Part shown: piece after piece, positions 1 through 64,000 of the stretch
Layout of the letters: every line of letters begins with the position of its first letter
How positions within the stretch are numbered: the first letter of the stretch is position 1
Source of the DNA: Finegoldia magna ATCC 53516
GTDB taxonomy: Bacteria; Bacillota; Clostridia; Tissierellales; Peptoniphilaceae
Reading direction: 5' to 3'
Length of the DNA stretch: 64,000 nucleotides
Assembly (NCBI RefSeq): GCF_000159695.1
Contig: NZ_CM000955.1
Location: forward strand, 1,838,524 to 1,902,523
Program-made: the position numbers and the translations under genes
Notes under the pieces: model-generated
What the model saw: the letters and a program-made list of their open reading frames with translations, nothing else
Database searches by the model: none
What the model was told of the DNA's origin: nothing

Positions 1-238
1 TGGCAAAAACAACCGGGCAATTAAATCTAATTCCACAAGCATACGCAATTGCTATTCCGCTAACTTCAATCGTAAGTATTTTGTTTATTTTTTTATCCTT
101 AAATTTTTCGTAAAATTCATTTGCCAAATCTTCAAAAAGAACAGGATCAATCATGTGATTAATGAACCTGTCTACCTTAAGTATATTACCTGGTAATACT
201 TGACCATCTTTCATTATTCTCTCTTCAAGTTTTCTCAT
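1..238 (-). CDS. xpt: Xanthine phosphoribosyltransferase, 5' part (gene runs off the window)
   Basis: Only the first 79 codons are present; the rest lies to the left of the window. The protein begins MRKLEERI and continues through LKVDRFINHMIDP, a conserved opening of Xpt, and then ILTIEVSGIAIAYACG, the first part of the type I phosphoribosyltransferase core. The family converts xanthine plus PRPP to XMP in purine salvage. The ATG at 238 has a good Shine-Dalgarno (TAGGAGAG). A strong promoter lies about 30 bases upstream, leaving a leader too short for the purine riboswitch that often precedes xpt. Confidence 0.88.
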   Translation of the reverse strand, partial: MRKLEERIMKDGQVLPGNILKVDRFINHMIDPVLFEDLANEFYEKFKDKKINKILTIEVSGIAIAYACGIRFNCPVVFA

Positions 239-266
239 ATTTCTCTCCTAGAATTTAATATAGTAT

Positions 267-295
267 ATTATACATACAATATCAAAAAATCTCAA
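267..295 (-). promoter_or_regulatory. Sigma-A-type promoter of xpt
   Basis: On the minus strand TTGAGA (290-295) and TATAAT (267-272) are separated by 17 bases, a near-consensus housekeeping promoter. Transcription should start around 260, about 22 bases before the xpt ATG. No aptamer-like structure fits between promoter and gene. Confidence 0.65.
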
Positions 296-313
296 TATTT
301 GCCAATTTAAAAA

Positions 314-350
314 ATATCACTTACCCCAAAAATATAAGAGCAAGTGATAT
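314..350 (-). terminator. Rho-independent terminator of the glycogen operon
   Basis: Perfect 9-bp inverted repeat (314-322 with 342-350) just past the pgcA stop, followed on the minus strand by ATTTTTTAAATT. It closes the glycogen operon before xpt. Confidence 0.8.
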
Positions 351-357
351 CTTAAAA

Positions 358-2055
358 TTATTTAACATTCATCATTTTTTCTTTTGCTATTTTTTCAATA
401 TCCAAAACTTTTTGTTCTGCTTTTTCTTTTGAATCTGCAACAGAATAAATATATAATTTTATTTTTGGCTCAGTTCCAGAAGGTCTTAATGCATACCATG
501 ATCCATCGTCGTAGTAATATTTTAAAACATTTGATCTTGGAGTTCCAAAATCTTTGTAATTTACATCATAGTCTTTTGTTTCAACTAATTTTGTAGAACC
601 AATTTCATGAATTGGGCTGTGTCTGAATTCTTCCATAATTCTTCCGATCTTTTCTTGACCATCCAATCCTTCTAATACTACTGAAGATAGTGAGTTTTCA
701 TGATAACCAAATTCTTCATACAAATCATCTAAAACGTCAATCAAAGTCTTTCCTTGTTTCTTATAATAAGCTAACATTTCTGAAATCATCATTGAAGAAC
801 TTACCGCATCCTTATCTCTTACAAATGTACCGTAAGAATAACCAATACTTTCTTCATATCCGAATACCCAAGATTTTTCGCCAGTTTTTTCGTATTCATT
901 CGCTTTTCCACAAACATTTTTAAATCCAGTTAATGTTTCTATCATTTCAACGCCATATTTTTTAGCAATTTTAGCCGATAAATCTCCTGTTACGATTGAT
1001 TTTACAACTACAGGATTTTCTGGCAAATCGTGTTTTTCGTATCTTTGACTCAAAATATAGTTTGTCAATAATGCTCCGATTTTATTTCCATCTAAGAAGA
1101 CATATTCACCATCACTTAAAACTTCAACAGCAGTTCTATCAGCGTCTGGGTCAGTTGCCAATAACAAATCAGCTCCAACTTCTTTACCTAAATTGATAGC
1201 ATATTCAAACGCTTCTGGATTTTCAGGATTTGGATAAGGAACAGTCGTAAAATCACTGTCTGGATTTTCTTGTTCTTTTACTACGTAGACATTTTTAAAT
1301 CCTCTGACATCTAAGATATGTCTTACAAATCTATTTCCAGTCCCATTCAATGGAGTGTAAACTATTTTTACATCTTTATCAATATTGTCGTCATTAATTG
1401 TAAGGCTAAGCACATCTTCAAAGTAATCTTTGTCCAAATTTTCACCAAAATATTCTATTTTCTCTTCAGCTATTAATTTTTCAAAATCTCCTATCTTCAC
1501 TTCAGTAAAACTTTCGATTTTGTCCAAATTATTCAAAATTTCATTAGCCTTATCTTCAAGAATTTGACTACCTTCTTCCCAATAAGCCTTGTATCCATTG
1601 TATTCTTTCGGATTGTGAGAAGCTGTAATCATAATCCCTGAAATACAATTAAATTTTCTTATGGAATAAGACAACATAGGTGTTGGTCTAATATCGTCAG
1701 ACAAATAAACTTTTATTCCATTAGAAGCTAATACATTTGCTGATATTTCCGCAAATTCTTTGGAGAATTTTCTGACATCGTAGCTAATGCTTACGCCTCT
1801 TTTCAAAGCTTCTTCGCCGTAGTGTTTTATAGTATCAGCAAGTGCTTGTGTTGTTTTCATTATATTGTACTTGTTCATTCTATTTGTACCTGCACCGATT
1901 TTTCCTCTCAAACCTGCAGTACCAAATTCTAATGATTTATAAAATCTATCTTTTATTTCTTCATTATTATCTTTTATTGACATCAATTCGTCTCTTGTTT
2001 CTTGGTCATAAGACTCATCATTCAACCATTCATTGTATACTTTTAAATAATCCAT
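358..2055 (-). CDS. pgcA: Phosphoglucomutase/phosphomannomutase
   Basis: 565-residue alpha-D-phosphohexomutase. The phosphoserine loop reads TASHNPKEYNG, the metal-binding loop DPDADR, the sugar-specificity loop GYEESIGY, and the C-terminal phosphate-binding loop RPSGTEPKIK, so all four catalytic segments are intact and in order. It should interconvert glucose-6-phosphate and glucose-1-phosphate, linking glycolysis to the ADP-glucose made by GlgC. It is the last gene of the glycogen operon, 9 bases after the C39-like gene, which fits that role better than cell-wall sugar metabolism, although a mannose-phosphate activity cannot be excluded. Confidence 0.93.
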   Translation of the reverse strand: MDYLKVYNEWLNDESYDQETRDELMSIKDNNEEIKDRFYKSLEFGTAGLRGKIGAGTNRMNKYNIMKTTQALADTIKHYGEEALKRGVSISYDVRKFSKEFAEISANVLASNGIKVYLSDDIRPTPMLSYSIRKFNCISGIMITASHNPKEYNGYKAYWEEGSQILEDKANEILNNLDKIESFTEVKIGDFEKLIAEEKIEYFGENLDKDYFEDVLSLTINDDNIDKDVKIVYTPLNGTGNRFVRHILDVRGFKNVYVVKEQENPDSDFTTVPYPNPENPEAFEYAINLGKEVGADLLLATDPDADRTAVEVLSDGEYVFLDGNKIGALLTNYILSQRYEKHDLPENPVVVKSIVTGDLSAKIAKKYGVEMIETLTGFKNVCGKANEYEKTGEKSWVFGYEESIGYSYGTFVRDKDAVSSSMMISEMLAYYKKQGKTLIDVLDDLYEEFGYHENSLSSVVLEGLDGQEKIGRIMEEFRHSPIHEIGSTKLVETKDYDVNYKDFGTPRSNVLKYYYDDGSWYALRPSGTEPKIKLYIYSVADSKEKAEQKVLDIEKIAKEKMMNVK

Positions 2056-2064
2056 AAAATCCTC

Positions 2065-2682
2065 CTATTGATAATAAATTAATCCTTTATACAAAGACTT
2101 TTCCTTAAACCATTTTTCTAAATCATACACTCTCTTTGTTCCCCAGTTTGAGCATTCAATTTTCCAACTATCATCGTAATAAATCGCAGTTATCGTAACC
2201 CAATGAAATTTAACATCAGGATTTTTGTGATTTAAAGTCAACATCAAAACTGGATAACCATTTGCTATTGCACCGATAATATATGTCACTATGTTTCTGA
2301 TTTTCCAAGTAAAATTGTAGTTTTGTGTCACCAAACTCATTCCGTTTTTCTTGGCATACTTTCGAATACCACTGTTCATTGGAAACAAAAATGGCACGCC
2401 GTATATTTTGGGCTTAACAAATGTAGATAGCTTGTCAGCAAATTTTATATAATCAGTCTTGGTTATCGGACTGTCTATAAAATTTTCAGGAACTAACTTA
2501 GCATATTCTTTTTTTGTATTTGCAATGTAGATTAAAAAATTGGTGATAGCAATTACTGAACAACCTTTTTTCGTGAGATAGTTTGAATGCAAAACATCCT
2601 CAAACCATTGTTGATCTCCACCAAAAAAACCTTCAATATTCAAAATTCTATCTACATCTTTGAGTTCATATCTAGTATCCAT
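2065..2682 (-). CDS. C39-like papain-fold protein of unknown role in the glycogen operon
   Basis: 205 residues with no signal peptide. A candidate catalytic triad of the peptidase C39-like fold is visible: Cys41 in KKGCSVIAITN, His160 in KFHWVTITAI and Asn179 in CSNWGTKRVYDL. The hydrophobic stretch near 130-150 fits the fold's core rather than a membrane segment. Its start codon overlaps the pulA stop by one base and pgcA follows 9 bases later, so it is embedded in the glycogen operon. C39-like proteins are cysteine peptidases or amidases. Why one sits among glycogen genes is unknown; a role in processing a glycogen enzyme is speculation. Confidence 0.6.
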   Translation of the reverse strand: MDTRYELKDVDRILNIEGFFGGDQQWFEDVLHSNYLTKKGCSVIAITNFLIYIANTKKEYAKLVPENFIDSPITKTDYIKFADKLSTFVKPKIYGVPFLFPMNSGIRKYAKKNGMSLVTQNYNFTWKIRNIVTYIIGAIANGYPVLMLTLNHKNPDVKFHWVTITAIYYDDSWKIECSNWGTKRVYDLEKWFKEKSLYKGLIYYQ

Positions 2683-4490
2683 TATTTCTCCATACTTATT
2701 GAATATACCCCGCTTTTTCTCTCATCAATCAAAATCACATTGTCGTTTACTTGTGTCTCAATTATTTTGTCATCAAAAATCTTCGTGCAATTTACGAAAT
2801 TTTTAAAATAATCGCTCAAATCAAATTCGAATTTTTCTCCCGAATTTATAAAAACAAGCAAGAATCCCCTATCATTTTTAATACTGAAACAAATACAAAA
2901 AGCATTTACATAGTAAAATTTGAGTTTGTGTCTAACTTCATTCTCATCTTTCAAATTAAATTCTGGATGTGTTTTTCTAAATTCAATCAGCGATTTTACA
3001 TATTGGAATACTTCGTTGTTATAATTCTTCAATTTCCAATCCACTGCATTAACATGAAGCGGCAGATTATAAGTATTTTTAAACATCAATTTACTTCTCA
3101 AGAATTCATTTCCACAATGAAAAAAAGGTATCCCTTGACTTAGCATTATCAAATCAAAACAAAGTTTTGTAGATGTTACGATATCCGTATTTGTTTTAAG
3201 CAATTTATCTTGAAGTATTAAATTATCGTGTGAATTAAAATAGTTAATAGTTTCATTAGGATTTTTGCAAAATCCACGCCTATTTTCATCATAGTCAATC
3301 GATCCACAAATTCCTGTTTCCAAGCTAATTTTATCTACATTTTTTTGAACAAAACCTGTAGAATTATCATCGTTATCACCTTTAATGGCATTCCTGAAAA
3401 AAGGATTGAATAAAGCATAATCTTTTCCTTTTTGACTACCAAAAGTGGTTCTTTTGTTTTTCGATAATGGAGATTCATCTGCCGCCCAAGGTTCTCCGTA
3501 TATAATCACATTTTCATCGTGTTTTCTAAGTTCACTTACGATTTTATCGGTTGTTTCTGAATCTATTAAAGCCATTAAATCAAACCTGAAACCGTCAATG
3601 TGGAATTCTTTTTGAAAATACAATAAGCTATCGATAACAAATTTTCTCACAAATTCATCTTCGGTATTTAATTCATTGCCAACTCCAGATCCATTCGTGA
3701 ATTCTCCATTATTATCACGTCTATAAAATTGTGGATAAATCAAATTAAATGGATGATCTTTGTTTCTAAAAGTGTGATTGTATACAACATCCATAATCAC
3801 CCCAATATTATTTTCATGCAAAGTTTTAATCATTTTCTTGAATTCAATAATTCGGTTTTTAGGATTATCTGGTTCTGTAGCAAAGCTACCTTCAATACAG
3901 TTGTAATTCTCAGGATTGTATCCCCAATTGTAATTATCTTCAGAAAATTTTTCTGAATTTCTCTCATCAACGCCTACAAAATCAAACACAGGCATCAAAT
4001 GAACATGTGTTATCCCCAAATCTTTCAAATGATTTATTCCTGAAACATCATTTTCTTCTACCAATCCTAAAAATTTCCCACGAAAATTTTCATCAACTTT
4101 ACTAGAAATATCTGAAGAATAATCTTTTATGGACAATTCATAGATTATAGCTTCATTTCTGTTTGCTATTTTGTATTGTTCATCAGCAAAACCTTCTGGA
4201 TTTGTGGAATTCAAATCTACGACACATGATTTTAAGCTATTAATTGATGAAGCTTTGCAAAATGGATCTACAATTTCAAACTCATCATCAAGTTGATACT
4301 TGTAATAAATTCCATCCAAATCTCCTTCAACCTTGACTTCAAAATACCCATCACTTTTTTTCATATCAATGGATTTGTATCTGACATCATCGAAATTTTC
4401 GTACAATAATAACTTGACATTAGTTATTTGCGGAGCATAAATCTTAAAAACTGTATATTCTTTGTTGTAATTAAACCCTAACTCATACAT
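2682..4490 (-). CDS. pulA: Type I pullulanase (glycogen debranching, GH13)
   Basis: 602 residues. The N-terminal ~90 residues resemble the CBM48/E-set domain, followed by a GH13 barrel. The type I pullulanase signature YNWGYNPENY is present (usual form YNWGYDP). GH13 regions: DVVYNHT (I), GFRFDLMALID with the nucleophile Asp (II), IIYGEPW with the acid Glu (III) and FNSHDN (IV). No signal peptide, so it should act in the cytoplasm, hydrolysing alpha-1,6 branches of glycogen or limit dextrins. It lies between the phosphorylase-like gene (9 bases) and the C39-like gene (1-base overlap). Confidence 0.92.
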   Translation of the reverse strand: MYELGFNYNKEYTVFKIYAPQITNVKLLLYENFDDVRYKSIDMKKSDGYFEVKVEGDLDGIYYKYQLDDEFEIVDPFCKASSINSLKSCVVDLNSTNPEGFADEQYKIANRNEAIIYELSIKDYSSDISSKVDENFRGKFLGLVEENDVSGINHLKDLGITHVHLMPVFDFVGVDERNSEKFSEDNYNWGYNPENYNCIEGSFATEPDNPKNRIIEFKKMIKTLHENNIGVIMDVVYNHTFRNKDHPFNLIYPQFYRRDNNGEFTNGSGVGNELNTEDEFVRKFVIDSLLYFQKEFHIDGFRFDLMALIDSETTDKIVSELRKHDENVIIYGEPWAADESPLSKNKRTTFGSQKGKDYALFNPFFRNAIKGDNDDNSTGFVQKNVDKISLETGICGSIDYDENRRGFCKNPNETINYFNSHDNLILQDKLLKTNTDIVTSTKLCFDLIMLSQGIPFFHCGNEFLRSKLMFKNTYNLPLHVNAVDWKLKNYNNEVFQYVKSLIEFRKTHPEFNLKDENEVRHKLKFYYVNAFCICFSIKNDRGFLLVFINSGEKFEFDLSDYFKNFVNCTKIFDDKIIETQVNDNVILIDERKSGVYSISMEK

Positions 4491-4499
4491 TTATAACTC

Positions 4500-6593
4500 C
4501 TAAACATCTTTCAGATAATTAATCCCAAATTTTTTGGATAGTTCTATATTTTTAATCATTAAATTATTCCACGAATTTTCATTCAAATACGATTTTTGAA
4601 TTTTTTCATTAACTTCCACAAAATTATCAAAAGAATTCATAACATTAAAACTATCATTGTATTTAAGAATCAAATTATAAATCTCATAAAATTCATTTAT
4701 GATTTTTTTGTTTTCTAATAATTCAATATTTTTTAGTAAAAAATTCATACATCTGGATTCTGTATTTAATAAACGTTCTTCATCAAACTTGAATACTCCA
4801 ATATCTTTTAATTGTCCCATTTTTTCAAAAACACTAGAATCACTTGTCAAAATAATCGAACCGTTATTCATAAATGCATAAGGATATGTGTTTGAAATAT
4901 CGAAGTTTTTGTAAGGTATATAGTTGAAAACATCACAAGCTTTGGCGAAATCTGGCACTTGATCTAGCATAATATTTTCGACAAACACTAATTTTATTTT
5001 TTCTTGAATTAGCTTATCCGAATTAATTACCTTAGACAAACCAAGACACAAACTTATTGTTTTCTTGCAAAACAAGTAATCAAACGAACTCATTCCTCCG
5101 ATAAAAAATGTCGTAGGAGTAATTATCGTATTTACATTATCTTTTAGTTTTAAGTACAAATACAAAATATAAAAAACATTCAGAATTTGTCTCTTACCTT
5201 CGTGAAAGTCTGATAATTGCATATTGAAAATACTCTTATCGTTGATATTTTTTAAGTTGTACTTATCGACAAGTTTTTTCTTGTATTTTAGTTTGCTATA
5301 ATACAAATCATGATATTCGATTTTATTTCTGAATAAATCGTCGTTAAAACCGTAAGTTTGTATCACAATTTTATCTTCAATATTTTTATCAATAACCACA
5401 TGTTCGCTTTTCAATAAATGTTTCTTCTGATATTCAGACCCAACTATTATAGAATGCGTTACAAAAGCTATAAGATTAAAACAGTCTAGGAAATTGTCTT
5501 TAATAATTTCCGGATATCCATTTTTCAGTGCATTTTCATTTATCAACTTAATAATATTTTTAATGCTATCAAACTGATACAAGTAACTCAGATCCATTAA
5601 TTCAAATGATTCTCTGTGTAAATTGATGTTAAAATACTTGAAAATGTTATTAGATTTTTCTAAAGCTTTTTCGAAATCATATCCTTCATCCATTAGTTTT
5701 TGTAAAAACGTGATTATTAACAAAGCGACATTTGTTTCAACGATATTAATTTGAATATGGTCTTTGATTTTATCTGTATTTTTAAAAAATTTTATTTCGT
5801 CATTAAATATGTCTTCAACTATTGAATCCGCAAGAAATTTTTGTTGCAAGAATTTAATATACTTGCCGAATTCATCGATTTCTGGTGTGTAAACAAATTG
5901 GCGAATTGAGTCCAATTTGTTTTCCTCAGAATAAATATCCTCAATTCTTCCACGAATAAAATTTTCGTAGTTAAGATTTGGATTAGCTTTTGGTGAAAAT
6001 AATCTAATGAAATTCGTATTTCCATTTATATAGGGAATATCGTAAATTTGTGATTTAATTTTATTATTGTCTAATTCTATATCGTATTTGCTAGATCTTT
6101 TAAAAACTACACTTGTTTTTGGTTCATGGAATACAGTCTCAATCTGATTTTCATCGACTATTTGTTGCTTAAACTGTGAATTTTTGTAAAAAATCGAATA
6201 CACTTTACAAAACTGTCCTTGTTTTGAGATTTTCTCAAACAAATCTACTGAGAATCTTCCTATATAACTTTGTCCCAAGTGCAAATCATTGTTCATATTT
6301 ACAACATTGTCATATTTATCCTGTAATATTTTTTGCAATGGAGTTTTTAAATTGAGTTTTTCAATATAATCGTCAAACAAATTTTCTACCATTAATTCAA
6401 ATGACACAATGTATGTTCTGGAAGATTTGTCGGCAAAGGTATTTGTGGATTGTCCAGAAATAATTTCTTTAATGACTTCATTTAATGCTAATCTAATTTC
6501 ATAGACATTCGCATCTTGAAGATCGACCAATGAATTATACGATAATTTGATTTGCAATAATTTCCTTAGTCGATCTTCTGAAATATCAATCAT
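4500..6593 (-). CDS. Degenerate glycogen phosphorylase homologue, probable pseudoenzyme (GT35 fold)
   Basis: 697 residues, somewhat shorter than glycogen phosphorylases (about 750-850). It aligns by eye along its length: YIVSFELMVENL with YISxEFLMGRxL, then a segment ending FKQQIVDENQIE with the FxQKIxDGWQxE region, FHEGKRQILN with IHEYKRQLLN, TFFIGGMSSFDY with VFIGGKAAPGY, and IKLVFVENIML with LKVVFLENY. The PLP-lysine motif GTGNMKFMLNG is here NTYPYAFMNNG, so the Schiff-base Lys is Ala573 (4875-4877). The GNGGLGR loop reads GQSYIGR, DTHP reads VETN, and the Arg of KRIHEYKRQ is Asp. The reading frame is intact, with no sign of decay. It overlaps glgA by 4 bases. A phosphorylase reaction looks impossible; a structural, glycogen-binding or regulatory role is inference. 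Confidence 0.75.
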   Translation of the reverse strand: MIDISEDRLRKLLQIKLSYNSLVDLQDANVYEIRLALNEVIKEIISGQSTNTFADKSSRTYIVSFELMVENLFDDYIEKLNLKTPLQKILQDKYDNVVNMNNDLHLGQSYIGRFSVDLFEKISKQGQFCKVYSIFYKNSQFKQQIVDENQIETVFHEPKTSVVFKRSSKYDIELDNNKIKSQIYDIPYINGNTNFIRLFSPKANPNLNYENFIRGRIEDIYSEENKLDSIRQFVYTPEIDEFGKYIKFLQQKFLADSIVEDIFNDEIKFFKNTDKIKDHIQINIVETNVALLIITFLQKLMDEGYDFEKALEKSNNIFKYFNINLHRESFELMDLSYLYQFDSIKNIIKLINENALKNGYPEIIKDNFLDCFNLIAFVTHSIIVGSEYQKKHLLKSEHVVIDKNIEDKIVIQTYGFNDDLFRNKIEYHDLYYSKLKYKKKLVDKYNLKNINDKSIFNMQLSDFHEGKRQILNVFYILYLYLKLKDNVNTIITPTTFFIGGMSSFDYLFCKKTISLCLGLSKVINSDKLIQEKIKLVFVENIMLDQVPDFAKACDVFNYIPYKNFDISNTYPYAFMNNGSIILTSDSSVFEKMGQLKDIGVFKFDEERLLNTESRCMNFLLKNIELLENKKIINEFYEIYNLILKYNDSFNVMNSFDNFVEVNEKIQKSYLNENSWNNLMIKNIELSKKFGINYLKDV

Positions 6594-8014
6594 TTAATGA
6601 TCTCCTCATAAAGTTCGATATATTCTTTTGCAGATTTTTCCCAATCATTTTTGGAATTCATAGCATTTTCTTGAATTATTTTGAAATCATCATTGTAATA
6701 AAAAGATATTGCACGTCTCAATGTGTACAAGAAATCATGCGCGTTGATATTTGTAAAAGAGAATCCATTTCCTTCTTTGCTAAATTCGTTAAATGATTGA
6801 ACAGTATCCCTCAATCCTCCAGTTTCACGCACTACTGGTATAGTTCCATATCTCATAGCAATTAATTGGGATATACCACAAGGTTCAAATATTGAAGGCA
6901 TCATCAAGAAATCTGCTCCTGCATAAATCTTGTGTGATTCTTCATTGTTATAATAAATATTTGCTTTTAATTTATCTGGGAATTTCCATTCATAGTATTT
7001 GAACATTTCTTCATAAGAATAATCGCCTGTTCCCAAAATTATCACTTGTACATCTTCTGTAGTCAAAAACTCATCCATAATGTATCTAACAAGTTCTAAT
7101 CCTTTATTTTCAACCAATCTAGTTACCATTGCAAATATAGGCACATCTTTTTCTTCCAAACTGTACATTCTTTGTAATGCTTTTTTGTTGACAGATTTGT
7201 CCTTAATATTTTTCAATGAGTAATTTTTGAATAAATATTTGTCTGTTTCTGGATTCCAAATAGTTGTATCAATTCCATTTGTGATTCCAGATATTTTGTA
7301 ATGATACTGCCTAATAACTCCATCCAATCCTTCTCCGAAGAATGAGTATTTAATTTCATCAGCATAAGTTTTAGAAACAGTTGTTACTTTATCGCTGAAA
7401 ACTATAGCACCTTTCATGAAGTTGATTGCATCGTAGAATTTCAATGCATCTTCAGAAAAATACATCGGTGATAAATCAGTTTGTCGAAGTGAATTTGAAC
7501 TGAACACACCTTGATACTTTAGGTTGTGAATTGTAAAAACAGTTTTGATAGATTCGTAGAATGGATCACCTTTTGCAAAATCTCTTGCATAAACATTGAC
7601 CATGGCTGTGTGCCAATCATTGGAATGAATAATGTCGCAATCAAAATCGATATATCTTAATAATTGGACACATGCTTTAGAGAAAAATACAAATCTTTCG
7701 CAATCGTCATTTTCTCCATACACATTATCTCTGTTGAAATAATCTTCATTATCTAAAAAATAAAACTCGACACCTCTGTGAATGTATTTGAAAACACCGA
7801 CATAATGATGTTTAAAATCCAAATCTACATAAAAGCTTCCTTCAAATTCAAATTTATTTCTGTATTCCTCATTTATCAATTTGTACAAAGGGATGACCAC
7901 TTTCACATCATGACCTTGTTTTTTCATTTCAAGTGGAAGTGTCCCTGCTACATCTGCAAGTCCACCAGTTTTTATAAACGGATCAGCCTCTGCTGCACAA
8001 TATAATATCTTCAT
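6590..8014 (-). CDS. glgA: Glycogen synthase (ADP-glucose, GT5)
   Basis: 474 residues, usual length for bacterial GlgA. The N-terminal ADP-glucose-binding motif is KTGGLADVAGTLP (residues 15-27), with the family's HSNDWHTA and TIHNLKYQG segments. The C-terminal Rossmann half has EPCGISQLIAMRYGTIPVVRETGGL, a GT5 donor-site region. It adds ADP-glucose units to alpha-1,4-glucan chains in the cytoplasm. It starts 10 bases after glgD and overlaps the phosphorylase-like gene by 4 bases, implying translational coupling. Confidence 0.95.
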   Translation of the reverse strand: MKILYCAAEADPFIKTGGLADVAGTLPLEMKKQGHDVKVVIPLYKLINEEYRNKFEFEGSFYVDLDFKHHYVGVFKYIHRGVEFYFLDNEDYFNRDNVYGENDDCERFVFFSKACVQLLRYIDFDCDIIHSNDWHTAMVNVYARDFAKGDPFYESIKTVFTIHNLKYQGVFSSNSLRQTDLSPMYFSEDALKFYDAINFMKGAIVFSDKVTTVSKTYADEIKYSFFGEGLDGVIRQYHYKISGITNGIDTTIWNPETDKYLFKNYSLKNIKDKSVNKKALQRMYSLEEKDVPIFAMVTRLVENKGLELVRYIMDEFLTTEDVQVIILGTGDYSYEEMFKYYEWKFPDKLKANIYYNNEESHKIYAGADFLMMPSIFEPCGISQLIAMRYGTIPVVRETGGLRDTVQSFNEFSKEGNGFSFTNINAHDFLYTLRRAISFYYNDDFKIIQENAMNSKNDWEKSAKEYIELYEEIIK

Positions 8015-8024
8015 TTACATTCCC

Positions 8025-9137
8025 CTATTTATCTTCTAATATTGCATTCTTTTTTAATTCATATGGATAATTTGGATTACCAACTGCAGTTACATTTTCC
8101 TTTATCAAGACTCCTTTATCAGTAATCGTGTTTACAACTACTGCATTCTTTTCTATTACCGTTCTTTCGAAAATAACAGAGTTTTTGATAACAGAGCCCT
8201 CTTGAATTTCTACGCCTCTAAAAATAATTGAATTTTCAACTTTACCATCTATTTTGACTCCGTTTGCTATCAATGAATTCTTAACGCAAGCAGAGTCACC
8301 GTATAATGCTGACGGTTCGTCTTTTGATTTTGTTAATAATAATCCATTTTTGAAAAATACATTGTTGTAAATATCAGTATTTAATAATTTCAAATTTGCA
8401 TCGTAAAATTGTGTCAAATTTCTGATTACTTCAACATATCCATCAATCATGTACACACCGATTTTTAATTTATCCAAATTAGAAATAATAACATCGATTA
8501 ATTCATTAGAATTAGAATTTTTAGCTGCATCGTGAATCAAATTCAAGAAAACTTCTTTTTTCATGTAACCAATGTTTGTCATTAAATTAAATTCATCATC
8601 AATTCCTTGATTCGTTCCTATACTGATTAGATTGCCTTCATCATCCAAGTTTAATCTGGTTTCTCCGATGAATAATCCCGTTGCATTATCCATTTTTTTG
8701 CAAAACAATAATATGTCCAAATCTTCTTCGATAAATCTATCGTGAGAAACGGAAAAATCTTCTCTGAAAATAACCATTGGATCGTAGAAATACAACTCAT
8801 CTTCTTTTGATCTCAAATAAAAATCCCTAGTTTCGTTGTAAGCGACGATTTCCTTACCAGCATTTTCAAAAGTTGGAGGAAATATAACAAGTCCATTTCT
8901 TCTTCTATTTAATTCATAACTTTCGCCATTTCCCAAGTGATCTAGAGTAGACCTCATAATTTTTCCGCCATACAAAACAACATTTGAAAACTCATTATTC
9001 GCAAAGTTACTCAAAGCAATATCTATGATTCTGTATCTTGCCCCATAAGGAAGCATATATTCTGGTCTGGAATCAGTTAGATATCCAAAATCTTGTCTAC
9101 TTTTTCCACCGTATATAATTCCAATACAATTTTGCAT
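8025..9137 (-). CDS. glgD: Glucose-1-phosphate adenylyltransferase regulatory subunit GlgD
   Basis: 370 residues, paralogous to GlgC next to it. The N-terminal nucleotide loop, which reads [11 protein letters not shown] in GlgC, is here YGGKSRQDFGYLTDSRPEY, so the catalytic pyrophosphorylase signature is lost, as is typical of GlgD. The PYGARYRIIDIALSN segment and the C-terminal left-handed beta-helix repeats (region of SVIKNSVIFERTVI) are kept. In Firmicutes GlgD pairs with GlgC and changes its kinetics. Nine bases separate it from glgC. Confidence 0.92.
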   Translation of the reverse strand: MQNCIGIIYGGKSRQDFGYLTDSRPEYMLPYGARYRIIDIALSNFANNEFSNVVLYGGKIMRSTLDHLGNGESYELNRRRNGLVIFPPTFENAGKEIVAYNETRDFYLRSKEDELYFYDPMVIFREDFSVSHDRFIEEDLDILLFCKKMDNATGLFIGETRLNLDDEGNLISIGTNQGIDDEFNLMTNIGYMKKEVFLNLIHDAAKNSNSNELIDVIISNLDKLKIGVYMIDGYVEVIRNLTQFYDANLKLLNTDIYNNVFFKNGLLLTKSKDEPSALYGDSACVKNSLIANGVKIDGKVENSIIFRGVEIQEGSVIKNSVIFERTVIEKNAVVVNTITDKGVLIKENVTAVGNPNYPYELKKNAILEDK

Positions 9138-9146
9138 AATTTCCTC

Positions 9147-10286
9147 CTAACACTCTTCAATTCCATCTTCACTAACCAAGAAGATTTTGTCGGAGTCCTT
9201 TTCACCAATCACTTGGTTTTCTTCAATGGTCATGGATTCTGCAACTACACAGTTGTAAAGTTTTGCACCTTTCTTTATAACAGTATCGCTTAAAATAACA
9301 GAATCATGAACTTCTGCATTCTTTTCCACAGTTATTGATGAAAACAAAACTGAATTATTCACATTTCCGTAAATCAAACAATTTTCATTGATTAAAGATT
9401 TTTTCACTTCTGCAACTTCATCAACATAATGTGGTGGGAGATTTCTGTTTTTCGTGTAAATTCTCCAACTAGTATCGTACAAGTCCAGCCTATTGTCAGG
9501 ATTTAATAAATCCAAATTAGCTTGCCAGTAACTTCTTACAGTTCCCACATCTTTCCAGTAGCCATCAAATTTCCATGCAAAAACATTTAAACCGTCATTT
9601 ATAATCTTAGGAATTATATTCATTCCGAAATCGTGTTTGGAATTCTTATCTTCATTGTCTTCAATCAAATATTTTTTCAAAGTGTGCCAGTTGAAAATAT
9701 ATATTCCCATAGAAGCCAAATTGCTTTTAGGGTTTTTTGGTTTTTCTTCAAATTCAACGATTTTTCCATCTTCATCGGTATTCATAATACCGAATCTACT
9801 AGCTTCGCTCCAATCTACCTCCATTACTGCAATTGTAAGCTCACTATTCTTTTCTTTGTGATATTTTAAAATCTTGTTGTAATCCATTTTATAAATATGG
9901 TCACCAGATAAAATCACAACATATTCCGCGTCCAATTCATCTAAGTAATTCATATTTTCGTAAATAGAATTAGCTGTACCTTCATACCAATTACCACCAC
10001 TTTCTGTAGCAAACGGCGATAAAATTCTCAAACCACCAGAATTTCTGGATAAATCCCAGCTAGATCCATTACCTAAATGTGAATTTAATTTGAATGGTTT
10101 ATATTGTGTTAAAATTCCAACATCTCTTATATCTGAATTTGCTGCATTACTCAAAGCAAAATCAATAATTCGATATTTTCCACCAAATGACACTGCTGGT
10201 TTTGCAACATTTTTTGTCAATGCCTTTAGTCTTGAACCTTGTCCTCCCGCTAAAAGCATTGCGACAACTCTATTTCGTGCCTTCAT
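9147..10286 (-). CDS. glgC: Glucose-1-phosphate adenylyltransferase catalytic subunit GlgC
   Basis: 379 residues. N-terminal nucleotidyltransferase with [29 protein letters not shown], the [10 protein letters not shown] metal/active-site loop and FEEKP. The C-terminal beta-helix includes [10 protein letters not shown] and [11 protein letters not shown] repeats. It makes ADP-glucose from glucose-1-phosphate and ATP, the committed step of glycogen synthesis. It follows glgB by 8 bases and precedes its inactive partner glgD, so the two subunits should be made together. Confidence 0.96.
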
Positions 10287-10294
10287 AAATCCTC

Positions 10295-12199
10295 CTACTT
10301 TTTATTGATATTTCTAAGTTTATTTTGTTTTATAAACATCGCAGAAAATGGTTCTATATCAACTGTTATAGAAAATTTTCTGTCGTTGTGTTCTATGTTT
10401 TTCGAATAATATGGTTTATTCCTTTGTAAATTTCCACCGTATTTCTTCATTGAAGAATTAAGTACAACTGAATACAGTGCGTAATCATCCACACCTACTG
10501 GATATTTCTCTCTTTTTACAGGTGTGAAATTAAAAATACAAATTATTTTCTCATTTTTGGAATTTATTCTTTCAAAAATTATCAAAGATTCATTTGCGTT
10601 GTTCACATCTTCCCATTGAAAACCCGAATAACTTGTATCCATATCATAGAATTCATCATTATCAATATAAAATTTATTTAAATCTTTCATAAAATGTTTT
10701 AATTTTTGATGCTTTTCGTATTCCAAAACTTCCCACGTTACTTCTTTGTATTCATTCCATTCATCAAATTGGCCAATGTCATTACCCATAAACAAAAGTT
10801 TTTTTCCAGGATGAGCAAACATAAAAGAATACAAAAGTCTTATTTGATCGAATTTTTCATCGTAAGTTCCAGGCATTTTACCAATCATTGAGTTTTTCAT
10901 GTGAACTACTTCATCGTGACTAAATGGGAGAATGTAATTTTCATTAAAGGCATACATTATCGAAAAAGTTAATAAATTATGATGGTCTTTCCTAAAAATA
11001 GGATCCATCTTCATGTATTTGATTATGTCATTCATCCAACCCATATTCCACTTAAAATCAAAACCAAGTCCGTTTTCTTCTACTGATTTCGTAACATTTG
11101 GCCATGAAGTTGATTCTTCTGCAATTACAAAAGCACTTGGAAATTCTTGTTTAATTGTTTGATTTAATTTTTTAATAAATTCTATAGCTTCCTTGTTTTC
11201 GTAGCTGCCATCTTCGTTTCTGATATCTTTTCCAGCAAAATTCAAATATATCATATAAGCAACTGCATCAACCCTAAGTCCATCCGAATGGTAGTATTTG
11301 AACCAAAATAATGCAGAAGATATAAGAAAATTCACCACTTCTTTTTTTGAAAAGTCAAAGTTCAGTGTTCCCCATTGATCATTATCAGCTAAGTATTGGT
11401 CTGATTTTTCAAATAAATTACTTCCGTCAAATTTTCTAAGTCCAAAATCATCTCTACAAAAATGAGCCGGAACCCAATCCATGATAACTCCAATATCATT
11501 CTGGTGTAATTTGTCAATCAAATACATCAAATCTTTTGGACAACCAAATCTAGAAGTAGCTGCAAAAAATCCCGTAAGTTGATATCCCCATGATCCATCG
11601 AAAGGATGCTCCATTAAAGGCATAAATTCAACATGTGTGTAATTCATTTCTTTAAGATAATCCACCAGCTCATCTGCTAACTGAATGTAAGACAAATAAT
11701 TCTCACCGTATTTTCTCCATGAAGAAAGATTTATCTCATAAATACTCATAGGACTGTGGAATCTATCTGTTTTTTCTCTTTTTTTGAGCCATTTTTTGTC
11801 ATTCCATGTATAACCTTCAATGTCATAAACTTTACTTGCTGTTTTTGGTCTCAATTCGCTATGAAATGCAAATGGATCCGCCTTGTATAAAACTTCTGAA
11901 TCTTGTGTAACTATTCTGTACTTATATGAATCAAAGATTTTAACATCTCTGAGACAAATCTCCCAAATTTCTCCATCGTGTAATTTTTGAAGTGGAAGTG
12001 AATAATCGTCCCAATCATTGAAATCTCCAACCAAATTTACATGTTTGGCATTAGGTGCCCACACCAAAAATCTGGTGTAGGTTCCTAAATCATCTGAGTA
12101 AATATGAGATCCCAAAAATTTATACAAATTATTATTGTTTCCTTCATGAAACAAGTAAACATCTGTTTCATTATTTCCCTGATAAAAATACTTTTCCAT
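10295..12199 (-). CDS. glgB: 1,4-alpha-glucan branching enzyme (GH13)
   Basis: 634 residues. N-terminal CBM48 ([18 protein letters not shown]), then GH13 regions [19 protein letters not shown] with the nucleophile, FVIAEEST with the acid Glu, and [10 protein letters not shown]. It creates alpha-1,6 branches in glycogen. First gene of the glycogen operon; the Shine-Dalgarno GGGAGAAA precedes the ATG. Only 38 bases separate it from the upstream beta-CASP gene, so the operon may be read through from there or use a weak promoter in the gap (TATATA near 12230). Confidence 0.95.
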
Positions 12200-12237
12200 A
12201 TTTTCTCCCAGTTATTTAAATATCCTTATATACAGAC

Positions 12238-13857
12238 TTATTCTCCAGTTATCATATTTATTGTCATGATTTTATTCTTCAAGTCTAAAATTTGATTGTT
12301 AAGTTGGTTGTATTCCTCAGAGTCCATATTTTTATGGTCGAACAATTCTTTGTTTTCATACAATCGGTCAATTTTTTTCTTTATTTTTTCTAATTCTTCA
12401 TACAAATCATTGTTTTCACGGTTTGTAGATATTTCTTGTTCGATATTGTAATTTCCTGCATCAAATTCTTCTGTTGAATAAATTTCTGGGATAACAGCCT
12501 CAATATTATACTTTTCTTTTAACAAATTAGATAAAGTTTCTGCTCCTTCATTTTCACCATGAGTTATGAAAATTTTCTTAGGCTTTACTTTCATATTGTC
12601 TACAAAATCCATAAGATTGTTTTGATCGGCATGTCCTGAAAATCCGCCCAAATTATATATTTCAGCGTTCACTTTTATTGTTTCACCAAAAAGTTTAACT
12701 TCATCTATACCATCCAACAAAATCCTTCCAAGTGAGCCTTCTGCTTGATATCCAACAAAAACAACGGCATTTTTTTCATCCCACAAGTTGTGCTTCAAAT
12801 GGTGTCGAACACGCCCAGCTGTCGCCATCCCGCTAGAAGAAATGATTACTCTTGGGAATTTTACATTATTAAGCATTTTTGATTCGTCGATATTTTTTAC
12901 ATAATGCAAGTTTTCGAATTCGAATACATTATCTCCACTCGAAATATAGTCCTTTGCTTTTTGATTAAACAAATCAGTATTTTTCATAAATGCTTTTGTC
13001 GCTTCAAGTGCCATCGGACTGTCTACATATACTGGGACTTTCTTTTCATAATGATCTTTTATTTGATAATCATAATAACTGTTTAGTTCATAAATAATTT
13101 CCTGAGTTCTTCCAACCGCAAAGCTAGGAATGATTACAGTTCCACCTCTTGATGAAACTTTTTCAATTATCTCTATTAAAGAATGTACACTTTCTTTGTA
13201 AGGTTCATGAATTCTATTACCATAAGTAGATTCCATAACTAAATAATCGCAGCCAGATAAAACTTCTGGATTGTTTAAAATCGGATTATTTGAAGTTCCT
13301 ATATCTCCAGAGAATATAATTTTAGTAGTTTTTCCATTTTCAGTGATAAATATTTCAAGACTTGATGATCCAAGCATGTGACCTGCATCTCTGAACACAA
13401 CTCTTATGTCTTCGTTTATTTTTACAACCTCATCATAGAAACGTCCTTTAAATAATGAAATACAACTCATGGCATCAATCGTAGTGTATAAAGGAGTCAG
13501 AAGTGTTTTGCCAGATCTTTGTCTTTTTCTATTTTCCCATTCTACATCACTCTCTTGAATCTTCGCACTATCCATCAACATTATTTCTGCCAAATCTTTT
13601 GTAGCTTTTGTACAATAAATTGGTTTTCTGAATCCATTTTTATATAAAAGAGGAATTCTTCCAGTATGATCAATATGTGCATGAGTCAAAAGCATAAATT
13701 CTACTTCATTAAAATCTATATCGTCATGGTTTTTTTGTTCCAACTCTTTGCTACCTTGGAATAATCCGCAATCAACCATAAATTTATGTTTTTCAGTTTC
13801 CACAAGATAACAAGAACCCGTTACCTCTTGTGCTGCTCCTAAAAATGTAATTTTCAT
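12238..13857 (-). CDS. Beta-CASP metallo-beta-lactamase (RNA-processing type)
   Basis: 539 residues. Metallo-beta-lactamase core with FLGAAQEVTGSCYLVE, the zinc motif HAHIDHTGR and SGDIG, followed by the beta-CASP cap (SFAVGRTQEIIYEL, DSPMALEATKAF) and the C-terminal HGE motif in FITHGENEGAETL. This is the CPSF73/YSH1-type family that cuts RNA. About the last 80 residues are charged and probably coiled-coil (EELEKIKKKIDRLYEN), an addition beyond the catalytic fold. The Shine-Dalgarno is AAGGGGTGATTT. A GGGTATATA element lies 23 bases upstream. Substrate unknown. Confidence 0.85.
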   Translation of the reverse strand: MKITFLGAAQEVTGSCYLVETEKHKFMVDCGLFQGSKELEQKNHDDIDFNEVEFMLLTHAHIDHTGRIPLLYKNGFRKPIYCTKATKDLAEIMLMDSAKIQESDVEWENRKRQRSGKTLLTPLYTTIDAMSCISLFKGRFYDEVVKINEDIRVVFRDAGHMLGSSSLEIFITENGKTTKIIFSGDIGTSNNPILNNPEVLSGCDYLVMESTYGNRIHEPYKESVHSLIEIIEKVSSRGGTVIIPSFAVGRTQEIIYELNSYYDYQIKDHYEKKVPVYVDSPMALEATKAFMKNTDLFNQKAKDYISSGDNVFEFENLHYVKNIDESKMLNNVKFPRVIISSSGMATAGRVRHHLKHNLWDEKNAVVFVGYQAEGSLGRILLDGIDEVKLFGETIKVNAEIYNLGGFSGHADQNNLMDFVDNMKVKPKKIFITHGENEGAETLSNLLKEKYNIEAVIPEIYSTEEFDAGNYNIEQEISTNRENNDLYEELEKIKKKIDRLYENKELFDHKNMDSEEYNQLNNQILDLKNKIMTINMITGE

Positions 13858-13879
13858 TAAATCACCCCTTATTTACTAT

Positions 13880-13885
13880 ATACCC
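13880..13885 (-). promoter_or_regulatory. GGGTATATA promoter-like element upstream of the beta-CASP gene
   Basis: Minus strand reads TTTTGGGTATATAGT about 23 bases before the ATG at 13857, where a -10 element would sit. It is one of five such elements in the window (see findings). No clear -35 is visible. Confidence 0.4.
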
Positions 13886-13907
13886 AAAATGTTATGTGAT
13901 AGTAAAA

Positions 13908-13933
13908 TATCCGCAAATTAAAGTTTGCGGATA
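13908..13933 (-). terminator. Terminator after the YerC-like gene
   Basis: Perfect 10-bp inverted repeat TATCCGCAAA/TTTGCGGATA (13908-13917, 13924-13933), followed on the minus strand by TTTTACTAT. It lies 6 bases past the YerC-like stop. Confidence 0.75.
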
Positions 13934-13938
13934 ATAAA

Positions 13939-14265
13939 TTATTTTTGTTTTCTTTTCCTTTTTTCTTCTAAATTTTTTGCTATCAAATTATCTAAAACTA
14001 ATTCATAGCCCTGAGCTCCGTTTTGCAAAGACCTATTAACTCTACTAATGGTAGCAGTAGATGCACCAGTATCCTTTTCAATTTCGCTATAGGTTTTTCT
14101 TATTTTAAGTAGTTTTGCTACCTCTAATCTTTGAGAAATTGAATTAAGTTCTCTCATTGTGCAAACGTCTTCAAAAAAACGTTGCAATTCATCTCTACCC
14201 TTCAACATCATAATTGCATCAAAAAACTCATTTAATGTCTTATCTTTGATATTAATTTCTGCCAT
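13939..14265 (-). CDS. YerC/YecD-family TrpR-like regulator
   Basis: 108 residues from the ATG at 14265, chosen because AAGGAGTA precedes it; an in-frame extension to 14328 lacks a ribosome site and carries unlike sequence. Helix-rich, with FFDAIMMLKGRDELQRFFEDVCT and the TrpR-type helix-turn-helix REL..ISQRLEVAKLL..KTYSEIEKDTGASTATISRVNR, typical of YerC/YecD. A lysine/arginine-rich tail ends the protein. The ligand and targets of this family are poorly known. A perfect palindrome lies between promoter and start codon, suggesting autoregulation (inference). Confidence 0.82.
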   Translation of the reverse strand: MAEINIKDKTLNEFFDAIMMLKGRDELQRFFEDVCTMRELNSISQRLEVAKLLKIRKTYSEIEKDTGASTATISRVNRSLQNGAQGYELVLDNLIAKNLEEKRKRKQK

Positions 14266-14288
14266 AATCTTACTCCTTAAATTTTTTT

Positions 14289-14303
14289 GGGTAACCTTTA
14301 CCC
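14289..14303 (-). promoter_or_regulatory. GGGTAA-N3-TTACCC palindrome before the YerC-like gene
   Basis: Perfect 6-3-6 inverted repeat at 14289-14294 and 14298-14303, between AT-rich -10-like sequence (TATATT near 14315) and the ribosome site. Its position just downstream of a promoter is that of a repressor operator. No adjacent T-run makes it look like a terminator. Confidence 0.45.
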
Positions 14304-14455
14304 AGCAATAAAATATAATATAATGCATTTGATAATTTAAGTATACACGCTTTTTTCTACTAAAGCAAATGTTTTTTTTAATTAAATTTCTAATACATAT
14401 CCTTAGACTAATTAAATCAAAAAAATATGATACTTTATATTTTTATATACATTGT

Positions 14456-14461
14456 ATACCC
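14456..14461 (-). promoter_or_regulatory. GGGTATACA promoter-like element between typA and the YerC-like gene
   Basis: Minus strand reads ATTAATGGGTATACAATG about 190 bases before the YerC-like start. GAATAA lies 14 bases upstream of GGGTAT. The surrounding 14329-14533 stretch is otherwise AT-rich with no ORF or RNA gene that I recognise. Confidence 0.3.
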
Positions 14462-14533
14462 ATTAATGTTAGTGTTTATTCTCGATAAATTGATTTTATT
14501 GTTAATTTTATTTTAAAATTTTAAATCAAAAAA

Positions 14534-14559
14534 GGGAACTTATCAACTGATAAATTCCC
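14534..14559 (-). terminator. typA terminator
   Basis: Imperfect hairpin GGGAACTTATCA/TGATAAATTCCC, followed on the minus strand by a TTTTTTG run, 8 bases past the typA stop. Confidence 0.8.
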
Positions 14560-14566
14560 GCTAAAA

Positions 14567-16393
14567 TTATTTAGTATATTTTTTTGATTTGTATCTTAAT
14601 TGAGTATCCAAAATTTTCTTTCTCAATCTCAAATGATGAGGAGTAATTTCAATTAATTCGTCTTCTTCAACAAATTCCATCATTTCTTCCAAACTCATGA
14701 TTTTTGGAGGAGATAGTTTTAATGCTTCATCTGCTGCAGAAGATCTAATATTTGTTTGAGCTTTTTTCTTACAAATATTTACTTCAATATCTAATCCTTT
14801 AGCATTAGATCCGACTACCATTCCTTCATAAACTTCATCTTGAGGTTGTACGAATAAAATTCCCCTGTCTTGTGCTGCATTTAATCCATAAGCTGTAGCA
14901 ACTCCTGTATCAAATGAAATCAATGAACCTAATTGACGTTTTGGAATTTCGCCTTTATATGGCTCATATCCTTTAAGTTCTGTGTTGATAACTCCATTAC
15001 CCTTTGTATCACTTAAAAACTCTTGACGATATCCAATAAGGCCTCTAGAAGGTATTTCAAAAGTAAGTCTTGTGTACCCGCTAGAAGTGTTTGAAATATC
15101 TTGCAATTCACCTTTTCTTGTTCCCAATTTTTCAATTACAGTACCGACAAATCCTTCTTCGACATCAATTGTAACTATTTCAATTGGTTCAAGAACTTTT
15201 CCATTTTCATCTTTTTTGAACAAAACTTCTGGTTTTGAAACTTGGAATTCAAATCCTTCACGTCTCATATTTTCTATCAAAACAGATAAGTGAAGTTCAC
15301 CTCTACCACTAACTCTAAAAGTATCTGTAGAATCAGTATCTTCAACTTTTAAACTTACATCTGTTTCTAGTTCTTTGTACAATCTAGCACGAACTTGTCT
15401 ACTTGTTACAAATTTTCCGTCTCTTCCAGCGAATGGAGAATTGTTAACTGAGAAATTCATTGCCAATGTAGGACTCGAAATACTTACAAATTCAATAGGC
15501 TCACAGTCTTCTTCATTTGCTAATGTATCTCCGATTTCTATTCCTTCTACACCAGTCAATGCTACGATAGAACCGAACTTGGATTCATTAACTTCAACCC
15601 TATTTAATCCATCGAATTCGTAAATCTTAGTTACTTTAATCTTCTTTTTCTTGTCTGGATTATTGTAATTTACTATATAACAACTATCATTGACTTTTAC
15701 TTTACCTTGTTCAATCTTACCAATACCAATTCTACCAACGTAATCGTTAAAATCAGTTGTAGAAATCAAAAGCTTGAACGGTGCATCTTCTTCTCCTTCT
15801 GGAGCTGGAATGTAGTCAATAATTTTGTCCAATAAGGCAGTCATATCTTCTGGTCTTTCTTCCAAATCGTCAGTTGCAAATCCTTCCCTTGCAGAAGCAA
15901 ATACAAATGGAGAATCCAAATAAGATTCATCTGCATCTAATTGTATAAATAAATCCAAAATTTCATCTACTACTTCATCTACCCTAGCTTCTTTTCTGTC
16001 AATCTTATTGATACAAATAATTGTAGGTAAATTTAATTCAAAAGCTTTTTTCAATACAAATTTTGTTTGTGGCATAGGTCCTTCAAACGCATCTACTACC
16101 AACACAACTCCACTTGTCATTTTCAATACACGTTCTACTTCTCCTCCAAAGTCAGCGTGACCTGGAGTATCTATAATATTAATTTTATGATTTTTGTAGT
16201 CAATTGCAGTGTTTTTAGAAAGTATAGTAATTCCTCTTTCACGTTCTATATCATTACTATCCATTACACGTTCTTGTACATCTTGGTTTTCTCTAAAAAT
16301 ACCACTTGTTTTTAATAACCCATCTACCAAAGTTGTCTTGCCATGGTCAACATGGGCAATAATTGCTACGTTTCTTACATCTTCTCTTTTCAA
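14567..16393 (-). CDS. typA: Ribosome-associated GTPase TypA/BipA
   Basis: 608 residues starting at a TTG (16393). This start is preferred because GAGGGAAGTGG lies just upstream and the protein then opens KREDVRNVAIIAHVDHGKTT, matching TypA; the longer open frame to 16492 adds 33 residues of non-family sequence. G1 AHVDHGKTT, G3 DTPGHADFGGEVER and G4 NKIDR are intact, followed by EF-G-like domains and the TypA-specific C-terminus. It binds ribosomes and supports growth under stress or cold. It ends in its own terminator. Confidence 0.93.
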   Translation of the reverse strand: MKREDVRNVAIIAHVDHGKTTLVDGLLKTSGIFRENQDVQERVMDSNDIERERGITILSKNTAIDYKNHKINIIDTPGHADFGGEVERVLKMTSGVVLVVDAFEGPMPQTKFVLKKAFELNLPTIICINKIDRKEARVDEVVDEILDLFIQLDADESYLDSPFVFASAREGFATDDLEERPEDMTALLDKIIDYIPAPEGEEDAPFKLLISTTDFNDYVGRIGIGKIEQGKVKVNDSCYIVNYNNPDKKKKIKVTKIYEFDGLNRVEVNESKFGSIVALTGVEGIEIGDTLANEEDCEPIEFVSISSPTLAMNFSVNNSPFAGRDGKFVTSRQVRARLYKELETDVSLKVEDTDSTDTFRVSGRGELHLSVLIENMRREGFEFQVSKPEVLFKKDENGKVLEPIEIVTIDVEEGFVGTVIEKLGTRKGELQDISNTSSGYTRLTFEIPSRGLIGYRQEFLSDTKGNGVINTELKGYEPYKGEIPKRQLGSLISFDTGVATAYGLNAAQDRGILFVQPQDEVYEGMVVGSNAKGLDIEVNICKKKAQTNIRSSAADEALKLSPPKIMSLEEMMEFVEEDELIEITPHHLRLRKKILDTQLRYKSKKYTK

Positions 16394-16498
16394 AATTCCA
16401 CTTCCCTCTAATTTGTGACACTTCATTATATCATAAATTGAAAAAAATAAAAGAAAAATTTGTGTAAAATCACATTTAGTAATTTTTTGCAATAAAAC

Positions 16499-16540
16499 AA
16501 GCTATTAGATCACTAATTAATTAGGTCTCACTAATAGCTT
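16499..16540 (-). terminator. Terminator overlapping the 3' end of the RsbW-like gene
   Basis: AAGCTATTAG/CTAATAGCTT inverted repeat (16499-16508, 16531-16540), followed on the minus strand by GTTTTATT. One arm lies inside the last codons of the RsbW-like gene. Confidence 0.6.
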
Positions 16541-16909
16541 TGCTTCAACACAATTTTCTTTAATTTTTAATTCGTCAGCTAATTTACTTACTATAAATAA
16601 TCCTCTACCTCTGACATAAATATCATTATTAAAATAACTGTTCGAACAATAATCAATCCCTGTCCCTTCATCCTGAACGCATATTTTTATCGAATCATCG
16701 TTCAATTTTATTTTGAAAGTTATTTTCTTATTTATATCAAACTGGTTACCATGTTCTAGTCCATTAAAAATCAATTCATTAGTTATTAATCTTATATCAT
16801 AAAGTAATTCTTCGTCTGGTACAACTTTTCTTAATAGTCTGAGCATAGTATGAATATTTTTAGTAGCAATTGTCCTATCGCTGACAAATTGCCTCTTAAA
16901 CATATACAT
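16517..16909 (-). CDS. RsbW/SpoIIAB-like anti-sigma serine kinase (HATPase_c_2)
   Basis: About 130 residues. The open frame extends to a TTG at 16921, but GGGTGAT directly precedes the ATG at 16909, with another ATG at 16903. GHKL ATPase motifs: N-box ITNELIFNGLEHG, G1 VQDEGTGIDY and G2 RGRGLFIV. It lacks a dimerisation/phosphoacceptor domain, so it resembles the anti-sigma switch kinases RsbW and SpoIIAB rather than a sensor kinase. No sigma factor or anti-anti-sigma gene is adjacent. Its upstream region carries the best GTTAAA-N14-GGGTAT match in the window, like a sigma-B promoter, which would imply feedback (inference). Confidence 0.75.
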   Translation of the reverse strand: MYMFKRQFVSDRTIATKNIHTMLRLLRKVVPDEELLYDIRLITNELIFNGLEHGNQFDINKKITFKIKLNDDSIKICVQDEGTGIDYCSNSYFNNDIYVRGRGLFIVSKLADELKIKENCVEAKLLVRPN

Positions 16910-16928
16910 ATTATCACCCAATATTTAT

Positions 16929-16954
16929 ATACCCATATGTTCAATAAATTTAAC
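16929..16954 (-). promoter_or_regulatory. Sigma-B-like promoter candidate for the RsbW-like gene
   Basis: On the minus strand GTTAAA and GGGTAT (16929-16934) are separated by 14 bases. The Bacillus sigma-B consensus is GTTTAA-N12-15-GGGWAW. The transcript would start close to the gene, with a leader of about 10-15 bases. Confidence 0.45.
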
Positions 16955-17017
16955 AACTTATCATTAAATATTTAATTTATCAATAAAACCAGAAAAATGA
17001 TTAGAATTTTTTACAGT

Positions 17018-17023
17018 GGGTAT
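17018..17023 (+). promoter_or_regulatory. GGGTATATA promoter-like element of rubredoxin
   Basis: Plus-strand CAGTGGGTATATATAG, 52 bases before the rubredoxin ATG. The -35 side (GATTA 14-18 bases upstream) is weak. A palindrome follows it at 17034-17049. Confidence 0.4.
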
Positions 17024-17033
17024 ATATAGTTTG

Positions 17034-17049
17034 TACCTGATAACAGGTA
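17034..17049 (+). promoter_or_regulatory. TACCTG-N4-CAGGTA palindrome in the rubredoxin leader
   Basis: Perfect 6-4-6 inverted repeat about 10 bases downstream of the GGGTATATA element and 25 bases before the rubredoxin ATG. It is placed like an operator or a leader hairpin. Regulator unknown. Confidence 0.45.
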
Positions 17050-17074
17050 ATTATCTTAAAGGGGGAAATTAAAC

Positions 17075-17236
17075 ATGAAAAAATATGTATGTGACGTATG
17101 CGGATATATTTATGATCCAGCTGAAGGAGATCCAGACGCAGGTGTTCAACCACAAACAGCTTTTGAAGATTTAGCTGAAGATTGGGTTTGCCCAATTTGT
17201 GGCGCTGGAAAAGACGACTTCTCAGTTGTTGAATAA
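17075..17236 (+). CDS. Rubredoxin
   Basis: 53 residues ([18 protein letters not shown]..), full length for rubredoxin. The iron is held by Cys6, Cys9, Cys39 and Cys42 in CxxCGY and CPICG. Conserved aromatic core residues (Tyr11, Tyr13, Trp37) are present. Small cytoplasmic electron carrier that in anaerobes feeds oxygen- and peroxide-reducing enzymes such as rubrerythrin or flavodiiron proteins. A strong AAAGGGGGAAA ribosome site precedes the ATG. Monocistronic, and the only plus-strand gene in its neighbourhood. Confidence 0.97.
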
Positions 17237-17315
17237 TCCAACAAAATTATATGATTGGCAATAATAATTCATACTTGACATAAAATTATTGTCACACACA
17301 AAATATTTAAAAACA

Positions 17316-17337
17316 AAACCCCAATTACTTGGGGTTT
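17316..17337 (-). terminator. Terminator between engB and rubredoxin
   Basis: Perfect AAACCCCAA/TTGGGGTTT hairpin. On the minus strand it is followed by TGTTTTTAAA, so it ends engB; on the plus strand the tail is weaker but may also stop rubredoxin. Confidence 0.8.
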
Positions 17338-17345
17338 ACTTACTT

Positions 17346-17951
17346 TTATTCTTCAATTCCACTACCGTATTTGAGAATCATTTCAAGCTGTTCCATAACA
17401 GCTTTTTTATTTGTCTTAGAAGTTGAACTGTATTCGTAGATGAGGTTATCATCATCTATGTTGAGTTCTTTTTTTATTATGTTCAAGTTCTTCTTAATAA
17501 TTGTTTTACCAATTTTATCTAATTTTGTAGCAATTACAAACCCACAAAATCCGCTTTGAATAATCCAATTGTACATTTCCTTGTCTTGAACAGTTGGCTT
17601 GTGTCTAATATCCACAATCAAAAATACTTCGTATAAATTTCTTCTATTATTTAAATAAGTTTCTATAACTTGTGCCCATTTTTTCTTTTCAGATTTTGAT
17701 GTTTGCGCATACCCATATCCTGGCAAATCCACCAATCTAAACTCATTATTTGCATTGTAAAAATTTACCGTACGCGTTTTTCCTGGTTTAGATGAAGTTC
17801 TTGCCAAATTTTTTCTATCCAAAATAGAATTAATAAAAGATGACTTACCTACGTTACTTCTTCCACAAAAAGCAATTTCTGGCAAAGATTCATCTGGATA
17901 TTGTTCTTTTAAAAACGCGATTTTCTCCAAATCAGAATTAATTATTCTCAT
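17346..17951 (-). CDS. engB: Ribosome-biogenesis GTPase EngB/YsxC
   Basis: 201 residues from the ATG at 17951, directly preceded by GGAGGTGAAC; the 4-residue longer reading starts inside this ribosome site. G1 GRSNVGKSSF, G3 DLPGYGYA and G4 TKLDK are present, and the switch region SSKPGKTRTVNFYN is typical of EngB. An essential GTPase in large-subunit assembly. It has a terminator on its 3' side. The 70 bases upstream carry no other gene. Confidence 0.94.
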   Translation of the reverse strand: MRIINSDLEKIAFLKEQYPDESLPEIAFCGRSNVGKSSFINSILDRKNLARTSSKPGKTRTVNFYNANNEFRLVDLPGYGYAQTSKSEKKKWAQVIETYLNNRRNLYEVFLIVDIRHKPTVQDKEMYNWIIQSGFCGFVIATKLDKIGKTIIKKNLNIIKKELNIDDDNLIYEYSSTSKTNKKAVMEQLEMILKYGSGIEE

Positions 17952-18037
17952 GTTCACCTCCATATAGTGTATAATTGATTATATCAAAACTTTAAAAATT
18001 TTCATAAATCCTTATATAACGGTATTAATTTATTATT

Positions 18038-19966
18038 TTATAATGCTTTGAGATTAAAAGTAAATATTGCTCCTTTGGGCTTATTGTCTTCAACTTTTAT
18101 TGACCCGCCATGTGCTTCTACTATGATCTTACATAGATATAACCCTAAACCTATACTTCTTTTATTGTCAGATATTTTATCATTGGATGTATAAAATTTT
18201 CGAAATATTTTTTCCTTATCATTATCTCTTATACCATTTCCATCATCACAAATTTGTATTATTGTATTTTCGTCCTTTTTAAAAGCTTTAATCAGAATAT
18301 TTGATCCTTCATCTGTATATTTTATAGCATTATCTACCAAGTTTATGATTACTTGAATAATTAGCCTTACGTCCATGTTTGCCATCAAATATTCATCTTC
18401 AATATCAACATTTATATTGTGTTTTCTTTTATCTCTATTTATATGCTTTAAAGCTTCATCAATTACTTCTTCAACAATTTGTGGTTCAATTTTTAGCTTC
18501 ATCCTTCCTTCTTCTACTCTAGTAATAGATAGTATGTTTTCTATCAGATTTAACAGCCATTGAGAATCATCATAAATATCTTGAAACAGTTCTAATTTCA
18601 TTGATTCAGTCAAGTTTTTATAATTATTTAGCAATATATCCGAATCCCCACAAATAGTAGTTAAAGGTGTTCTCAAATCATGTGATATAGATCGTAATAG
18701 ATTGGTCTTAAATTGCTCATCTTTTATTTTCAAGTTTGCTCTATTCTTATCCTCAATCACTTTTTCCTTCTCAAGTGCTAGTGACATATCTCCTAGAATA
18801 GCTAATAAGATTTTGTTTTCAACCGAATCTAACCTGTCCTTATATAAATATATACCAATTATTCCATAAACATTTGTATTATTTCTTATAGTATAATACA
18901 GATATTTAGCCTCTGGTAAATATCTGGTAGTAGCCCCAGCATTACTATTGTGTAAATAAGCCCATTCTACTATTTCCTTTTCTTCTTCCGGATCCGAAAT
19001 TTCATTATCCTTTACAGAATTATAACAAAATTTTAATGGCTTTTGAATTTCATTATCTAATATATCATAATATTTAATATTTCTTTTTAATAGATTCGAT
19101 AACTGATTACATCCTGTTTCAATTATTTCAGATTTCGTTATTTTAGATTGTAACATCTGATTTGTCTCTAATAATAACTTAGTAATGTATATCATATTAG
19201 ATGAATTTTCTGCACTTTTTTTTATACGACTAGCTAATTTACTCGTCAAAAATGAGACTATCAATAAAACTAAAAATGTTATTATATAATTTTTATTATA
19301 AAAAGAAAAACTCAAAGTTGGCTCAGTAAAACAAAAATTAAAAGCTAAAACACAAATTATCGATGCCGTCATACTTAAAATTTCATTATACGTTATAAGC
19401 GCTATAAAAAACACTCCTAATATATATATCATTATAATATTTGATTCACCAAATTTATAAAAATAAAATACATAACCAGCTAATGTGCATAAAATCAATA
19501 TAAATAAACTAATAAATACATCTCGAATGATGTTTTTATTAGTTTCAAATCGTTTAATTGAAAAATCCTCGTAAAAAGGAACGATATGAATGTCTATATC
19601 CTCAATCTTTTCAATCACTTCATCACAGATGCTTTTATTTAATATAAAAAAATTCCTCTGGTTGTTGTTTCTCCCCAGAACAATTTTTTTTACTCTGTAT
19701 AACTTTGCAAAATTAACTATTTGAGCCGCAATATCATCATCATAAATTATTTCAATCATGGCTCCGATACTTTCAGCTAAATCTAAGTTTTGTTGTAAAA
19801 ATCCTTTTTCTTGTTTTTTTTGGTAATCATTTCTATCGCAAACATATAATGCAATAAGCCTTGCGTTTTCTTTACTAGCTATTTCGTTGGCTTTCTTTAT
19901 TACCAAGCTATTTGACTTTGCATCAGATATACAAACTAATATTGAATCTTTAGCTTTTTCAATCAT
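18038..19966 (-). CDS. kdpD: KdpD paralogue with histidine kinase but no N-terminal KdpD domain
   Basis: 642 residues versus about 890 for full-length KdpD. Order: Usp domain (8-135), four membrane segments of DUF4118 (about 148-245), GAF-like region (about 270-395), then HisKA and HATPase with phosphoacceptor His429 in SISHDLRTPLT, N-box NLVDNAIKY, G1 CDDGNGIRD and G2 GLGLYLCKII. The ~220-residue ATP-binding KdpD domain is absent. The Usp segment reads SDA..LIALY where c-di-AMP-binding KdpD has SxS-X20-FTAxY. It follows kdpE by one base. It should phosphorylate KdpE in response to potassium stress, perhaps with the sensor-half paralogue at 25930. Confidence 0.85.
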   Translation of the reverse strand: MIEKAKDSILVCISDAKSNSLVIKKANEIASKENARLIALYVCDRNDYQKKQEKGFLQQNLDLAESIGAMIEIIYDDDIAAQIVNFAKLYRVKKIVLGRNNNQRNFFILNKSICDEVIEKIEDIDIHIVPFYEDFSIKRFETNKNIIRDVFISLFILILCTLAGYVFYFYKFGESNIIMIYILGVFFIALITYNEILSMTASIICVLAFNFCFTEPTLSFSFYNKNYIITFLVLLIVSFLTSKLASRIKKSAENSSNMIYITKLLLETNQMLQSKITKSEIIETGCNQLSNLLKRNIKYYDILDNEIQKPLKFCYNSVKDNEISDPEEEKEIVEWAYLHNSNAGATTRYLPEAKYLYYTIRNNTNVYGIIGIYLYKDRLDSVENKILLAILGDMSLALEKEKVIEDKNRANLKIKDEQFKTNLLRSISHDLRTPLTTICGDSDILLNNYKNLTESMKLELFQDIYDDSQWLLNLIENILSITRVEEGRMKLKIEPQIVEEVIDEALKHINRDKRKHNINVDIEDEYLMANMDVRLIIQVIINLVDNAIKYTDEGSNILIKAFKKDENTIIQICDDGNGIRDNDKEKIFRKFYTSNDKISDNKRSIGLGLYLCKIIVEAHGGSIKVEDNKPKGAIFTFNLKAL

Positions 19967-19967
19967 A

Positions 19968-20687
19968 TTATTTCTCCGAATCTGACTTATTAACCCTTAT
20001 CATTTTATATCCTACGCCTATATGAGTTTGAATATACTTCTCACAAGATACTTTTTCTATTTTTTTCCTAAGAGAAGTCATATAAACTCTTAATGAAGAT
20101 AAATCAGAATCTAAATAATTCACCCAAATAGTTTTTAAAATATATTGATGAGTAAGAACTTTACCTATATTTTTGGATAGTAAACATAATAAACTGTATT
20201 CAATTGGCATTAAATGGATTTCTTCTCCTTTAACAAACACACTTCTTGAAGGATAATCAATTTTTATATCACCATTCTCAAATGTTACATTATTATCTAT
20301 TCTATTATTTTCAGAATAATTTAAACGCCTTATCGTAGAGCGAACTCTAGCCAATAATTCCTCAACATTAAATGGTTTAGTTAAAAAATCATCAGCTCCT
20401 GCATCTAATGCTTCTATTTTATCTTCGTCGTTACTCCTCGCACTTATTACAATAATCGGAGTAGTTGAAAACTCTCTGAATTTTTTAATAAGATCAATTC
20501 CGTCAATATCAGGTAACCCTAAATCTACAAAAACTATATCGTATTTGTTCGTAGTAAATAACAATAGTGCTTCACTACCATTTACAGCTAAATCATAATT
20601 AAATCTATTTATTTTTAAAGTATTAGAAATTAGATTTCTAACTGCTCTGTCATCTTCTATTATTAATATTCTTGTGTTGTCATTCAT
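19968..20687 (-). CDS. kdpE: KdpE response regulator (OmpR family)
   Basis: 239 residues. Receiver domain with acidic pocket IIEDDR (Glu11, Asp12, Asp13), phosphoacceptor Asp55 in FVDLGLPDIDG, and KPF lysine in DDFLTKPFNVEELLAR. The C-terminal winged helix contains LMPIEYSLLCLL and SLRVYMTSLRKKIE. It activates kdpFABC under potassium limitation. It sits 3' of kdpC behind a terminator, so it probably has its own promoter: a TATAAT lies close upstream of its GAGGGGTGAG ribosome site, but I see no good -35. Confidence 0.9.
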   Translation of the reverse strand: MNDNTRILIIEDDRAVRNLISNTLKINRFNYDLAVNGSEALLLFTTNKYDIVFVDLGLPDIDGIDLIKKFREFSTTPIIVISARSNDEDKIEALDAGADDFLTKPFNVEELLARVRSTIRRLNYSENNRIDNNVTFENGDIKIDYPSRSVFVKGEEIHLMPIEYSLLCLLSKNIGKVLTHQYILKTIWVNYLDSDLSSLRVYMTSLRKKIEKVSCEKYIQTHIGVGYKMIRVNKSDSEK

Positions 20688-20734
20688 TTCTCACCCCTCT
20701 ATATTATACAATATCTATTTAATTTAGAATTAAT

Positions 20735-20780
20735 AAAACTAGGTCTCTGACAAAATTTTCTATATGTGGGACCTAGTTTT
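20735..20780 (-). terminator. Terminator between kdpC and kdpE
   Basis: Perfect 11-bp inverted repeat AAAACTAGGTC/GACCTAGTTTT (20735-20745, 20770-20780) with an AT-rich loop, followed on the minus strand by TTATTAATT. It separates kdpABC from kdpED, perhaps only partially. Confidence 0.7.
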
Positions 20781-20797
20781 ATATCATATACCTATAA

Positions 20798-21400
20798 TTA
20801 TTTTTTCAACTCTTTAATCAAGTCAATATTTAGTTCAAGTACATTCACTGTGTTTTCTCCAAAAATACCAAATAGTTTATAGTTAGTATTCTTTTTAATT
20901 AATTCTTCAATAACTTTTTTAGATAATCCAGTGTTTTTTTCTATTCTGTCAACTTGAATATTTGCAGCTTTTATAGATATATGTGGATCTAGACCAGATG
21001 CTGATTGTGTTATTATATCTTCTGGAATATCAGATTTTTTTATTGATGGATTTTCAAGTAATAATTTATTAATATCTTGGCTAATTCTTTGCTTTAATTC
21101 TGGGTTACTTACAGCTAAATTTTCACTACCAGAAGATATTGCTTCATGTTTATTTCCTGTAAATACATTATAATTAACTGCAGATGGTCTACAATGAAAT
21201 AACCTAGGATCTGTAAATTCTTGACCTATTAACTTTGAGCCTACAACTTTATTATTGTAACTTACTAAACTTCCATTAGCTTGTTTGGAAAAAATGAGTT
21301 GACTTATTCCTGTAAGAAAGAAAGGATAAATAACTCCACACAAAACAAACATAAATAACGATACAATAAAAGCTTTTTTAATTTTTTTCAAAAACTTCAT
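20798..21400 (-). CDS. kdpC: Potassium-transporting ATPase subunit KdpC
   Basis: 200 residues with one N-terminal membrane helix (about residues 10-33, FIVSLFMFVLCGVIYPFFLTG) and a soluble outside domain containing GSKLIGQEFTDPRLFHCRPSAVNYN and SASGLDPHIS, both KdpC signatures. It helps assemble and stabilise the KdpFABC complex. Follows kdpB by 12 bases. Confidence 0.94.
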   Translation of the reverse strand: MKFLKKIKKAFIVSLFMFVLCGVIYPFFLTGISQLIFSKQANGSLVSYNNKVVGSKLIGQEFTDPRLFHCRPSAVNYNVFTGNKHEAISSGSENLAVSNPELKQRISQDINKLLLENPSIKKSDIPEDIITQSASGLDPHISIKAANIQVDRIEKNTGLSKKVIEELIKKNTNYKLFGIFGENTVNVLELNIDLIKELKK

Positions 21401-21412
21401 TAATTTCTCCTT

Positions 21413-23470
21413 TTAAACCCCAAGTAAAGTTAACAATGGGCTAACCAAAATATCTATTATTTTTATTCCAATGAACGGACAAATTATTCCTCCTAAACCA
21501 TATATAAGCATATTCTTACCTAACATTTTTGATGCTGACATAGGTTCATATTTTACCCCTCTCATGGCTAAAGGTATTAAACAAGGAATAATTATGGCAT
21601 TAAATATCAATGCTGATATAATTGCACTTGATGGTGTACTCAATGACATAATATTTAATACTTTCATTTTTGGAATTGCTACTGTAAAAATCGCTGGTAT
21701 TATTGCAAAATATTTGGCTATATCATTTGAAATAGAAAATGTCGTTAATGATCCTCTAGTTATCAGTAATTGCTTTCCTATTTCTATAACTTCCAAAATT
21801 TTTGTTGGATTTGAATCCAAATCTACCATATTAGCAGCTTCTTTTGCAGAAGTTGTTCCACTATTCATTGCTATCCCAACATCTGCTTGAGCCAATGCTG
21901 GAGCATCATTTGTGCCATCTCCCGTCATTGCTACAATCTTACCTAGCGATTGTTCTTTTTTTATAGCTTCTATCTTATCTTCAGGTTTACATTCTGCAAT
22001 ATACCCATCGACGCCAGCTTCTGCCGCTATTGTCGCAGCTGTTAATGGATTGTCTCCAGTACACATTATAGTTTTAATACCTATTTTTCTTAATCGTTCA
22101 AATCTTTCCCTTAAACCTGGTTTTACAGTGTCTTTTAAATAGATAATGCCGTAGATTACATTATCAACACAAACAACCAATGGGGTTCCACCCAATTTAG
22201 ATATGCCACTAATTTTTGTTTCTAAATCCCCTGGAATTTTTCCCCCTTTATCTCTTATTAATTTAATTATGGCATCTCCTGAACCTTTTCGAATTGAAGT
22301 TCCATTTTTTAGATCTACACCACTCATCTTACTTGACGCTGTAAATTCCACAAATGATGCATCATTGTAGTCATCAAAAATAACTTTTGATCCTAATTTT
22401 CTTGCCAATTCTACTGTTGATTTACCTTCAGGTGTATCATCTTTTAGAGATGCAATACAAGAGTAATCAATAAGATCTGACTTATGGATGCCATCTAAAT
22501 TTATAAAATCACTAGCCAGCCTATTTCCAAAAGTTATAGTTCCTGTTTTATCCAAAATCATTGTGTCAACATCTCCGCATGATTCAACAGCTTTTCCTGA
22601 CATTGCTATTATATTGAATCTAGTTACACGATCCATTCCAGCAATTCCTATAGCGCTCAATAGTGCCCCTATAGTTGTAGGTATCAAGCAGACTAATAAA
22701 GCAATTAAAGTTGATACTGATACTTTAACATTAGCATAAACAGCTATTGGATATAGAGTTATTATTACAATAATAAAAATTATAGTTAGAGAAACTAGCA
22801 GAGTGTTAAGTGCTATTTCATTAGGAGTTTTTTGTCTTGATGCTCCTTCTACAAGAGATATCATCTTATCCAAGAAAGACTCTCCTGGTTCAGAAGTAAT
22901 TTTCACTTTTATCCAGTCAGAAACTACCAAAGTTCCACCTGTAACTGAACAGAAATCTCCCCCACTTTCCTTTGTAACAGGAGCAGATTCACCAGTAATA
23001 GCGGATTCATCTATGCTTGCAATTCCTTCTATTATTTCGCCGTCATTAGGAATTATTTCGCCTGACTTTACTAAAACAATATCTCCTTTTTTTAACTCAT
23101 TACTTGATTTTTCTATTTCTTCGCCATTTTCCAATATACATCTTGCTTTCGTATCTTTTTTTGTTTTCTTAAGGCTTTCTGCTTGAGCTTTACCTCTACC
23201 TTCTGCAACAGATTCTGCAAAATTAGCAAAAACTAATGTTATAAATAAAATAACAGACACTAAGCCATTATAAATGTTAGAATTTCTACTTCTATCATCA
23301 AATAGTCCCGGAAAGAAAGCAAGTAATAAACATATGAAAAATCCTATTTCAACGACGAACATTACCGGATTTTTTACCATATATTTTGGATTTAGTTTTA
23401 AAAAAGCTCCTTTTATGGATGATTTTAATATATCGTTTGTCACAAATTTTGTTTTTTTATTTTTACTCAT
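21413..23470 (-). CDS. kdpB: Potassium-transporting ATPase catalytic subunit KdpB (P-type)
   Basis: 685 residues from the ATG at 23470, preceded by AGGAGGAGTT; a GTG 8 codons upstream overlaps kdpA and lacks a site. P-type ATPase motifs: TGES in the actuator, phosphorylation loop [19 protein letters not shown] nucleotide region and hinge [16 protein letters not shown]. Membrane helices lie at both ends. It hydrolyses ATP to drive K+ uptake through KdpA. Eight bases after kdpA. Confidence 0.96.
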
Positions 23471-23478
23471 AACTCCTC

Positions 23479-25215
23479 CTATAAGGTCAACCACTCTGCT
23501 ATTGGTCCTAATGCAAGAACCGGCAAGAAAGTTAATGCAGAAAATATATAAACAACAATGACTATAATTATTGAGAAAGTAAGATTATCAGTTTTTAATG
23601 TTCCTATAGTTTCGTTAACATTAACTTTTTTAGATAAACTACCAGCTATAGCTAGCTGAATTATTATGGATAAATATCTCCCCAAAAACATTACTAATCC
23701 GCAAGTTATGTTCCAAAAAAGATTATTATCTGATAAGCCTTCAAACCCTGAACCATTATTTGCCGCTGAGGAAGAAAATTCATAAAGCACTTGGCTCAAC
23801 CCATGAAATCCAGGATTAGTTATTCCTTGTACTCCTCCATTAACACTAACAGCTAAAGCTGAAAACCCTAAAATTAATAAAGGATGTATTATTATTGATA
23901 AGGCAGCTAATTTCATCTCGTTTCCTTCTATTTTTTTACCCAAGTATTCCGGAGTTTTTCCTATCATTAGTCCACAAATGAAAACCGCCAAAATGGCATA
24001 TATTAACATATTCATTAGTCCGACTCCAGCACCTCCGAATACTACATTCATCATCATATTAATAAGAGGAACCATTCCCCCTAGAGGTGTAAGTGTATCA
24101 TGCATATTATTTACTGTACCTGTTGTAAAAGAAGTTGTTACGGTGGTAAATAAAGTAGATTGAGAGATACCAAAACGCATTTCTTTTCCTTCCATATTTC
24201 CAAGATTTTGTGAAATTCCTGAAAGTGTGGCTCCATTAATTCCGTGACTTTCAGTGAAATAACAAATTCCCAATCCTATTAAAAACAATATCGACATCGC
24301 TACAAATACAGTTCTTCCTTCTGTACCAATTAATATATGCTTTCTATTAATTGATTTTATACTTTTGTGATCATCATTGTTTGTGGATTTTTCTTTTGAA
24401 TTATCATAAGCCATTTTACCAAAAATAAAGATACACGATGCTGGCAATATCATCATAGATAGTAATTCGATTATATTTGAAATGATATTTGGATTTTCAA
24501 AAGGTGTTGAAGAGTTCGCTCCAAAAAAACCTCCTCCGTTTGTCCCCAAATGTTTAATTGATTCCAATGCCGCCACTGGTCCAGATGCAATTTGTTGGTT
24601 TTTCCCTTCAATTGTACTTACTATCATATTACTATTTAGATTTTGAGGAACTCCTTGTGATACTAATATTATTCCTACTATAATCGAGGCTGGTAATAAA
24701 AATCTAGTTATTATTTTAATAAAGTCAACATAAAAATTACCCATTTTTTTACCTAAAATACCTCTTATCATTGCAACACATGCAGCATATCCTGTAGCTG
24801 CTGAAGTAAACATCATCATTGTAATTACAAACATTTGAGAAAAATAGGATAAACCAGATTCCCCAGAATAATGTTGTAAATTAGTATTAGTCATAAAAGA
24901 TATAATAGTATTAAAACTTAATGATTCTTCCATTGCCTGTATTTTATTTGGATTAAATAAATTAAATGATTGAACTCTTAGTACTAGGTATCCAACAAAT
25001 ACCAAACATGCATTAACTAACAATAAAGTTTTTGCATATTGTTTCCAATCCATATCATTTTTATCTATTTTTAATACTTTAAAAATTAATGAATCAAATC
25101 TGTCAAAGATAGAATCCAAACAAGTTTGTTTATTAACAGTTATCTTATACAAATAATTTCCAATCGGAAATATAATAATTAAAAATATCAGTAATGTTAT
25201 CAATATTTGAAACAT
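23479..25215 (-). CDS. kdpA: Potassium-transporting ATPase channel subunit KdpA
   Basis: 578 residues, about ten membrane helices. The four pseudo-repeated selectivity-filter segments of the SKT superfamily are visible, including [13 protein letters not shown] and the [10 protein letters not shown] region, together with TAATGYAA and [15 protein letters not shown] loops. It forms the high-affinity K+ pathway of KdpFABC. It is preceded by the TPR gene (26-base gap). Confidence 0.95.
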
Positions 25216-25241
25216 AATTTCTCCTTCTTAAATTAAAAATC

Positions 25242-25544
25242 TTATGAAAACACATATAATTTTCTCGATCCATTTGAACCCATATTGTCTAAATTAATAC
25301 TAGCAGGTGTGTAACTAGGATCTAGAGCCCAAGCAGCTCTTAAGTGTTTCATTGCTAAAAGATGATTGCCTTTAATCTCCATCAATATTCCCAATAAATT
25401 ATGTGGTACTGGATCATGAGGAAACTCAGCCATTTTTTTGTAAATTAACTCTAAGCATTCATCGTATTTTCCTAAATCAACTTTGTGTTTTATTATTAAA
25501 CTAAATTCATACATACAATCTTTTTCATTTTTTATTCCTTCCAT
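25242..25544 (-). CDS. Small TPR-like protein in the kdp operon
   Basis: 100 residues. Two to three tetratricopeptide-like helix pairs: the segment around LGKYDECLELIYKKMAEFPHDP, then NLLGILMEIKGNHLLAMKHLRAAWALDPSY, with the DPxxxxA pattern. No signal or membrane segment, so probably a cytoplasmic protein-protein adaptor. It has a GGAGGTAAATT ribosome site and lies between kdpF and kdpA. Its role in Kdp function is unknown; I know of no TPR protein in the classical enterobacterial operon. Confidence 0.75.
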   Translation of the reverse strand: MEGIKNEKDCMYEFSLIIKHKVDLGKYDECLELIYKKMAEFPHDPVPHNLLGILMEIKGNHLLAMKHLRAAWALDPSYTPASINLDNMGSNGSRKLYVFS

Positions 25545-25566
25545 AATTTACCTCCAATTTAAAACC

Positions 25567-25644
25567 CTAAAATTTTTCAGGATTAATTAAAGCATAAAAA
25601 AGATAACAAATAATTCCTAATATTAATATTGATATAAATATCAT
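25567..25644 (-). CDS. kdpF: KdpF small membrane subunit
   Basis: 25 residues: one hydrophobic helix (IFISILILGIICYLFYALI) ending NPEKF. The C-terminal YALINPEKF matches the YALINAEAF-like end of KdpF, the peptide that stabilises KdpFABC. The ATG at 25644 has a strong GGGAGGA site. It lies between the small hydrophobic ORF (15 bases) and the TPR gene (22 bases), on the same strand as kdpA. It is easily missed because of its size. Confidence 0.88.
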   Translation of the reverse strand: MIFISILILGIICYLFYALINPEKF

Positions 25645-25659
25645 AAAATCCTCCCTATT

Positions 25660-25755
25660 TTATTTCTTATTTATAATACGATCTATCATATATACAAAAT
25701 ATTTCAACATCAAAAATGATAAAAGTAAAATTACTATCATAATGATATCTTTCAT
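25660..25755 (-). CDS. Tiny hydrophobic peptide, first gene of the kdp operon
   Basis: 31 residues with one membrane helix (IIMIVILLLSFLMLKYFVYMI) and a basic end (DRIINKK). It has a near-consensus AGGAGGCGC ribosome site. It does not carry the KdpF ending, so it is a second small peptide rather than a kdpF copy. Clostridium acetobutylicum has short genes (kdpZ, kdpY) before kdpA, and this may be an equivalent; that is recollection and not a comparison I could run. Confidence 0.65.
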   Translation of the reverse strand: MKDIIMIVILLLSFLMLKYFVYMIDRIINKK

Positions 25756-25929
25756 ATATAGCGCCTCCTATTTATTAAACTGTAAAATGAGTATATCATC
25801 ATAGACCTTAAAATGGTTTTAAAAAAAGCCACTGCAATATTAAAATCGCATTAAAATTTAAGCTAAAGCAAAAATTCGATTGTATTTATAGTAAACTATA
25901 TCTGATAGAGTTTTCTAGGAGATGATTTT
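25756..25929. promoter_or_regulatory. Divergent control region between the kdp operon and the KdpD sensor half
   Basis: 174 bases between two divergent potassium genes. Minus strand: TATACT (near 25790) could be a -10 for the kdp operon. Near 25840-25855, TTTTAAT occurs twice around a short GCGA spacer on the minus strand, a possible direct-repeat KdpE site. Plus strand: TATAGT near 25893 precedes the sensor-half gene. I do not see the conserved core of a ydaO/c-di-AMP riboswitch. Confidence 0.35.
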
Positions 25930-27819
25930 ATGGATAAAAAAGGAAAATTAACCATATTCTTTGGCTATTGTGCTGGCGTAGGAAAAACTTACAGTATGCT
26001 AAAATATGCACATGAAAAAGACTTGGATGGAGCAGATGTTGTAATTGGATATATCGAACCTCACGACAGAAAAGATACGCTTGATTTAATAAATGGTTTG
26101 CAGAGAGTAGAAAACAAAAAAATCACATACAAAAATCATGTTTTTTATGAATTAGATATAGATTCTACTATTAAAAGAAAGCCTCAAATTGTATTGGTTG
26201 ATGAATTAGCACACACTAATGCTCCAACTTCTAGGCATAAAAAAAGATACCAAGATATAGAGGAGTTGCTGAAAGCAGGCATCGACGTATATACTACATT
26301 AAATGTTCAGCATTTAGAAAGTCTTCATGATATCATCGAATCAATAACGAGAATAAAGATAAATGAACGTATTCCTGATTATATTTTTGATAACGCTGAT
26401 AATATAAAAATTATCGATATTGAAGTTGAACAGTTGCTCCAGCGATTAAAAAGCGGAAAAATATACAATGCGATGCAATCACAAAAAGCACTTGCTAACT
26501 TTTTTACAAAGGGTAATCTGGTTTCGTTGAGAGAAATAACTCTGAGAAGATGTGCTGATCGTATAAATTTATACACTGATGAAAAAAATAGACCTTTTTT
26601 AAAAGAACACATTTTAGTCTGCATTAGCCCTTCACCCACAAATCAAAAAGTAATTAGAACTGCTTATAGAATGGCTAAGTCTTTTCATGCAGAATTTAGT
26701 GCATTATTTGTTGAAACATCAAATTCTAAGTTTTTATCTCAAAAAGAAAAATACGATTTACAAGCTAACATAAATCTTGCAAAACATTTAAAAGCAAATC
26801 TAGTTTCAACATATGGAGATGACGTAGCTTTTCAGATAAGTCAATACGCAAAAGTCAGCGGTATTTCAAAATTAGTTTTAGGAAGATCCCTTCAAAAAGT
26901 ATCTTTATTGAGAAAATCAACAATCATTGATTCAATTACAAAAACAAATCCAACACTTGATATATTTATAATCCCAGATGCAAATCAAGAACCTAAGAAA
27001 GTAAAGCTAAACCTTGAAAATCCGTTTCAATTTGATATAGAAGACTTTTTGACTACTTTTTCTATTATTCTAGTATCAACACTGTTGTCTTTTTTCTTCT
27101 TTGAACTTGATTTTAGTACAACAAATATTGTATTGGTTTACATTTTATCAACATGTATTGTTGGATTTACAACGAAACATCCAATTTATAATGTAATTTC
27201 GTCAATAATTAATATCCTGATAATTGATTATTTCTTTTTAGAGCCTTACTTTTCCTTTATAATTAACTCTAAAGAATATTTTATGATATTTTTAATTATG
27301 AGCATTGTGTCATTTATAATATGCTTAATGCAAAACAAATTAAAAAAAGAAAATTTATTAGCTATTGAACAGTCTCATAACTTTGAGATTTTATTTAAAA
27401 TTAGTCAAAGTTTACAGTCAGCAAATAATTACGATAAAATAATGTATCAAACTTGTTATCATCTTTATAAATTATTGAATAGAGTTATAGTTTTTTATCC
27501 TATAAAGGATAATGAACTTAAAGCTCCCAAAATTTATAATCCCGAAAATAATGAAAGCGCAAATAACACATATGTTTCAGAAGCAGAAAAAACTGTAGCT
27601 CAGTGGGTTTATTTGAACAACGAAAGTGCAGGAGCTACTACAAATACGCTCTCTAGTGCTAAAGGGCTCTACTTTGCTATTAGAAAAGGAAATTACGTAT
27701 ATGGTGTAGTCGGAATCGACATGTCATATAGTAAAAAAAATATTTCTTTAAGAGATAAATCTCTTCTTTTAGCTATGTTAAACGAAGTTGCATTAGCAAT
27801 GGACTCCATAGAACATTGA
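25930..27819 (+). CDS. KdpD sensor half: KdpD domain, Usp and membrane domain, no kinase
   Basis: 629 residues. Order: KdpD domain (1-215) with Walker A GYCAGVGKTYSM and Walker B IVLVDELAHTNAP; Usp domain (227-350); four DUF4118 membrane helices (about 372-470); GAF-like region to the end (EKTVAQWVYLNNESAGATT). No H-box or HATPase follows; the frame ends cleanly at MDSIEH and a terminator. The Usp keeps Ser233, Ser235 and FSALF (256-260) at the SxS-X20-FTAxY spacing linked to c-di-AMP binding in S. aureus KdpD. It is paralogous to the kinase at 18038 over Usp, membrane and GAF parts. It may act in trans on that kinase. Confidence 0.85.
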   Translation: MDKKGKLTIFFGYCAGVGKTYSMLKYAHEKDLDGADVVIGYIEPHDRKDTLDLINGLQRVENKKITYKNHVFYELDIDSTIKRKPQIVLVDELAHTNAPTSRHKKRYQDIEELLKAGIDVYTTLNVQHLESLHDIIESITRIKINERIPDYIFDNADNIKIIDIEVEQLLQRLKSGKIYNAMQSQKALANFFTKGNLVSLREITLRRCADRINLYTDEKNRPFLKEHILVCISPSPTNQKVIRTAYRMAKSFHAEFSALFVETSNSKFLSQKEKYDLQANINLAKHLKANLVSTYGDDVAFQISQYAKVSGISKLVLGRSLQKVSLLRKSTIIDSITKTNPTLDIFIIPDANQEPKKVKLNLENPFQFDIEDFLTTFSIILVSTLLSFFFFELDFSTTNIVLVYILSTCIVGFTTKHPIYNVISSIINILIIDYFFLEPYFSFIINSKEYFMIFLIMSIVSFIICLMQNKLKKENLLAIEQSHNFEILFKISQSLQSANNYDKIMYQTCYHLYKLLNRVIVFYPIKDNELKAPKIYNPENNESANNTYVSEAEKTVAQWVYLNNESAGATTNTLSSAKGLYFAIRKGNYVYGVVGIDMSYSKKNISLRDKSLLLAMLNEVALAMDSIEH

Positions 27820-27857
27820 GCAATAATACAATAGAAATATTTGATTCAATAAAAAAC

Positions 27858-27899
27858 AAAGTCCCCATAAGTTAAAAAATATTAACCTACGGGGACTTT
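27858..27899. terminator. Bidirectional terminator between the KdpD sensor half and ferritin
   Basis: Long hairpin AAAGTCCCC..GGGGACTTT (27858-27866, 27891-27899) whose stem extends through GTTAA/TTAAC; T-runs flank it on the plus strand, and the minus strand has TTTGTTTTTTATT. It serves both converging genes. Confidence 0.85.
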
Positions 27900-27917
27900 T
27901 ATACTAATTTGCTAGAA

Positions 27918-28409
27918 TTATTGTCTTTGTGCCATTTCGTGATCTAATATTGCAAGACCAGCATTACTGTTTTCAGTTCTTTCAAGTTTTGCTATGATAT
28001 TATCAAAAGTAGCTTCTTCTTCGATTTGTTCGTCAATGAATTTTTGTAGAAGAGTGTATACTTCATAGAATTTGATTTCATGAGCTGCATCAAATAATTC
28101 TCTGATTCTTCTTGTAACTTCTTTTTCGTGTTCTAAAGCCGCTTTAAAAATGCTTAATACATCTTTATCGTAGTCAGCTTTTGGAGCTTCAATTGTTTTA
28201 TATTCAATCTTATATCCAACTTCTTGTAACCAATGTCTGAAGTATTCAGCGTGTTCATATTCTTCATGAGCTTGCTTTTCCATGAAGTGTTCAAATCCAT
28301 CCCAATCCATATCATTGAATTCAGAAGCCATTTGTTTGTATTCATAGCCTGATTGTAATTCAAAAACTAATTGTTCGTCAATTTTTTTTAATAATTCTTC
28401 TCTGTTCAT
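27918..28409 (-). CDS. ftnA: Ferritin (non-haem)
   Basis: 163 residues, the length of bacterial FtnA. Ferroxidase residues fall at the classical positions: Glu17, Glu50 and His53 (HEEYEHAEYF), with further glutamates in ALEHEKEVTRRI and DEQIEEEATF. It oxidises Fe(II) and stores iron in a 24-mer shell, reducing Fenton chemistry. Strong AAGGAGTATG ribosome site. It follows an unrelated small gene by 60 bases on the same strand. Confidence 0.94.
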   Translation of the reverse strand: MNREELLKKIDEQLVFELQSGYEYKQMASEFNDMDWDGFEHFMEKQAHEEYEHAEYFRHWLQEVGYKIEYKTIEAPKADYDKDVLSIFKAALEHEKEVTRRIRELFDAAHEIKFYEVYTLLQKFIDEQIEEEATFDNIIAKLERTENSNAGLAILDHEMAQRQ

Positions 28410-28469
28410 TTTATCATACTCCTTATAATTTAATTTATGTGACTGTTAGTTAATCATTTTACCATAAAT

Positions 28470-28745
28470 TTAAGAATACAAATCATAAACACCATAAACT
28501 TTCAAATTATTTTCCACCAATACCTTCATGATTTCAGGAATCAATTTTGCCTTTTGTTTGGTAGTAAACCCATTGTAATTTATTTCGGTGTTATTTAAAT
28601 CCATATATTCTGATGAGTCAATAACTTTAATTATTTTATCGTGAACTTCTTGTAAATGCATGTCTGCAATTACAAAAGTAATGTTGCAAATTCTATCGTC
28701 ATCAATTGTAGGAATTATTCTATTTATCAGTAAAACATTATTCAT
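28470..28745 (-). CDS. Uncharacterised 91-residue protein
   Basis: I do not recognise this family. The sequence is soluble-looking, with alternating strand and helix (ILLINRIIP-like opening, then NITFVIADMHLQEVHDKIIKVI, later IPEIMKVLVENNLKVYGVYDLYS), which is compatible with a small alpha/beta ligand-binding fold. The ribosome site AGAGGTTAG precedes the ATG. A GGGTATATA element lies 32 bases upstream, shared with rubredoxin and the RsbW-like gene. Ferritin follows 60 bases downstream, so the two could be co-transcribed. Confidence 0.6.
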   Translation of the reverse strand: MNNVLLINRIIPTIDDDRICNITFVIADMHLQEVHDKIIKVIDSSEYMDLNNTEINYNGFTTKQKAKLIPEIMKVLVENNLKVYGVYDLYS

Positions 28746-28776
28746 AACTAACCTCTTTTTCTCTTTCTATATTTAT

Positions 28777-28782
28777 ATACCC
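28777..28782 (-). promoter_or_regulatory. GGGTATATA promoter-like element of the 91-residue gene
   Basis: Minus strand AAATTGGGTATATAAATA. TTGAAT lies 18 bases upstream of TATATA, so a sigma-A promoter is also possible here. Confidence 0.4.
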
Positions 28783-28851
28783 AATTTCTACTATTTTATT
28801 CAATTGACCCTTTCTTTTTTTTATATTATACTGATTAAAAAGAGGTGAGAA

Positions 28852-30045
28852 ATGAAAACATCACATAATAGAGCGAATAAACAAAGAAAAAGAAATAAAA
28901 TTGCGAATAAAATATTTTTATTGGTTTTATTACTTATCTTTGGCTTTTTCGGTTACAAATACATAAATTCTAGACCAGCTGAGTACAGTCAAATGATTCC
29001 CAAAAAATACATACTCAGAGATTTTGATGAGTTATGTAATCAAATTGAAAGTTCATATATGAATTTACCACAAACAAAAAAATACAAAGATATCGACTTT
29101 TTATCTTTAAAACCCAACTTTAAGTCTAAAATAAAATTGGAATCAGGCAAGAAGAAAGACGAAATGTCGACACAAGAAGTAGTTGATTTGTACAATGATA
29201 TTTTGAAAAAGCTCTATGATTCAAATGTTAGAATAGCGGATAAACACACTTTTAGTGAAATTCTACAACAAGATAATCACAATCAAATATTAAATAATTT
29301 ATCAATGAAGAGATATTCTAATTTGACTGAAGAAATTCCTGAAAAAACTTTCAGAGCATATTCTATCGACAATTACAAAGATGCATTGTATGTAAAAGTA
29401 TCAGACTTTGATTCTGTAAACATTCAACAAGATGCTCAAATTTTCAGCAGTATCTTGAAAACTAATAAAAAGAAAAATAAAATCATAATAGATTTGAGAG
29501 ATAATGATTCCGATAATTTAGATTATGCGATTAATGTGATAATCAAACCTCTACTAAAATCAGACATAAATGTTGAGTTTAATGTCGCAAATAAAACTCA
29601 ACCTATTATCTCAAAAAACATTCTAGATAGAAATGGTATCAGCTTTAAAACTACAGAAAATGTGGCGAACATCAAAATAAACGATAATCAAAAAAGTATA
29701 AAATACATTACTAATTTTAAACTAGCAATAAAAAAATCAGAAGAACAAAAATGCGATGTGTATTTATTACAAAACAAAAATACCAGAAACAGTGCTGATT
29801 TCGTGTGTCAAATAGCCAACAGAACGAAGTTTGCAACTACTGTAGGAGAAACAACTTCTGGAAATGGTCTGAATATAGTTCACACTTACAAGTCACTTCC
29901 TAACACAGGATTAATCGTGGAGTATCCACTTGGACAAGGTCTTAATGAAGATGGCACAACTAATGAAGAAGTTGGAACTATACCAGCTATAAAATTAGAT
30001 GATAACAGCGAAATCGTAAAATTATTATTATCTAGAATAAATTAA
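28852..30045 (+). CDS. Exported S41-like (C-terminal processing) peptidase family protein, no PDZ
   Basis: 397 residues. A basic N-terminus followed by one membrane helix (about 20-39) suggests a membrane-anchored protein facing outward. The C-terminal half has the S41 fold: KIIIDLRDND (strand before the active site), YLLQNKNTRNSADFV with candidate nucleophile Ser314, and VGETTSGNG. No PDZ domain is visible between the anchor and the fold. Residues 160-300 are lysine-rich and diverged, so activity is uncertain. Single gene with terminators on its 3' side; it reads divergently from the 91-residue gene. Confidence 0.65.
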   Translation: MKTSHNRANKQRKRNKIANKIFLLVLLLIFGFFGYKYINSRPAEYSQMIPKKYILRDFDELCNQIESSYMNLPQTKKYKDIDFLSLKPNFKSKIKLESGKKKDEMSTQEVVDLYNDILKKLYDSNVRIADKHTFSEILQQDNHNQILNNLSMKRYSNLTEEIPEKTFRAYSIDNYKDALYVKVSDFDSVNIQQDAQIFSSILKTNKKKNKIIIDLRDNDSDNLDYAINVIIKPLLKSDINVEFNVANKTQPIISKNILDRNGISFKTTENVANIKINDNQKSIKYITNFKLAIKKSEEQKCDVYLLQNKNTRNSADFVCQIANRTKFATTVGETTSGNGLNIVHTYKSLPNTGLIVEYPLGQGLNEDGTTNEEVGTIPAIKLDDNSEIVKLLLSRIN

Positions 30046-30046
30046 G

Positions 30047-30072
30047 AAAAACGACTAATATTAGTCGTTTTT
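30047..30072. terminator. Bidirectional terminator between the S41-like gene and the CDF gene
   Basis: Perfect 12-bp hairpin AAAAACGACTAA/TTAGTCGTTTTT with only TA in the loop. It gives a T-tract in both directions and separates two converging genes. Confidence 0.88.
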
Positions 30073-30075
30073 CTT

Positions 30076-31215
30076 TTAAACATCTGTAATATCTATATCT
30101 GGAATCATAAGTATTTTGTAATCAGGATACTTTTGTTGCACTTCATCAGTTATAATTTCAACTGCATCTTTAAAATCTTTTTCAAAACTTACAATTACAT
30201 CAAACCTCATGTTTTTTTGTTCAATATCAATATAAAATCCATGTAACTGTAATGCCCAATCATGTGATAATACAAGCTTTTGAACGTCATTTCTAATTCT
30301 AGAAGCTTCATCGTCTTTTGTGTTGTAGGAATATACCCCTACTCCAATTAAAATAATTTCCATTTTTTTGTAAACTTTCAATTGAAGTCTTCTTGTTAAT
30401 TGATCTACTTCAGCTACAGACATTGTGTCAGGAAGTTCTAAATGAACTGTAGCGTAGTATTTATCGGGACCATAATTAAAAAGTATCAAATCATAAGTTC
30501 CTATTACCTGTTTTTCTTCATTAATTAGATCTTTTATTTTATTTGAAATCTCTTTATCTTGTCTTTGACCAATTATATGATTGATAGTTTCCATCATCAT
30601 TTCAATACCGGCTTTTATGATAAATCCAGAAAGTAGTACCCCAACATATGCTTCAAGCGAAATACTCCAAATCATATAAATTATTGCCGAAATGAATACG
30701 GATAATGATAGAATTGAATCGAAAATAGAATCTGCACCAGAAGCAATTAATGCTCCAGAGTCAACTTTTTCACCTTGTCTCTTAACGTATTTCCCGAGTA
30801 TAAATTTCACTACTACCGCTACTGCGATGATAACAATTGAAATAATACTGTATTCAGCTTTTTGTGGATGAATTATTTTCTTTATTGATTCAACCAATGA
30901 AGTAATACCAGCATACAAAACAATTGCTGCCACAATCATTGAACTCAAATATTCAATCCTTCCATAGCCCATTGGATGCTTCTTGTCTGGTGCTTTAGAA
31001 GCTAACTTTGCTCCAGCAATAGTAACAACAGATGATAACGCATCTGAAATGTTGTTGATAGCATCCAAAATTACAGCAATAGAATTTGTAATGTAACCAA
31101 TTATAGCCTTGAAAATTGCTAGAAATACATTGGTAAGAATTCCTAAAATACTTGTTTTAATAATAATCTTTTCTCGCCTAGAATTGTTTGCTGTTAAATT
31201 TTGATTTTCGTACAT
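30076..31215 (-). CDS. Cation diffusion facilitator (likely Mn/Fe rather than Zn exporter)
   Basis: 379 residues from the ATG at 31215 (AGGAGTTTGATT upstream); a GTG 7 codons earlier lies in the gpx end. Six membrane helices, then a long cytoplasmic tail of about 170 residues holding what look like two ferredoxin-like domains (DLILFNYGPDKYYATVHLEL and LHGFYIDIEQKNMRFDVIVSF); most CDFs have one. The metal site reads NISDAL in TM2 and GADSIFDS in TM5, with Asp where zinc transporters have His. This favours manganese or iron export. Last gene of the ohrR-gpx operon, which fits metal control during peroxide stress. Confidence 0.85.
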   Translation of the reverse strand: MYENQNLTANNSRREKIIIKTSILGILTNVFLAIFKAIIGYITNSIAVILDAINNISDALSSVVTIAGAKLASKAPDKKHPMGYGRIEYLSSMIVAAIVLYAGITSLVESIKKIIHPQKAEYSIISIVIIAVAVVVKFILGKYVKRQGEKVDSGALIASGADSIFDSILSLSVFISAIIYMIWSISLEAYVGVLLSGFIIKAGIEMMMETINHIIGQRQDKEISNKIKDLINEEKQVIGTYDLILFNYGPDKYYATVHLELPDTMSVAEVDQLTRRLQLKVYKKMEIILIGVGVYSYNTKDDEASRIRNDVQKLVLSHDWALQLHGFYIDIEQKNMRFDVIVSFEKDFKDAVEIITDEVQQKYPDYKILMIPDIDITDV

Positions 31216-31225
31216 AATCAAACTC

Positions 31226-31771
31226 CTAAAGGACACTTTGAACTTTTTGTTTTACTATATCCATATCTACAGTAGGTTCGAATCTTTCTATAACATTTCC
31301 TTGTCTATCGATTAAAAATTTTGTAAAATTCCATTTTATATAAGCTTTGTCTCCAAATTTGTTATTGTTTAACTTAGCAAATTTATCAAGTGCAAGGTTT
31401 TTTATTCCTTTACCAAACCCTTTAAACGGTTTTTCTGTAGCTAAATAAGAAAATAACGGATCGGCATTTTCTCCGTTTACATCGATCTTATCGAATTGAG
31501 GAAATTCTGTTCCGAATTTCATTGTGCAGAATTTTTGAATGTCTTCATTACTTTCAGGAGCTTGATTTGCAAATTGATTACAAGGAAAATCCAAAATTTC
31601 AAAACCTTTATTCTTAAATAATTTATACATTTCTTCCAAAGGTTCGTAATGAGGCGTAAATCCACAACCAGTAGCAGTATTAACTATCAGTAATATTTTA
31701 CCTTTGTATTTTTCTAAGCTTACATCGTTTCCATCCATATCTTTGACATGAAAATCATATACATTTTTCAT
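31226..31771 (-). CDS. gpx: Glutathione peroxidase family (thiol peroxidase)
   Basis: 181 residues. Catalytic cysteine in NTATGCGFT, with DFPCNQFANQ and IKWNFTKFLID supplying the Gln and Trp of the active site. Cysteine replaces selenocysteine, and bacterial members usually take electrons from thioredoxin rather than glutathione. It reduces organic and hydrogen peroxides. It overlaps the ohrR stop by 4 bases, so both are translated together. Confidence 0.92.
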   Translation of the reverse strand: MKNVYDFHVKDMDGNDVSLEKYKGKILLIVNTATGCGFTPHYEPLEEMYKLFKNKGFEILDFPCNQFANQAPESNEDIQKFCTMKFGTEFPQFDKIDVNGENADPLFSYLATEKPFKGFGKGIKNLALDKFAKLNNNKFGDKAYIKWNFTKFLIDRQGNVIERFEPTVDMDIVKQKVQSVL

Positions 31772-32229
31772 AGTTGTCTCCTATTTTTTTTGCTATCATT
31801 GCTATTCAAAAAATCTTGTAGCAAATCATATAATTGAACTTTTTTCTCATCTGATAATTCTAAGCACCCATTCATTAATTTCGGAATATCTTTTACTTTT
31901 TCTTGTAATTTTTTCCCTTCATCTGTTAGATAAATTATTACAATTCTATCGTCATTTGAGCTACGAACTCTTTCAAGATAACCTTGCGATTGCATCTTTT
32001 TAATAATAGGCGTGATAGTACCGTTATCCAAATATAACTTTTCACACAATTGTCCCACGGTAATTCCATCTTTTTCCCACAGAACTAAGAACACAATGTA
32101 TTGAGTGTAAGTTAGTCCTAAAGGTTTCAAAAATTGCGTGTAGGTACTTGTCACCATTCTAGAAGCTGCATAAAGTTTAAAACAAAGTTGATTTTCCAAC
32201 TTCATATAGGTTTTGTAATCTTGATCCAT
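31768..32229 (-). CDS. ohrR: OhrR-type MarR family peroxide sensor, two-cysteine form
   Basis: 153 residues from the ATG at 32229 with a TCGGAGGAGTTT site; a TTG 6 codons upstream is not used. The sensing Cys16 lies in ENQLCFKLYAASR, and the tyrosines that hydrogen-bond it in OhrR are near (Tyr30, Tyr41). A second cysteine at 122 gives the spacing of two-cysteine OhrR proteins such as the Xanthomonas one. Winged helix: LCEKLYLDNGTITPIIKKM with RSSNDDRIV wing. It should repress its own operon with gpx and the CDF gene until organic peroxides oxidise it. Confidence 0.88.
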   Translation of the reverse strand: MDQDYKTYMKLENQLCFKLYAASRMVTSTYTQFLKPLGLTYTQYIVFLVLWEKDGITVGQLCEKLYLDNGTITPIIKKMQSQGYLERVRSSNDDRIVIIYLTDEGKKLQEKVKDIPKLMNGCLELSDEKKVQLYDLLQDFLNSNDSKKNRRQL

Positions 32230-32255
32230 AAACTCCTCCGATTTCAAAAATACGT

Positions 32256-32270
32256 CATTTTAAAATTGTA
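32256..32270 (-). promoter_or_regulatory. Candidate OhrR operator
   Basis: Minus strand TACAATTTTAAAATG contains the palindrome ATTTTAAAAT and one TACAATT arm, resembling the TACAATT-AATTGTA OhrR box of Bacillus. It lies 27 bases before ohrR, overlapping the space just after pabC. The second arm is imperfect. Confidence 0.4.
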
Positions 32271-32272
32271 AA

Positions 32273-33004
32273 TTAATATTCGTTCATCAGTTTTTCCGAT
32301 ATTTCACAAAACAGATTGCTTTTTGAAAACATTATCTCATCAATTTGTCTTACAAATCTCATTTCCATCAAAGAATTCGTTGCAAAACAACAATCCATAC
32401 TTTGTAAATCGCTTAACTTAATTGACTTTTCAATTATATTATAACCATTAATTTTCAAAAATTCTATAAGTTTTTTGCGAAAAATCCCCGGTAACATACC
32501 ATCAGCCACAGGTGGCGTGATAAATGTATTCTCCTGAATAAAAAACAAATTTGTGTACGTTCCTTCTGTTACATTTCCGTCTTGATTTAGAAAAATCCCC
32601 TCATCAAATCCTTCTTTCAATAATTCTTTGTGCAAATAATCATTCAGTAAGTAATTATTTGTTTTGTGATAAACTAGAGGATTATTTTTGTCCCTTAACT
32701 GATTAAGAACTTTTAATTTCAATCCTTTAGTGTATTTTTGATTGGAATAATCTGTGTTTCTAGTGTTTATGAACAAATCATAATCTCCATTATTATCCAA
32801 CACCATTATTCTCAAACAATCTGTATCCAAATCAATATTTTCTATTTCTGCTTTGATGTTTTCTCTTATATTTTTCGTACTCATCCCCAGAAAATTCATT
32901 GAATTTTCAAGTCTTTCAATATGATCTTCCAAATAAACAGGCTTACGCTCTACTACTTTTATAGTTTCAAAAAGTCCCTTACCGTATTTTATTCCATCGT
33001 TCAT
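32273..33004 (-). CDS. pabC: Aminodeoxychorismate lyase (class IV PLP enzyme)
   Basis: 243 residues, class IV aminotransferase fold. PLP lysine in VYHKTNNYLLND, and the PLP phosphate-binding segment EGTYTNLFFI. It releases pyruvate from aminodeoxychorismate, giving p-aminobenzoate for folate. A D-amino-acid or branched-chain transaminase reading is made unlikely by its position: it overlaps pabB by 4 bases. Confidence 0.88.
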   Translation of the reverse strand: MNDGIKYGKGLFETIKVVERKPVYLEDHIERLENSMNFLGMSTKNIRENIKAEIENIDLDTDCLRIMVLDNNGDYDLFINTRNTDYSNQKYTKGLKLKVLNQLRDKNNPLVYHKTNNYLLNDYLHKELLKEGFDEGIFLNQDGNVTEGTYTNLFFIQENTFITPPVADGMLPGIFRKKLIEFLKINGYNIIEKSIKLSDLQSMDCCFATNSLMEMRFVRQIDEIMFSKSNLFCEISEKLMNEY

Positions 33005-34329
33005 ATCAAAGCCTCATATACTTTTTTCGATTTTTGAATAGTTTCATCGTATTCGCTATTCATTTCAGAATCCCATGTTATAGCTCCACCACCTGAGAAA
33101 TAACAACGGTCATTTATTTTTAAAATCGTTCTGATTAAAATATTGAAGTCACAATTTTGGTTAAATGAAATGTATCCAATGGATCCTGTGTAAATATTTC
33201 TGTTGTATTTTTCAACCTTGTCAATCGCTTCAATTGAAGCAAGCTTCGGAGCTCCAGTGATTGATCCTCCTGGAAAAATATTTTTAATTAAACTAAATAC
33301 ATCTTCATCTTCTCTCAATTTACCAACAATTGTAGCTACCAAATGATGAACATTTTCATAAGTTTCCAATGAATAATTGCTAATAGCTTTTATTGTTTCA
33401 GCATCACAACTCATTCCCAAATCATTTCTCATCAAATCAACTATCATTAATAATTCTGAAATATCTTTGTCGCTATTTAGTAATTCGTTTTTCAATCTTT
33501 CATCTTCATCTTTGTCGTCAGATCTTCGAATTGTTCCTTTAATAGGTCTAGCTTGAACAAGTCCATTTTGACAATCAAAAAATCTCTCTGGCGATGAAGA
33601 TAAAACACAATATTCACCAAAGTCCATATAAGCCATAAAATCTGCTTTGTTAACTTCGCGAAGTTTCTTATAAATATCGAACTTATCCTTAGTCGTATCT
33701 ACAATGAACTGTTGCGTTAAGTTAACTTCGTACACATCACCATTTTCAATCATAGTTTTTATGTTATCAAAGCTTTTCGCATATTCTTCTTTGGTTACTG
33801 TTTTTATAAGTTCTGATGTTTTGTATTTTTTTCCTTCATAATTAGATTTTTCAAAAACTTTTTCAATATCTGTAATATCTGTATCATTCAAATAAAAAAT
33901 TGTGTATTCCTTTGTATTATTGTCAAATTCTATTATTTTGAAATAAATTCCAAAATAAGCATCGTATACTTCGGTGTTTTTTTCAGAATTTAAAACTACA
34001 TTGCAATTAGAACTTGTAAAATCATAAGACAAAAGTCCAACAGCTCCACCGATAAATTGATTATCATCTTCTTGCAAATAATCATCCATCAATAGTTTGA
34101 GTTGATTAAGAGGATTATCACTAACTTTTTTGTTCACAAGTCCACTGATTTCTACGTTGTTATTCTTTGATTTCAAAACAATTTCCGGATCAAAACCTAT
34201 ATATGTTTTATTGCCTTGATTGTAACTTCCCTTTGCACTATCTAATAAAAAAGGTAAATTTTTGTCTTTGATGCTATACAAAATATCTAGAATTGTTACA
34301 TCAGATTTTATTTTTTTAGAATGAATCAT
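33001..34329 (-). CDS. pabB: Aminodeoxychorismate synthase component I
   Basis: 442 residues of the chorismate-binding family. The C-terminal catalytic half has SSSPERFF, QARPIKGTIRR (the Lys of PIKGT is the PabB catalytic signature, where anthranilate synthase has PIAGT), DLMRNDLG and FPGGSITGAPK. It makes aminodeoxychorismate with ammonia from PabA. Overlaps pabA by 14 bases and pabC by 4, a tightly coupled trio. Confidence 0.93.
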   Translation of the reverse strand: MIHSKKIKSDVTILDILYSIKDKNLPFLLDSAKGSYNQGNKTYIGFDPEIVLKSKNNNVEISGLVNKKVSDNPLNQLKLLMDDYLQEDDNQFIGGAVGLLSYDFTSSNCNVVLNSEKNTEVYDAYFGIYFKIIEFDNNTKEYTIFYLNDTDITDIEKVFEKSNYEGKKYKTSELIKTVTKEEYAKSFDNIKTMIENGDVYEVNLTQQFIVDTTKDKFDIYKKLREVNKADFMAYMDFGEYCVLSSSPERFFDCQNGLVQARPIKGTIRRSDDKDEDERLKNELLNSDKDISELLMIVDLMRNDLGMSCDAETIKAISNYSLETYENVHHLVATIVGKLREDEDVFSLIKNIFPGGSITGAPKLASIEAIDKVEKYNRNIYTGSIGYISFNQNCDFNILIRTILKINDRCYFSGGGAITWDSEMNSEYDETIQKSKKVYEALI

Positions 34330-34909
34330 TTCTTACCTCCTTTAAGAAGTTTTCAATCATTTTCAGCCCAAAATCAGTTCCCACACTTTCAGGATGAAAT
34401 TGAACGGTTTCTATCTTGTTTTTTGAATCTCTAAATCCCATAATTATTCCATCAGAAGTTTTTGATGTTATCACCATATCTTCAAACATTCCATTATAGA
34501 ATTTGCTATCATCAACGATTAATGAGTGATATCTCATAACTTTAACAGGATTTGGAATATCTGTAAATATTCCCTTGCCATCATGATTAATATCTGTCAT
34601 TTTACCGTGCATTGGACGTGGTCCTTTCACAATGTCAAGCCCCATTGAATAAGCCAATGCTTGATGCCCCAAACAAATTCCAAGAATTGGATATTTGCCC
34701 TTCAATCGTTCAAATATTTCAAGCGAAATTTTGGATTCTTTTGGAGTTTTAGGTCCTGGAGAAATCACTATAATTTCCGGATTTAATTCTTTGATTTCTT
34801 CCAAATTTATCTCATCATTCTTCTTCACGATAACTTCTTCTTTTAAAATTCTCAAATAAGAAACAATGTTATATGTGAACGAATCGTAATTATCTATCAT
34901 TAATATCAT
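34316..34909 (-). CDS. pabA: Aminodeoxychorismate synthase glutaminase component
   Basis: 197 residues, class I glutamine amidotransferase. Nucleophile in GICLGHQAL, oxyanion motif VISPGPKTP, and catalytic His/Glu in QFHPESVGTDFG. It supplies ammonia to PabB. Such subunits can be shared with anthranilate synthase, but no trp genes are nearby. The ribosome site is GGGTGATTAA. Confidence 0.92.
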   Translation of the reverse strand: MILMIDNYDSFTYNIVSYLRILKEEVIVKKNDEINLEEIKELNPEIIVISPGPKTPKESKISLEIFERLKGKYPILGICLGHQALAYSMGLDIVKGPRPMHGKMTDINHDGKGIFTDIPNPVKVMRYHSLIVDDSKFYNGMFEDMVITSKTSDGIIMGFRDSKNKIETVQFHPESVGTDFGLKMIENFLKEVRNDSF

Positions 34910-34963
34910 TTAATCACCCAATAAAAATATATAGGATTCTATACTAAAAATCAAATAAAAAAA

Positions 34964-34985
34964 GAGCTTATCAAATGATAAACTC
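34964..34985 (-). terminator. Terminator of the MacAB-like operon
   Basis: GAGCTTATCA/TGATAAACTC hairpin (one bulge) followed on the minus strand by TTTTTTTATTTG, 12 bases past the permease stop. Confidence 0.82.
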
Positions 34986-34996
34986 ATTTTCAAATC

Positions 34997-36202
34997 TTAA
35001 ATTATATCTATTACATTTTTATTTGCTGCCGTATTTGCTGGAGAATAAGTAAACACAATTCCTATTCCCAAAGATATTCCTAAGGATATTAGAACCGGCA
35101 TTAATTCTAGTTTAATTGGGAACGGCAAAAATTTCGATGCAATAAATGCAGCTACCATCCCAATGATGTATCCAATTATTCCACCAATAACAGTTACAAT
35201 AATTCCCTCTAGCATAAATTGATGCAAAATTTCTTTTTTCTTTGCGCCAATCGCTCTTCTAATTCCTATTTCTTTGATTCTTTCCGCTACTGAAATGTAC
35301 ATCATATTCATCATTCCAATTCCTGCAATTAGAAGGGAAATAGCTGCTATTAAAGATATAAATATAGTCACAGATCCCAATACACTACTGATGCCTTCGA
35401 TTTGTTTTGCAATATCGACGAAGCTATAAGATCCTGCAGCTTTCATTGGGCCATTTTTTTCAAGATATTCTTGAATTTCTTTTGCCTTGTCTTGAACTTT
35501 TGTACCATTTTTCAGTATAACATTAATCATAGATATGGAATTATTATTTTTAGGTTGACGCGATTTTAATGTCTCTTTCGGCAAATCTACATCATTTCCC
35601 ATCACAAATAAATTTGTAGCAGCATTATTTTCCTTAATACCGACGATAACATAATAATCATTTTTAACAAGAACAGTTTTGTTGATTGGATCTTCATTTT
35701 CAAACATTTCATCAGCTAATTTTTGAGTAATAACGGCGACTTTTTGGTTAGTATCTCCGTCTAATTTTGTAATAGCTCTTCCCTTTACGATTTTACTTTC
35801 AGTTTCTTCGACAGGTTTTGCAAATGCACTTTCCATTTTCCCGTCATTTTTTTGTATCGAAACATTAAGCAAATCATTTTGAAATTGTTCTGGATCAGAT
35901 TCAACTTTTACGACATCCGTAATTTGTGAAATATCTCTAATATTTTTCTCAGTAAATACTGATGTGTTGCTTCCGACTGAATTTGTTGGATTTTCAGGTT
36001 GGAAATAAAACGCAACGCTAAGTTCCTTGCCTTCTCCACCCATTAAACTGTCAACAACATAATCTTGGAAACCCCTACCAATTGCAATAATAGTTATTAC
36101 CGCTGCTATCCCTATAATTATACCAAGCATAGTCAATAATGATCGTTTTTTGTTCTTGATGATATCTTTGAAGGCAGTATTTAATAAAACATTAAACTTC
36201 AT
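34997..36202 (-). CDS. MacB-like ABC transporter permease
   Basis: 401 residues. One N-terminal membrane helix (LLTMLGIIIGIAAVITIIAIG), a large extracellular MacB_PCD domain (about 45-270), then three helices of the FtsX domain with GMMNMMYISVAERIKEIGIRRAIGA, the characteristic cytoplasmic loop. Works with the ATPase and the adaptor upstream as a mechanotransmission-type exporter of peptides or lipids. It overlaps the ATPase gene by 11 bases. Confidence 0.9.
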   Translation of the reverse strand: MKFNVLLNTAFKDIIKNKKRSLLTMLGIIIGIAAVITIIAIGRGFQDYVVDSLMGGEGKELSVAFYFQPENPTNSVGSNTSVFTEKNIRDISQITDVVKVESDPEQFQNDLLNVSIQKNDGKMESAFAKPVEETESKIVKGRAITKLDGDTNQKVAVITQKLADEMFENEDPINKTVLVKNDYYVIVGIKENNAATNLFVMGNDVDLPKETLKSRQPKNNNSISMINVILKNGTKVQDKAKEIQEYLEKNGPMKAAGSYSFVDIAKQIEGISSVLGSVTIFISLIAAISLLIAGIGMMNMMYISVAERIKEIGIRRAIGAKKKEILHQFMLEGIIVTVIGGIIGYIIGMVAAFIASKFLPFPIKLELMPVLISLGISLGIGIVFTYSPANTAANKNVIDII

Positions 36203-36875
36203 AACTATCCCTCTCTTTTAAAACACCATCTAGCATAAAATATTTTCGGTTGCAATTATGTGTAATATTTTTATCGTGAGTAACCATTATTATCGTGATT
36301 TTGAGTTTCTGATTCAACTCATTGAAAAGCGCCATTATTTCCTTGCTAGTTTCAGAATCAAGAGCACCTGTTGGCTCATCTGCTATTATAAATTTAGGAT
36401 TGTGAACGATGGCACGAGCTATAGCTGCTCTTTGTTGTTGTCCACCTGAAAGCTGTTTAGGCCTTTTATCTGCTTGATTTTTAATTCCGACCAAGTCCAA
36501 AGCTTCCAACGCTTTCTCTCTTGCGTATTTGTAGGATTTACCTTGATACAGCAAAGGTAGTTCTACATTTTCAGCTATAGTATAGTTTTGAATAAGTTGA
36601 AATTGTTGGAAGATAAATCCTACAGATTTGTTGCGAAGATCGGACAATTTATTATCTGAAAATTTACTTATCTCAACATTTTCAAACTTATATATTCCTG
36701 TAAAATTCTTATCCAAAAAACCAAGAATATTAATCAACGTAGACTTTCCAGATCCAGATTCACCCATTATTGCGACAAAGTCACCGCTATTAATGTCCAA
36801 GCTAACATCTTTTAATACGTGAAGTTTGTTCTCTCCTGAATTGTAAAACTTATTAATTTTAATTAAATCTATCAT
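36192..36875 (-). CDS. MacB/LolD-type ABC transporter ATPase
   Basis: 227 residues. Walker A GESGSGKST, Q-loop FIFQQFQLIQNYT, signature LSGGQQQRAAIARA, Walker B FIIADEPTGALD, H-loop VTHDKN. Three bases after the adaptor gene and overlapping the permease gene. Energises the MacB-like permease. Confidence 0.93.
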   Translation of the reverse strand: MIDLIKINKFYNSGENKLHVLKDVSLDINSGDFVAIMGESGSGKSTLINILGFLDKNFTGIYKFENVEISKFSDNKLSDLRNKSVGFIFQQFQLIQNYTIAENVELPLLYQGKSYKYAREKALEALDLVGIKNQADKRPKQLSGGQQQRAAIARAIVHNPKFIIADEPTGALDSETSKEIMALFNELNQKLKITIIMVTHDKNITHNCNRKYFMLDGVLKERDSYEV

Positions 36876-36877
36876 GA

Positions 36878-38014
36878 CTAATCTTCAACCTTTATTTCTT
36901 GATTATCTTTCAAATCTTTTACTTTAGAAATAATTTTATCACCAGATTTTAATCCAGAAATCACAGTATAAGAATTAGAATTTTTTTCAAGTTGAACTTC
37001 TTTTTTTACAGCTTTTGAATCTTTGTACTCAAAGACATAGTATTTAGAATCTTCTTCTTTTACCATGTCTTTGCCAAGTTCAATCTTGTCTGATTTTTTC
37101 CTAACTTGAACATTAAATCCAATGTGTATAGGTTTTTGTGTTTTGATTTTAAATACAAAATTTGAAGAATTACTTCCAGATTGTTCTGTCATATTTTGCA
37201 TTTGATTAGCTTCAAATGATCCAGCCTGACTTTCTGGAGTATTGGAAATCTCTACCACAGTTCCTTTTGTTTTTTCATCCCCGTTAATAGGAATTACTTC
37301 AACCTCATCATTTTCTTTTAATTTGTTGTAGTCGTATTCAGAAATATTTCCTTCAATAATATTTTCATCGCTTGTGACTTCAATCAATGCTCCTTGACTC
37401 ATCGGATTATCAATATTTTTGTCATTAACTTTACAAACTCCAGCAATTGTAGCCTTGATTGTTTTTCTTGAACTTTCTTTTAAATCATTAAGTTGTTTTC
37501 TTTGTAATTCTACTTGGTCAAGTGCTTGTTTGTAAGCTCTATTGGATTGATTAAGTGTCGGCTCCATTTGGTCAATTTGCATTTCCAATTCTGGAGAAAA
37601 AGTTTCGTTATATTTTTCTACTAATTTATTGTAGGATTTGTATGTGCTATTTCTATCTTCAAGTGCATAATTTGCTTGACTTTTTGCTTGTTCCAATTGC
37701 ATTTCCATTTGATCAATTTGTTTTTCAACTTCCTTGTTCACAAAGGTAATCAGTGAATCTCCTTTTTTAACAGATTGACCAGTTTTCACATGAACTTTTT
37801 CAACCTCACCATAAGCTTGATTGTTGTAAACTTGTTGTGCATCTCCAGTTTTTGATATTGCACTGAACACCAAATCACTTCCTGCAGATACTGTATACAA
37901 GCTATACTTAGTTTCGTTTTTCTTATTAGCTTTAACTAATTTAAAGACCAATCCTCCAACACAGGCTAAAGCAATTATGGCTAAAATAATTGCAAATTTT
38001 TTATTATTTTTCAT
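36878..38014 (-). CDS. HlyD/MacA-like membrane-fusion protein
   Basis: 378 residues. One N-terminal membrane anchor (FAIILAIIALACVGGLVFKLV), a lipoyl-like half motif (VHVKTGQSVKKGDSLITF), a coiled-coil of about 100 residues (QIDQMEMQLEQAKSQ through VELQRKQLNDLKES) and beta-barrel domains. In Gram-positives such adaptors form extracellular parts of MacAB-like exporters. First gene of its operon, behind a near-consensus promoter. Confidence 0.88.
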   Translation of the reverse strand: MKNNKKFAIILAIIALACVGGLVFKLVKANKKNETKYSLYTVSAGSDLVFSAISKTGDAQQVYNNQAYGEVEKVHVKTGQSVKKGDSLITFVNKEVEKQIDQMEMQLEQAKSQANYALEDRNSTYKSYNKLVEKYNETFSPELEMQIDQMEPTLNQSNRAYKQALDQVELQRKQLNDLKESSRKTIKATIAGVCKVNDKNIDNPMSQGALIEVTSDENIIEGNISEYDYNKLKENDEVEVIPINGDEKTKGTVVEISNTPESQAGSFEANQMQNMTEQSGSNSSNFVFKIKTQKPIHIGFNVQVRKKSDKIELGKDMVKEEDSKYYVFEYKDSKAVKKEVQLEKNSNSYTVISGLKSGDKIISKVKDLKDNQEIKVED

Positions 38015-38044
38015 ACGACCTCCTAATTGTATCTCTGTAATACT

Positions 38045-38073
38045 ATTATAATACAGCGTAACTAATTAGTCAA
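38045..38073 (-). promoter_or_regulatory. Strong sigma-A promoter of the MacAB-like operon
   Basis: On the minus strand TTGACT (38068-38073) and TATAAT (38045-38050) are 17 bases apart. The -35 lies inside the last codons of pepD if read the other way round from the gene map: pepD runs on the same strand and starts further right, so this promoter overlaps the pepD 3' flank only by position. The 10-bp palindrome ACTAATTAGT overlaps the -35 and could be an operator. Confidence 0.75.
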
Positions 38074-39459
38074 CATATTCAAAATTTTATTGTAGAATTT
38101 AATAAATCTCTCTAAAGATTCAATATCTAATCTTTCTTTTGTTGTGTGTACATCGTACATTGTAGGTCCAATTGAAATGCAATCAATGTTTTTATATTTC
38201 TCTGCAAACACCCCACATTCAAGTCCAGCGTGTATAACTTTAACATCTATTTCTTTGTCGTTTACTTTTGAGAAAGCTTTCTTTGCTACTTCCATTAGCT
38301 CTGAGTTTTCATTAAATTGCCAAGTAGGATAATAATTGTAATCGAAGGCTATTGCGTTGAATTTATTTGCTTTTGAAACTATATCTTCTCTCAGCTCAAC
38401 TAATTTGTCGTGATTTGAAGATCGCGTAGACAATATGATTTCGAATTTATCATCCAAAGAATTAACAATCGCCAAATTGCAGGATGTTTCAACTGTTTCA
38501 TCAAGTCCTTCGATGTAAGAAATCACACCAGAGTTTAATTCTCCAATTATATCAGATAAATTTTCTGTTGTTCTTTTATCTAAACATTTTTGTGCATTTA
38601 CTTGTTCAATTACAAGCTTCAAATCCTTATCAAAATCTTCCAAATCAATCTTAGAGATAAATTCTTCTGACTTTTTGCTAATTGAATCAACAGATTCATC
38701 TGTAGATAAAATTAATTCTGCATTTGTAGGAATTGCATTGTCTTTTGTACCACCCTTAAAATCACAGATATAATAATCATCTAATGATTCCAAGAATTCA
38801 AACACAACCTTGATTGCATTTTTGTGGTTCTTATCAATTTCCATTCCAGAGTGTCCGCCTTTAAGTCCTTTTACAGAAATTTTGTAAAAATTAGACAAAC
38901 TATCTGAAACGTAATTTTTGTCTATTTCAACATTGACATTTTCTCCACCACTGCTGCCTACAATCAATTCATTTTCATCTTCTGAATCTATGTTAATGAA
39001 ATATTTTCCAGACAAATCAAAATCAAAATTCATCGCACCACTCATATCAACCTCTTCACTTGTAGTCACTACAGCTTCTATTTGAGGAAGTTTGTTGTTG
39101 GATGTCAAAGTAGCCATAGCTATGGCAAGGCCAATTCCATTGTCTGCGCCAAGGCTTGTCTTGTCAGCAAACATGAATCCATCTTTTTCTATGATTTTAA
39201 TTCCATTGTCAAAATCATACTCTTCATCAGAAACGCAAACCATATCCATGTGTGCTTGAAGAATTATTCCTGGTTTATCTTCCAAACTTTTGTCTGATTC
39301 TCTTTTAATGTATATATTGTTGAACTTATCTCTTTTGCATTTCAAATTATTGTCGTGAGCAAATTTTTCCAAATAATCTGCAATCTTTTCTTCATGCTTT
39401 GAACATCTATTGATTTTAGAAAAATCTCTAAAATAATTTAATACAGTATTCTTATCCAC
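38062..39459 (-). CDS. pepD: Aminoacyl-histidine dipeptidase (M20, PepD)
   Basis: 465 residues. Metal and catalytic residues of the M20 family: LQAHMDMVC, GADNGIGLAIAM, TTSEEVDMSGAM with the catalytic Glu, and a late metal-binding His in VIHAGLECGVF. A lid/dimerisation domain sits between (ISVKGLKGGHSGMEI). It cleaves Xaa-His and other dipeptides in the cytoplasm. It starts in a one-base overlap with the YqeY-like gene stop. Its stop codon TAG lies within the promoter of the next operon. Confidence 0.92.
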   Translation of the reverse strand: MDKNTVLNYFRDFSKINRCSKHEEKIADYLEKFAHDNNLKCKRDKFNNIYIKRESDKSLEDKPGIILQAHMDMVCVSDEEYDFDNGIKIIEKDGFMFADKTSLGADNGIGLAIAMATLTSNNKLPQIEAVVTTSEEVDMSGAMNFDFDLSGKYFINIDSEDENELIVGSSGGENVNVEIDKNYVSDSLSNFYKISVKGLKGGHSGMEIDKNHKNAIKVVFEFLESLDDYYICDFKGGTKDNAIPTNAELILSTDESVDSISKKSEEFISKIDLEDFDKDLKLVIEQVNAQKCLDKRTTENLSDIIGELNSGVISYIEGLDETVETSCNLAIVNSLDDKFEIILSTRSSNHDKLVELREDIVSKANKFNAIAFDYNYYPTWQFNENSELMEVAKKAFSKVNDKEIDVKVIHAGLECGVFAEKYKNIDCISIGPTMYDVHTTKERLDIESLERFIKFYNKILNMLTN

Positions 39460-39905
39460 TACGCACCTATAATTTCTTGTACTATTTTGTTAACTGTCTT
39501 ACCATCAGTGTATTTGCCGTATTCTGCCATCATATACTTCATAATTTGTCCAATTGATTTGTTAGATTTTTCAAGAGAATTTTCTTCCATAAATTTTTCT
39601 ATGATTTCTCTTAATTTATCTTCGGAAATTTGTTCTGGAAGATAAGATTTGATTATTTCTATCTTTTGTTTTGTTTCTTCTATAGTTTCTACTCTGTCTT
39701 TTGGAGTTTGTTCCAAAGCATCCACAGTTTCTTTAAGTTCTTTCTTAACAAACGCAATTTGTTCATCATCTGTCAAATCTCTTTTCTTTTCCTTTTGTTC
39801 CAATAAAATGTTGCTCATCATCAAAGAAATTACTCCGGCTTTTAATTTATCCTTGTTCTTCATAGCTAACATTTTGTCTTTTCTTAATTTTTCAATTGTA
39901 CTCAT
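39459..39905 (-). CDS. YqeY/GatB-domain protein
   Basis: 148 residues from the ATG at 39905 (TAGGAGTGAAATT upstream); the open frame extends 6 codons to a TTG. Whole length matches YqeY: STIEKLRKDKMLAMKNKDK at the start, EIIKSYLPEQISEDKLREII in the middle and IGQIMKYMMAEYGKYTDGKTVNKIV at the end. Resembles the tRNA-binding tail of amidotransferase GatB; exact role unproven. Overlaps pepD by one base. Confidence 0.9.
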   Translation of the reverse strand: MSTIEKLRKDKMLAMKNKDKLKAGVISLMMSNILLEQKEKKRDLTDDEQIAFVKKELKETVDALEQTPKDRVETIEETKQKIEIIKSYLPEQISEDKLREIIEKFMEENSLEKSNKSIGQIMKYMMAEYGKYTDGKTVNKIVQEIIGA

Positions 39906-39915
39906 AATTTCACTC

Positions 39916-40545
39916 CTAACCAAAAATAAATGTAAAATAATAATTCATTCTGAACATATATATAGACCAATATGCGCATATTAGCCCAATAAAACTACCT
40001 ATTACGACATCCGTAAACCAATGTACTCCCAAAATAATTCTAGAAATGGCAATCATAAACGCAAACACAATGGCAATTAACATCGTCACGAAGAAAAATT
40101 TGTACCCATAACTTAGCACATAAGCAATTGTCAAATAAAAGCTCATACTAACGCAAGAATGACCACTTGGAAAAGAATATCCCATATAATTGATTCCACT
40201 TGTTACTTTTGGTCTTTTTCTTCTAAAAACAAATTTCAAAGTGTGAACTGCAATAACGCTAAGCATAACGCTCATTATTATAGCTGATGCTGATACATAA
40301 TTGTGTTGACTCACAGTAAAAAACACAATAGGTATACTTATAATCATAAGTGTTTCAACGTTACCAAATTTTGTGATTTTTGCCATCATCGCAATCAGGG
40401 AATTGTGTCCCATTTTAGTAAAATGTTCCTTTAATCTTCTATCCAAATTTGTTTCATTGTCTTTTAATACAACAAATCCAAGAAAAAAAGTAATCGATAA
40501 CAGAACAATACTACATATTATTACAAACCAATCGTATTTATCCAT
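39916..40545 (-). CDS. PAP2-family membrane phosphatase (first copy)
   Basis: 209 residues, about six membrane helices. The three phosphatase motifs are FRRKRPKV (KxxxxxxRP type), SFPSGHSCVSMSF and SRIILGVHWFTDVVIG, with catalytic His residues in motifs 2 and 3. Likely dephosphorylates undecaprenyl pyrophosphate or a lipid phosphate at the outer face of the membrane. Ten bases upstream of the YqeY-like gene. Confidence 0.85.
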   Translation of the reverse strand: MDKYDWFVIICSIVLLSITFFLGFVVLKDNETNLDRRLKEHFTKMGHNSLIAMMAKITKFGNVETLMIISIPIVFFTVSQHNYVSASAIIMSVMLSVIAVHTLKFVFRRKRPKVTSGINYMGYSFPSGHSCVSMSFYLTIAYVLSYGYKFFFVTMLIAIVFAFMIAISRIILGVHWFTDVVIGSFIGLICAYWSIYMFRMNYYFTFIFG

Positions 40546-40627
40546 TTTAAATCCTTCCTTTAATACTTCATATTAAATTTTATACCAACCAAGTTCAAAT
40601 GTATAGTAGGAAGACCTCCAATTAAAA

Positions 40628-40657
40628 ATGAACCATAAAAATAAATCTATAGTTCAT
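40628..40657 (-). terminator. Terminator at the end of the second PAP2 gene
   Basis: ATGAACYATA inverted repeat (40628-40637, 40648-40657) with one wobble pair, overlapping the stop codon and followed on the minus strand by TTTTTAATT. Confidence 0.6.
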
Positions 40658-41282
40658 CTAAATTTTTATTTGATTTTATTATATATTTTTCTGCCACGAA
40701 AATCGTAGCTAAATAACACACATATCCCACTAACATTCCAAAAAACACATCAGTTGGCCAATGCACTCCCACAACAAGCCTACTAAAAGCAATTACAAAT
40801 GGAATTATTCGCAAATAAATGAATTTGTAATTTTTCAAACTGCATAACAAATAACTCAGAGTAAAATAAAAGCTTGTACTTACCAAACTATGACCGCTGA
40901 CATAACTGTAACCACCTTGTTCTATTTTGAAAAAATCTAACGGTCTTACTCTCACAAAACTATATTTGTACACATTCATAACTAAAAGACCTATCAAACA
41001 AGACATTAATGTTATTGAAAAAAATGAATTTTTGCCAATACGTTTTGAATAATATAAGCTAACTGCCAATATTAAAAAATACGTGCTGAAATTTCCGAGT
41101 ATTGTGAATGATTTGAAGATATAAAAAGTAAAATTATCTGTAAGATTTTGTGCAAAATTCATTATTTTAGGTTCAAATGATAGACCAGATTGTTTTCTAA
41201 TAAAAAAACCAAAAATCAACGAAGTTACAAGAATTGCCGCTGACAAATATATTTTTTTCTCGTTTATTACTTTTCCAATCAT
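40647..41282 (-). CDS. PAP2-family membrane phosphatase (second copy)
   Basis: 211 residues, six membrane helices. Motifs VRVRPLDFF, SYVSGHSLVSTSF and SRLVVGVHWPTDVFFG. Related in layout to the copy at 39916 but clearly diverged, so an old duplication or separate lineage. Its start overlaps the MoeA-like stop by 4 bases, which couples it to that gene rather than to the other PAP2. Confidence 0.85.
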   Translation of the reverse strand: MIGKVINEKKIYLSAAILVTSLIFGFFIRKQSGLSFEPKIMNFAQNLTDNFTFYIFKSFTILGNFSTYFLILAVSLYYSKRIGKNSFFSITLMSCLIGLLVMNVYKYSFVRVRPLDFFKIEQGGYSYVSGHSLVSTSFYFTLSYLLCSLKNYKFIYLRIIPFVIAFSRLVVGVHWPTDVFFGMLVGYVCYLATIFVAEKYIIKSNKNLDEL

Positions 41283-42304
41283 AACCCTTTACCATATTCA
41301 CAATTTGGGAAGTGACACTCTGAACATTGCATACAAAATCCACCATAACCCAAACTATTAATCATATCTTTTGTAACTTTAATATTTGCAAAAATATAAG
41401 GCAATATTATATCGAATACTGTAGACTTGTTGAACATAACACATCCTGGAAGTCCCATTATTGCGGTGTCGTTTTTGTAAGCCAACATAAACATCGCTCC
41501 TGGTAGTACAGGAGAACCGTAAGTTATCACTTCTGCCTTGGAATCTTTTATAGCTTTTGGTGTCATATCATCTGGATCGACGCTCATTCCACCTGAAACC
41601 AAAATTATATCGGATTTGTTTTCTAGTGCCTTATTAATTTCTCGTGTAATATTTTCACTATTATCGTCGACTATGACGTGATTTATTACTTCACAATTGT
41701 AATCCTTCATTTTTTGTTTTAACACAGGTCCAAATTGATCTTTGATTAGACCTTTGTACACTTCAGATCCTGTCGTAATGATTGAACATTTTTTTGTCTT
41801 ATCAAATGGAATGATTTCCAAAATAGGAACACCATTCATTATTTTCTTAGCTTCATCCATTATTTTTTCTTTTGTGAAAAGCGGGATAATTCTCATTCCA
41901 GCAATTTTTTGTCCTTTTCTTACTGGTTGATTGCCAAGAACAGTTGCAATGGATATGTCATCAATTGAATTTAACTTGAATAACCTATCTCTGTCGACTT
42001 TCAAAAATCCATCCACATCAGAAACTATTTCTATCTTGCCTTCTTTTATATCAGATGAATGCATATGTTCATTAATACAAATATCTTTCAAAATAATTGC
42101 ACAATCATTTTCGTGTAAATCATCATCTTCCAATTCCATAACATAAATATGTTCCTTGCCCATACTTAGAAGAACAGGAATATCTCCTTCTGTAATAACG
42201 TGACCTTTTTTAAAAGCTCTCTCCTTGACCACGTCTTTTACAATTCTAGTCATATCGTGCGGTAAAATGTGACCTACCGCATCCTCAGTTCTAACTACTT
42301 TCAT
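41279..42304 (-). CDS. MoeA-like molybdopterin-binding domain protein with C-terminal cysteine cluster
   Basis: 341 residues. The C-terminal two thirds hold a MoCF_biosynth fold: CSIITTGSEVYKG, DIILVSGGMSVDPDDMTP and IMGLPGCVMFNKSTVFD. The N-terminal part resembles a MoeA-type swapped domain but is shorter than MoeA (about 400). The end is CMQCSECHFPNCEYGKGL, a Cys-x2-Cys-x2-Cys-x5-Cys set that looks metal- or cluster-binding. No other molybdenum cofactor gene is in the window. Role uncertain: cofactor insertion for an unlinked enzyme is plausible. Confidence 0.75.
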   Translation of the reverse strand: MKVVRTEDAVGHILPHDMTRIVKDVVKERAFKKGHVITEGDIPVLLSMGKEHIYVMELEDDDLHENDCAIILKDICINEHMHSSDIKEGKIEIVSDVDGFLKVDRDRLFKLNSIDDISIATVLGNQPVRKGQKIAGMRIIPLFTKEKIMDEAKKIMNGVPILEIIPFDKTKKCSIITTGSEVYKGLIKDQFGPVLKQKMKDYNCEVINHVIVDDNSENITREINKALENKSDIILVSGGMSVDPDDMTPKAIKDSKAEVITYGSPVLPGAMFMLAYKNDTAIMGLPGCVMFNKSTVFDIILPYIFANIKVTKDMINSLGYGGFCMQCSECHFPNCEYGKGL

Positions 42305-42375
42305 TTAAAAACCCCTCTTAATTGATATTCCTATTTTATCACGAAATCATTATTTTTTAAAACACACAACGAAAA

Positions 42376-42395
42376 AACTGGAGTTTCCTCCAGTT
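42376..42395 (-). terminator. Terminator of the bce-like operon
   Basis: AACTGGAG-TTTC-CTCCAGTT perfect hairpin with TTTTTTCG on the minus strand, directly after the BceB-like stop. Confidence 0.85.
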
Positions 42396-44350
42396 TATTC
42401 TTCTTCGCTTACCAAATCATAGTAGACTTTACTTGTTATTTTAAATATTATGAAATACACTGCAATTATTATAGCTACTGATATTGCAAATGGAATCGCA
42501 AATTCAGATATACTTCTTACCCCGAACAATCCCGATAATTGATACAACATTTTTGATGCAACAGCAGAGTGAATAACTGCCACAAAAAGCGGTAGGAAGA
42601 ACATCCAATAAATTTGTTGTGATGATGTCTTTTTTATCATTTTGTTTGACAGTCCAACTTTTTTCATAGTTTGAATGTTTTTTCTATCTTCAATTCCTTC
42701 TGACAAATGCTTGTAATACGCAATTATAGAAGTTCCAATTAATAAAACAAAACTTATGATGAAACCAATGTACAAGAATGCTCCAAACATAGTGTACACA
42801 GCGGACTTTGTTTCTTGTCTAGATACAAATTGAAGAGAATTGTCTTTTGAGATAAATTCTTTTCCATCTAGTTTTTTGTCCGAATCTAAAAAGTAAGATA
42901 CCGCTACTTCTAATGGTTTATATCCTGCATCATTTTTCATTGGCATTTTGAAATCATTGCAAAATCTTACCAAATCCTCATCAGTTTTCACTACGACGTA
43001 AAACATATCCACAGCAATATTTCTTCCTTCAAGCTCATCGATTTTTTTGAATTTATAATCAGCACTTCCTAAAGTTATCTTATCTGATGTTATATATTTC
43101 ATATAATTTGAATTCAATAAAATTTCTCCGTCGTTCAAAGAATAATTCTTGGAAAATTCATTGTTAAATGAATCCAAAGTTTGAATCATAATATAGACAG
43201 GCTTGGTATTATTCTTTCCCATTTTAGAAAATTTATTGCCATCAAGGTTTGCAAACATCATTGTACTAACTTGATAATAATCATTTTTAGGATTTGTTTT
43301 TTCTGTGACTAAACTTTTTAATCTAGTTTTTTCTTTTTCGATATTTTTAGAAAAATTCTTATCTGGTGTGATCGTTCCAGTTAATTTGTAATCTCTGTTT
43401 GTTGTTGAGTTTACAACTTTTTCTGCACTGTTGTAAATCGCCATTGTAGTCGACAACGATACTACAACTCCTGTACATAAAATTGCAATACTGGCTAAAC
43501 CAACAGCATTTGATTTCATTCTGTAAAGCATTCCAGAAACTGTAATAAAATTTTTCGATTTGTAGAAGAAATTCTTGTTTTTCTTCATCATTTTTAGTAC
43601 AAAAATAGTTACTGCAACAAAACCAAAATACGTTCCAAACAATACAAGTAGACTTGCCACGAAAAACATCAACAAGCTTTCCAAGCTTCCTTCGATTGTC
43701 AACGCAATGTAATAACCAATTGCTGTTAGAATTATTGCTAAAATGAAAAATACTACTTTGACTTTTGGTTCAGATTCCGATTTTTGTCCTTTTGCAAATA
43801 AATCCCTAGTTGTAGCAGATTTTATATTTAATATATCGTAGATAAATGTTACCACGCTAATTACAAGATTAAATGCCAGTGACAATATAACTGCTTTGGT
43901 TGAGATTCCAAACTGCATTATGCTGAAATTTTCTTGCATCAATTTTCCAACTGCCAAGAACAATACTTTTCCTAATGTAATCCCAAAAACTATTGTTAGG
44001 ATTGAAATAATCACAAAAAACATCGACTTTTCTTTTAGCAAAATTCTATTGATGTGTTTGTTCTCCAATCCAAAAACACGATACAATCCAAATTCTTGAA
44101 ATCTTCTTTTTATCAAAAACCTATTCGCATACATAATAATCGCAAATGTAAATATCGATATTATAATCGATCCGAATACTATTATCGTTCCAAATTCGTC
44201 TTGTTGCATAACATATTTGTTATCTAATAAAGATATCATTATGAACAAAATCGCCACCATAATACTTGTTGATAAAATATATGGAATATTTACAATTTTG
44301 TTTGCTTTTAAGTTTTTGAGAGCAAATTTTGTAGATAACTTAGAATTCAT
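42395..44350 (-). CDS. BceB-like ABC transporter permease (antimicrobial peptide resistance)
   Basis: 651 residues, the usual BceB size. Opens with FALKNLKANKIVNIPYILST, then about ten membrane helices in FtsX-like groups. A large extracellular domain of about 200 residues lies between helices 7 and 8 (roughly 300-510, KLTGTITPDKNFSKNIEKE onward), the peptide-sensing domain of this family. In Bce systems the permease both removes peptides such as bacitracin from lipid II-cycle intermediates and activates the partner kinase. Overlaps the ATPase gene by 11 bases. Confidence 0.88.
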   Translation of the reverse strand: MNSKLSTKFALKNLKANKIVNIPYILSTSIMVAILFIMISLLDNKYVMQQDEFGTIIVFGSIIISIFTFAIIMYANRFLIKRRFQEFGLYRVFGLENKHINRILLKEKSMFFVIISILTIVFGITLGKVLFLAVGKLMQENFSIMQFGISTKAVILSLAFNLVISVVTFIYDILNIKSATTRDLFAKGQKSESEPKVKVVFFILAIILTAIGYYIALTIEGSLESLLMFFVASLLVLFGTYFGFVAVTIFVLKMMKKNKNFFYKSKNFITVSGMLYRMKSNAVGLASIAILCTGVVVSLSTTMAIYNSAEKVVNSTTNRDYKLTGTITPDKNFSKNIEKEKTRLKSLVTEKTNPKNDYYQVSTMMFANLDGNKFSKMGKNNTKPVYIMIQTLDSFNNEFSKNYSLNDGEILLNSNYMKYITSDKITLGSADYKFKKIDELEGRNIAVDMFYVVVKTDEDLVRFCNDFKMPMKNDAGYKPLEVAVSYFLDSDKKLDGKEFISKDNSLQFVSRQETKSAVYTMFGAFLYIGFIISFVLLIGTSIIAYYKHLSEGIEDRKNIQTMKKVGLSNKMIKKTSSQQIYWMFFLPLFVAVIHSAVASKMLYQLSGLFGVRSISEFAIPFAISVAIIIAVYFIIFKITSKVYYDLVSEEE

Positions 44351-45104
44351 TATCTACACCTCTATTATTTATGACAGATAATGACTCATTTATTCTTTGC
44401 ATAAATTCATTGTTGTCGCTATTTCCCTTGTAAATTTCATGGAACACAACACCATCTTTTATGAAAATTACTCTGTTAGAAAACGAAGCTGCCTTCACAG
44501 AATGAGTTACCATCAATATAGTTTGTCCTAATTTATTGATTTTTGTGAATAAATCAAGTATCATATCTGATGATTTTGAATCCAATGCCCCTGTAGGTTC
44601 ATCTGCCAATATCAAATCCGGTTTTGTAATCAAAGCTCTTGCAATCGCAATTCTTTGCCTTTGTCCACCACTAATCTCATAAGGATATTTGCCCACAAAA
44701 GATTCAATTCCCAATAATCCTTGGATTTCAGACAATCTTTGCTCCATTTCTTTTGGCTTATAATCTGAAAGTACCATTGGCAAAAATATATTGTCTTTGT
44801 TTGAGAAAATATCCAATAAATTAAAATCTTGAAATACAAATCCAAGCTTTTCCCTTCTGAACTTTGCAACTTCCGATTCTTTTAATGTGGATATATCTTT
44901 GCCATTTAACACAACCTTTCCATTAGTTTGCTTATCTAATGTTGATATTACATTAAGTAAAGTTGTTTTACCTGAACCTGATTCCCCCATTATTGCTATA
45001 AATTCATTCTTTTCTACAGAAAAATTCACATCTTTTAATGCTACTGTTTCAACATTTTTCGTTTTGTATACTTTTCTTACGTTGTTTAATTCTAAAATAT
45101 TCAT
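44340..45104 (-). CDS. BceA-like ABC transporter ATPase
   Basis: 254 residues from the ATG at 45104, preceded by GGAGGGTG that overlaps the rejected longer start. Walker A GESGSGKTTLL, Q-loop FVFQDFNLLD, signature ISGGQRQRIAIARAL, Walker B LILADEPTGALD. Partner of the 651-residue permease. A BceR-type operator lies 77 bases upstream of its start. Confidence 0.92.
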   Translation of the reverse strand: MNILELNNVRKVYKTKNVETVALKDVNFSVEKNEFIAIMGESGSGKTTLLNVISTLDKQTNGKVVLNGKDISTLKESEVAKFRREKLGFVFQDFNLLDIFSNKDNIFLPMVLSDYKPKEMEQRLSEIQGLLGIESFVGKYPYEISGGQRQRIAIARALITKPDLILADEPTGALDSKSSDMILDLFTKINKLGQTILMVTHSVKAASFSNRVIFIKDGVVFHEIYKGNSDNNEFMQRINESLSVINNRGVDNEF

Positions 45105-45180
45105 AACACCCTCCATAACTATATGTTAAATGAATTTAGAAAAAGTAGCATTTATCTAAACTAACAAAAATCATTCAATC

Positions 45181-45194
45181 TTACAAATTTGTAA
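45181..45194 (-). promoter_or_regulatory. BceR-type operator upstream of bceA
   Basis: TTACA-AATT-TGTAA, an exact match to the TnACA-N4-TGTAA box described for BceR-like regulators. It is the core of a perfect 22-base palindrome at 45177-45198, which overlaps the end of the kinase gene. On the minus strand TTGAAT follows at once, with GATAAA 16 bases later, so the site sits directly upstream of a -35, as expected for an activator. Confidence 0.8.
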
Positions 45195-45196
45195 GA

Positions 45197-46084
45197 TTAG
45201 TTATTCACAATTATATAAAATTTACTACCTTGACCTACGACAGAGTCGACTTTCAAAGTTATTTCCAGTTTATCTGCTATAGATTTTGCCAAATACAATC
45301 CCAAACCACTTGATTTTTGTTTTAATCTTCCATTAAATCCAGAATATCCTTTATCAAAAATTCTATTGATATCTTCTTCTGGAATTCCTATTCCGTGATC
45401 TTCTATTAAAATCACGACATCATTATCTTTTTTGAATGAATCTATGATAATCTGTGAATTTTCAGAATATTTAATCGCATTAGATAGGATTTGCTCCAAT
45501 AAAACACTTAACCATTTGCTATCTGTAATGCATTTTAAGCCATTTTTTCTAAAATCCAAACTAATATGTGAGTTGATGAACAAAAGTGAGTATTTTTTGA
45601 CTAAAATATTCAGCAAATTATCCACATCGACAACGCTTATATCCAGGTCTTTTTCGTGCAAATTTAGCTTCAAATAATTTATAGCCATATTCGTGTAATT
45701 GTCGATTGATTTAAGTTGCATTTTCATTTCTGTATTATCTTCTGTCAAAATTTCCAAGCAAGTTATCGGTGTTTTAATCTGGTGTACCCACATAGAAAAA
45801 TATTCTTGGATATCTTTTTGCCATGAAATATACTGATTTCTATTATTTTCAATTTGCATTTCCAAATCTTCTATTTTCTCATCTTTTGACAAGTCTTTTT
45901 GAAAATCTAGGTATTTAATTACCAAATAAATTAAAAATACTATCAAACATATTTCAAAGCCTTGTACGAACACTTTTATATCAACATTGTTCAAATAACA
46001 GACCATAAAATAAATAGCATTTATTGATACAAAAAATAAAATAGACTTGAGGTTTTTCTTCAAAAAACACATTAACTTACTCAT
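45197..46084 (-). CDS. BceS-like intramembrane-sensing histidine kinase
   Basis: 295 residues from the ATG at 46084, with GGAAGAG 6 bases upstream; a longer start at 46102 is possible. Two close membrane helices (about 12-30 and 37-60) with almost no extracellular loop, the mark of BceS kinases. Phosphoacceptor His101 in MWVHQIKTPITCLE, N-box EQILSNAIKYSE, G1 EDHGIGIPEED, G2 SSGLGLYLAKSI. It overlaps the regulator gene by 8 bases. It probably senses through the BceAB transporter rather than alone. Confidence 0.9.
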   Translation of the reverse strand: MSKLMCFLKKNLKSILFFVSINAIYFMVCYLNNVDIKVFVQGFEICLIVFLIYLVIKYLDFQKDLSKDEKIEDLEMQIENNRNQYISWQKDIQEYFSMWVHQIKTPITCLEILTEDNTEMKMQLKSIDNYTNMAINYLKLNLHEKDLDISVVDVDNLLNILVKKYSLLFINSHISLDFRKNGLKCITDSKWLSVLLEQILSNAIKYSENSQIIIDSFKKDNDVVILIEDHGIGIPEEDINRIFDKGYSGFNGRLKQKSSGLGLYLAKSIADKLEITLKVDSVVGQGSKFYIIVNN

Positions 46085-46763
46085 TTTGATCTCTTCCGTC
46101 ATTTAAATAGTATCCCGAATATTTTTTTGTCAACAAGAAATCTTCCAAGCCAAGTTTGTTTAATTTTTTTCTGATTCTATTGATATTCACAGCCAATGTA
46201 TTATCATCTATAAAAAAATCATTTTGCCAACACTGATCCATCAATTTTTCTCTTGTTACTATTTCACCTTTTGCTTCGAATAACGACTTTAAAATTAGCA
46301 TTTCTGTTTTTGTGAGGTTAGTTTTATTCTCATTGAATTCCAATCTGAATTCATTCACAAAAAGCATGACATCATTAAACTCCAAAACGCTCTTGATGAT
46401 GTTATTGCCATAATATCGTTTCATAACGGCGTTGATTTTTACCATAAGTACATCAAAATTAAATGGCTTGGTAATATAATCATCAGCACCCATCTGCATT
46501 CCCATTATTATATCCAAATCCTCTGATTTTGAAGATATGAAAATTATTGGAATATCAGTAGTATTTCGTATTTTTTCGCACCAAAAATATCCATTAAAAC
46601 TAGGAAGAATAATGTCCATCAAAATTATATCTGGCTTTATGTTTTTGACATCCTCCATAATATTTATTCCAGAATTTGTGAACACTTCGTATTCCCAATT
46701 TTCTAAATATTTTTTAAGTGAATTTAAAATAATTCTATCGTCTTCTATAATTAAAACCTTCAT
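46077..46763 (-). CDS. BceR-like response regulator (OmpR family)
   Basis: 228 residues from the ATG at 46763, which opens MKVLIIEDDRII; the open frame continues 49 codons further into the IS200 end, but that part is not receiver-like. Phosphoacceptor Asp50 in IILMDIILPSF, KPF in DDYITKPFNFDVL, and a C-terminal winged helix with TLAVNINRIRKKLNKL. No Shine-Dalgarno is visible, and TATAAT lies only 6 bases before the ATG, suggesting a leaderless transcript. It should bind the operator at 45181 and activate bceAB. Confidence 0.9.
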   Translation of the reverse strand: MKVLIIEDDRIILNSLKKYLENWEYEVFTNSGINIMEDVKNIKPDIILMDIILPSFNGYFWCEKIRNTTDIPIIFISSKSEDLDIIMGMQMGADDYITKPFNFDVLMVKINAVMKRYYGNNIIKSVLEFNDVMLFVNEFRLEFNENKTNLTKTEMLILKSLFEAKGEIVTREKLMDQCWQNDFFIDDNTLAVNINRIRKKLNKLGLEDFLLTKKYSGYYLNDGRDQNE

Positions 46764-46820
46764 ACTAAAATTATACATAAACTTGTGAAAAAATGATACG
46801 ATAGCAATTTTCCAATCATG

Positions 46821-46841
46821 ACCACCCGTAAAACGGGTGGT
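46821..46841. repeat. IS200 end hairpin (tnpA-distal)
   Basis: ACCACCCGT-AAA-ACGGGTGGT, perfect 9-bp stem close to the distal boundary. Its sequence resembles the proximal CTACCCGC hairpin, as expected for a shared TnpA target. Confidence 0.75.
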
Positions 46842-46961
46842 TTGTTCAAGGGCTATAAGCCCGAGTGATACCAACCAGCGTCTCAAGGCGCTGGTTTTCA
46901 CTCCGTTCAAACCTAACTGTTTTTGCCACTTTAGCCTATCTCTGAAAGGGATTTTTAATTT

Positions 46962-47417
46962 CTATTTCATAAACGGATCTGTATATTCTTTTACACTCAA
47001 TTTATCAAGTGCTATATCATGTTGCTCTTGTTCTCTTATATATTTTGCTATTGTCTTTTCATTCAATCCCACTGTGCTCACATAATATCCTTCTGCCCAA
47101 AAATGACGATTGCCAAATTTGTATTTTAAATTCGCATGTCTGTCAAACATCATTAGAGCACTTTTCCCTTTTAAATATCCCATAAAACTTGATACTGATA
47201 TTTTGGATGGAATGCTTACTAACATGTGTACATGATCTGGCATCATATGCCCTTCTATTATTTCTACTCCTTTGTATTTACAAAGTAATTTGAATATTTC
47301 TATGAGACTTTCTCTATATTGATAAAATATCACTTTTCGTCTATACTTTGGAGTGAAGACTATGTGATACTTGCACATCCATTTTGTGTGAGACAATGAA
47401 TTAGTTTTATTTGCCAT
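46962..47417 (-). CDS. tnpA: IS200-family Y1 HUH transposase TnpA
   Basis: 151 residues from the ATG at 47417, preceded by AGAGGTGATTTT; 11 further upstream codons are open but not needed. HUH motif DHVHML (His62, His64), nucleophile Tyr126 in AKYIREQ with Gln130 four residues on, and the typical opening HTKWMCKYHIVFTPKYRRKV. Full length and intact, so the element may still be active. It cuts single-stranded DNA at the hairpin-marked ends during replication. Confidence 0.95.
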   Translation of the reverse strand: MANKTNSLSHTKWMCKYHIVFTPKYRRKVIFYQYRESLIEIFKLLCKYKGVEIIEGHMMPDHVHMLVSIPSKISVSSFMGYLKGKSALMMFDRHANLKYKFGNRHFWAEGYYVSTVGLNEKTIAKYIREQEQHDIALDKLSVKEYTDPFMK

Positions 47418-47496
47418 AAAATCACCTCTTATTATTTTAGGTCTGAACAACTCTATTATAATACTTGGTGATTTTTTTGGTATAACCTAAGAACGC

Positions 47497-47515
47497 CTAC
47501 CCGCATAGCGGGTAG
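47497..47515. repeat. IS200 end hairpin (tnpA-proximal)
   Basis: CTACCCGC-ATA-GCGGGTAG, perfect 8-bp stem. Together with GTTCGC/GCGAAC (47527-47540) and TGACT/AGTCA (47546-47557) it forms the structured end recognised by TnpA. Confidence 0.75.
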
Positions 47516-47569
47516 TTTATTGTTTCGTTCGCAAGCGAACTCAACTGACTAAAGTCATCAAATAAAAAA

Positions 47570-47597
47570 ATTAGTGAACTTATAAAAGTCCACTAAT
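47570..47597 (-). terminator. uraA terminator
   Basis: ATTAGTG/CACTAAT arms plus a short inner stem, followed on the minus strand by TTTTTTTATTTGAT. The IS200 boundary comes directly after this tail. Confidence 0.8.
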
Positions 47598-47602
47598 CTT
47601 TA

Positions 47603-48859
47603 CTAGTCGTTCATTATTCCCATTCTATCAAACACATAGAATAATAAGCTCAACACTACTGCAACAACTGATGCTAGAACCATTCCTGATAATGACACTC
47701 CCAAGAAGTTTATTTTCAATCCTGAAAGTCCAGTTACAAATATTACAGATGTTAATATTAAGTTTTTGGATTGTGAGTAATCTACTTTTTGGTCTACTAA
47801 TAATCTGATACCACTTGTACCAATCATTCCGTAAAGTAAGAATGTTACTCCGCCGATTACATTTCCTGGTATTGATGAAATAAGTGCTGATAATGGTCCA
47901 ATAAATGCCATCAAAATTGATATACAAGCAGCTCCTGCTATTACATACACTGAATAAACTTTTGTAATTGCCATTACACCGATATTTTCACCGTAAGTTG
48001 TAGTTGGAACTCCTCCTATAAATCCAGATAATGCAGTTGAAAAGTTGTCTGCAAAAATCGATCTATGAAGACCAGGTTCTTTTAATAAATCTCTTCCTAT
48101 GATATTACTTGTAACTACTTGGTGTGAAATGTGTTCACTTGTTATTACTAATATTACAGGTAGCATTGTGATTATTGATTTTAGGTCAAATATTGGAAGT
48201 TGAAATTTAGGTAATGTAAATAACGATGCTTGCATCACCGGTGTAAAATCAACCATTTTTAATGCTACACTTACAATATAACCTGTTATAATTGCGATTA
48301 ATATCGGTATTGTAGCTAAGAATTTTTTGAACAAAACAGAACCTAAGATTGCTACTGACAATGTAACCAAGAAAACTATAACATCATTTGTAGTTCTCGT
48401 ATCTGTCATGATATTTGCACCGATCTTCCCACCAGAAACAGTTGCTTGCGCAAGTTCAAATCCTATCAAACTTACAACACTTCCCATAGCAGCAGGTGGC
48501 AAAACAACATCAATCCAATCCGTTCCAAATTTATAAATTATGTATGCTAAAATACATCCAATAAGTCCTATTGCAACGAAAGCTCCCTGTGCATAACGAA
48601 ATCCCGATTGTCCAATTATTATAGTTGCTGGTCCTAAGAAGGCAAAACTACTTCCCAAATACGCCGGTGCTTTTCTTTTTGTTATCAAAATAAATAACAG
48701 TGTACCTATACCGTTCATCAATAAAACAATACTAGGATTAATCCCCAAAACTATAGGCACCAATACACTCGCTCCAAACATAGCGAAAGTATGTTGAATA
48801 CTTAGAGGTATTAGCATCTTTGGAGATACTTTTTCGTCTACTCCAATAATTCTTTTCAT
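47603..48859 (-). CDS. uraA: Uracil permease (NAT/NCS2 family)
   Basis: 418 residues, about 14 membrane segments. Starts IGVDEKVSPKMLIPLSIQH like UraA/PyrP and carries the family signature region GGVPTTTYGENIGVMAITKVYS, with the Glu that contacts uracil in VITSEHISHQ. Imports uracil with protons; upp at the other end of the window would convert it to UMP, though the two are not linked. Its promoter is divergent from the perR-like gene. Confidence 0.92.
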   Translation of the reverse strand: MKRIIGVDEKVSPKMLIPLSIQHTFAMFGASVLVPIVLGINPSIVLLMNGIGTLLFILITKRKAPAYLGSSFAFLGPATIIIGQSGFRYAQGAFVAIGLIGCILAYIIYKFGTDWIDVVLPPAAMGSVVSLIGFELAQATVSGGKIGANIMTDTRTTNDVIVFLVTLSVAILGSVLFKKFLATIPILIAIITGYIVSVALKMVDFTPVMQASLFTLPKFQLPIFDLKSIITMLPVILVITSEHISHQVVTSNIIGRDLLKEPGLHRSIFADNFSTALSGFIGGVPTTTYGENIGVMAITKVYSVYVIAGAACISILMAFIGPLSALISSIPGNVIGGVTFLLYGMIGTSGIRLLVDQKVDYSQSKNLILTSVIFVTGLSGLKINFLGVSLSGMVLASVVAVVLSLLFYVFDRMGIMND

Positions 48860-48900
48860 AAAACACTCCTTTGATTTTTTATCCTATATATTCTACATTG

Positions 48901-48953
48901 AAGTCAAATATATTTCAAGTGGTTTGACTTGTATATCTTCTAGCTGGTATAAT
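48901..48953. promoter_or_regulatory. Divergent promoters of uraA and the PerR-like gene
   Basis: Plus strand: TTGACT (48924-48929), 18-base spacer, TATAAT (48948-48953). Minus strand: TTGACT (48902-48907) with TAGAAT/GATAAA further on. The two -35 boxes form an 8-bp inverted repeat AAGTCAAA..TTTGACTT separated by 14 bases, so polymerases would bind side by side and probably compete. Confidence 0.65.
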
Positions 48954-48981
48954 AAAAAGCGTTATTTGAAAGGAAATTATT

Positions 48982-49404
48982 ATGGAAAACAACGGAAATT
49001 ATTTAAGAACAAAATTACTAGACAATGGTATTAAACCTACATATCAAAGAATTGTAATTTTAGATTATTTGGAAAATCATCATATTCATCCAACTGTAGA
49101 TGATATTTACAGAAATTTAGCTCCTAAATTGACTACATTATCTAGAACAACTATCTATAATACGGTTAAAGTCTTCGCAAAAGCTGGTATTGTATCTGAA
49201 CTTAACATCGATAATTCAGAGCTAAGATACGACATAACGACAGAAACTCACGGACATTTTAAATGTGATAAATGTGGCAAGATTTACAATTTTAATATGG
49301 ATAATAATGTGGAAAGCTCTGATTTAAAAGGATTCAAAATCAATTCAACAAATATTTTGGTTAACGGAATATGCAAGGAATGTTTGGATAAAGAAAATGA
49401 ATAG
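48982..49404 (+). CDS. perR: Fur-family regulator, PerR-like
   Basis: 140 residues. Winged helix with HPTVDDIYRNLAPKLTTLSRTTIYNT, then HGHFKCDKCGKIYNF and GICKECLDKENE, whose two CxxC pairs bind structural zinc. Regulatory-site residues equivalent to PerR His37, Asp85, His91 and His93 are present. The position of PerR Asp104 is Asn here (KIYNFN), so peroxide sensing could be altered and the PerR name is provisional. It overlaps the AraC-type gene by 8 bases. Confidence 0.8.
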   Translation: MENNGNYLRTKLLDNGIKPTYQRIVILDYLENHHIHPTVDDIYRNLAPKLTTLSRTTIYNTVKVFAKAGIVSELNIDNSELRYDITTETHGHFKCDKCGKIYNFNMDNNVESSDLKGFKINSTNILVNGICKECLDKENE

Positions 49405-50242
49405 TGAGTTTTACAAGATTGAACCTAGAGATGATTTGTACATAAAGTTATTGTTTATTTCTAAAACCGAACTTAAAATGAAGGAAGAAATAAAACGAGG
49501 GATTCTCCCATTCTATCAAATGTACTATTGTCTTAAAGGAAATGGAACTTTTATTGTAAATGACAAAAAGATAGAAATTCTACCTTTTGATGTATTAATC
49601 GTAAATCAAGGCTCCAGAATAACAGAAATTTCTAAATCTGAAAGTTTTGAGTTCTATAGACTGGCTATTTCTGAAGTATCATTTGATACAGAACAAAAAG
49701 ATAAGGCAGTGCTTAGTATCAAACACAATCACATCAACGACCGTGATATGGTAATTTTGTACTATATCAACAAAATTTTGGAAGAAGCCAAGTATAAGAG
49801 ATTTAGATACCAAAGAGTGTGCTCTTGTTTGATAAGTATTTTGATTACAGAAATTCAAAGACGTGGCGATTTGAAATTCACAATGGATGATCCTGCACAA
49901 GATTCATTTACTAAACATGTCGAAGATTATATTTATGAAAATTTCAACCAAGAAATCACACTAGATTCTATTTCAGAAAAATTTATGGTCTCTAAGTCAC
50001 ATTTAATCCACGAATTCAAAAATCATTATGGTAAAACTCCAATGCAATTTTTGCTAAACAGAAGAATGGAATCTGCGATGTTGCTATTAAAAACATCAAA
50101 CAAGCCAATCAATGATATAGCAAAACTCTGTGGATTCAATTCACAATCTTATTTTGATCAGGCATTTCGTAGAGTAGTAAAAGTTACCCCAAACGATTAT
50201 AGAAACAAATACAAAACGAAAATAAAAAAAATCAAAAAATAG
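49397..50242 (+). CDS. AraC-family transcriptional regulator
   Basis: 281 residues. N-terminal cupin-like sensor (YYCLKGNGTFIVNDKKIEILPFD), C-terminal pair of helix-turn-helix motifs (ITLDSISEKFMVSKSHLIHEFKNHYG and INDIAKLCGFNSQSYFDQAFRR) ending in VTPNDYRNK. The ligand cannot be told from sequence. Co-transcribed with the PerR-like gene. Confidence 0.88.
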   Translation: MNSEFYKIEPRDDLYIKLLFISKTELKMKEEIKRGILPFYQMYYCLKGNGTFIVNDKKIEILPFDVLIVNQGSRITEISKSESFEFYRLAISEVSFDTEQKDKAVLSIKHNHINDRDMVILYYINKILEEAKYKRFRYQRVCSCLISILITEIQRRGDLKFTMDDPAQDSFTKHVEDYIYENFNQEITLDSISEKFMVSKSHLIHEFKNHYGKTPMQFLLNRRMESAMLLLKTSNKPINDIAKLCGFNSQSYFDQAFRRVVKVTPNDYRNKYKTKIKKIKK

Positions 50243-50281
50243 ACTTTGTTTAACATCAACATGTTACAAACAAAGTCTATT
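50239..50281. terminator. Bidirectional terminator between the AraC-type gene and yaaA
   Basis: Long hairpin with AATAGACTTTGTTT and AAACAAAGTCTATT arms, flanked by T-runs in both directions; it separates converging genes. Confidence 0.88.
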
Positions 50282-50286
50282 TTTAC

Positions 50287-51021
50287 TTAATCGGACTCTT
50301 TTGTTTTCACAAAAACAAGCTTATTTATATCACTGTAATCTTCAGAATAATTATATCCATCACAAGAAAATTTCTTCAATTGTTCAATATCTTCAACATT
50401 ATTTCTTGCCATATAATTTACCATTCTACCTCTAAGAATCTTGGAAGGAGTTGCTTTTGTCTTTAACTTAATTTCTCCATCTACCAATACTTCTTCTTTG
50501 AAATCAATCTTAACAGGTGTTTTATCTAAGTATTTGTAAATATTTTGTCCATACTCTTTTGATGCCAAATCGATTATATCTTCACCTTTAAAGTGATTTC
50601 TTATTTCATCTTCCCAAAATTCATACAGATTTATTAATTTATCTTCGAAATCCAATCTATATTTTGATATTTCATCTAACGGTCGAAGTATTCCGTAAAG
50701 TCCTGATAATATTCTAAGATGTTCTTCCAGATATTCAAGCTGTTTTTCATCCAATGAGTCAACATCCATGTACTGATATTGAATTCCATCAAAGCTTAAT
50801 ATCGCACAACCTTTTGGTGCTGAATCAAAATTTTCATATAGCTTGTAACTTTCGTTTGCTATTTTGTCAGAACATTTCCAGACTGATTTTAATTCTTCAA
50901 TGGATTTTTCTTTCATTATTGAAACTAGCGCATTTTTCTTATTTTCAAATAAACAATCAATATTCTCTTTTTTTAATTTTCTAATCTTAAATGTTTTCGC
51001 TGGTGAAATTATAATTTTCAT
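50287..51021 (-). CDS. yaaA: YaaA-family peroxide stress protein
   Basis: 244 residues. Family landmarks: MKIIISPAKT at the start, AILSFDGIQYQYMD, RILSGLYGILRPLD and the basic segment KILRGRMVNYMA. In E. coli YaaA lowers free iron and protects DNA from peroxide. Single gene here, in a window rich in peroxide and iron genes. Confidence 0.9.
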   Translation of the reverse strand: MKIIISPAKTFKIRKLKKENIDCLFENKKNALVSIMKEKSIEELKSVWKCSDKIANESYKLYENFDSAPKGCAILSFDGIQYQYMDVDSLDEKQLEYLEEHLRILSGLYGILRPLDEISKYRLDFEDKLINLYEFWEDEIRNHFKGEDIIDLASKEYGQNIYKYLDKTPVKIDFKEEVLVDGEIKLKTKATPSKILRGRMVNYMARNNVEDIEQLKKFSCDGYNYSEDYSDINKLVFVKTKESD

Positions 51022-51099
51022 TATCCGTTCCTGTTCATTTTTTCAAATCACTCATGATAAAATCGCTCGTAAGAAATTTTCATCTACTCAATCAAATCT

Positions 51100-52749
51100 T
51101 TACGAATTTCTTTTTGTCTTTATCTCAATAGTCTTATCAGCGATATTCAACGCAGATTTCCTGTGGGACACTATTAACATAGATTTGTTTTCTTCTTTCA
51201 AAATCGCATTTAAAATAATGCCCTCATTCAACGCATCTAAATTACTAGTTGGCTCATCTAAGATATATAATGGCGCATCGTGTAGAAAAACCCTCGCTAG
51301 ACCAATTCTCTGCTTTTCACCACTGGACAATTTTTCTCCGAGTTCTCCGACATTTGTCTCATATCCATCTTTAAGCGAGCAAATAAAATCATGAATCGAT
51401 GCTTTCTTGCAAGCCTCTATCACCTCATTCAAGCTCGCATCTTTTTTTGCTATCTTAATATTTTCTAGTATGCTACCTTGAAAAAGATACGTCTCTTGGG
51501 TCATATAATTTTCTATGTCACGCAAATCTTTTGTGTTGACTTGTTTGATGTTTCTGTCCGATATTTTAATCTCGCCTTTGTCGACATCCCAAAACCTCAT
51601 TATAAGTTTCAAAAGAGTCGATTTTCCAGAGCCGCTTTTTCCAAAAATCGCTAATTTTTCGCCATTTTCTAAACTGAGGTTGAAATCATTCAAAATAATC
51701 TCATCATTATAGCTAAAAGTTATGTCCTCAATTTTCAAATCACTAAAATACGTTTTATTTTGGTCGTAAACTTCGAGAACTTGAGGTTTTTCTTCAAGTA
51801 TGTTTAGCACTCTATCTCCACTGGCAAAAGTGCTTCTAAGATTTGCCGACAAACTTGAAAGAGCTATCACCGGCCCAAAACTGGACATAAAAAGAACTGT
51901 GACTACAATTAATTTATTTATATCGAAGATAGCTACCATTTCGTTTTTCATAATTACAAACATAATAAGACCAAGAAGTGCAACAATCGATGTTGTAAAA
52001 CCCCTATTTTGTGCTTCAAAAACTTTTATACGTTCTTGTTTTCTATTGAGTTTCACAGTGGTTTCATCAATGTAGTCGAGTCTTTTTTCTCCATAAGAGT
52101 ATTGTATTACTTCCTTCATTCCTCTCAAAGAATCCAAAAGATATGAATTTAAATCTGCAAATTCATTTCTCAATTCCAACCCTTCCTTCTTGCCACTTTT
52201 TGAAGAAAAAATAGGTAGAAATAGCCCAACAATTAAATATGAAATCATCGCAAAAATTGCAGCTTTAACACTGTATGCGAATAAAATCGAAACAACTATA
52301 GCGCTTGTGATAAAAGCGATAAAAATTGGCGATATAGTGTGTGCATAAAAAACTTCAAGAAGTTCTATGTCGCTTGTAATAAGAGAAATAAGATTTCCCT
52401 TTTCTTTTCCTTCTAGCTTTGCTGGTGCAAGTCTCCTAAGCGCTCTAAAAACTTTATTTCTTATTATAGCTAGTAGCTTAAACGCGATAAAGTGGTTGCA
52501 CAACTGCTCTACATATCTCAAAAATCCTCGTGAAATCGCCAGCACTAACAACAATATGAAGCTCATATTCAAATTAATTTGATCTGCTCTTGATACAATA
52601 TTCGCTATTACATAAGAAGAATATGCAGGGATAAAAATTGCTGCCAAATTCCCAATAACTCCTGCTATTATTGCCAGAAACATAAACCCTATTAGCGGTT
52701 TTACAAGAGTTATCAATTTCATCATAATATTAAATCCACTTCTTCTCAT
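51100..52749 (-). CDS. CydC-like ABC exporter subunit
   Basis: 549 residues. Six membrane helices of the type I exporter fold (1-310), then ATPase with Walker A GKSGSGKSTLLK, signature LSSGEKQRIGLARV, Walker B LYILDEPTSNLD. With its neighbour it forms a heterodimer of CydDC layout; CydDC exports cysteine or glutathione, and the assignment to that subfamily is by architecture only. It follows the partner gene by one base, with AGGAGAAATATA as its ribosome site. No cytochrome bd genes are in the window. Confidence 0.78.
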   Translation of the reverse strand: MRRSGFNIMMKLITLVKPLIGFMFLAIIAGVIGNLAAIFIPAYSSYVIANIVSRADQINLNMSFILLLVLAISRGFLRYVEQLCNHFIAFKLLAIIRNKVFRALRRLAPAKLEGKEKGNLISLITSDIELLEVFYAHTISPIFIAFITSAIVVSILFAYSVKAAIFAMISYLIVGLFLPIFSSKSGKKEGLELRNEFADLNSYLLDSLRGMKEVIQYSYGEKRLDYIDETTVKLNRKQERIKVFEAQNRGFTTSIVALLGLIMFVIMKNEMVAIFDINKLIVVTVLFMSSFGPVIALSSLSANLRSTFASGDRVLNILEEKPQVLEVYDQNKTYFSDLKIEDITFSYNDEIILNDFNLSLENGEKLAIFGKSGSGKSTLLKLIMRFWDVDKGEIKISDRNIKQVNTKDLRDIENYMTQETYLFQGSILENIKIAKKDASLNEVIEACKKASIHDFICSLKDGYETNVGELGEKLSSGEKQRIGLARVFLHDAPLYILDEPTSNLDALNEGIILNAILKEENKSMLIVSHRKSALNIADKTIEIKTKRNS

Positions 52750-52750
52750 A

Positions 52751-54478
52751 TTATATTTCTCCTAGATTTTCTAATTTATATTGCTCTGTGAACATCTTTT
52801 TATACAAACCATCATTCGAGATTAATTGCTTATGGCAACCTTGCTCTATAATATTTCCGTTTTTTAAAACGTAAATTTTTTCTGATGAAGTAACATTTGC
52901 AAGTCTGTGAGAAATCAACACAACAATTTTGTCTTTTGCAATTTCATTTATGAGATTCATTATTATTTCTTCGCTTTCCAAATCTATGTTAGATGTCGCC
53001 TCATCAAAAATATATACTTTGCTATCTTTTAGTATGGCTCTCGCAATTGCCAATCTCTGTCTTTGTCCACCTGATAGATTTGAGCCCGCTTCGTTAATTT
53101 TTGTGTCCAATGAATTTTCAGATTCGAAAAAATCATAGAGATTTACTTTTTTCAGTATAGTATACATATCATCATCTGATACATCTACATTTCCCATAGA
53201 AAGATTATCTCTTAAACTGCCTTTGAAAATATAACTGTTAGCCGAAACTATCGTCACATTTTTCATCAAATCAGATTCTTTAATGTCGAAAAGCTCGGTA
53301 TTTTCATACGTTATCTTTCCGGAAACTCTTTTGTTTATACCGAGAAGAAGAGATGCAACAGTTGATTTTCCCGAACCAGATTCTCCAACAAAAGAAGTAA
53401 TAGAATTGGAACTTATACAAAAAGACAAATTGTTTATTATGTTTCTAATTCCGTCGTATGAAAAATCCACATTTTCAAATTTAATAGAAGATAGTTCTCT
53501 CGGAAATTCACTATCTCCTCTTTCTTCAATATGAGAATCAAGTATTTTAAATATTTTATCGCTCGCTGCCATACCATTCATTGATACGTGAAAAAACGAA
53601 CCGAGTTGCCTTAGTGGAATGAAGAAATCCGCTGCAAGTAATATCACAATAATCGCAGATTTTAGTGAAATTTGACCATTTACAAGTTGAACTATTGATA
53701 TGATAGAACCAATCGCAGCTCCTCCAAATGCGATTACATCCATCACGGTAATGGAATTTAACTGCATACTCAAAACTTTCATCGTTATCCTTCTGAAATC
53801 TTCAGCTTCCCTGTCCATTTTTTTCTCGTAGTCGTAATCTCTTTGATATATCTTCAATGTAGTAAGACCAGCTACATTGTCGAGAAATGTCTGTCCTAAA
53901 TTTGCGTAATTTCCCCAGTATTTTCCCAAAAGTTTTTTTGCAAATTTCATAATTGCTACTATGGATAATGGAATCAAAGGAACTGCTATTATCATCACCA
54001 AAGCTGCTTTTGGAGAAAAAAACATAAGTACCGCAAATAGAGTAACTGGTGCAAGAATGCTATATCCAAACTGAGGTAAAAATCCACCGAAATACATTTC
54101 AAGTTGTTCTATTCCATCGACTGCAAGTTGCAATAATTCTGACGTGTTTACGAATTTGTTATATGATGTACCAAAGCTAAGTAATTTTTCGTATAATTTA
54201 TGTCTCAACTCTTTTTTCACTATAACAGATGCTTTCTGCGATAGAATATGACTATTATAACTTGTAAAATACCTTACAATTATTGTCAAAATCATAATAA
54301 CCAAAGAAATGTAAAATGAGTCTCCAATTTCTTTTTTTTCATAAATATTTTGAATAACGCCTGAAATCGTTATTACAAAAATAATATTAAAAACAAGCCC
54401 AATCCAGTTTAATAAAACAGTGTACAAAACATATTTTGTTGAATCTTTCATCATAGCAATAAGTCTTTTATTTATCAT
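52751..54478 (-). CDS. CydD-like ABC exporter subunit
   Basis: 575 residues. Six-helix membrane domain, then ATPase with Walker A GESGSGKSTVAS, signature NLSGGQRQRLAIARAI, Walker B VYIFDEATSNID and H-loop LISHRLANV. Both heterodimer ATPases keep canonical Walker B motifs, but the catalytic Glu is followed by A here and by P in the partner, as in CydD/CydC pairs. It overlaps the YgbA-family gene by 11 bases. Confidence 0.78.
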   Translation of the reverse strand: MINKRLIAMMKDSTKYVLYTVLLNWIGLVFNIIFVITISGVIQNIYEKKEIGDSFYISLVIMILTIIVRYFTSYNSHILSQKASVIVKKELRHKLYEKLLSFGTSYNKFVNTSELLQLAVDGIEQLEMYFGGFLPQFGYSILAPVTLFAVLMFFSPKAALVMIIAVPLIPLSIVAIMKFAKKLLGKYWGNYANLGQTFLDNVAGLTTLKIYQRDYDYEKKMDREAEDFRRITMKVLSMQLNSITVMDVIAFGGAAIGSIISIVQLVNGQISLKSAIIVILLAADFFIPLRQLGSFFHVSMNGMAASDKIFKILDSHIEERGDSEFPRELSSIKFENVDFSYDGIRNIINNLSFCISSNSITSFVGESGSGKSTVASLLLGINKRVSGKITYENTELFDIKESDLMKNVTIVSANSYIFKGSLRDNLSMGNVDVSDDDMYTILKKVNLYDFFESENSLDTKINEAGSNLSGGQRQRLAIARAILKDSKVYIFDEATSNIDLESEEIIMNLINEIAKDKIVVLISHRLANVTSSEKIYVLKNGNIIEQGCHKQLISNDGLYKKMFTEQYKLENLGEI

Positions 54479-54779
54479 TTAAATTCCTCCAAAAGTGATT
54501 AAATGTATGTCTGAGAAGTGCTAATGGTCTGTAAAAAATCAACCTCGGCCCTGAATATTTCATAACTCTCTTGATATCTTCTCTTCTGTTTTTGCTGAAA
54601 CATCTAATTGAACATGATGAACAAAAATTTCTTTTATCTTTATTCTGACAATTTTCCAATCTATTGTGAGAATACAGCCTTAGGCTTTCCATCGAATCTT
54701 TCTCACTGTTATGGTATTTTATGTAAATATCAAACATCATATCCAATAATTGTTTCTTATAATCTGTCGTAATTTTCAT
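54468..54779 (-). CDS. YgbA-family protein (nitrous oxide-stimulated promoter family)
   Basis: 103 residues from the ATG at 54779, preceded by AAAGGGACTG; a longer TTG start is rejected. A conserved cysteine set occurs in NRLENCQNKDKRNFCSSCSIRCF, followed by REDIKRVMKYSGPRLIFYRPLALLRHTF, which matches the YgbA_NO family. In E. coli ygbA is induced by nitric oxide through NsrR; function unknown, with a metal or cluster site likely. It is translationally coupled to the CydDC-like exporter. Confidence 0.82.
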   Translation of the reverse strand: MKITTDYKKQLLDMMFDIYIKYHNSEKDSMESLRLYSHNRLENCQNKDKRNFCSSCSIRCFSKNRREDIKRVMKYSGPRLIFYRPLALLRHTFNHFWRNLNDK

Positions 54780-55030
54780 TGAGCAGTCCCTTTCCAAGTA
54801 TAAAGTTTTATATTTAAAAAATTCTAATTAAAAGCGATTTTTAATAAAAAACAATATTTTAAAATAGTTCAAAAAATTAAATAACTAAATCTGATAAAAA
54901 TTTTTTCATTTATCCTTCAAACTTAGATTAATACTACTAAAATAATAGCATAGCTAATAAATATTATCAACATAACTAATCATAATTTTATGCGAAATTT
55001 TTAAAAAAATTTATCCAAAAAAAAACAAAA
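54780..55030 (-). other. AT-rich non-coding region upstream of the YgbA-family gene
   Basis: About 250 bases with no ORF. On the minus strand TATACT (near 54800) could be a -10. An ATTAAAA-GCGAT-TTTTAAT inverted repeat (54827-54845) lies just upstream of it and is the only structured element I see; in such AT-rich sequence it may be chance. Confidence 0.35.
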
Positions 55031-55072
55031 AAGACTGAGTAATCTAATTCTAAAATTATTTTACCCAGTCTT
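55031..55072 (-). terminator. V-ATPase operon terminator
   Basis: AAGACTG/CAGTCTT with adjoining GTAA/TTAC pairs, followed on the minus strand by TTTTTGTTTTTTTTT, directly after the subunit D stop. Confidence 0.85.
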
Positions 55073-55076
55073 ATAT

Positions 55077-55727
55077 TTAAGCTTCGTTTTCTTGCTTTGC
55101 GATAATATCTTTGACTTTCATAAGTCTTGTAATATTAGCACGTTCATTTTCATCAAGCTTAGCTCTGATATATTTAATTGTTTCTTCCAGGTCTGGAATT
55201 GTTCTATATTCCAAAGCGTTTACTCTTCTTCTAGTTTGTTCAATTTCATCCGCCATTAATTGTGTGGCTTTTTCGATTTGTGCCAATTCTAACATTTCAT
55301 CCATTACTGAATTCAATGAATCAATTGCCAAGTCCAAATCTTGTGATGTTTGTGCATACCCATAAGGATATATCTCACTAGAATCAGCTTCGCCTTCACG
55401 AGTAAATTTCATTTGTGGAATAATAACACTCATTACGTTTTTAGTTTCGATATCAACATTTACCTTTGTTTTTGGAAAAGATACCGCTTCATCTAAAAAC
55501 TCTGGGCTCATTATTGCACTTGCCATTAGAAAATCACTAAAAGAGTTTTGAAGTTTCGCTTCAACTTTTTCTCTTAAAGCTTTGTTCTCTTTGATCATTT
55601 CGATGAATTGTCTCATAAGTTCATCTTGTTTGTCTTTTAATAACTTGTGACCTCTAGAAGATGTTTTGAGCCTAGCTTTCAGCTCCGAAAGAGCCATTCT
55701 TGTAGGATTGACATTGAGTCTTGCCAT
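55077..55727 (-). CDS. ntpD: V-type ATPase subunit D (central stalk)
   Basis: 216 residues. Opens with [29 protein letters not shown], the family hallmark, and is almost all helix: two long coiled-coil arms (1-75 and about 150-210) around a short domain. Forms the rotating shaft with subunit F. Overlaps subunit B by one base; last gene of the operon. Confidence 0.95.
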
Positions 55728-57115
55728 TACTCATCAGTCCCTTCACCATTTCCAAGATATTTATCTATTAATTCATCTTTGATTCTCTTCAATTCTGTAC
55801 GTGGTATTTCTTTTAATAAATCCCAGCCGATATTAAGAGTTTCTTCAATTGATCTATCAGTATAATAACCTTGATCTACATATTCTCTTTCGAATCTTTC
55901 AGCAAATTTTGCAAATGCTTTGTCAGCATCACTCAACGCGGATTCACCGAGGATTGCAGATAATTGTTTTGCATCAAGTCCAGACGCATATCCTGCGTAG
56001 ATTTGGTTCATTGTATCTGCATGGTCTTCTCTTGTTTTGCCTTTACCAATACCTTTATCTTTAAGTCTTGATAATGATGGGATAGCATTGATAGGAGGTT
56101 CATATCCTTTCTTGTATAATTCACGAGAAAGTATGATTTGACCTTCTGTAATGTATCCTGTCAAGTCTGGTATTGGGTGAGTAATATCATCTTCTGGCAT
56201 TGTCAAGATAGGAATTTGAGTTATAGATCCTTCTCTTCCAACGATTCTTCCAGCTCTTTCATATAAAGTTGCAAGGTCAGTGTACAAATATCCTGGATAT
56301 CCTCTACGACCTGGAACTTCTTTTCTGGCAGCAGATACTTCACGAAGTGCTTCTGCGTAGTTTGTCATGTCTGTCATGATTACTAATACGTGCATGCCTT
56401 TTTCAAAAGCCAAGAATTCTGCACAAGTAAGTGCCATCTTTGGAGTTGAAAGACGTTCAATCGCTGGGTCATCAGCTAAGTTCATGAACAATACAGCTCT
56501 GTCGATAGCGCCTGTTTTATTGAAGTCTCCGATGAAATATTGAGCTTCTTCAAATGTTATTCCCATCGCAGCAAATACTACTGCGAATTTATCATCTTTA
56601 CCCAAAACTTTTGCTTGTCTTGCTATTTGAGCTGCTAATTTGTTATGAGGAAGACCTGATCCTGAGAATATAGGAAGTTTTTGTCCTCTAACAAGAGTAT
56701 TCAAACCATCTATTGTAGATACGCCTGTTTCGATAAATTCTGATGGATAGTCTCTAGATACTGGATTGATAGATGAACCATTGATGTCCACTTTATCTTC
56801 TGGAATAATTTTAGGACCATTATCTATTGGTCTACCTAAACCATCGAATACTCTACCAATCATATCTTCAGATACTCCAAGTTCCAAAGGTCTACCCAAA
56901 AATCTTACTGTAGTTTCTTGTAAGTTAATTCCTGATGTACCTTCGAATACTTGAACCATCGCTACATCGTGGTCAATTTCTACAACACGACCACGTCTTT
57001 TTTCTCCATCTTGTAATTCTATTTCAACAAGTTCGTCGAATTTTACGCCTTCTACACCTTCTACCGCCATTAATGGTCCGACTACTTCTGTTACTGAATT
57101 ATAATCTTTAATCAT
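55727..57115 (-). CDS. ntpB: V-type ATPase subunit B (non-catalytic)
   Basis: 462 residues. RecA-like fold without a Walker A lysine: the segment reads [18 protein letters not shown]. Other family marks: [22 protein letters not shown] and [17 protein letters not shown]. Alternates with subunit A in the hexamer. One-base overlaps on both sides. Confidence 0.96.
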
Positions 57116-58878
57116 TAACGTTCACCTCCATTAACTAAATCGGTAATTTGTGATTTAATTTCTTGTTTAATTTCTTCAAATCTTTGTAATTCATCTTCTG
57201 GAATATTTTTAGCACGTGTGATTTTTTCTCTTACAGCAAGTTTTGAAATTTCAGATACATAAGCTCCTTCTTCCAAAGCTCTCAAAGATTCCTTGTGGAA
57301 TGTTAAGATTAAATCCAACATTTTTGCTTGTTTGTCCAATGAACAGAATGTATCTGTTTCATGGAATGCGTTTTGTTGTAAGAAATCTTCTCTTAATGAT
57401 TTTGAAGTTTCAAGTTTGATTTGGTCTTCATCACTTAATGAATCACGTCCAACCAATCTTACGATTTCTAGTAAAGATGATTCTTCTTGTAATAATTTCA
57501 TAGCTTGTTTTCTGTAATCTGAGAAATTACTATCTACGTTACCATCCAAATATTCGTCGATCTTATCTTGATACAATGAATAAGAGTTAATCCAGTTTAT
57601 TGCTGGGAAGTGTCTCATATAACTTAATGCGTAATCCAAACCCCAGAATACTTTTACAATTCTAAGTGTTGATTGTGTAACTGGTTCTGAAATATCTCCA
57701 CCTGGAGGAGATACCGCACCGATAACAGTCAATGATCCGTCTCTTCCATCACTACCTAAACATTTTACTTTTCCTGCACGTTCGTAGAAATCAGCAATTC
57801 TTGATGCCAAGTATGCAGGATAACCTTCATCACCAGGCATTTCTTCAAGTCTACCACTCATTTCACGAAGAGCTTCTGCCCATCTTGATGTTGAGTCCGC
57901 CATCATCGCTACCGAATAACCCATATCTCTATAGTATTCAGCGATTGTAATTCCAGTGTAGATACTTGCTTCTCTGGCAGCTACTGGCATGTTTGAAGTG
58001 TTCGCTATTAAAACAGTTCTCTTCATCAATGATTGTCCAGTCTTAGGGTCAATCAATTCAGGGAATTCATTAAGAACGTCTGTCATTTCGTTACCACGTT
58101 CTCCACAACCTACATACACAACTATTTCAGCGTCTGCCCATTTAGCTAATTGGTGTTGAACTACTGTTTTACCACTACCGAAAGGTCCTGGAATTGCTGC
58201 AGTACCACCTTTTGCAACTGGGAAAAATGTATCGATAACTCTTTGACCTGTGATCAATGGTTTGATTGGATCTTCCTTTTCTTTGTAAGGTCTACCATTT
58301 CTTACAGGCCATCTTTGAATCATATTTATTTCAATATCTTTTGACTCTTGTTCTACAACGCAAACTGTTTGATCAACAGTGAATTCTCCAGATTCAATTG
58401 ATTTAATTTTACCAGATACATTAGCTGGAACCATTATCTTGTGAACAATTACTTCAGTTTCTTGAACTTCACCTATAATATCTCCAGCTTCTACTTCATC
58501 ACCTACAGACTTAACAGGTTTGAATTCCCATTTCTTTTCTCTGTTTAATGATGGAGCGCTAACTCCTCTTAACAAGAAGTCTCCAGCTTTTTCTTGCAAT
58601 GATTTTAATGGCCTTTGAATACCATCAAACATTTGCTCTAATATACCAGGTCCCAATTCGATTGATAGTGGGTGACCTGTAGATATAACTTTATCTCCAG
58701 GGCCAATTCCTGTTGTTTCTTCATATACTTGAATTGAGGCTTTATCGCCTCTCATTTCAATAATCTCTCCAATGAGCTTATCGTCTGAAACCTCAACAAC
58801 GTCATATACGCTTGCGTTTTCCATTCCTTCAGCAACTACCAAAGGTCCGGATACTTTTAATACTTTACCTTCTTTCAA
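57115..58878 (-). CDS. ntpA: V-type ATPase catalytic subunit A
   Basis: 587 residues from the TTG at 58878, with AAAGGAGAGC 6 bases upstream; it then reads [18 protein letters not shown] like other A subunits. The longer open frame to 58926 runs into subunit F and is rejected. Walker [14 protein letters not shown], the A-type insertion near residues 110-185, and [27 protein letters not shown]. Hydrolyses ATP, or makes it, to move ions through the NtpK ring. Confidence 0.95.
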
Positions 58879-58891
58879 TATAAGCTCTCCT

Positions 58892-59203
58892 TTACAAAAT
58901 GTTCGCTCCAACAGCTTTTTCGACATTAGTATTGATTCTGTTCATTCCAATGTTCAAGCTACCTTGATTAGAAGGTATCAAGATAATAGCTGGTGAAACT
59001 TTATCATTATATCTATCTATTGTTTCTTTGATTTTTTCTGCTATTTGTTCAGTAATAAAAATCACTCCGTAGTCTTCTTTTGCTAGGCGGTCTACAGTTT
59101 TTCTAGCGTCTGTGCTCTCAATAGATTCAAATACATCTACTCCCAGAGCTTTGAAGACCAATACAGAATCTCTATCACCTACTACAGCTACTTTTTTACG
59201 CAT
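58892..59203 (-). CDS. ntpG: V-type ATPase subunit F
   Basis: 103 residues. [20 protein letters not shown] and [14 protein letters not shown] are the CheY-like fold marks of subunit F (named G in the Enterococcus ntp operon). Rotor partner of subunit D. Overlaps subunit C by 8 bases. Confidence 0.92.
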
Positions 59204-60194
59204 AACTTAACCTCAACTTACTCCTGATATAATCAGGTTTCAATGAGTTAATCTTTCCTACAAAAATAATCCTAAGATTCTTAATTTCAGTTTCTTTTGC
59301 AAATAAATATCCAAACAAAACCTCAGGTCCATAAGTAACCTTTTTGATTTCTTTGATTTTTTCCATCAAATAATCATCCATTGCCTTTTCAAAGGCAGAT
59401 AAACTATTTGATTTCTTATACTCACTGATAGCTTCTTTTACATAATAGTAAATTCTAGCTTGTTTGAATAATGGACTATCTTCGGTAATTTCAGAATGCA
59501 ATTCACTTTCAAACTTTTCAGATTCAATACTACCATTAGGAATAATGACTTTTTTCAAAAATTCTAAACTTTTCTTTTGGTTTTGAACTCTAAGTAAAGT
59601 TTTAATATTAGTAAAATCTATCAAATCTTCCACGTATTCATTTATCAAATCTGAATCAATTTGTTTTGCAATTTCTGAAGTTTCCACAAAATACTCTCTG
59701 TCGGCATAAATATCTACCATTTGAGGATCTTTGTTTTCTTCGTAATCAGCGATTGACTCTTTGATAACTTTATCAAAATGTTCCATTTCAATTTCAGTAT
59801 TTTCTCTAATTGAATCTCTCATGCTTTTGAATTCAATTCTAGTTATATCGCTTAACATTGAAGAAAAATCTTCATCTTTTAGATATTCTTTAATCAAAAC
59901 TTTTAAATTATGATAATCGTATTTTAATGCCATTAAATCGACAGGAAATTGGAAACTACTCATATCATACATGTATTTATAAGTCTTTTTTAACTCATTT
60001 TTCAAAGCAACATCGTAATTCTTATAATTATCAAGCTTTGCAAATTCTGATTGATACACTGAATCCGAAAGTAATCTTACAGTTTCTTCTAAATTACTAG
60101 CATCTATCAGTCTTTCATAATCATTCTTACTCAACAATTCCTTTTCTTTGACACGAGTTATAGCAGATTGATGTATGAAATCTTCTTTTTTCAT
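59196..60194 (-). CDS. ntpC: V-type ATPase subunit C
   Basis: 332 residues, all helical, in three related bundles. [20 protein letters not shown] and [19 protein letters not shown] match subunit C/d, the socket between the shaft and the membrane ring. Eight bases after subunit E. Confidence 0.92.
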
Positions 60195-60202
60195 ATTATC
60201 AC

Positions 60203-60757
60203 CTACTTCTTAAAAAGAGTTTTTGCAATTTCTACTTCCAATTCATCTTTCATTGAATCGACCAGTGAAGAAAAATTATTATTTATTAATACATTACCTC
60301 TTTTAATACAAAATCCGCTATCAACAGTTTCATCTGATATTTTTACATTAAAGTTTTCATTCTTCAAACTGTCGTACTTATCAGATTGTAATACTAACAA
60401 ATCATCACTATTCAAATCCATTTTGGATAAACTATTTATTAGGTATTTTTTATAATCTTCAAGTGACATATTCTTTAATTTATCTTTAATTTTTTGTAAA
60501 ACACTATCGATTACTTCTTGTTTTGCAAAAAGCGCATTATCTCTTGATTTTAAAACAACTTGAGATAAGTGTCTGTCGTACACGCCTTTTGCTTCAGATT
60601 CTGCTTTGTTTAATATTGTATCTTTTTCTTGATTAGCCTGGTCTATTTTAGTTTCAATGATTTTTTCTTTTTCTTGATTTGCATTATTTAGAATTTGTTC
60701 AGATTCTTTTTTTGCATCTTCAAGAATTTCATTAATTATATTATCTAAATTAGACAT
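60203..60757 (-). CDS. ntpE: V-type ATPase subunit E (peripheral stalk)
   Basis: 184 residues. Long N-terminal coiled coil (INEILEDAKKESEQILNNANQEK) and a C-terminal globular part ending GNVLINNNFSSLVDSMKDELEVEIAK, typical of subunit E. Pairs with the coiled-coil subunit encoded at 63195 to form the stator. Eleven bases after subunit K. Confidence 0.92.
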   Translation of the reverse strand: MSNLDNIINEILEDAKKESEQILNNANQEKEKIIETKIDQANQEKDTILNKAESEAKGVYDRHLSQVVLKSRDNALFAKQEVIDSVLQKIKDKLKNMSLEDYKKYLINSLSKMDLNSDDLLVLQSDKYDSLKNENFNVKISDETVDSGFCIKRGNVLINNNFSSLVDSMKDELEVEIAKTLFKK

Positions 60758-60768
60758 CTAAATCACCA

Positions 60769-61254
<486 letters not shown>

Positions 61255-63195
61255 CTATTTGTTTGTTATGTTAAAATATTCTGATTCTGTTATAAGTTTC
61301 TTGAATGGCACTCCACCACCTTCGTAGAATTTATTGAACATTTCTACGAAAATCAATCTTGCAGAGTGAACGTATGCTGACAAGTACGATAAGAATGCGT
61401 TGAATGCTTGGAATACCACGAATACGATAAGTCCAAATATAAATCCTATGATACTTGATTCAGCCATCATTTTTACAATCATATTAATTGCTACCGCAAT
61501 ATATGCTCCTGATAAGCCCAATGCCATAAGTCTCATATAAGATACGAAATCTCCAATCCAGCCAGATATTCCGTACAATGAATACAATCCTGAACCAAGC
61601 TTACCACCGATGCTTTTTGCATCTCTTCCTGCTGTAAGAATAATTCCAACAGCTGATGCTATAGCAATCCATTTTGCAATTGTCAATGCCACAGCTGGCA
61701 ATGCTAAAGTCTTACCGATTAGTAAAACTAATATACTAATAATAATTAAATACCATAGTCCAACATCATAAAATGCATCTAAAGGCTTGTGATCTCTAAT
61801 CAACATGTAAGCCTTGATTCCCAATGCAAAGAATAAATGTATAAAACCAAAGATTAAGCATAAAACTATTAAAGTCATTGCGTTTTTGCTTGTGTCAATG
61901 ATTGGAGTCATCGGTATAATTCCACCGAAGAATGATCCATAAATGTATCCCCAGAACATTGAGGCAATTGATATGAACATAAAGAATTTCAAGAATTGCT
62001 TTTTCTTTTCATCAAGATTAAAAATCTTGAGAGCTACTATTATTGCTAAAAATACAATCAACCCGTATCCCAAATCACCAATCATCATTCCTGAAAAGAA
62101 ACAATAGAAAGGTGCCAATAATGGTGTTGGATCAACTTCGTTGTATTTTGGCAATGAATACATTCCTGTTATACTTTCAAAAGCTTTTGCAAATCCTCTG
62201 TTTTTCAAAATAATCGGTACATTTGGATCATTTTTATCTGCTGGATTCATTTCCAAATAATACTTATTATTCAATGAGTTTTGTAGTAGATTTTCAAAAT
62301 CTTTTTCCTTATCTGTAGGAATATATCCTTCGATTATATCAATCTTATCTGTCTTCTTAATTTTGCTTGTAGCTTCTTCTTTTAAGCTGTTGTTTTCAAG
62401 ATAATCATGATAAATCTTAAATTGTTCAGTCAAACCTGTTTTTGATTTAATTTGATCTTCAATTTCTTTGTAATGCTTTTTATTTGCAATGATTTGTTCG
62501 TCAATATTTTTAATTTCATCTTTTACAAGTCCATGTGATTTAATATTAATGTTGACAAATCCATTGTCTCTTAGGATATCTTGTGCTTTTTCATAATCCT
62601 TAGCGATAACAAGCAAGTAAACAAAGCCTGAATTTCGAGAAATTTCTTCGATATAAATATCTTCAATGTCTTTTGTGTTTAATTTTAACTGATCGATGAA
62701 TTTATCACTTACAGTTCCAGTAACTACTTTAACTCTTTCAAAATCATCGATCTTTGAAATATCCAAATCCAAATTCTCCCATGGAGTTAATTCAGATTTT
62801 TTTTGGTTCAAAGTTTGATTGTTCTGATCAAGTTCAGTTAGTTGTTTATCCAAAGATGAAAGTTCTTTGTAGTGGTCATCAAAGTCAAAATCAAGCGCTT
62901 TTTTAGTAAGCTCATCTAGTCTAAATGTTTTCTTACCTTGCTTTAGTTCGTCTATCTTATTATGCTTTTCTGAATACTTTTCAAGCAAATCTATAGCCCA
63001 TTTTACTTTGGTAAGCTTTTCACTAGTGCTAACAATTTGTTCAGAATTATCTAAATTCCTTAAACCTTGATTTTCGTCTTCTACTTTCTTTTCATCAATA
63101 TGAACATAATTAAACTTTTGAAGATCTTCGAGTAATTTTTCCCTATCATAATCAAATGAATACAAATCAAATTTGCTCATTTTTACAATAGCCAT
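61255..63195 (-). CDS. ntpI: V-type ATPase subunit I/a
   Basis: 646 residues. The N-terminal ~330 are cytoplasmic with long coiled coils (EKLTKVKWAIDLLEKYSEKH, KKHYKEIEDQIKSK). The C-terminal half has about seven to eight membrane helices. YCFFSGMMIGDLGYGL and SYMRLMALGLSGAYIA are the conserved stator segments; the Arg of SYMRLMALG lies beside the ion path. Overlaps the coiled-coil subunit gene by one base. Confidence 0.95.
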   Translation of the reverse strand: MAIVKMSKFDLYSFDYDREKLLEDLQKFNYVHIDEKKVEDENQGLRNLDNSEQIVSTSEKLTKVKWAIDLLEKYSEKHNKIDELKQGKKTFRLDELTKKALDFDFDDHYKELSSLDKQLTELDQNNQTLNQKKSELTPWENLDLDISKIDDFERVKVVTGTVSDKFIDQLKLNTKDIEDIYIEEISRNSGFVYLLVIAKDYEKAQDILRDNGFVNINIKSHGLVKDEIKNIDEQIIANKKHYKEIEDQIKSKTGLTEQFKIYHDYLENNSLKEEATSKIKKTDKIDIIEGYIPTDKEKDFENLLQNSLNNKYYLEMNPADKNDPNVPIILKNRGFAKAFESITGMYSLPKYNEVDPTPLLAPFYCFFSGMMIGDLGYGLIVFLAIIVALKIFNLDEKKKQFLKFFMFISIASMFWGYIYGSFFGGIIPMTPIIDTSKNAMTLIVLCLIFGFIHLFFALGIKAYMLIRDHKPLDAFYDVGLWYLIIISILVLLIGKTLALPAVALTIAKWIAIASAVGIILTAGRDAKSIGGKLGSGLYSLYGISGWIGDFVSYMRLMALGLSGAYIAVAINMIVKMMAESSIIGFIFGLIVFVVFQAFNAFLSYLSAYVHSARLIFVEMFNKFYEGGGVPFKKLITESEYFNITNK

Positions 63196-63506
63196 TAACT
63201 CACTATCCTTTCAACGATTTTGTCTACAAGTCCTTCAACTGTATCAGTGTCGATGTTTTTAATACTTTCATTATTCATCTTGGCTTTTTGTTCCAAATCT
63301 TTTGATTCTTCAATTGCTTTATTCTTTGAAGATTCTAGTTTTTCATTTCGAACTTGTTGTGCTTCGTTGATAATTTCATCATATTTTTGTTCAGCTTCTG
63401 ATTTTGCATCTTCTAAAATGCTTTTTCTTTTTTCATTAGCTTCATCGACAATAAGCTTAGCCTTCTCTTCAGCTTCTTTAATTTTTGATATAGCAGTATC
63501 TGACAT
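63195..63506 (-). CDS. ntpF: V-type ATPase subunit G/H (peripheral stalk coiled coil)
   Basis: 103 residues, nearly all heptad-like: ISKIKEAEEKAKLIVDEANE and KSEAEQKYDEIINEAQQ. Equivalent to NtpF of Enterococcus, which wraps around subunit E. First gene of the operon, with TTAGGAGGTGAAAC as ribosome site. Identified by position and coiled-coil character more than by motif. Confidence 0.85.
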   Translation of the reverse strand: MSDTAISKIKEAEEKAKLIVDEANEKRKSILEDAKSEAEQKYDEIINEAQQVRNEKLESSKNKAIEESKDLEQKAKMNNESIKNIDTDTVEGLVDKIVERIVS

Positions 63507-63527
63507 TGTTTCACCTCCTAATTAGAG

Positions 63528-63562
63528 ATGGTTTTAGAATATGAAAAATACTCTAAAACCAT
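63528..63562 (-). other. Hairpin in the upp-V-ATPase gap
   Basis: Perfect 11-bp inverted repeat ATGGTTTTAGA/TCTAAAACCAT directly before the first ribosome site of the V-ATPase operon. On the minus strand no T-run follows (CTCTAATTAGG), so it is not a standard terminator; on the plus strand it is also poor. It could be an mRNA-processing or stabilising structure between upp and the operon. Confidence 0.5.
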
Positions 63563-63586
63563 AAGTATATAACTAAAAGCTTAAAG

Positions 63587-64000
<414 letters not shown>

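Follow-up and report, generated by a model that had tools for sequence, protein, structure and literature searches.

A degenerate glycogen phosphorylase paralogue held in the glycogen operon of Finegoldia and its relatives is probably a pseudoenzyme

The glycogen operon of Finegoldia magna ATCC 53516, located in the 64,000-nucleotide stretch of DNA analysed here (the window), includes a phosphorylase-like gene whose product lacks the lysine that would hold the pyridoxal phosphate (PLP) cofactor, raising the question of what such a protein is kept for. All eight genes considered lie on the minus strand: glgB, encoding a branching enzyme (10295..12199; NF008967, 829.1 bits, cut-off 577); glgC, glucose-1-phosphate adenylyltransferase (9147..10286; NF003670, 592.5 bits, cut-off 470); glgD, a GlgC-like regulatory subunit (8025..9137; TIGR02092, 269.9 bits, cut-off 236.6); glgA, ADP-glucose glycogen synthase (6590..8014; NF001898, 646.2 bits, cut-off 603); glgP2, the gene in question (4500..6593); pulA, type I pullulanase (2682..4490; TIGR02104, 552.5 bits, cut-off 504.5); orf205 (2065-2682), which has no Pfam or NCBIfam match above cut-off; and a pgm-like phosphohexomutase gene (358..2055; PF02878, PF02879, PF02880 and PF00408). 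As the original prediction had it, glgP2 is uninterrupted and overlaps glgA by 4 bases; it encodes an intact candidate pseudophosphorylase of 697 aa.

The window protein matches the phosphorylase model PF00343 at 185 bits (gathering score, 27), and eight relatives score 301-720 bits. Its other matches are of the TIGR02093/GlgP/MalP type, with the TIGR02093 subfamily cut-off not reached (176.9 vs 552.9 bits), while TIGR02094 ('more_P_ylases'), which describes distant GT35-type proteins, is absent from the matches at an E-value of 0.1. Predicted structures show a full-length GT35 fold in models from two GlgP2 clades, 25% identical to each other.

Alignment with 45 canonical GT35 rows (44 distinct, as L094 duplicates L005), together with intermediate sequences from L079-L085, placed the Ala573 codon (4875..4877) at the position of the PLP Schiff-base lysine, which we take to be K680 of rabbit phosphorylase, so that the central claim of a phosphorylase homologue without its PLP lysine stands. 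In the same alignment, DISNTYPYAFMNNG occurs in place of EASGTGNMKFMLNG in the PLP and glucosyl-phosphate loop (4860..4901), and the other motif changes already suspected from the sequence were recovered, namely GQSYIGR in place of GNGGLGR (6255..6275), ETNV in place of DTHP (5727..5738), and SDFHEGKRQ in place of KRxHEYKRQ (canonical KRLHEYKRQ; 5187..5213), the last with loss of the R569 equivalent and retention of that of K574; all these positions are on the minus strand. Compared with the GlgP/MalP alpha-glucan phosphorylases (CAZy GT35, PF00343, TIGR02093), the window protein has lost the PLP lysine and the equivalents of R569, H377, N484 and Y573, as well as the SGTGN phosphate loop apart from S674 and T676. 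Across 17 catalytic and PLP sites, presumed from our own choice of positions and rabbit numbering, it retains three residues (K574, S674 and T676), against 17 of 17 in every one of the 45 canonical rows, a set that leans towards good copies because 30 of its rows are best-scoring PF00343 matches.

The same loss extends to the relatives of the window protein. The 55 GlgP2 rows that were compared (49 intact operon copies; the truncated L063, frameshifted near its N-terminus; and the five database proteins P0037, P0039, P0043, P0045 and P0046, with eight fragments from the broken L064, L072 and L077 and from L086 and L134 set aside) retain a median of 2 and a maximum of 10 of the 17 residues. Retention over all GlgP2 rows was 0.185 in the catalytic columns versus 0.471 in other canonical-invariant columns, a value as low being reached in 6 of 10,000 permutations; for the window protein alone, depletion at catalytic relative to other invariant sites was not significant (898/10,000 permutations). 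The PLP-site lysine is retained in 11 of the 55 rows, and the proteins at L079-L081 keep 8-10 of the 17 residues, both of which speak for a still-working phosphorylase that draws on a lysine elsewhere in the pocket. Such an enzyme is nevertheless very improbable, given that G677 of the phosphate loop is found in none of the 55 rows, that alanine occupies the PLP-lysine site in 42 of 42 Finegoldia-type rows, and that a canonical copy is present elsewhere in the genome. Because the lysine persists in some rows and G677 in none, the GlgP2 sequences seem to form a graded series, with the phosphate loop lost before the lysine; on a quick tree, the residue at the lysine site changes at least six times.

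To establish how widely the gene is kept, PF00343 searches, inspection of loci and profile searches were applied to 130 genomes from the family to which F. magna DSM 20470 belongs (NCBI: Peptoniphilaceae). GlgP2 was found to be a conserved GT35 paralogue, occupying the slot between glgA and pulA in 52 of these genomes (Finegoldia, Anaerococcus and others) and intact in 48; the broken copies are those of G038, G039, G069 and G096, with assembly errors possible in the first two since pulA is also shortened or split there. Database proteins P0001-P0048 are 53-96% identical to the window protein, and those bearing names are from Finegoldia magna, while named Anaerococcus-type relatives include A. 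vaginalis, A. jeddahensis, A. ihuae, A. rubeinfantis and 'Peptoniphilaceae bacterium'. An alignment-based protein search listed Finegoldia-type and canonical proteins only, though its query alignment included other GlgP2 sequences.

The position of the gene is essentially fixed. In 60 of 60 operons, comprising the window, the 52 family genomes and seven genomes outside the family whose slot gene is termed P2b, the GlgP2 or P2b gene follows glgA on the same strand, and the distance between the two is -104 to +14 bases in 57 (the exceptions being L063 and L077, both broken, and L128), some overlaps being over-long as start codons were taken as the first in frame. GlgA is present in all 52 GlgP2 genomes, and GlgP2 without GlgA in 0/52, a count over related genomes that is not independent of ancestry. 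Of 82 family genomes with a GlgA match, 81 were retained after a weak match in G114 was dropped. Among the 29 that have GlgA without GlgP2, pulA directly follows glgA in 18, a 349-aa ORF intervenes in one, pulA is absent from the stretch examined in another, and glgA lies in a different neighbourhood in nine. The operon is kept without GlgP2 in two lineages (L108 and a 10-genome clade), indicating that GlgP2 is dispensable.

In nine family genomes (G046-G054; L095-L100 and L122-L124), glgA is divergent and lies in a quite different neighbourhood, with no GlgC, GlgD or PulA match in the 15-16 kb examined; these genomes gave no PF00343 match genome-wide, and G052-G054 gave weak A1 profile matches (E about 1e-5).

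Whether this pattern reflects maintenance or decay was judged from substitution rates. The median dN/dS of GlgP2 was 0.098 (range, 0.054-0.180) over 46 unsaturated pairs, 8 of 54 having been dropped for saturated dS; the pairs are non-independent, 4 of the 54 are P2b pairs, and the truncated L064 takes part in six and the frameshifted L063 in some. Median values for neighbouring genes were 0.094 for PulA, 0.071 for Pgm, 0.046 for GlgD, 0.042 for GlgA and 0.033 for GlgC, and between the window and F. magna DSM 20470, GlgP2 gave 0.151 and PulA 0.122. GlgP2 is thus under strong purifying selection, and within clades, conservation is higher in its remodelled pocket than elsewhere in the protein. 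In the Finegoldia-type set (42 rows), entropy was 0.153 at the 17 sites versus 0.501 overall (0.0006 of permutations), and in the Anaerococcus-type set (116 rows), it was 0.704 at 46 motif columns versus 1.156 (0/5000 permutations), with the 17 sites alone not significant in the latter (0.07); both sets were selected by length, a filter passed by 41 of 48 Finegoldia-type proteins and by 116 of 120 of the Anaerococcus type, most of which carry no species label. Loss of catalytic residues is accordingly combined with retained purifying selection, the combination by which a pseudoenzyme is recognised.

These data bear directly on the possibility that GlgP2 is a decaying relic of an operon glgP that has stayed in frame by chance. 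The protein does evolve fast (mean ML distance 2.18, versus 0.66 for canonical GlgP, in 29 genomes), four of its 52 copies are broken, and it has been lost in two lineages, all of which a relic would accommodate. Decay is, however, contradicted by the low dN/dS in every unsaturated pair, as well as by the intact state of most copies and the conservation of the pocket, so that simple decay is strongly disfavoured and the relic can be held scarcely credible. The original prediction that the gene is selected for something is borne out by these values, and the orthologues in relatives, whose breakage would have pointed to decay, are mostly conserved.

It had further been proposed that the operon contains no working phosphorylase. 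This applies to the operon, but not to the cell, since 50 of the 52 genomes with GlgP2 encode a canonical-type GlgP away from the operon; in G027 and G059, whose assemblies may be incomplete, none was found. The check for a second GT35 protein was made in two Finegoldia genomes other than that of the window, and both carry a canonical-type GlgP (G001 at L002; G055 by score). Most of the remaining canonical-type copies were recognised from their PF00343 score only, those of G077 and G015 being in pieces. A separate observation concerns G011, in which the canonical-type glgP at L086 is split into two frames and a second canonical copy, on another contig (L087), is intact but unusual (KMMLNG).

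GT35 enzymes are commonly dimers, and the main rival explanation is that GlgP2 pairs with canonical GlgP as the regulatory subunit of a heterodimer, where an inactive protomer could modulate its active counterpart. A canonical-type GlgP accompanies GlgP2 in 50 of 52 genomes, versus 19 of the 29 genomes with GlgA and without GlgP2, and the whole GT35 fold appears to be kept in the GlgP2 models, both consistent with such pairing. Against it, glgP2 and canonical glgP are located apart from each other in the genomes listed, no canonical GlgP was found in two of the assemblies that have GlgP2 (G059 and G027), and the partial rate correlation between the two proteins was 0.09 (29 genomes) or 0.31 (18 genomes), leaving the heterodimer a serious but unlikely alternative. 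The rate covariation analysis compared GlgP2 with GlgA, GlgC, GlgD, PulA, Pgm and canonical GlgP, the 29 genomes being those of the 50 with both genes whose canonical copy was retrieved; the highest partial correlations were with GlgC (0.57, 29 genomes) and PulA (0.38, 18 genomes), and no partner was consistent.

Conservation of the pocket within clades also invites the explanation that GlgP2 is still an enzyme, carrying out PLP-independent chemistry in a converted active site, for example, glucosyl transfer from a nucleotide sugar. Both the Finegoldia-type and Anaerococcus-type sets keep K574 and have Asp at position 672 (canonical E672), in keeping with this idea, as is the kinship of GT35 with GT3 and GT5, which are grouped as related GT-B families in PMC11046441. 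Yet the equivalents of R569, H377, N484 and Y573 are each kept in fewer than 10% of the 55 GlgP2 rows, and the rest of the pocket is mostly filled by different residues in the two sets, making one shared new chemistry unlikely; a converted enzyme is accordingly considered improbable, although less so than a relic or a working phosphorylase.

The explanation favoured here, with a confidence slightly better than even, is that GlgP2 is a pseudoenzyme that serves the glycogen machinery as a non-catalytic subunit, probably binding glucan ends or sugar phosphate and acting as a scaffold or regulator. The pattern observed is the one expected of a non-catalytic subunit or ligand sensor: an overlap with glgA, a retained fold, missing catalytic residues, a pocket fixed anew, and a canonical gene elsewhere. 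In the proposed course of events, the operon's GT35 phosphorylase would have lost the residues that catalysis with PLP and phosphate requires, with degradation open to being taken over by the canonical glgP outside the operon. GlgP2 would then have been kept as a non-catalytic subunit produced in step with GlgA and PulA, its re-shaped pocket most likely binding glucan ends and/or sugar phosphate, and the ligand-bound protein may scaffold or regulate glycogen synthesis or turnover in a GlgD-like manner. The slot and the co-occurrence with GlgA favour the synthesis side (GlgA and PulA) as the site of action, and the scaffold, allosteric-partner and primer-binding roles first suggested for the protein fit this gene order and co-occurrence.

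Pseudoenzymes of storage-polysaccharide metabolism are a kind already known: plant proteins such as ISA2, LSF1 and BAM9 are related to starch enzymes but catalytically dead, and serve as scaffolds or regulators; they belong to other families, none of them GT35. The nearest known example of the principle is GlgD, which is likewise related to a catalytic glg enzyme retained alongside it in the operon and is described in PMC10395257 as the regulatory subunit of ADP-glucose pyrophosphorylase; GlgD differs in having another fold and another parent enzyme, and glgD adjoins the gene of its partner, glgC, while glgP2 and canonical glgP are not neighbours. Searches of openly accessible literature returned no description of an inactive GT35 protein, and a GT35 case with intermediates appears to be new. 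If the favoured explanation is correct, GlgP2 would be, as far as the open literature shows, the first GT35 pseudoenzyme, a conserved lineage with a fixed place in the glycogen operons of anaerobic cocci common in humans, and the catalytically dead helpers of plant starch metabolism would gain a bacterial parallel. With 10 down to 1 of the 17 catalytic residues retained, the graded series lends itself to the study of an enzyme turning into something else. There is also a warning for annotation: databases name these proteins as phosphorylases, and Anaerococcus-type relatives carry the database label glycogen/starch/alpha-glucan phosphorylase, and glgP2 genes should not be annotated as degradative enzymes.

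With regard to history, GlgP2 forms one side of a branch in GT35 trees with SH-aLRT support of 98 (30/55 rows) and 99 (17 rows), these trees being made by a quick method, unrooted, with long branches and without a distant outgroup. On a quick GlgA tree of 91 rows, the occurrence of GlgP2 is best explained by a single origin followed by two losses within the clade. The seven P2b genomes, which belong to the same order but not to the family (G220-G223 and G233-G235; L125-L131), have the same gene order, with a differently degenerated GT35 protein of 740-777 aa, lacking the lysine, in the slot after glgA and pulA following in six (the contig ends at L128). P2b retains SHRRW/SHRKY-type and NRQ motifs and 1-3 of the 17 residues (7 rows), with retention of 0.076 in catalytic versus 0.482 in other invariant columns (0/10,000 permutations as low). 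A full-scoring GT35 protein is encoded elsewhere in each P2b genome, with residues checked in G220 and G233 (L135 and L136).

At two further loci, L137 and L138, a canonical copy itself occupies the slot and is followed by a distant GH13 relative. A single clade of GlgP2, P2b and the L137/L138 copies was rejected (AU p 0.016, with long branches a caveat), leaving descent from a slot copy of that type unsupported.

A more general proposal, put forward tentatively as somewhat doubtful, is that these proteins represent a class of non-catalytic GT35 subunits, in which the PLP pocket would have become a conserved glucan or sugar-phosphate sensor controlling GlgA and PulA (or canonical GlgP) after stepwise loss, phosphate loop and arginine first and lysine later and repeatedly; the window's family and the G220/G233 lineages of the same order may have undergone this independently. 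Among 391 genomes drawn evenly from the class, no further GlgP2-like protein (sought as weak pieces in a 735-810 aa frame) was found in 71 re-searched genomes, hand-picked among the matches listed, from which the weak end had been cut, for having at least two matches and a strong best match, a choice that left out genomes with several but only weak matches (e.g., G274, G381, G443, G455, G482, G524 and G599).

Finally, some other glg operons (e.g., L069, L079-L083 and L108) have homologues of orf205 flanked by pulA and pgm, and elsewhere such homologues adjoin orphan canonical glgP genes (e.g., L016, L022, L024, L032 and L033). One of them matches Peptidase_C70 slightly under the cut-off, and orf205 may possibly encode a papain-like protein tied to phosphorylase loci.
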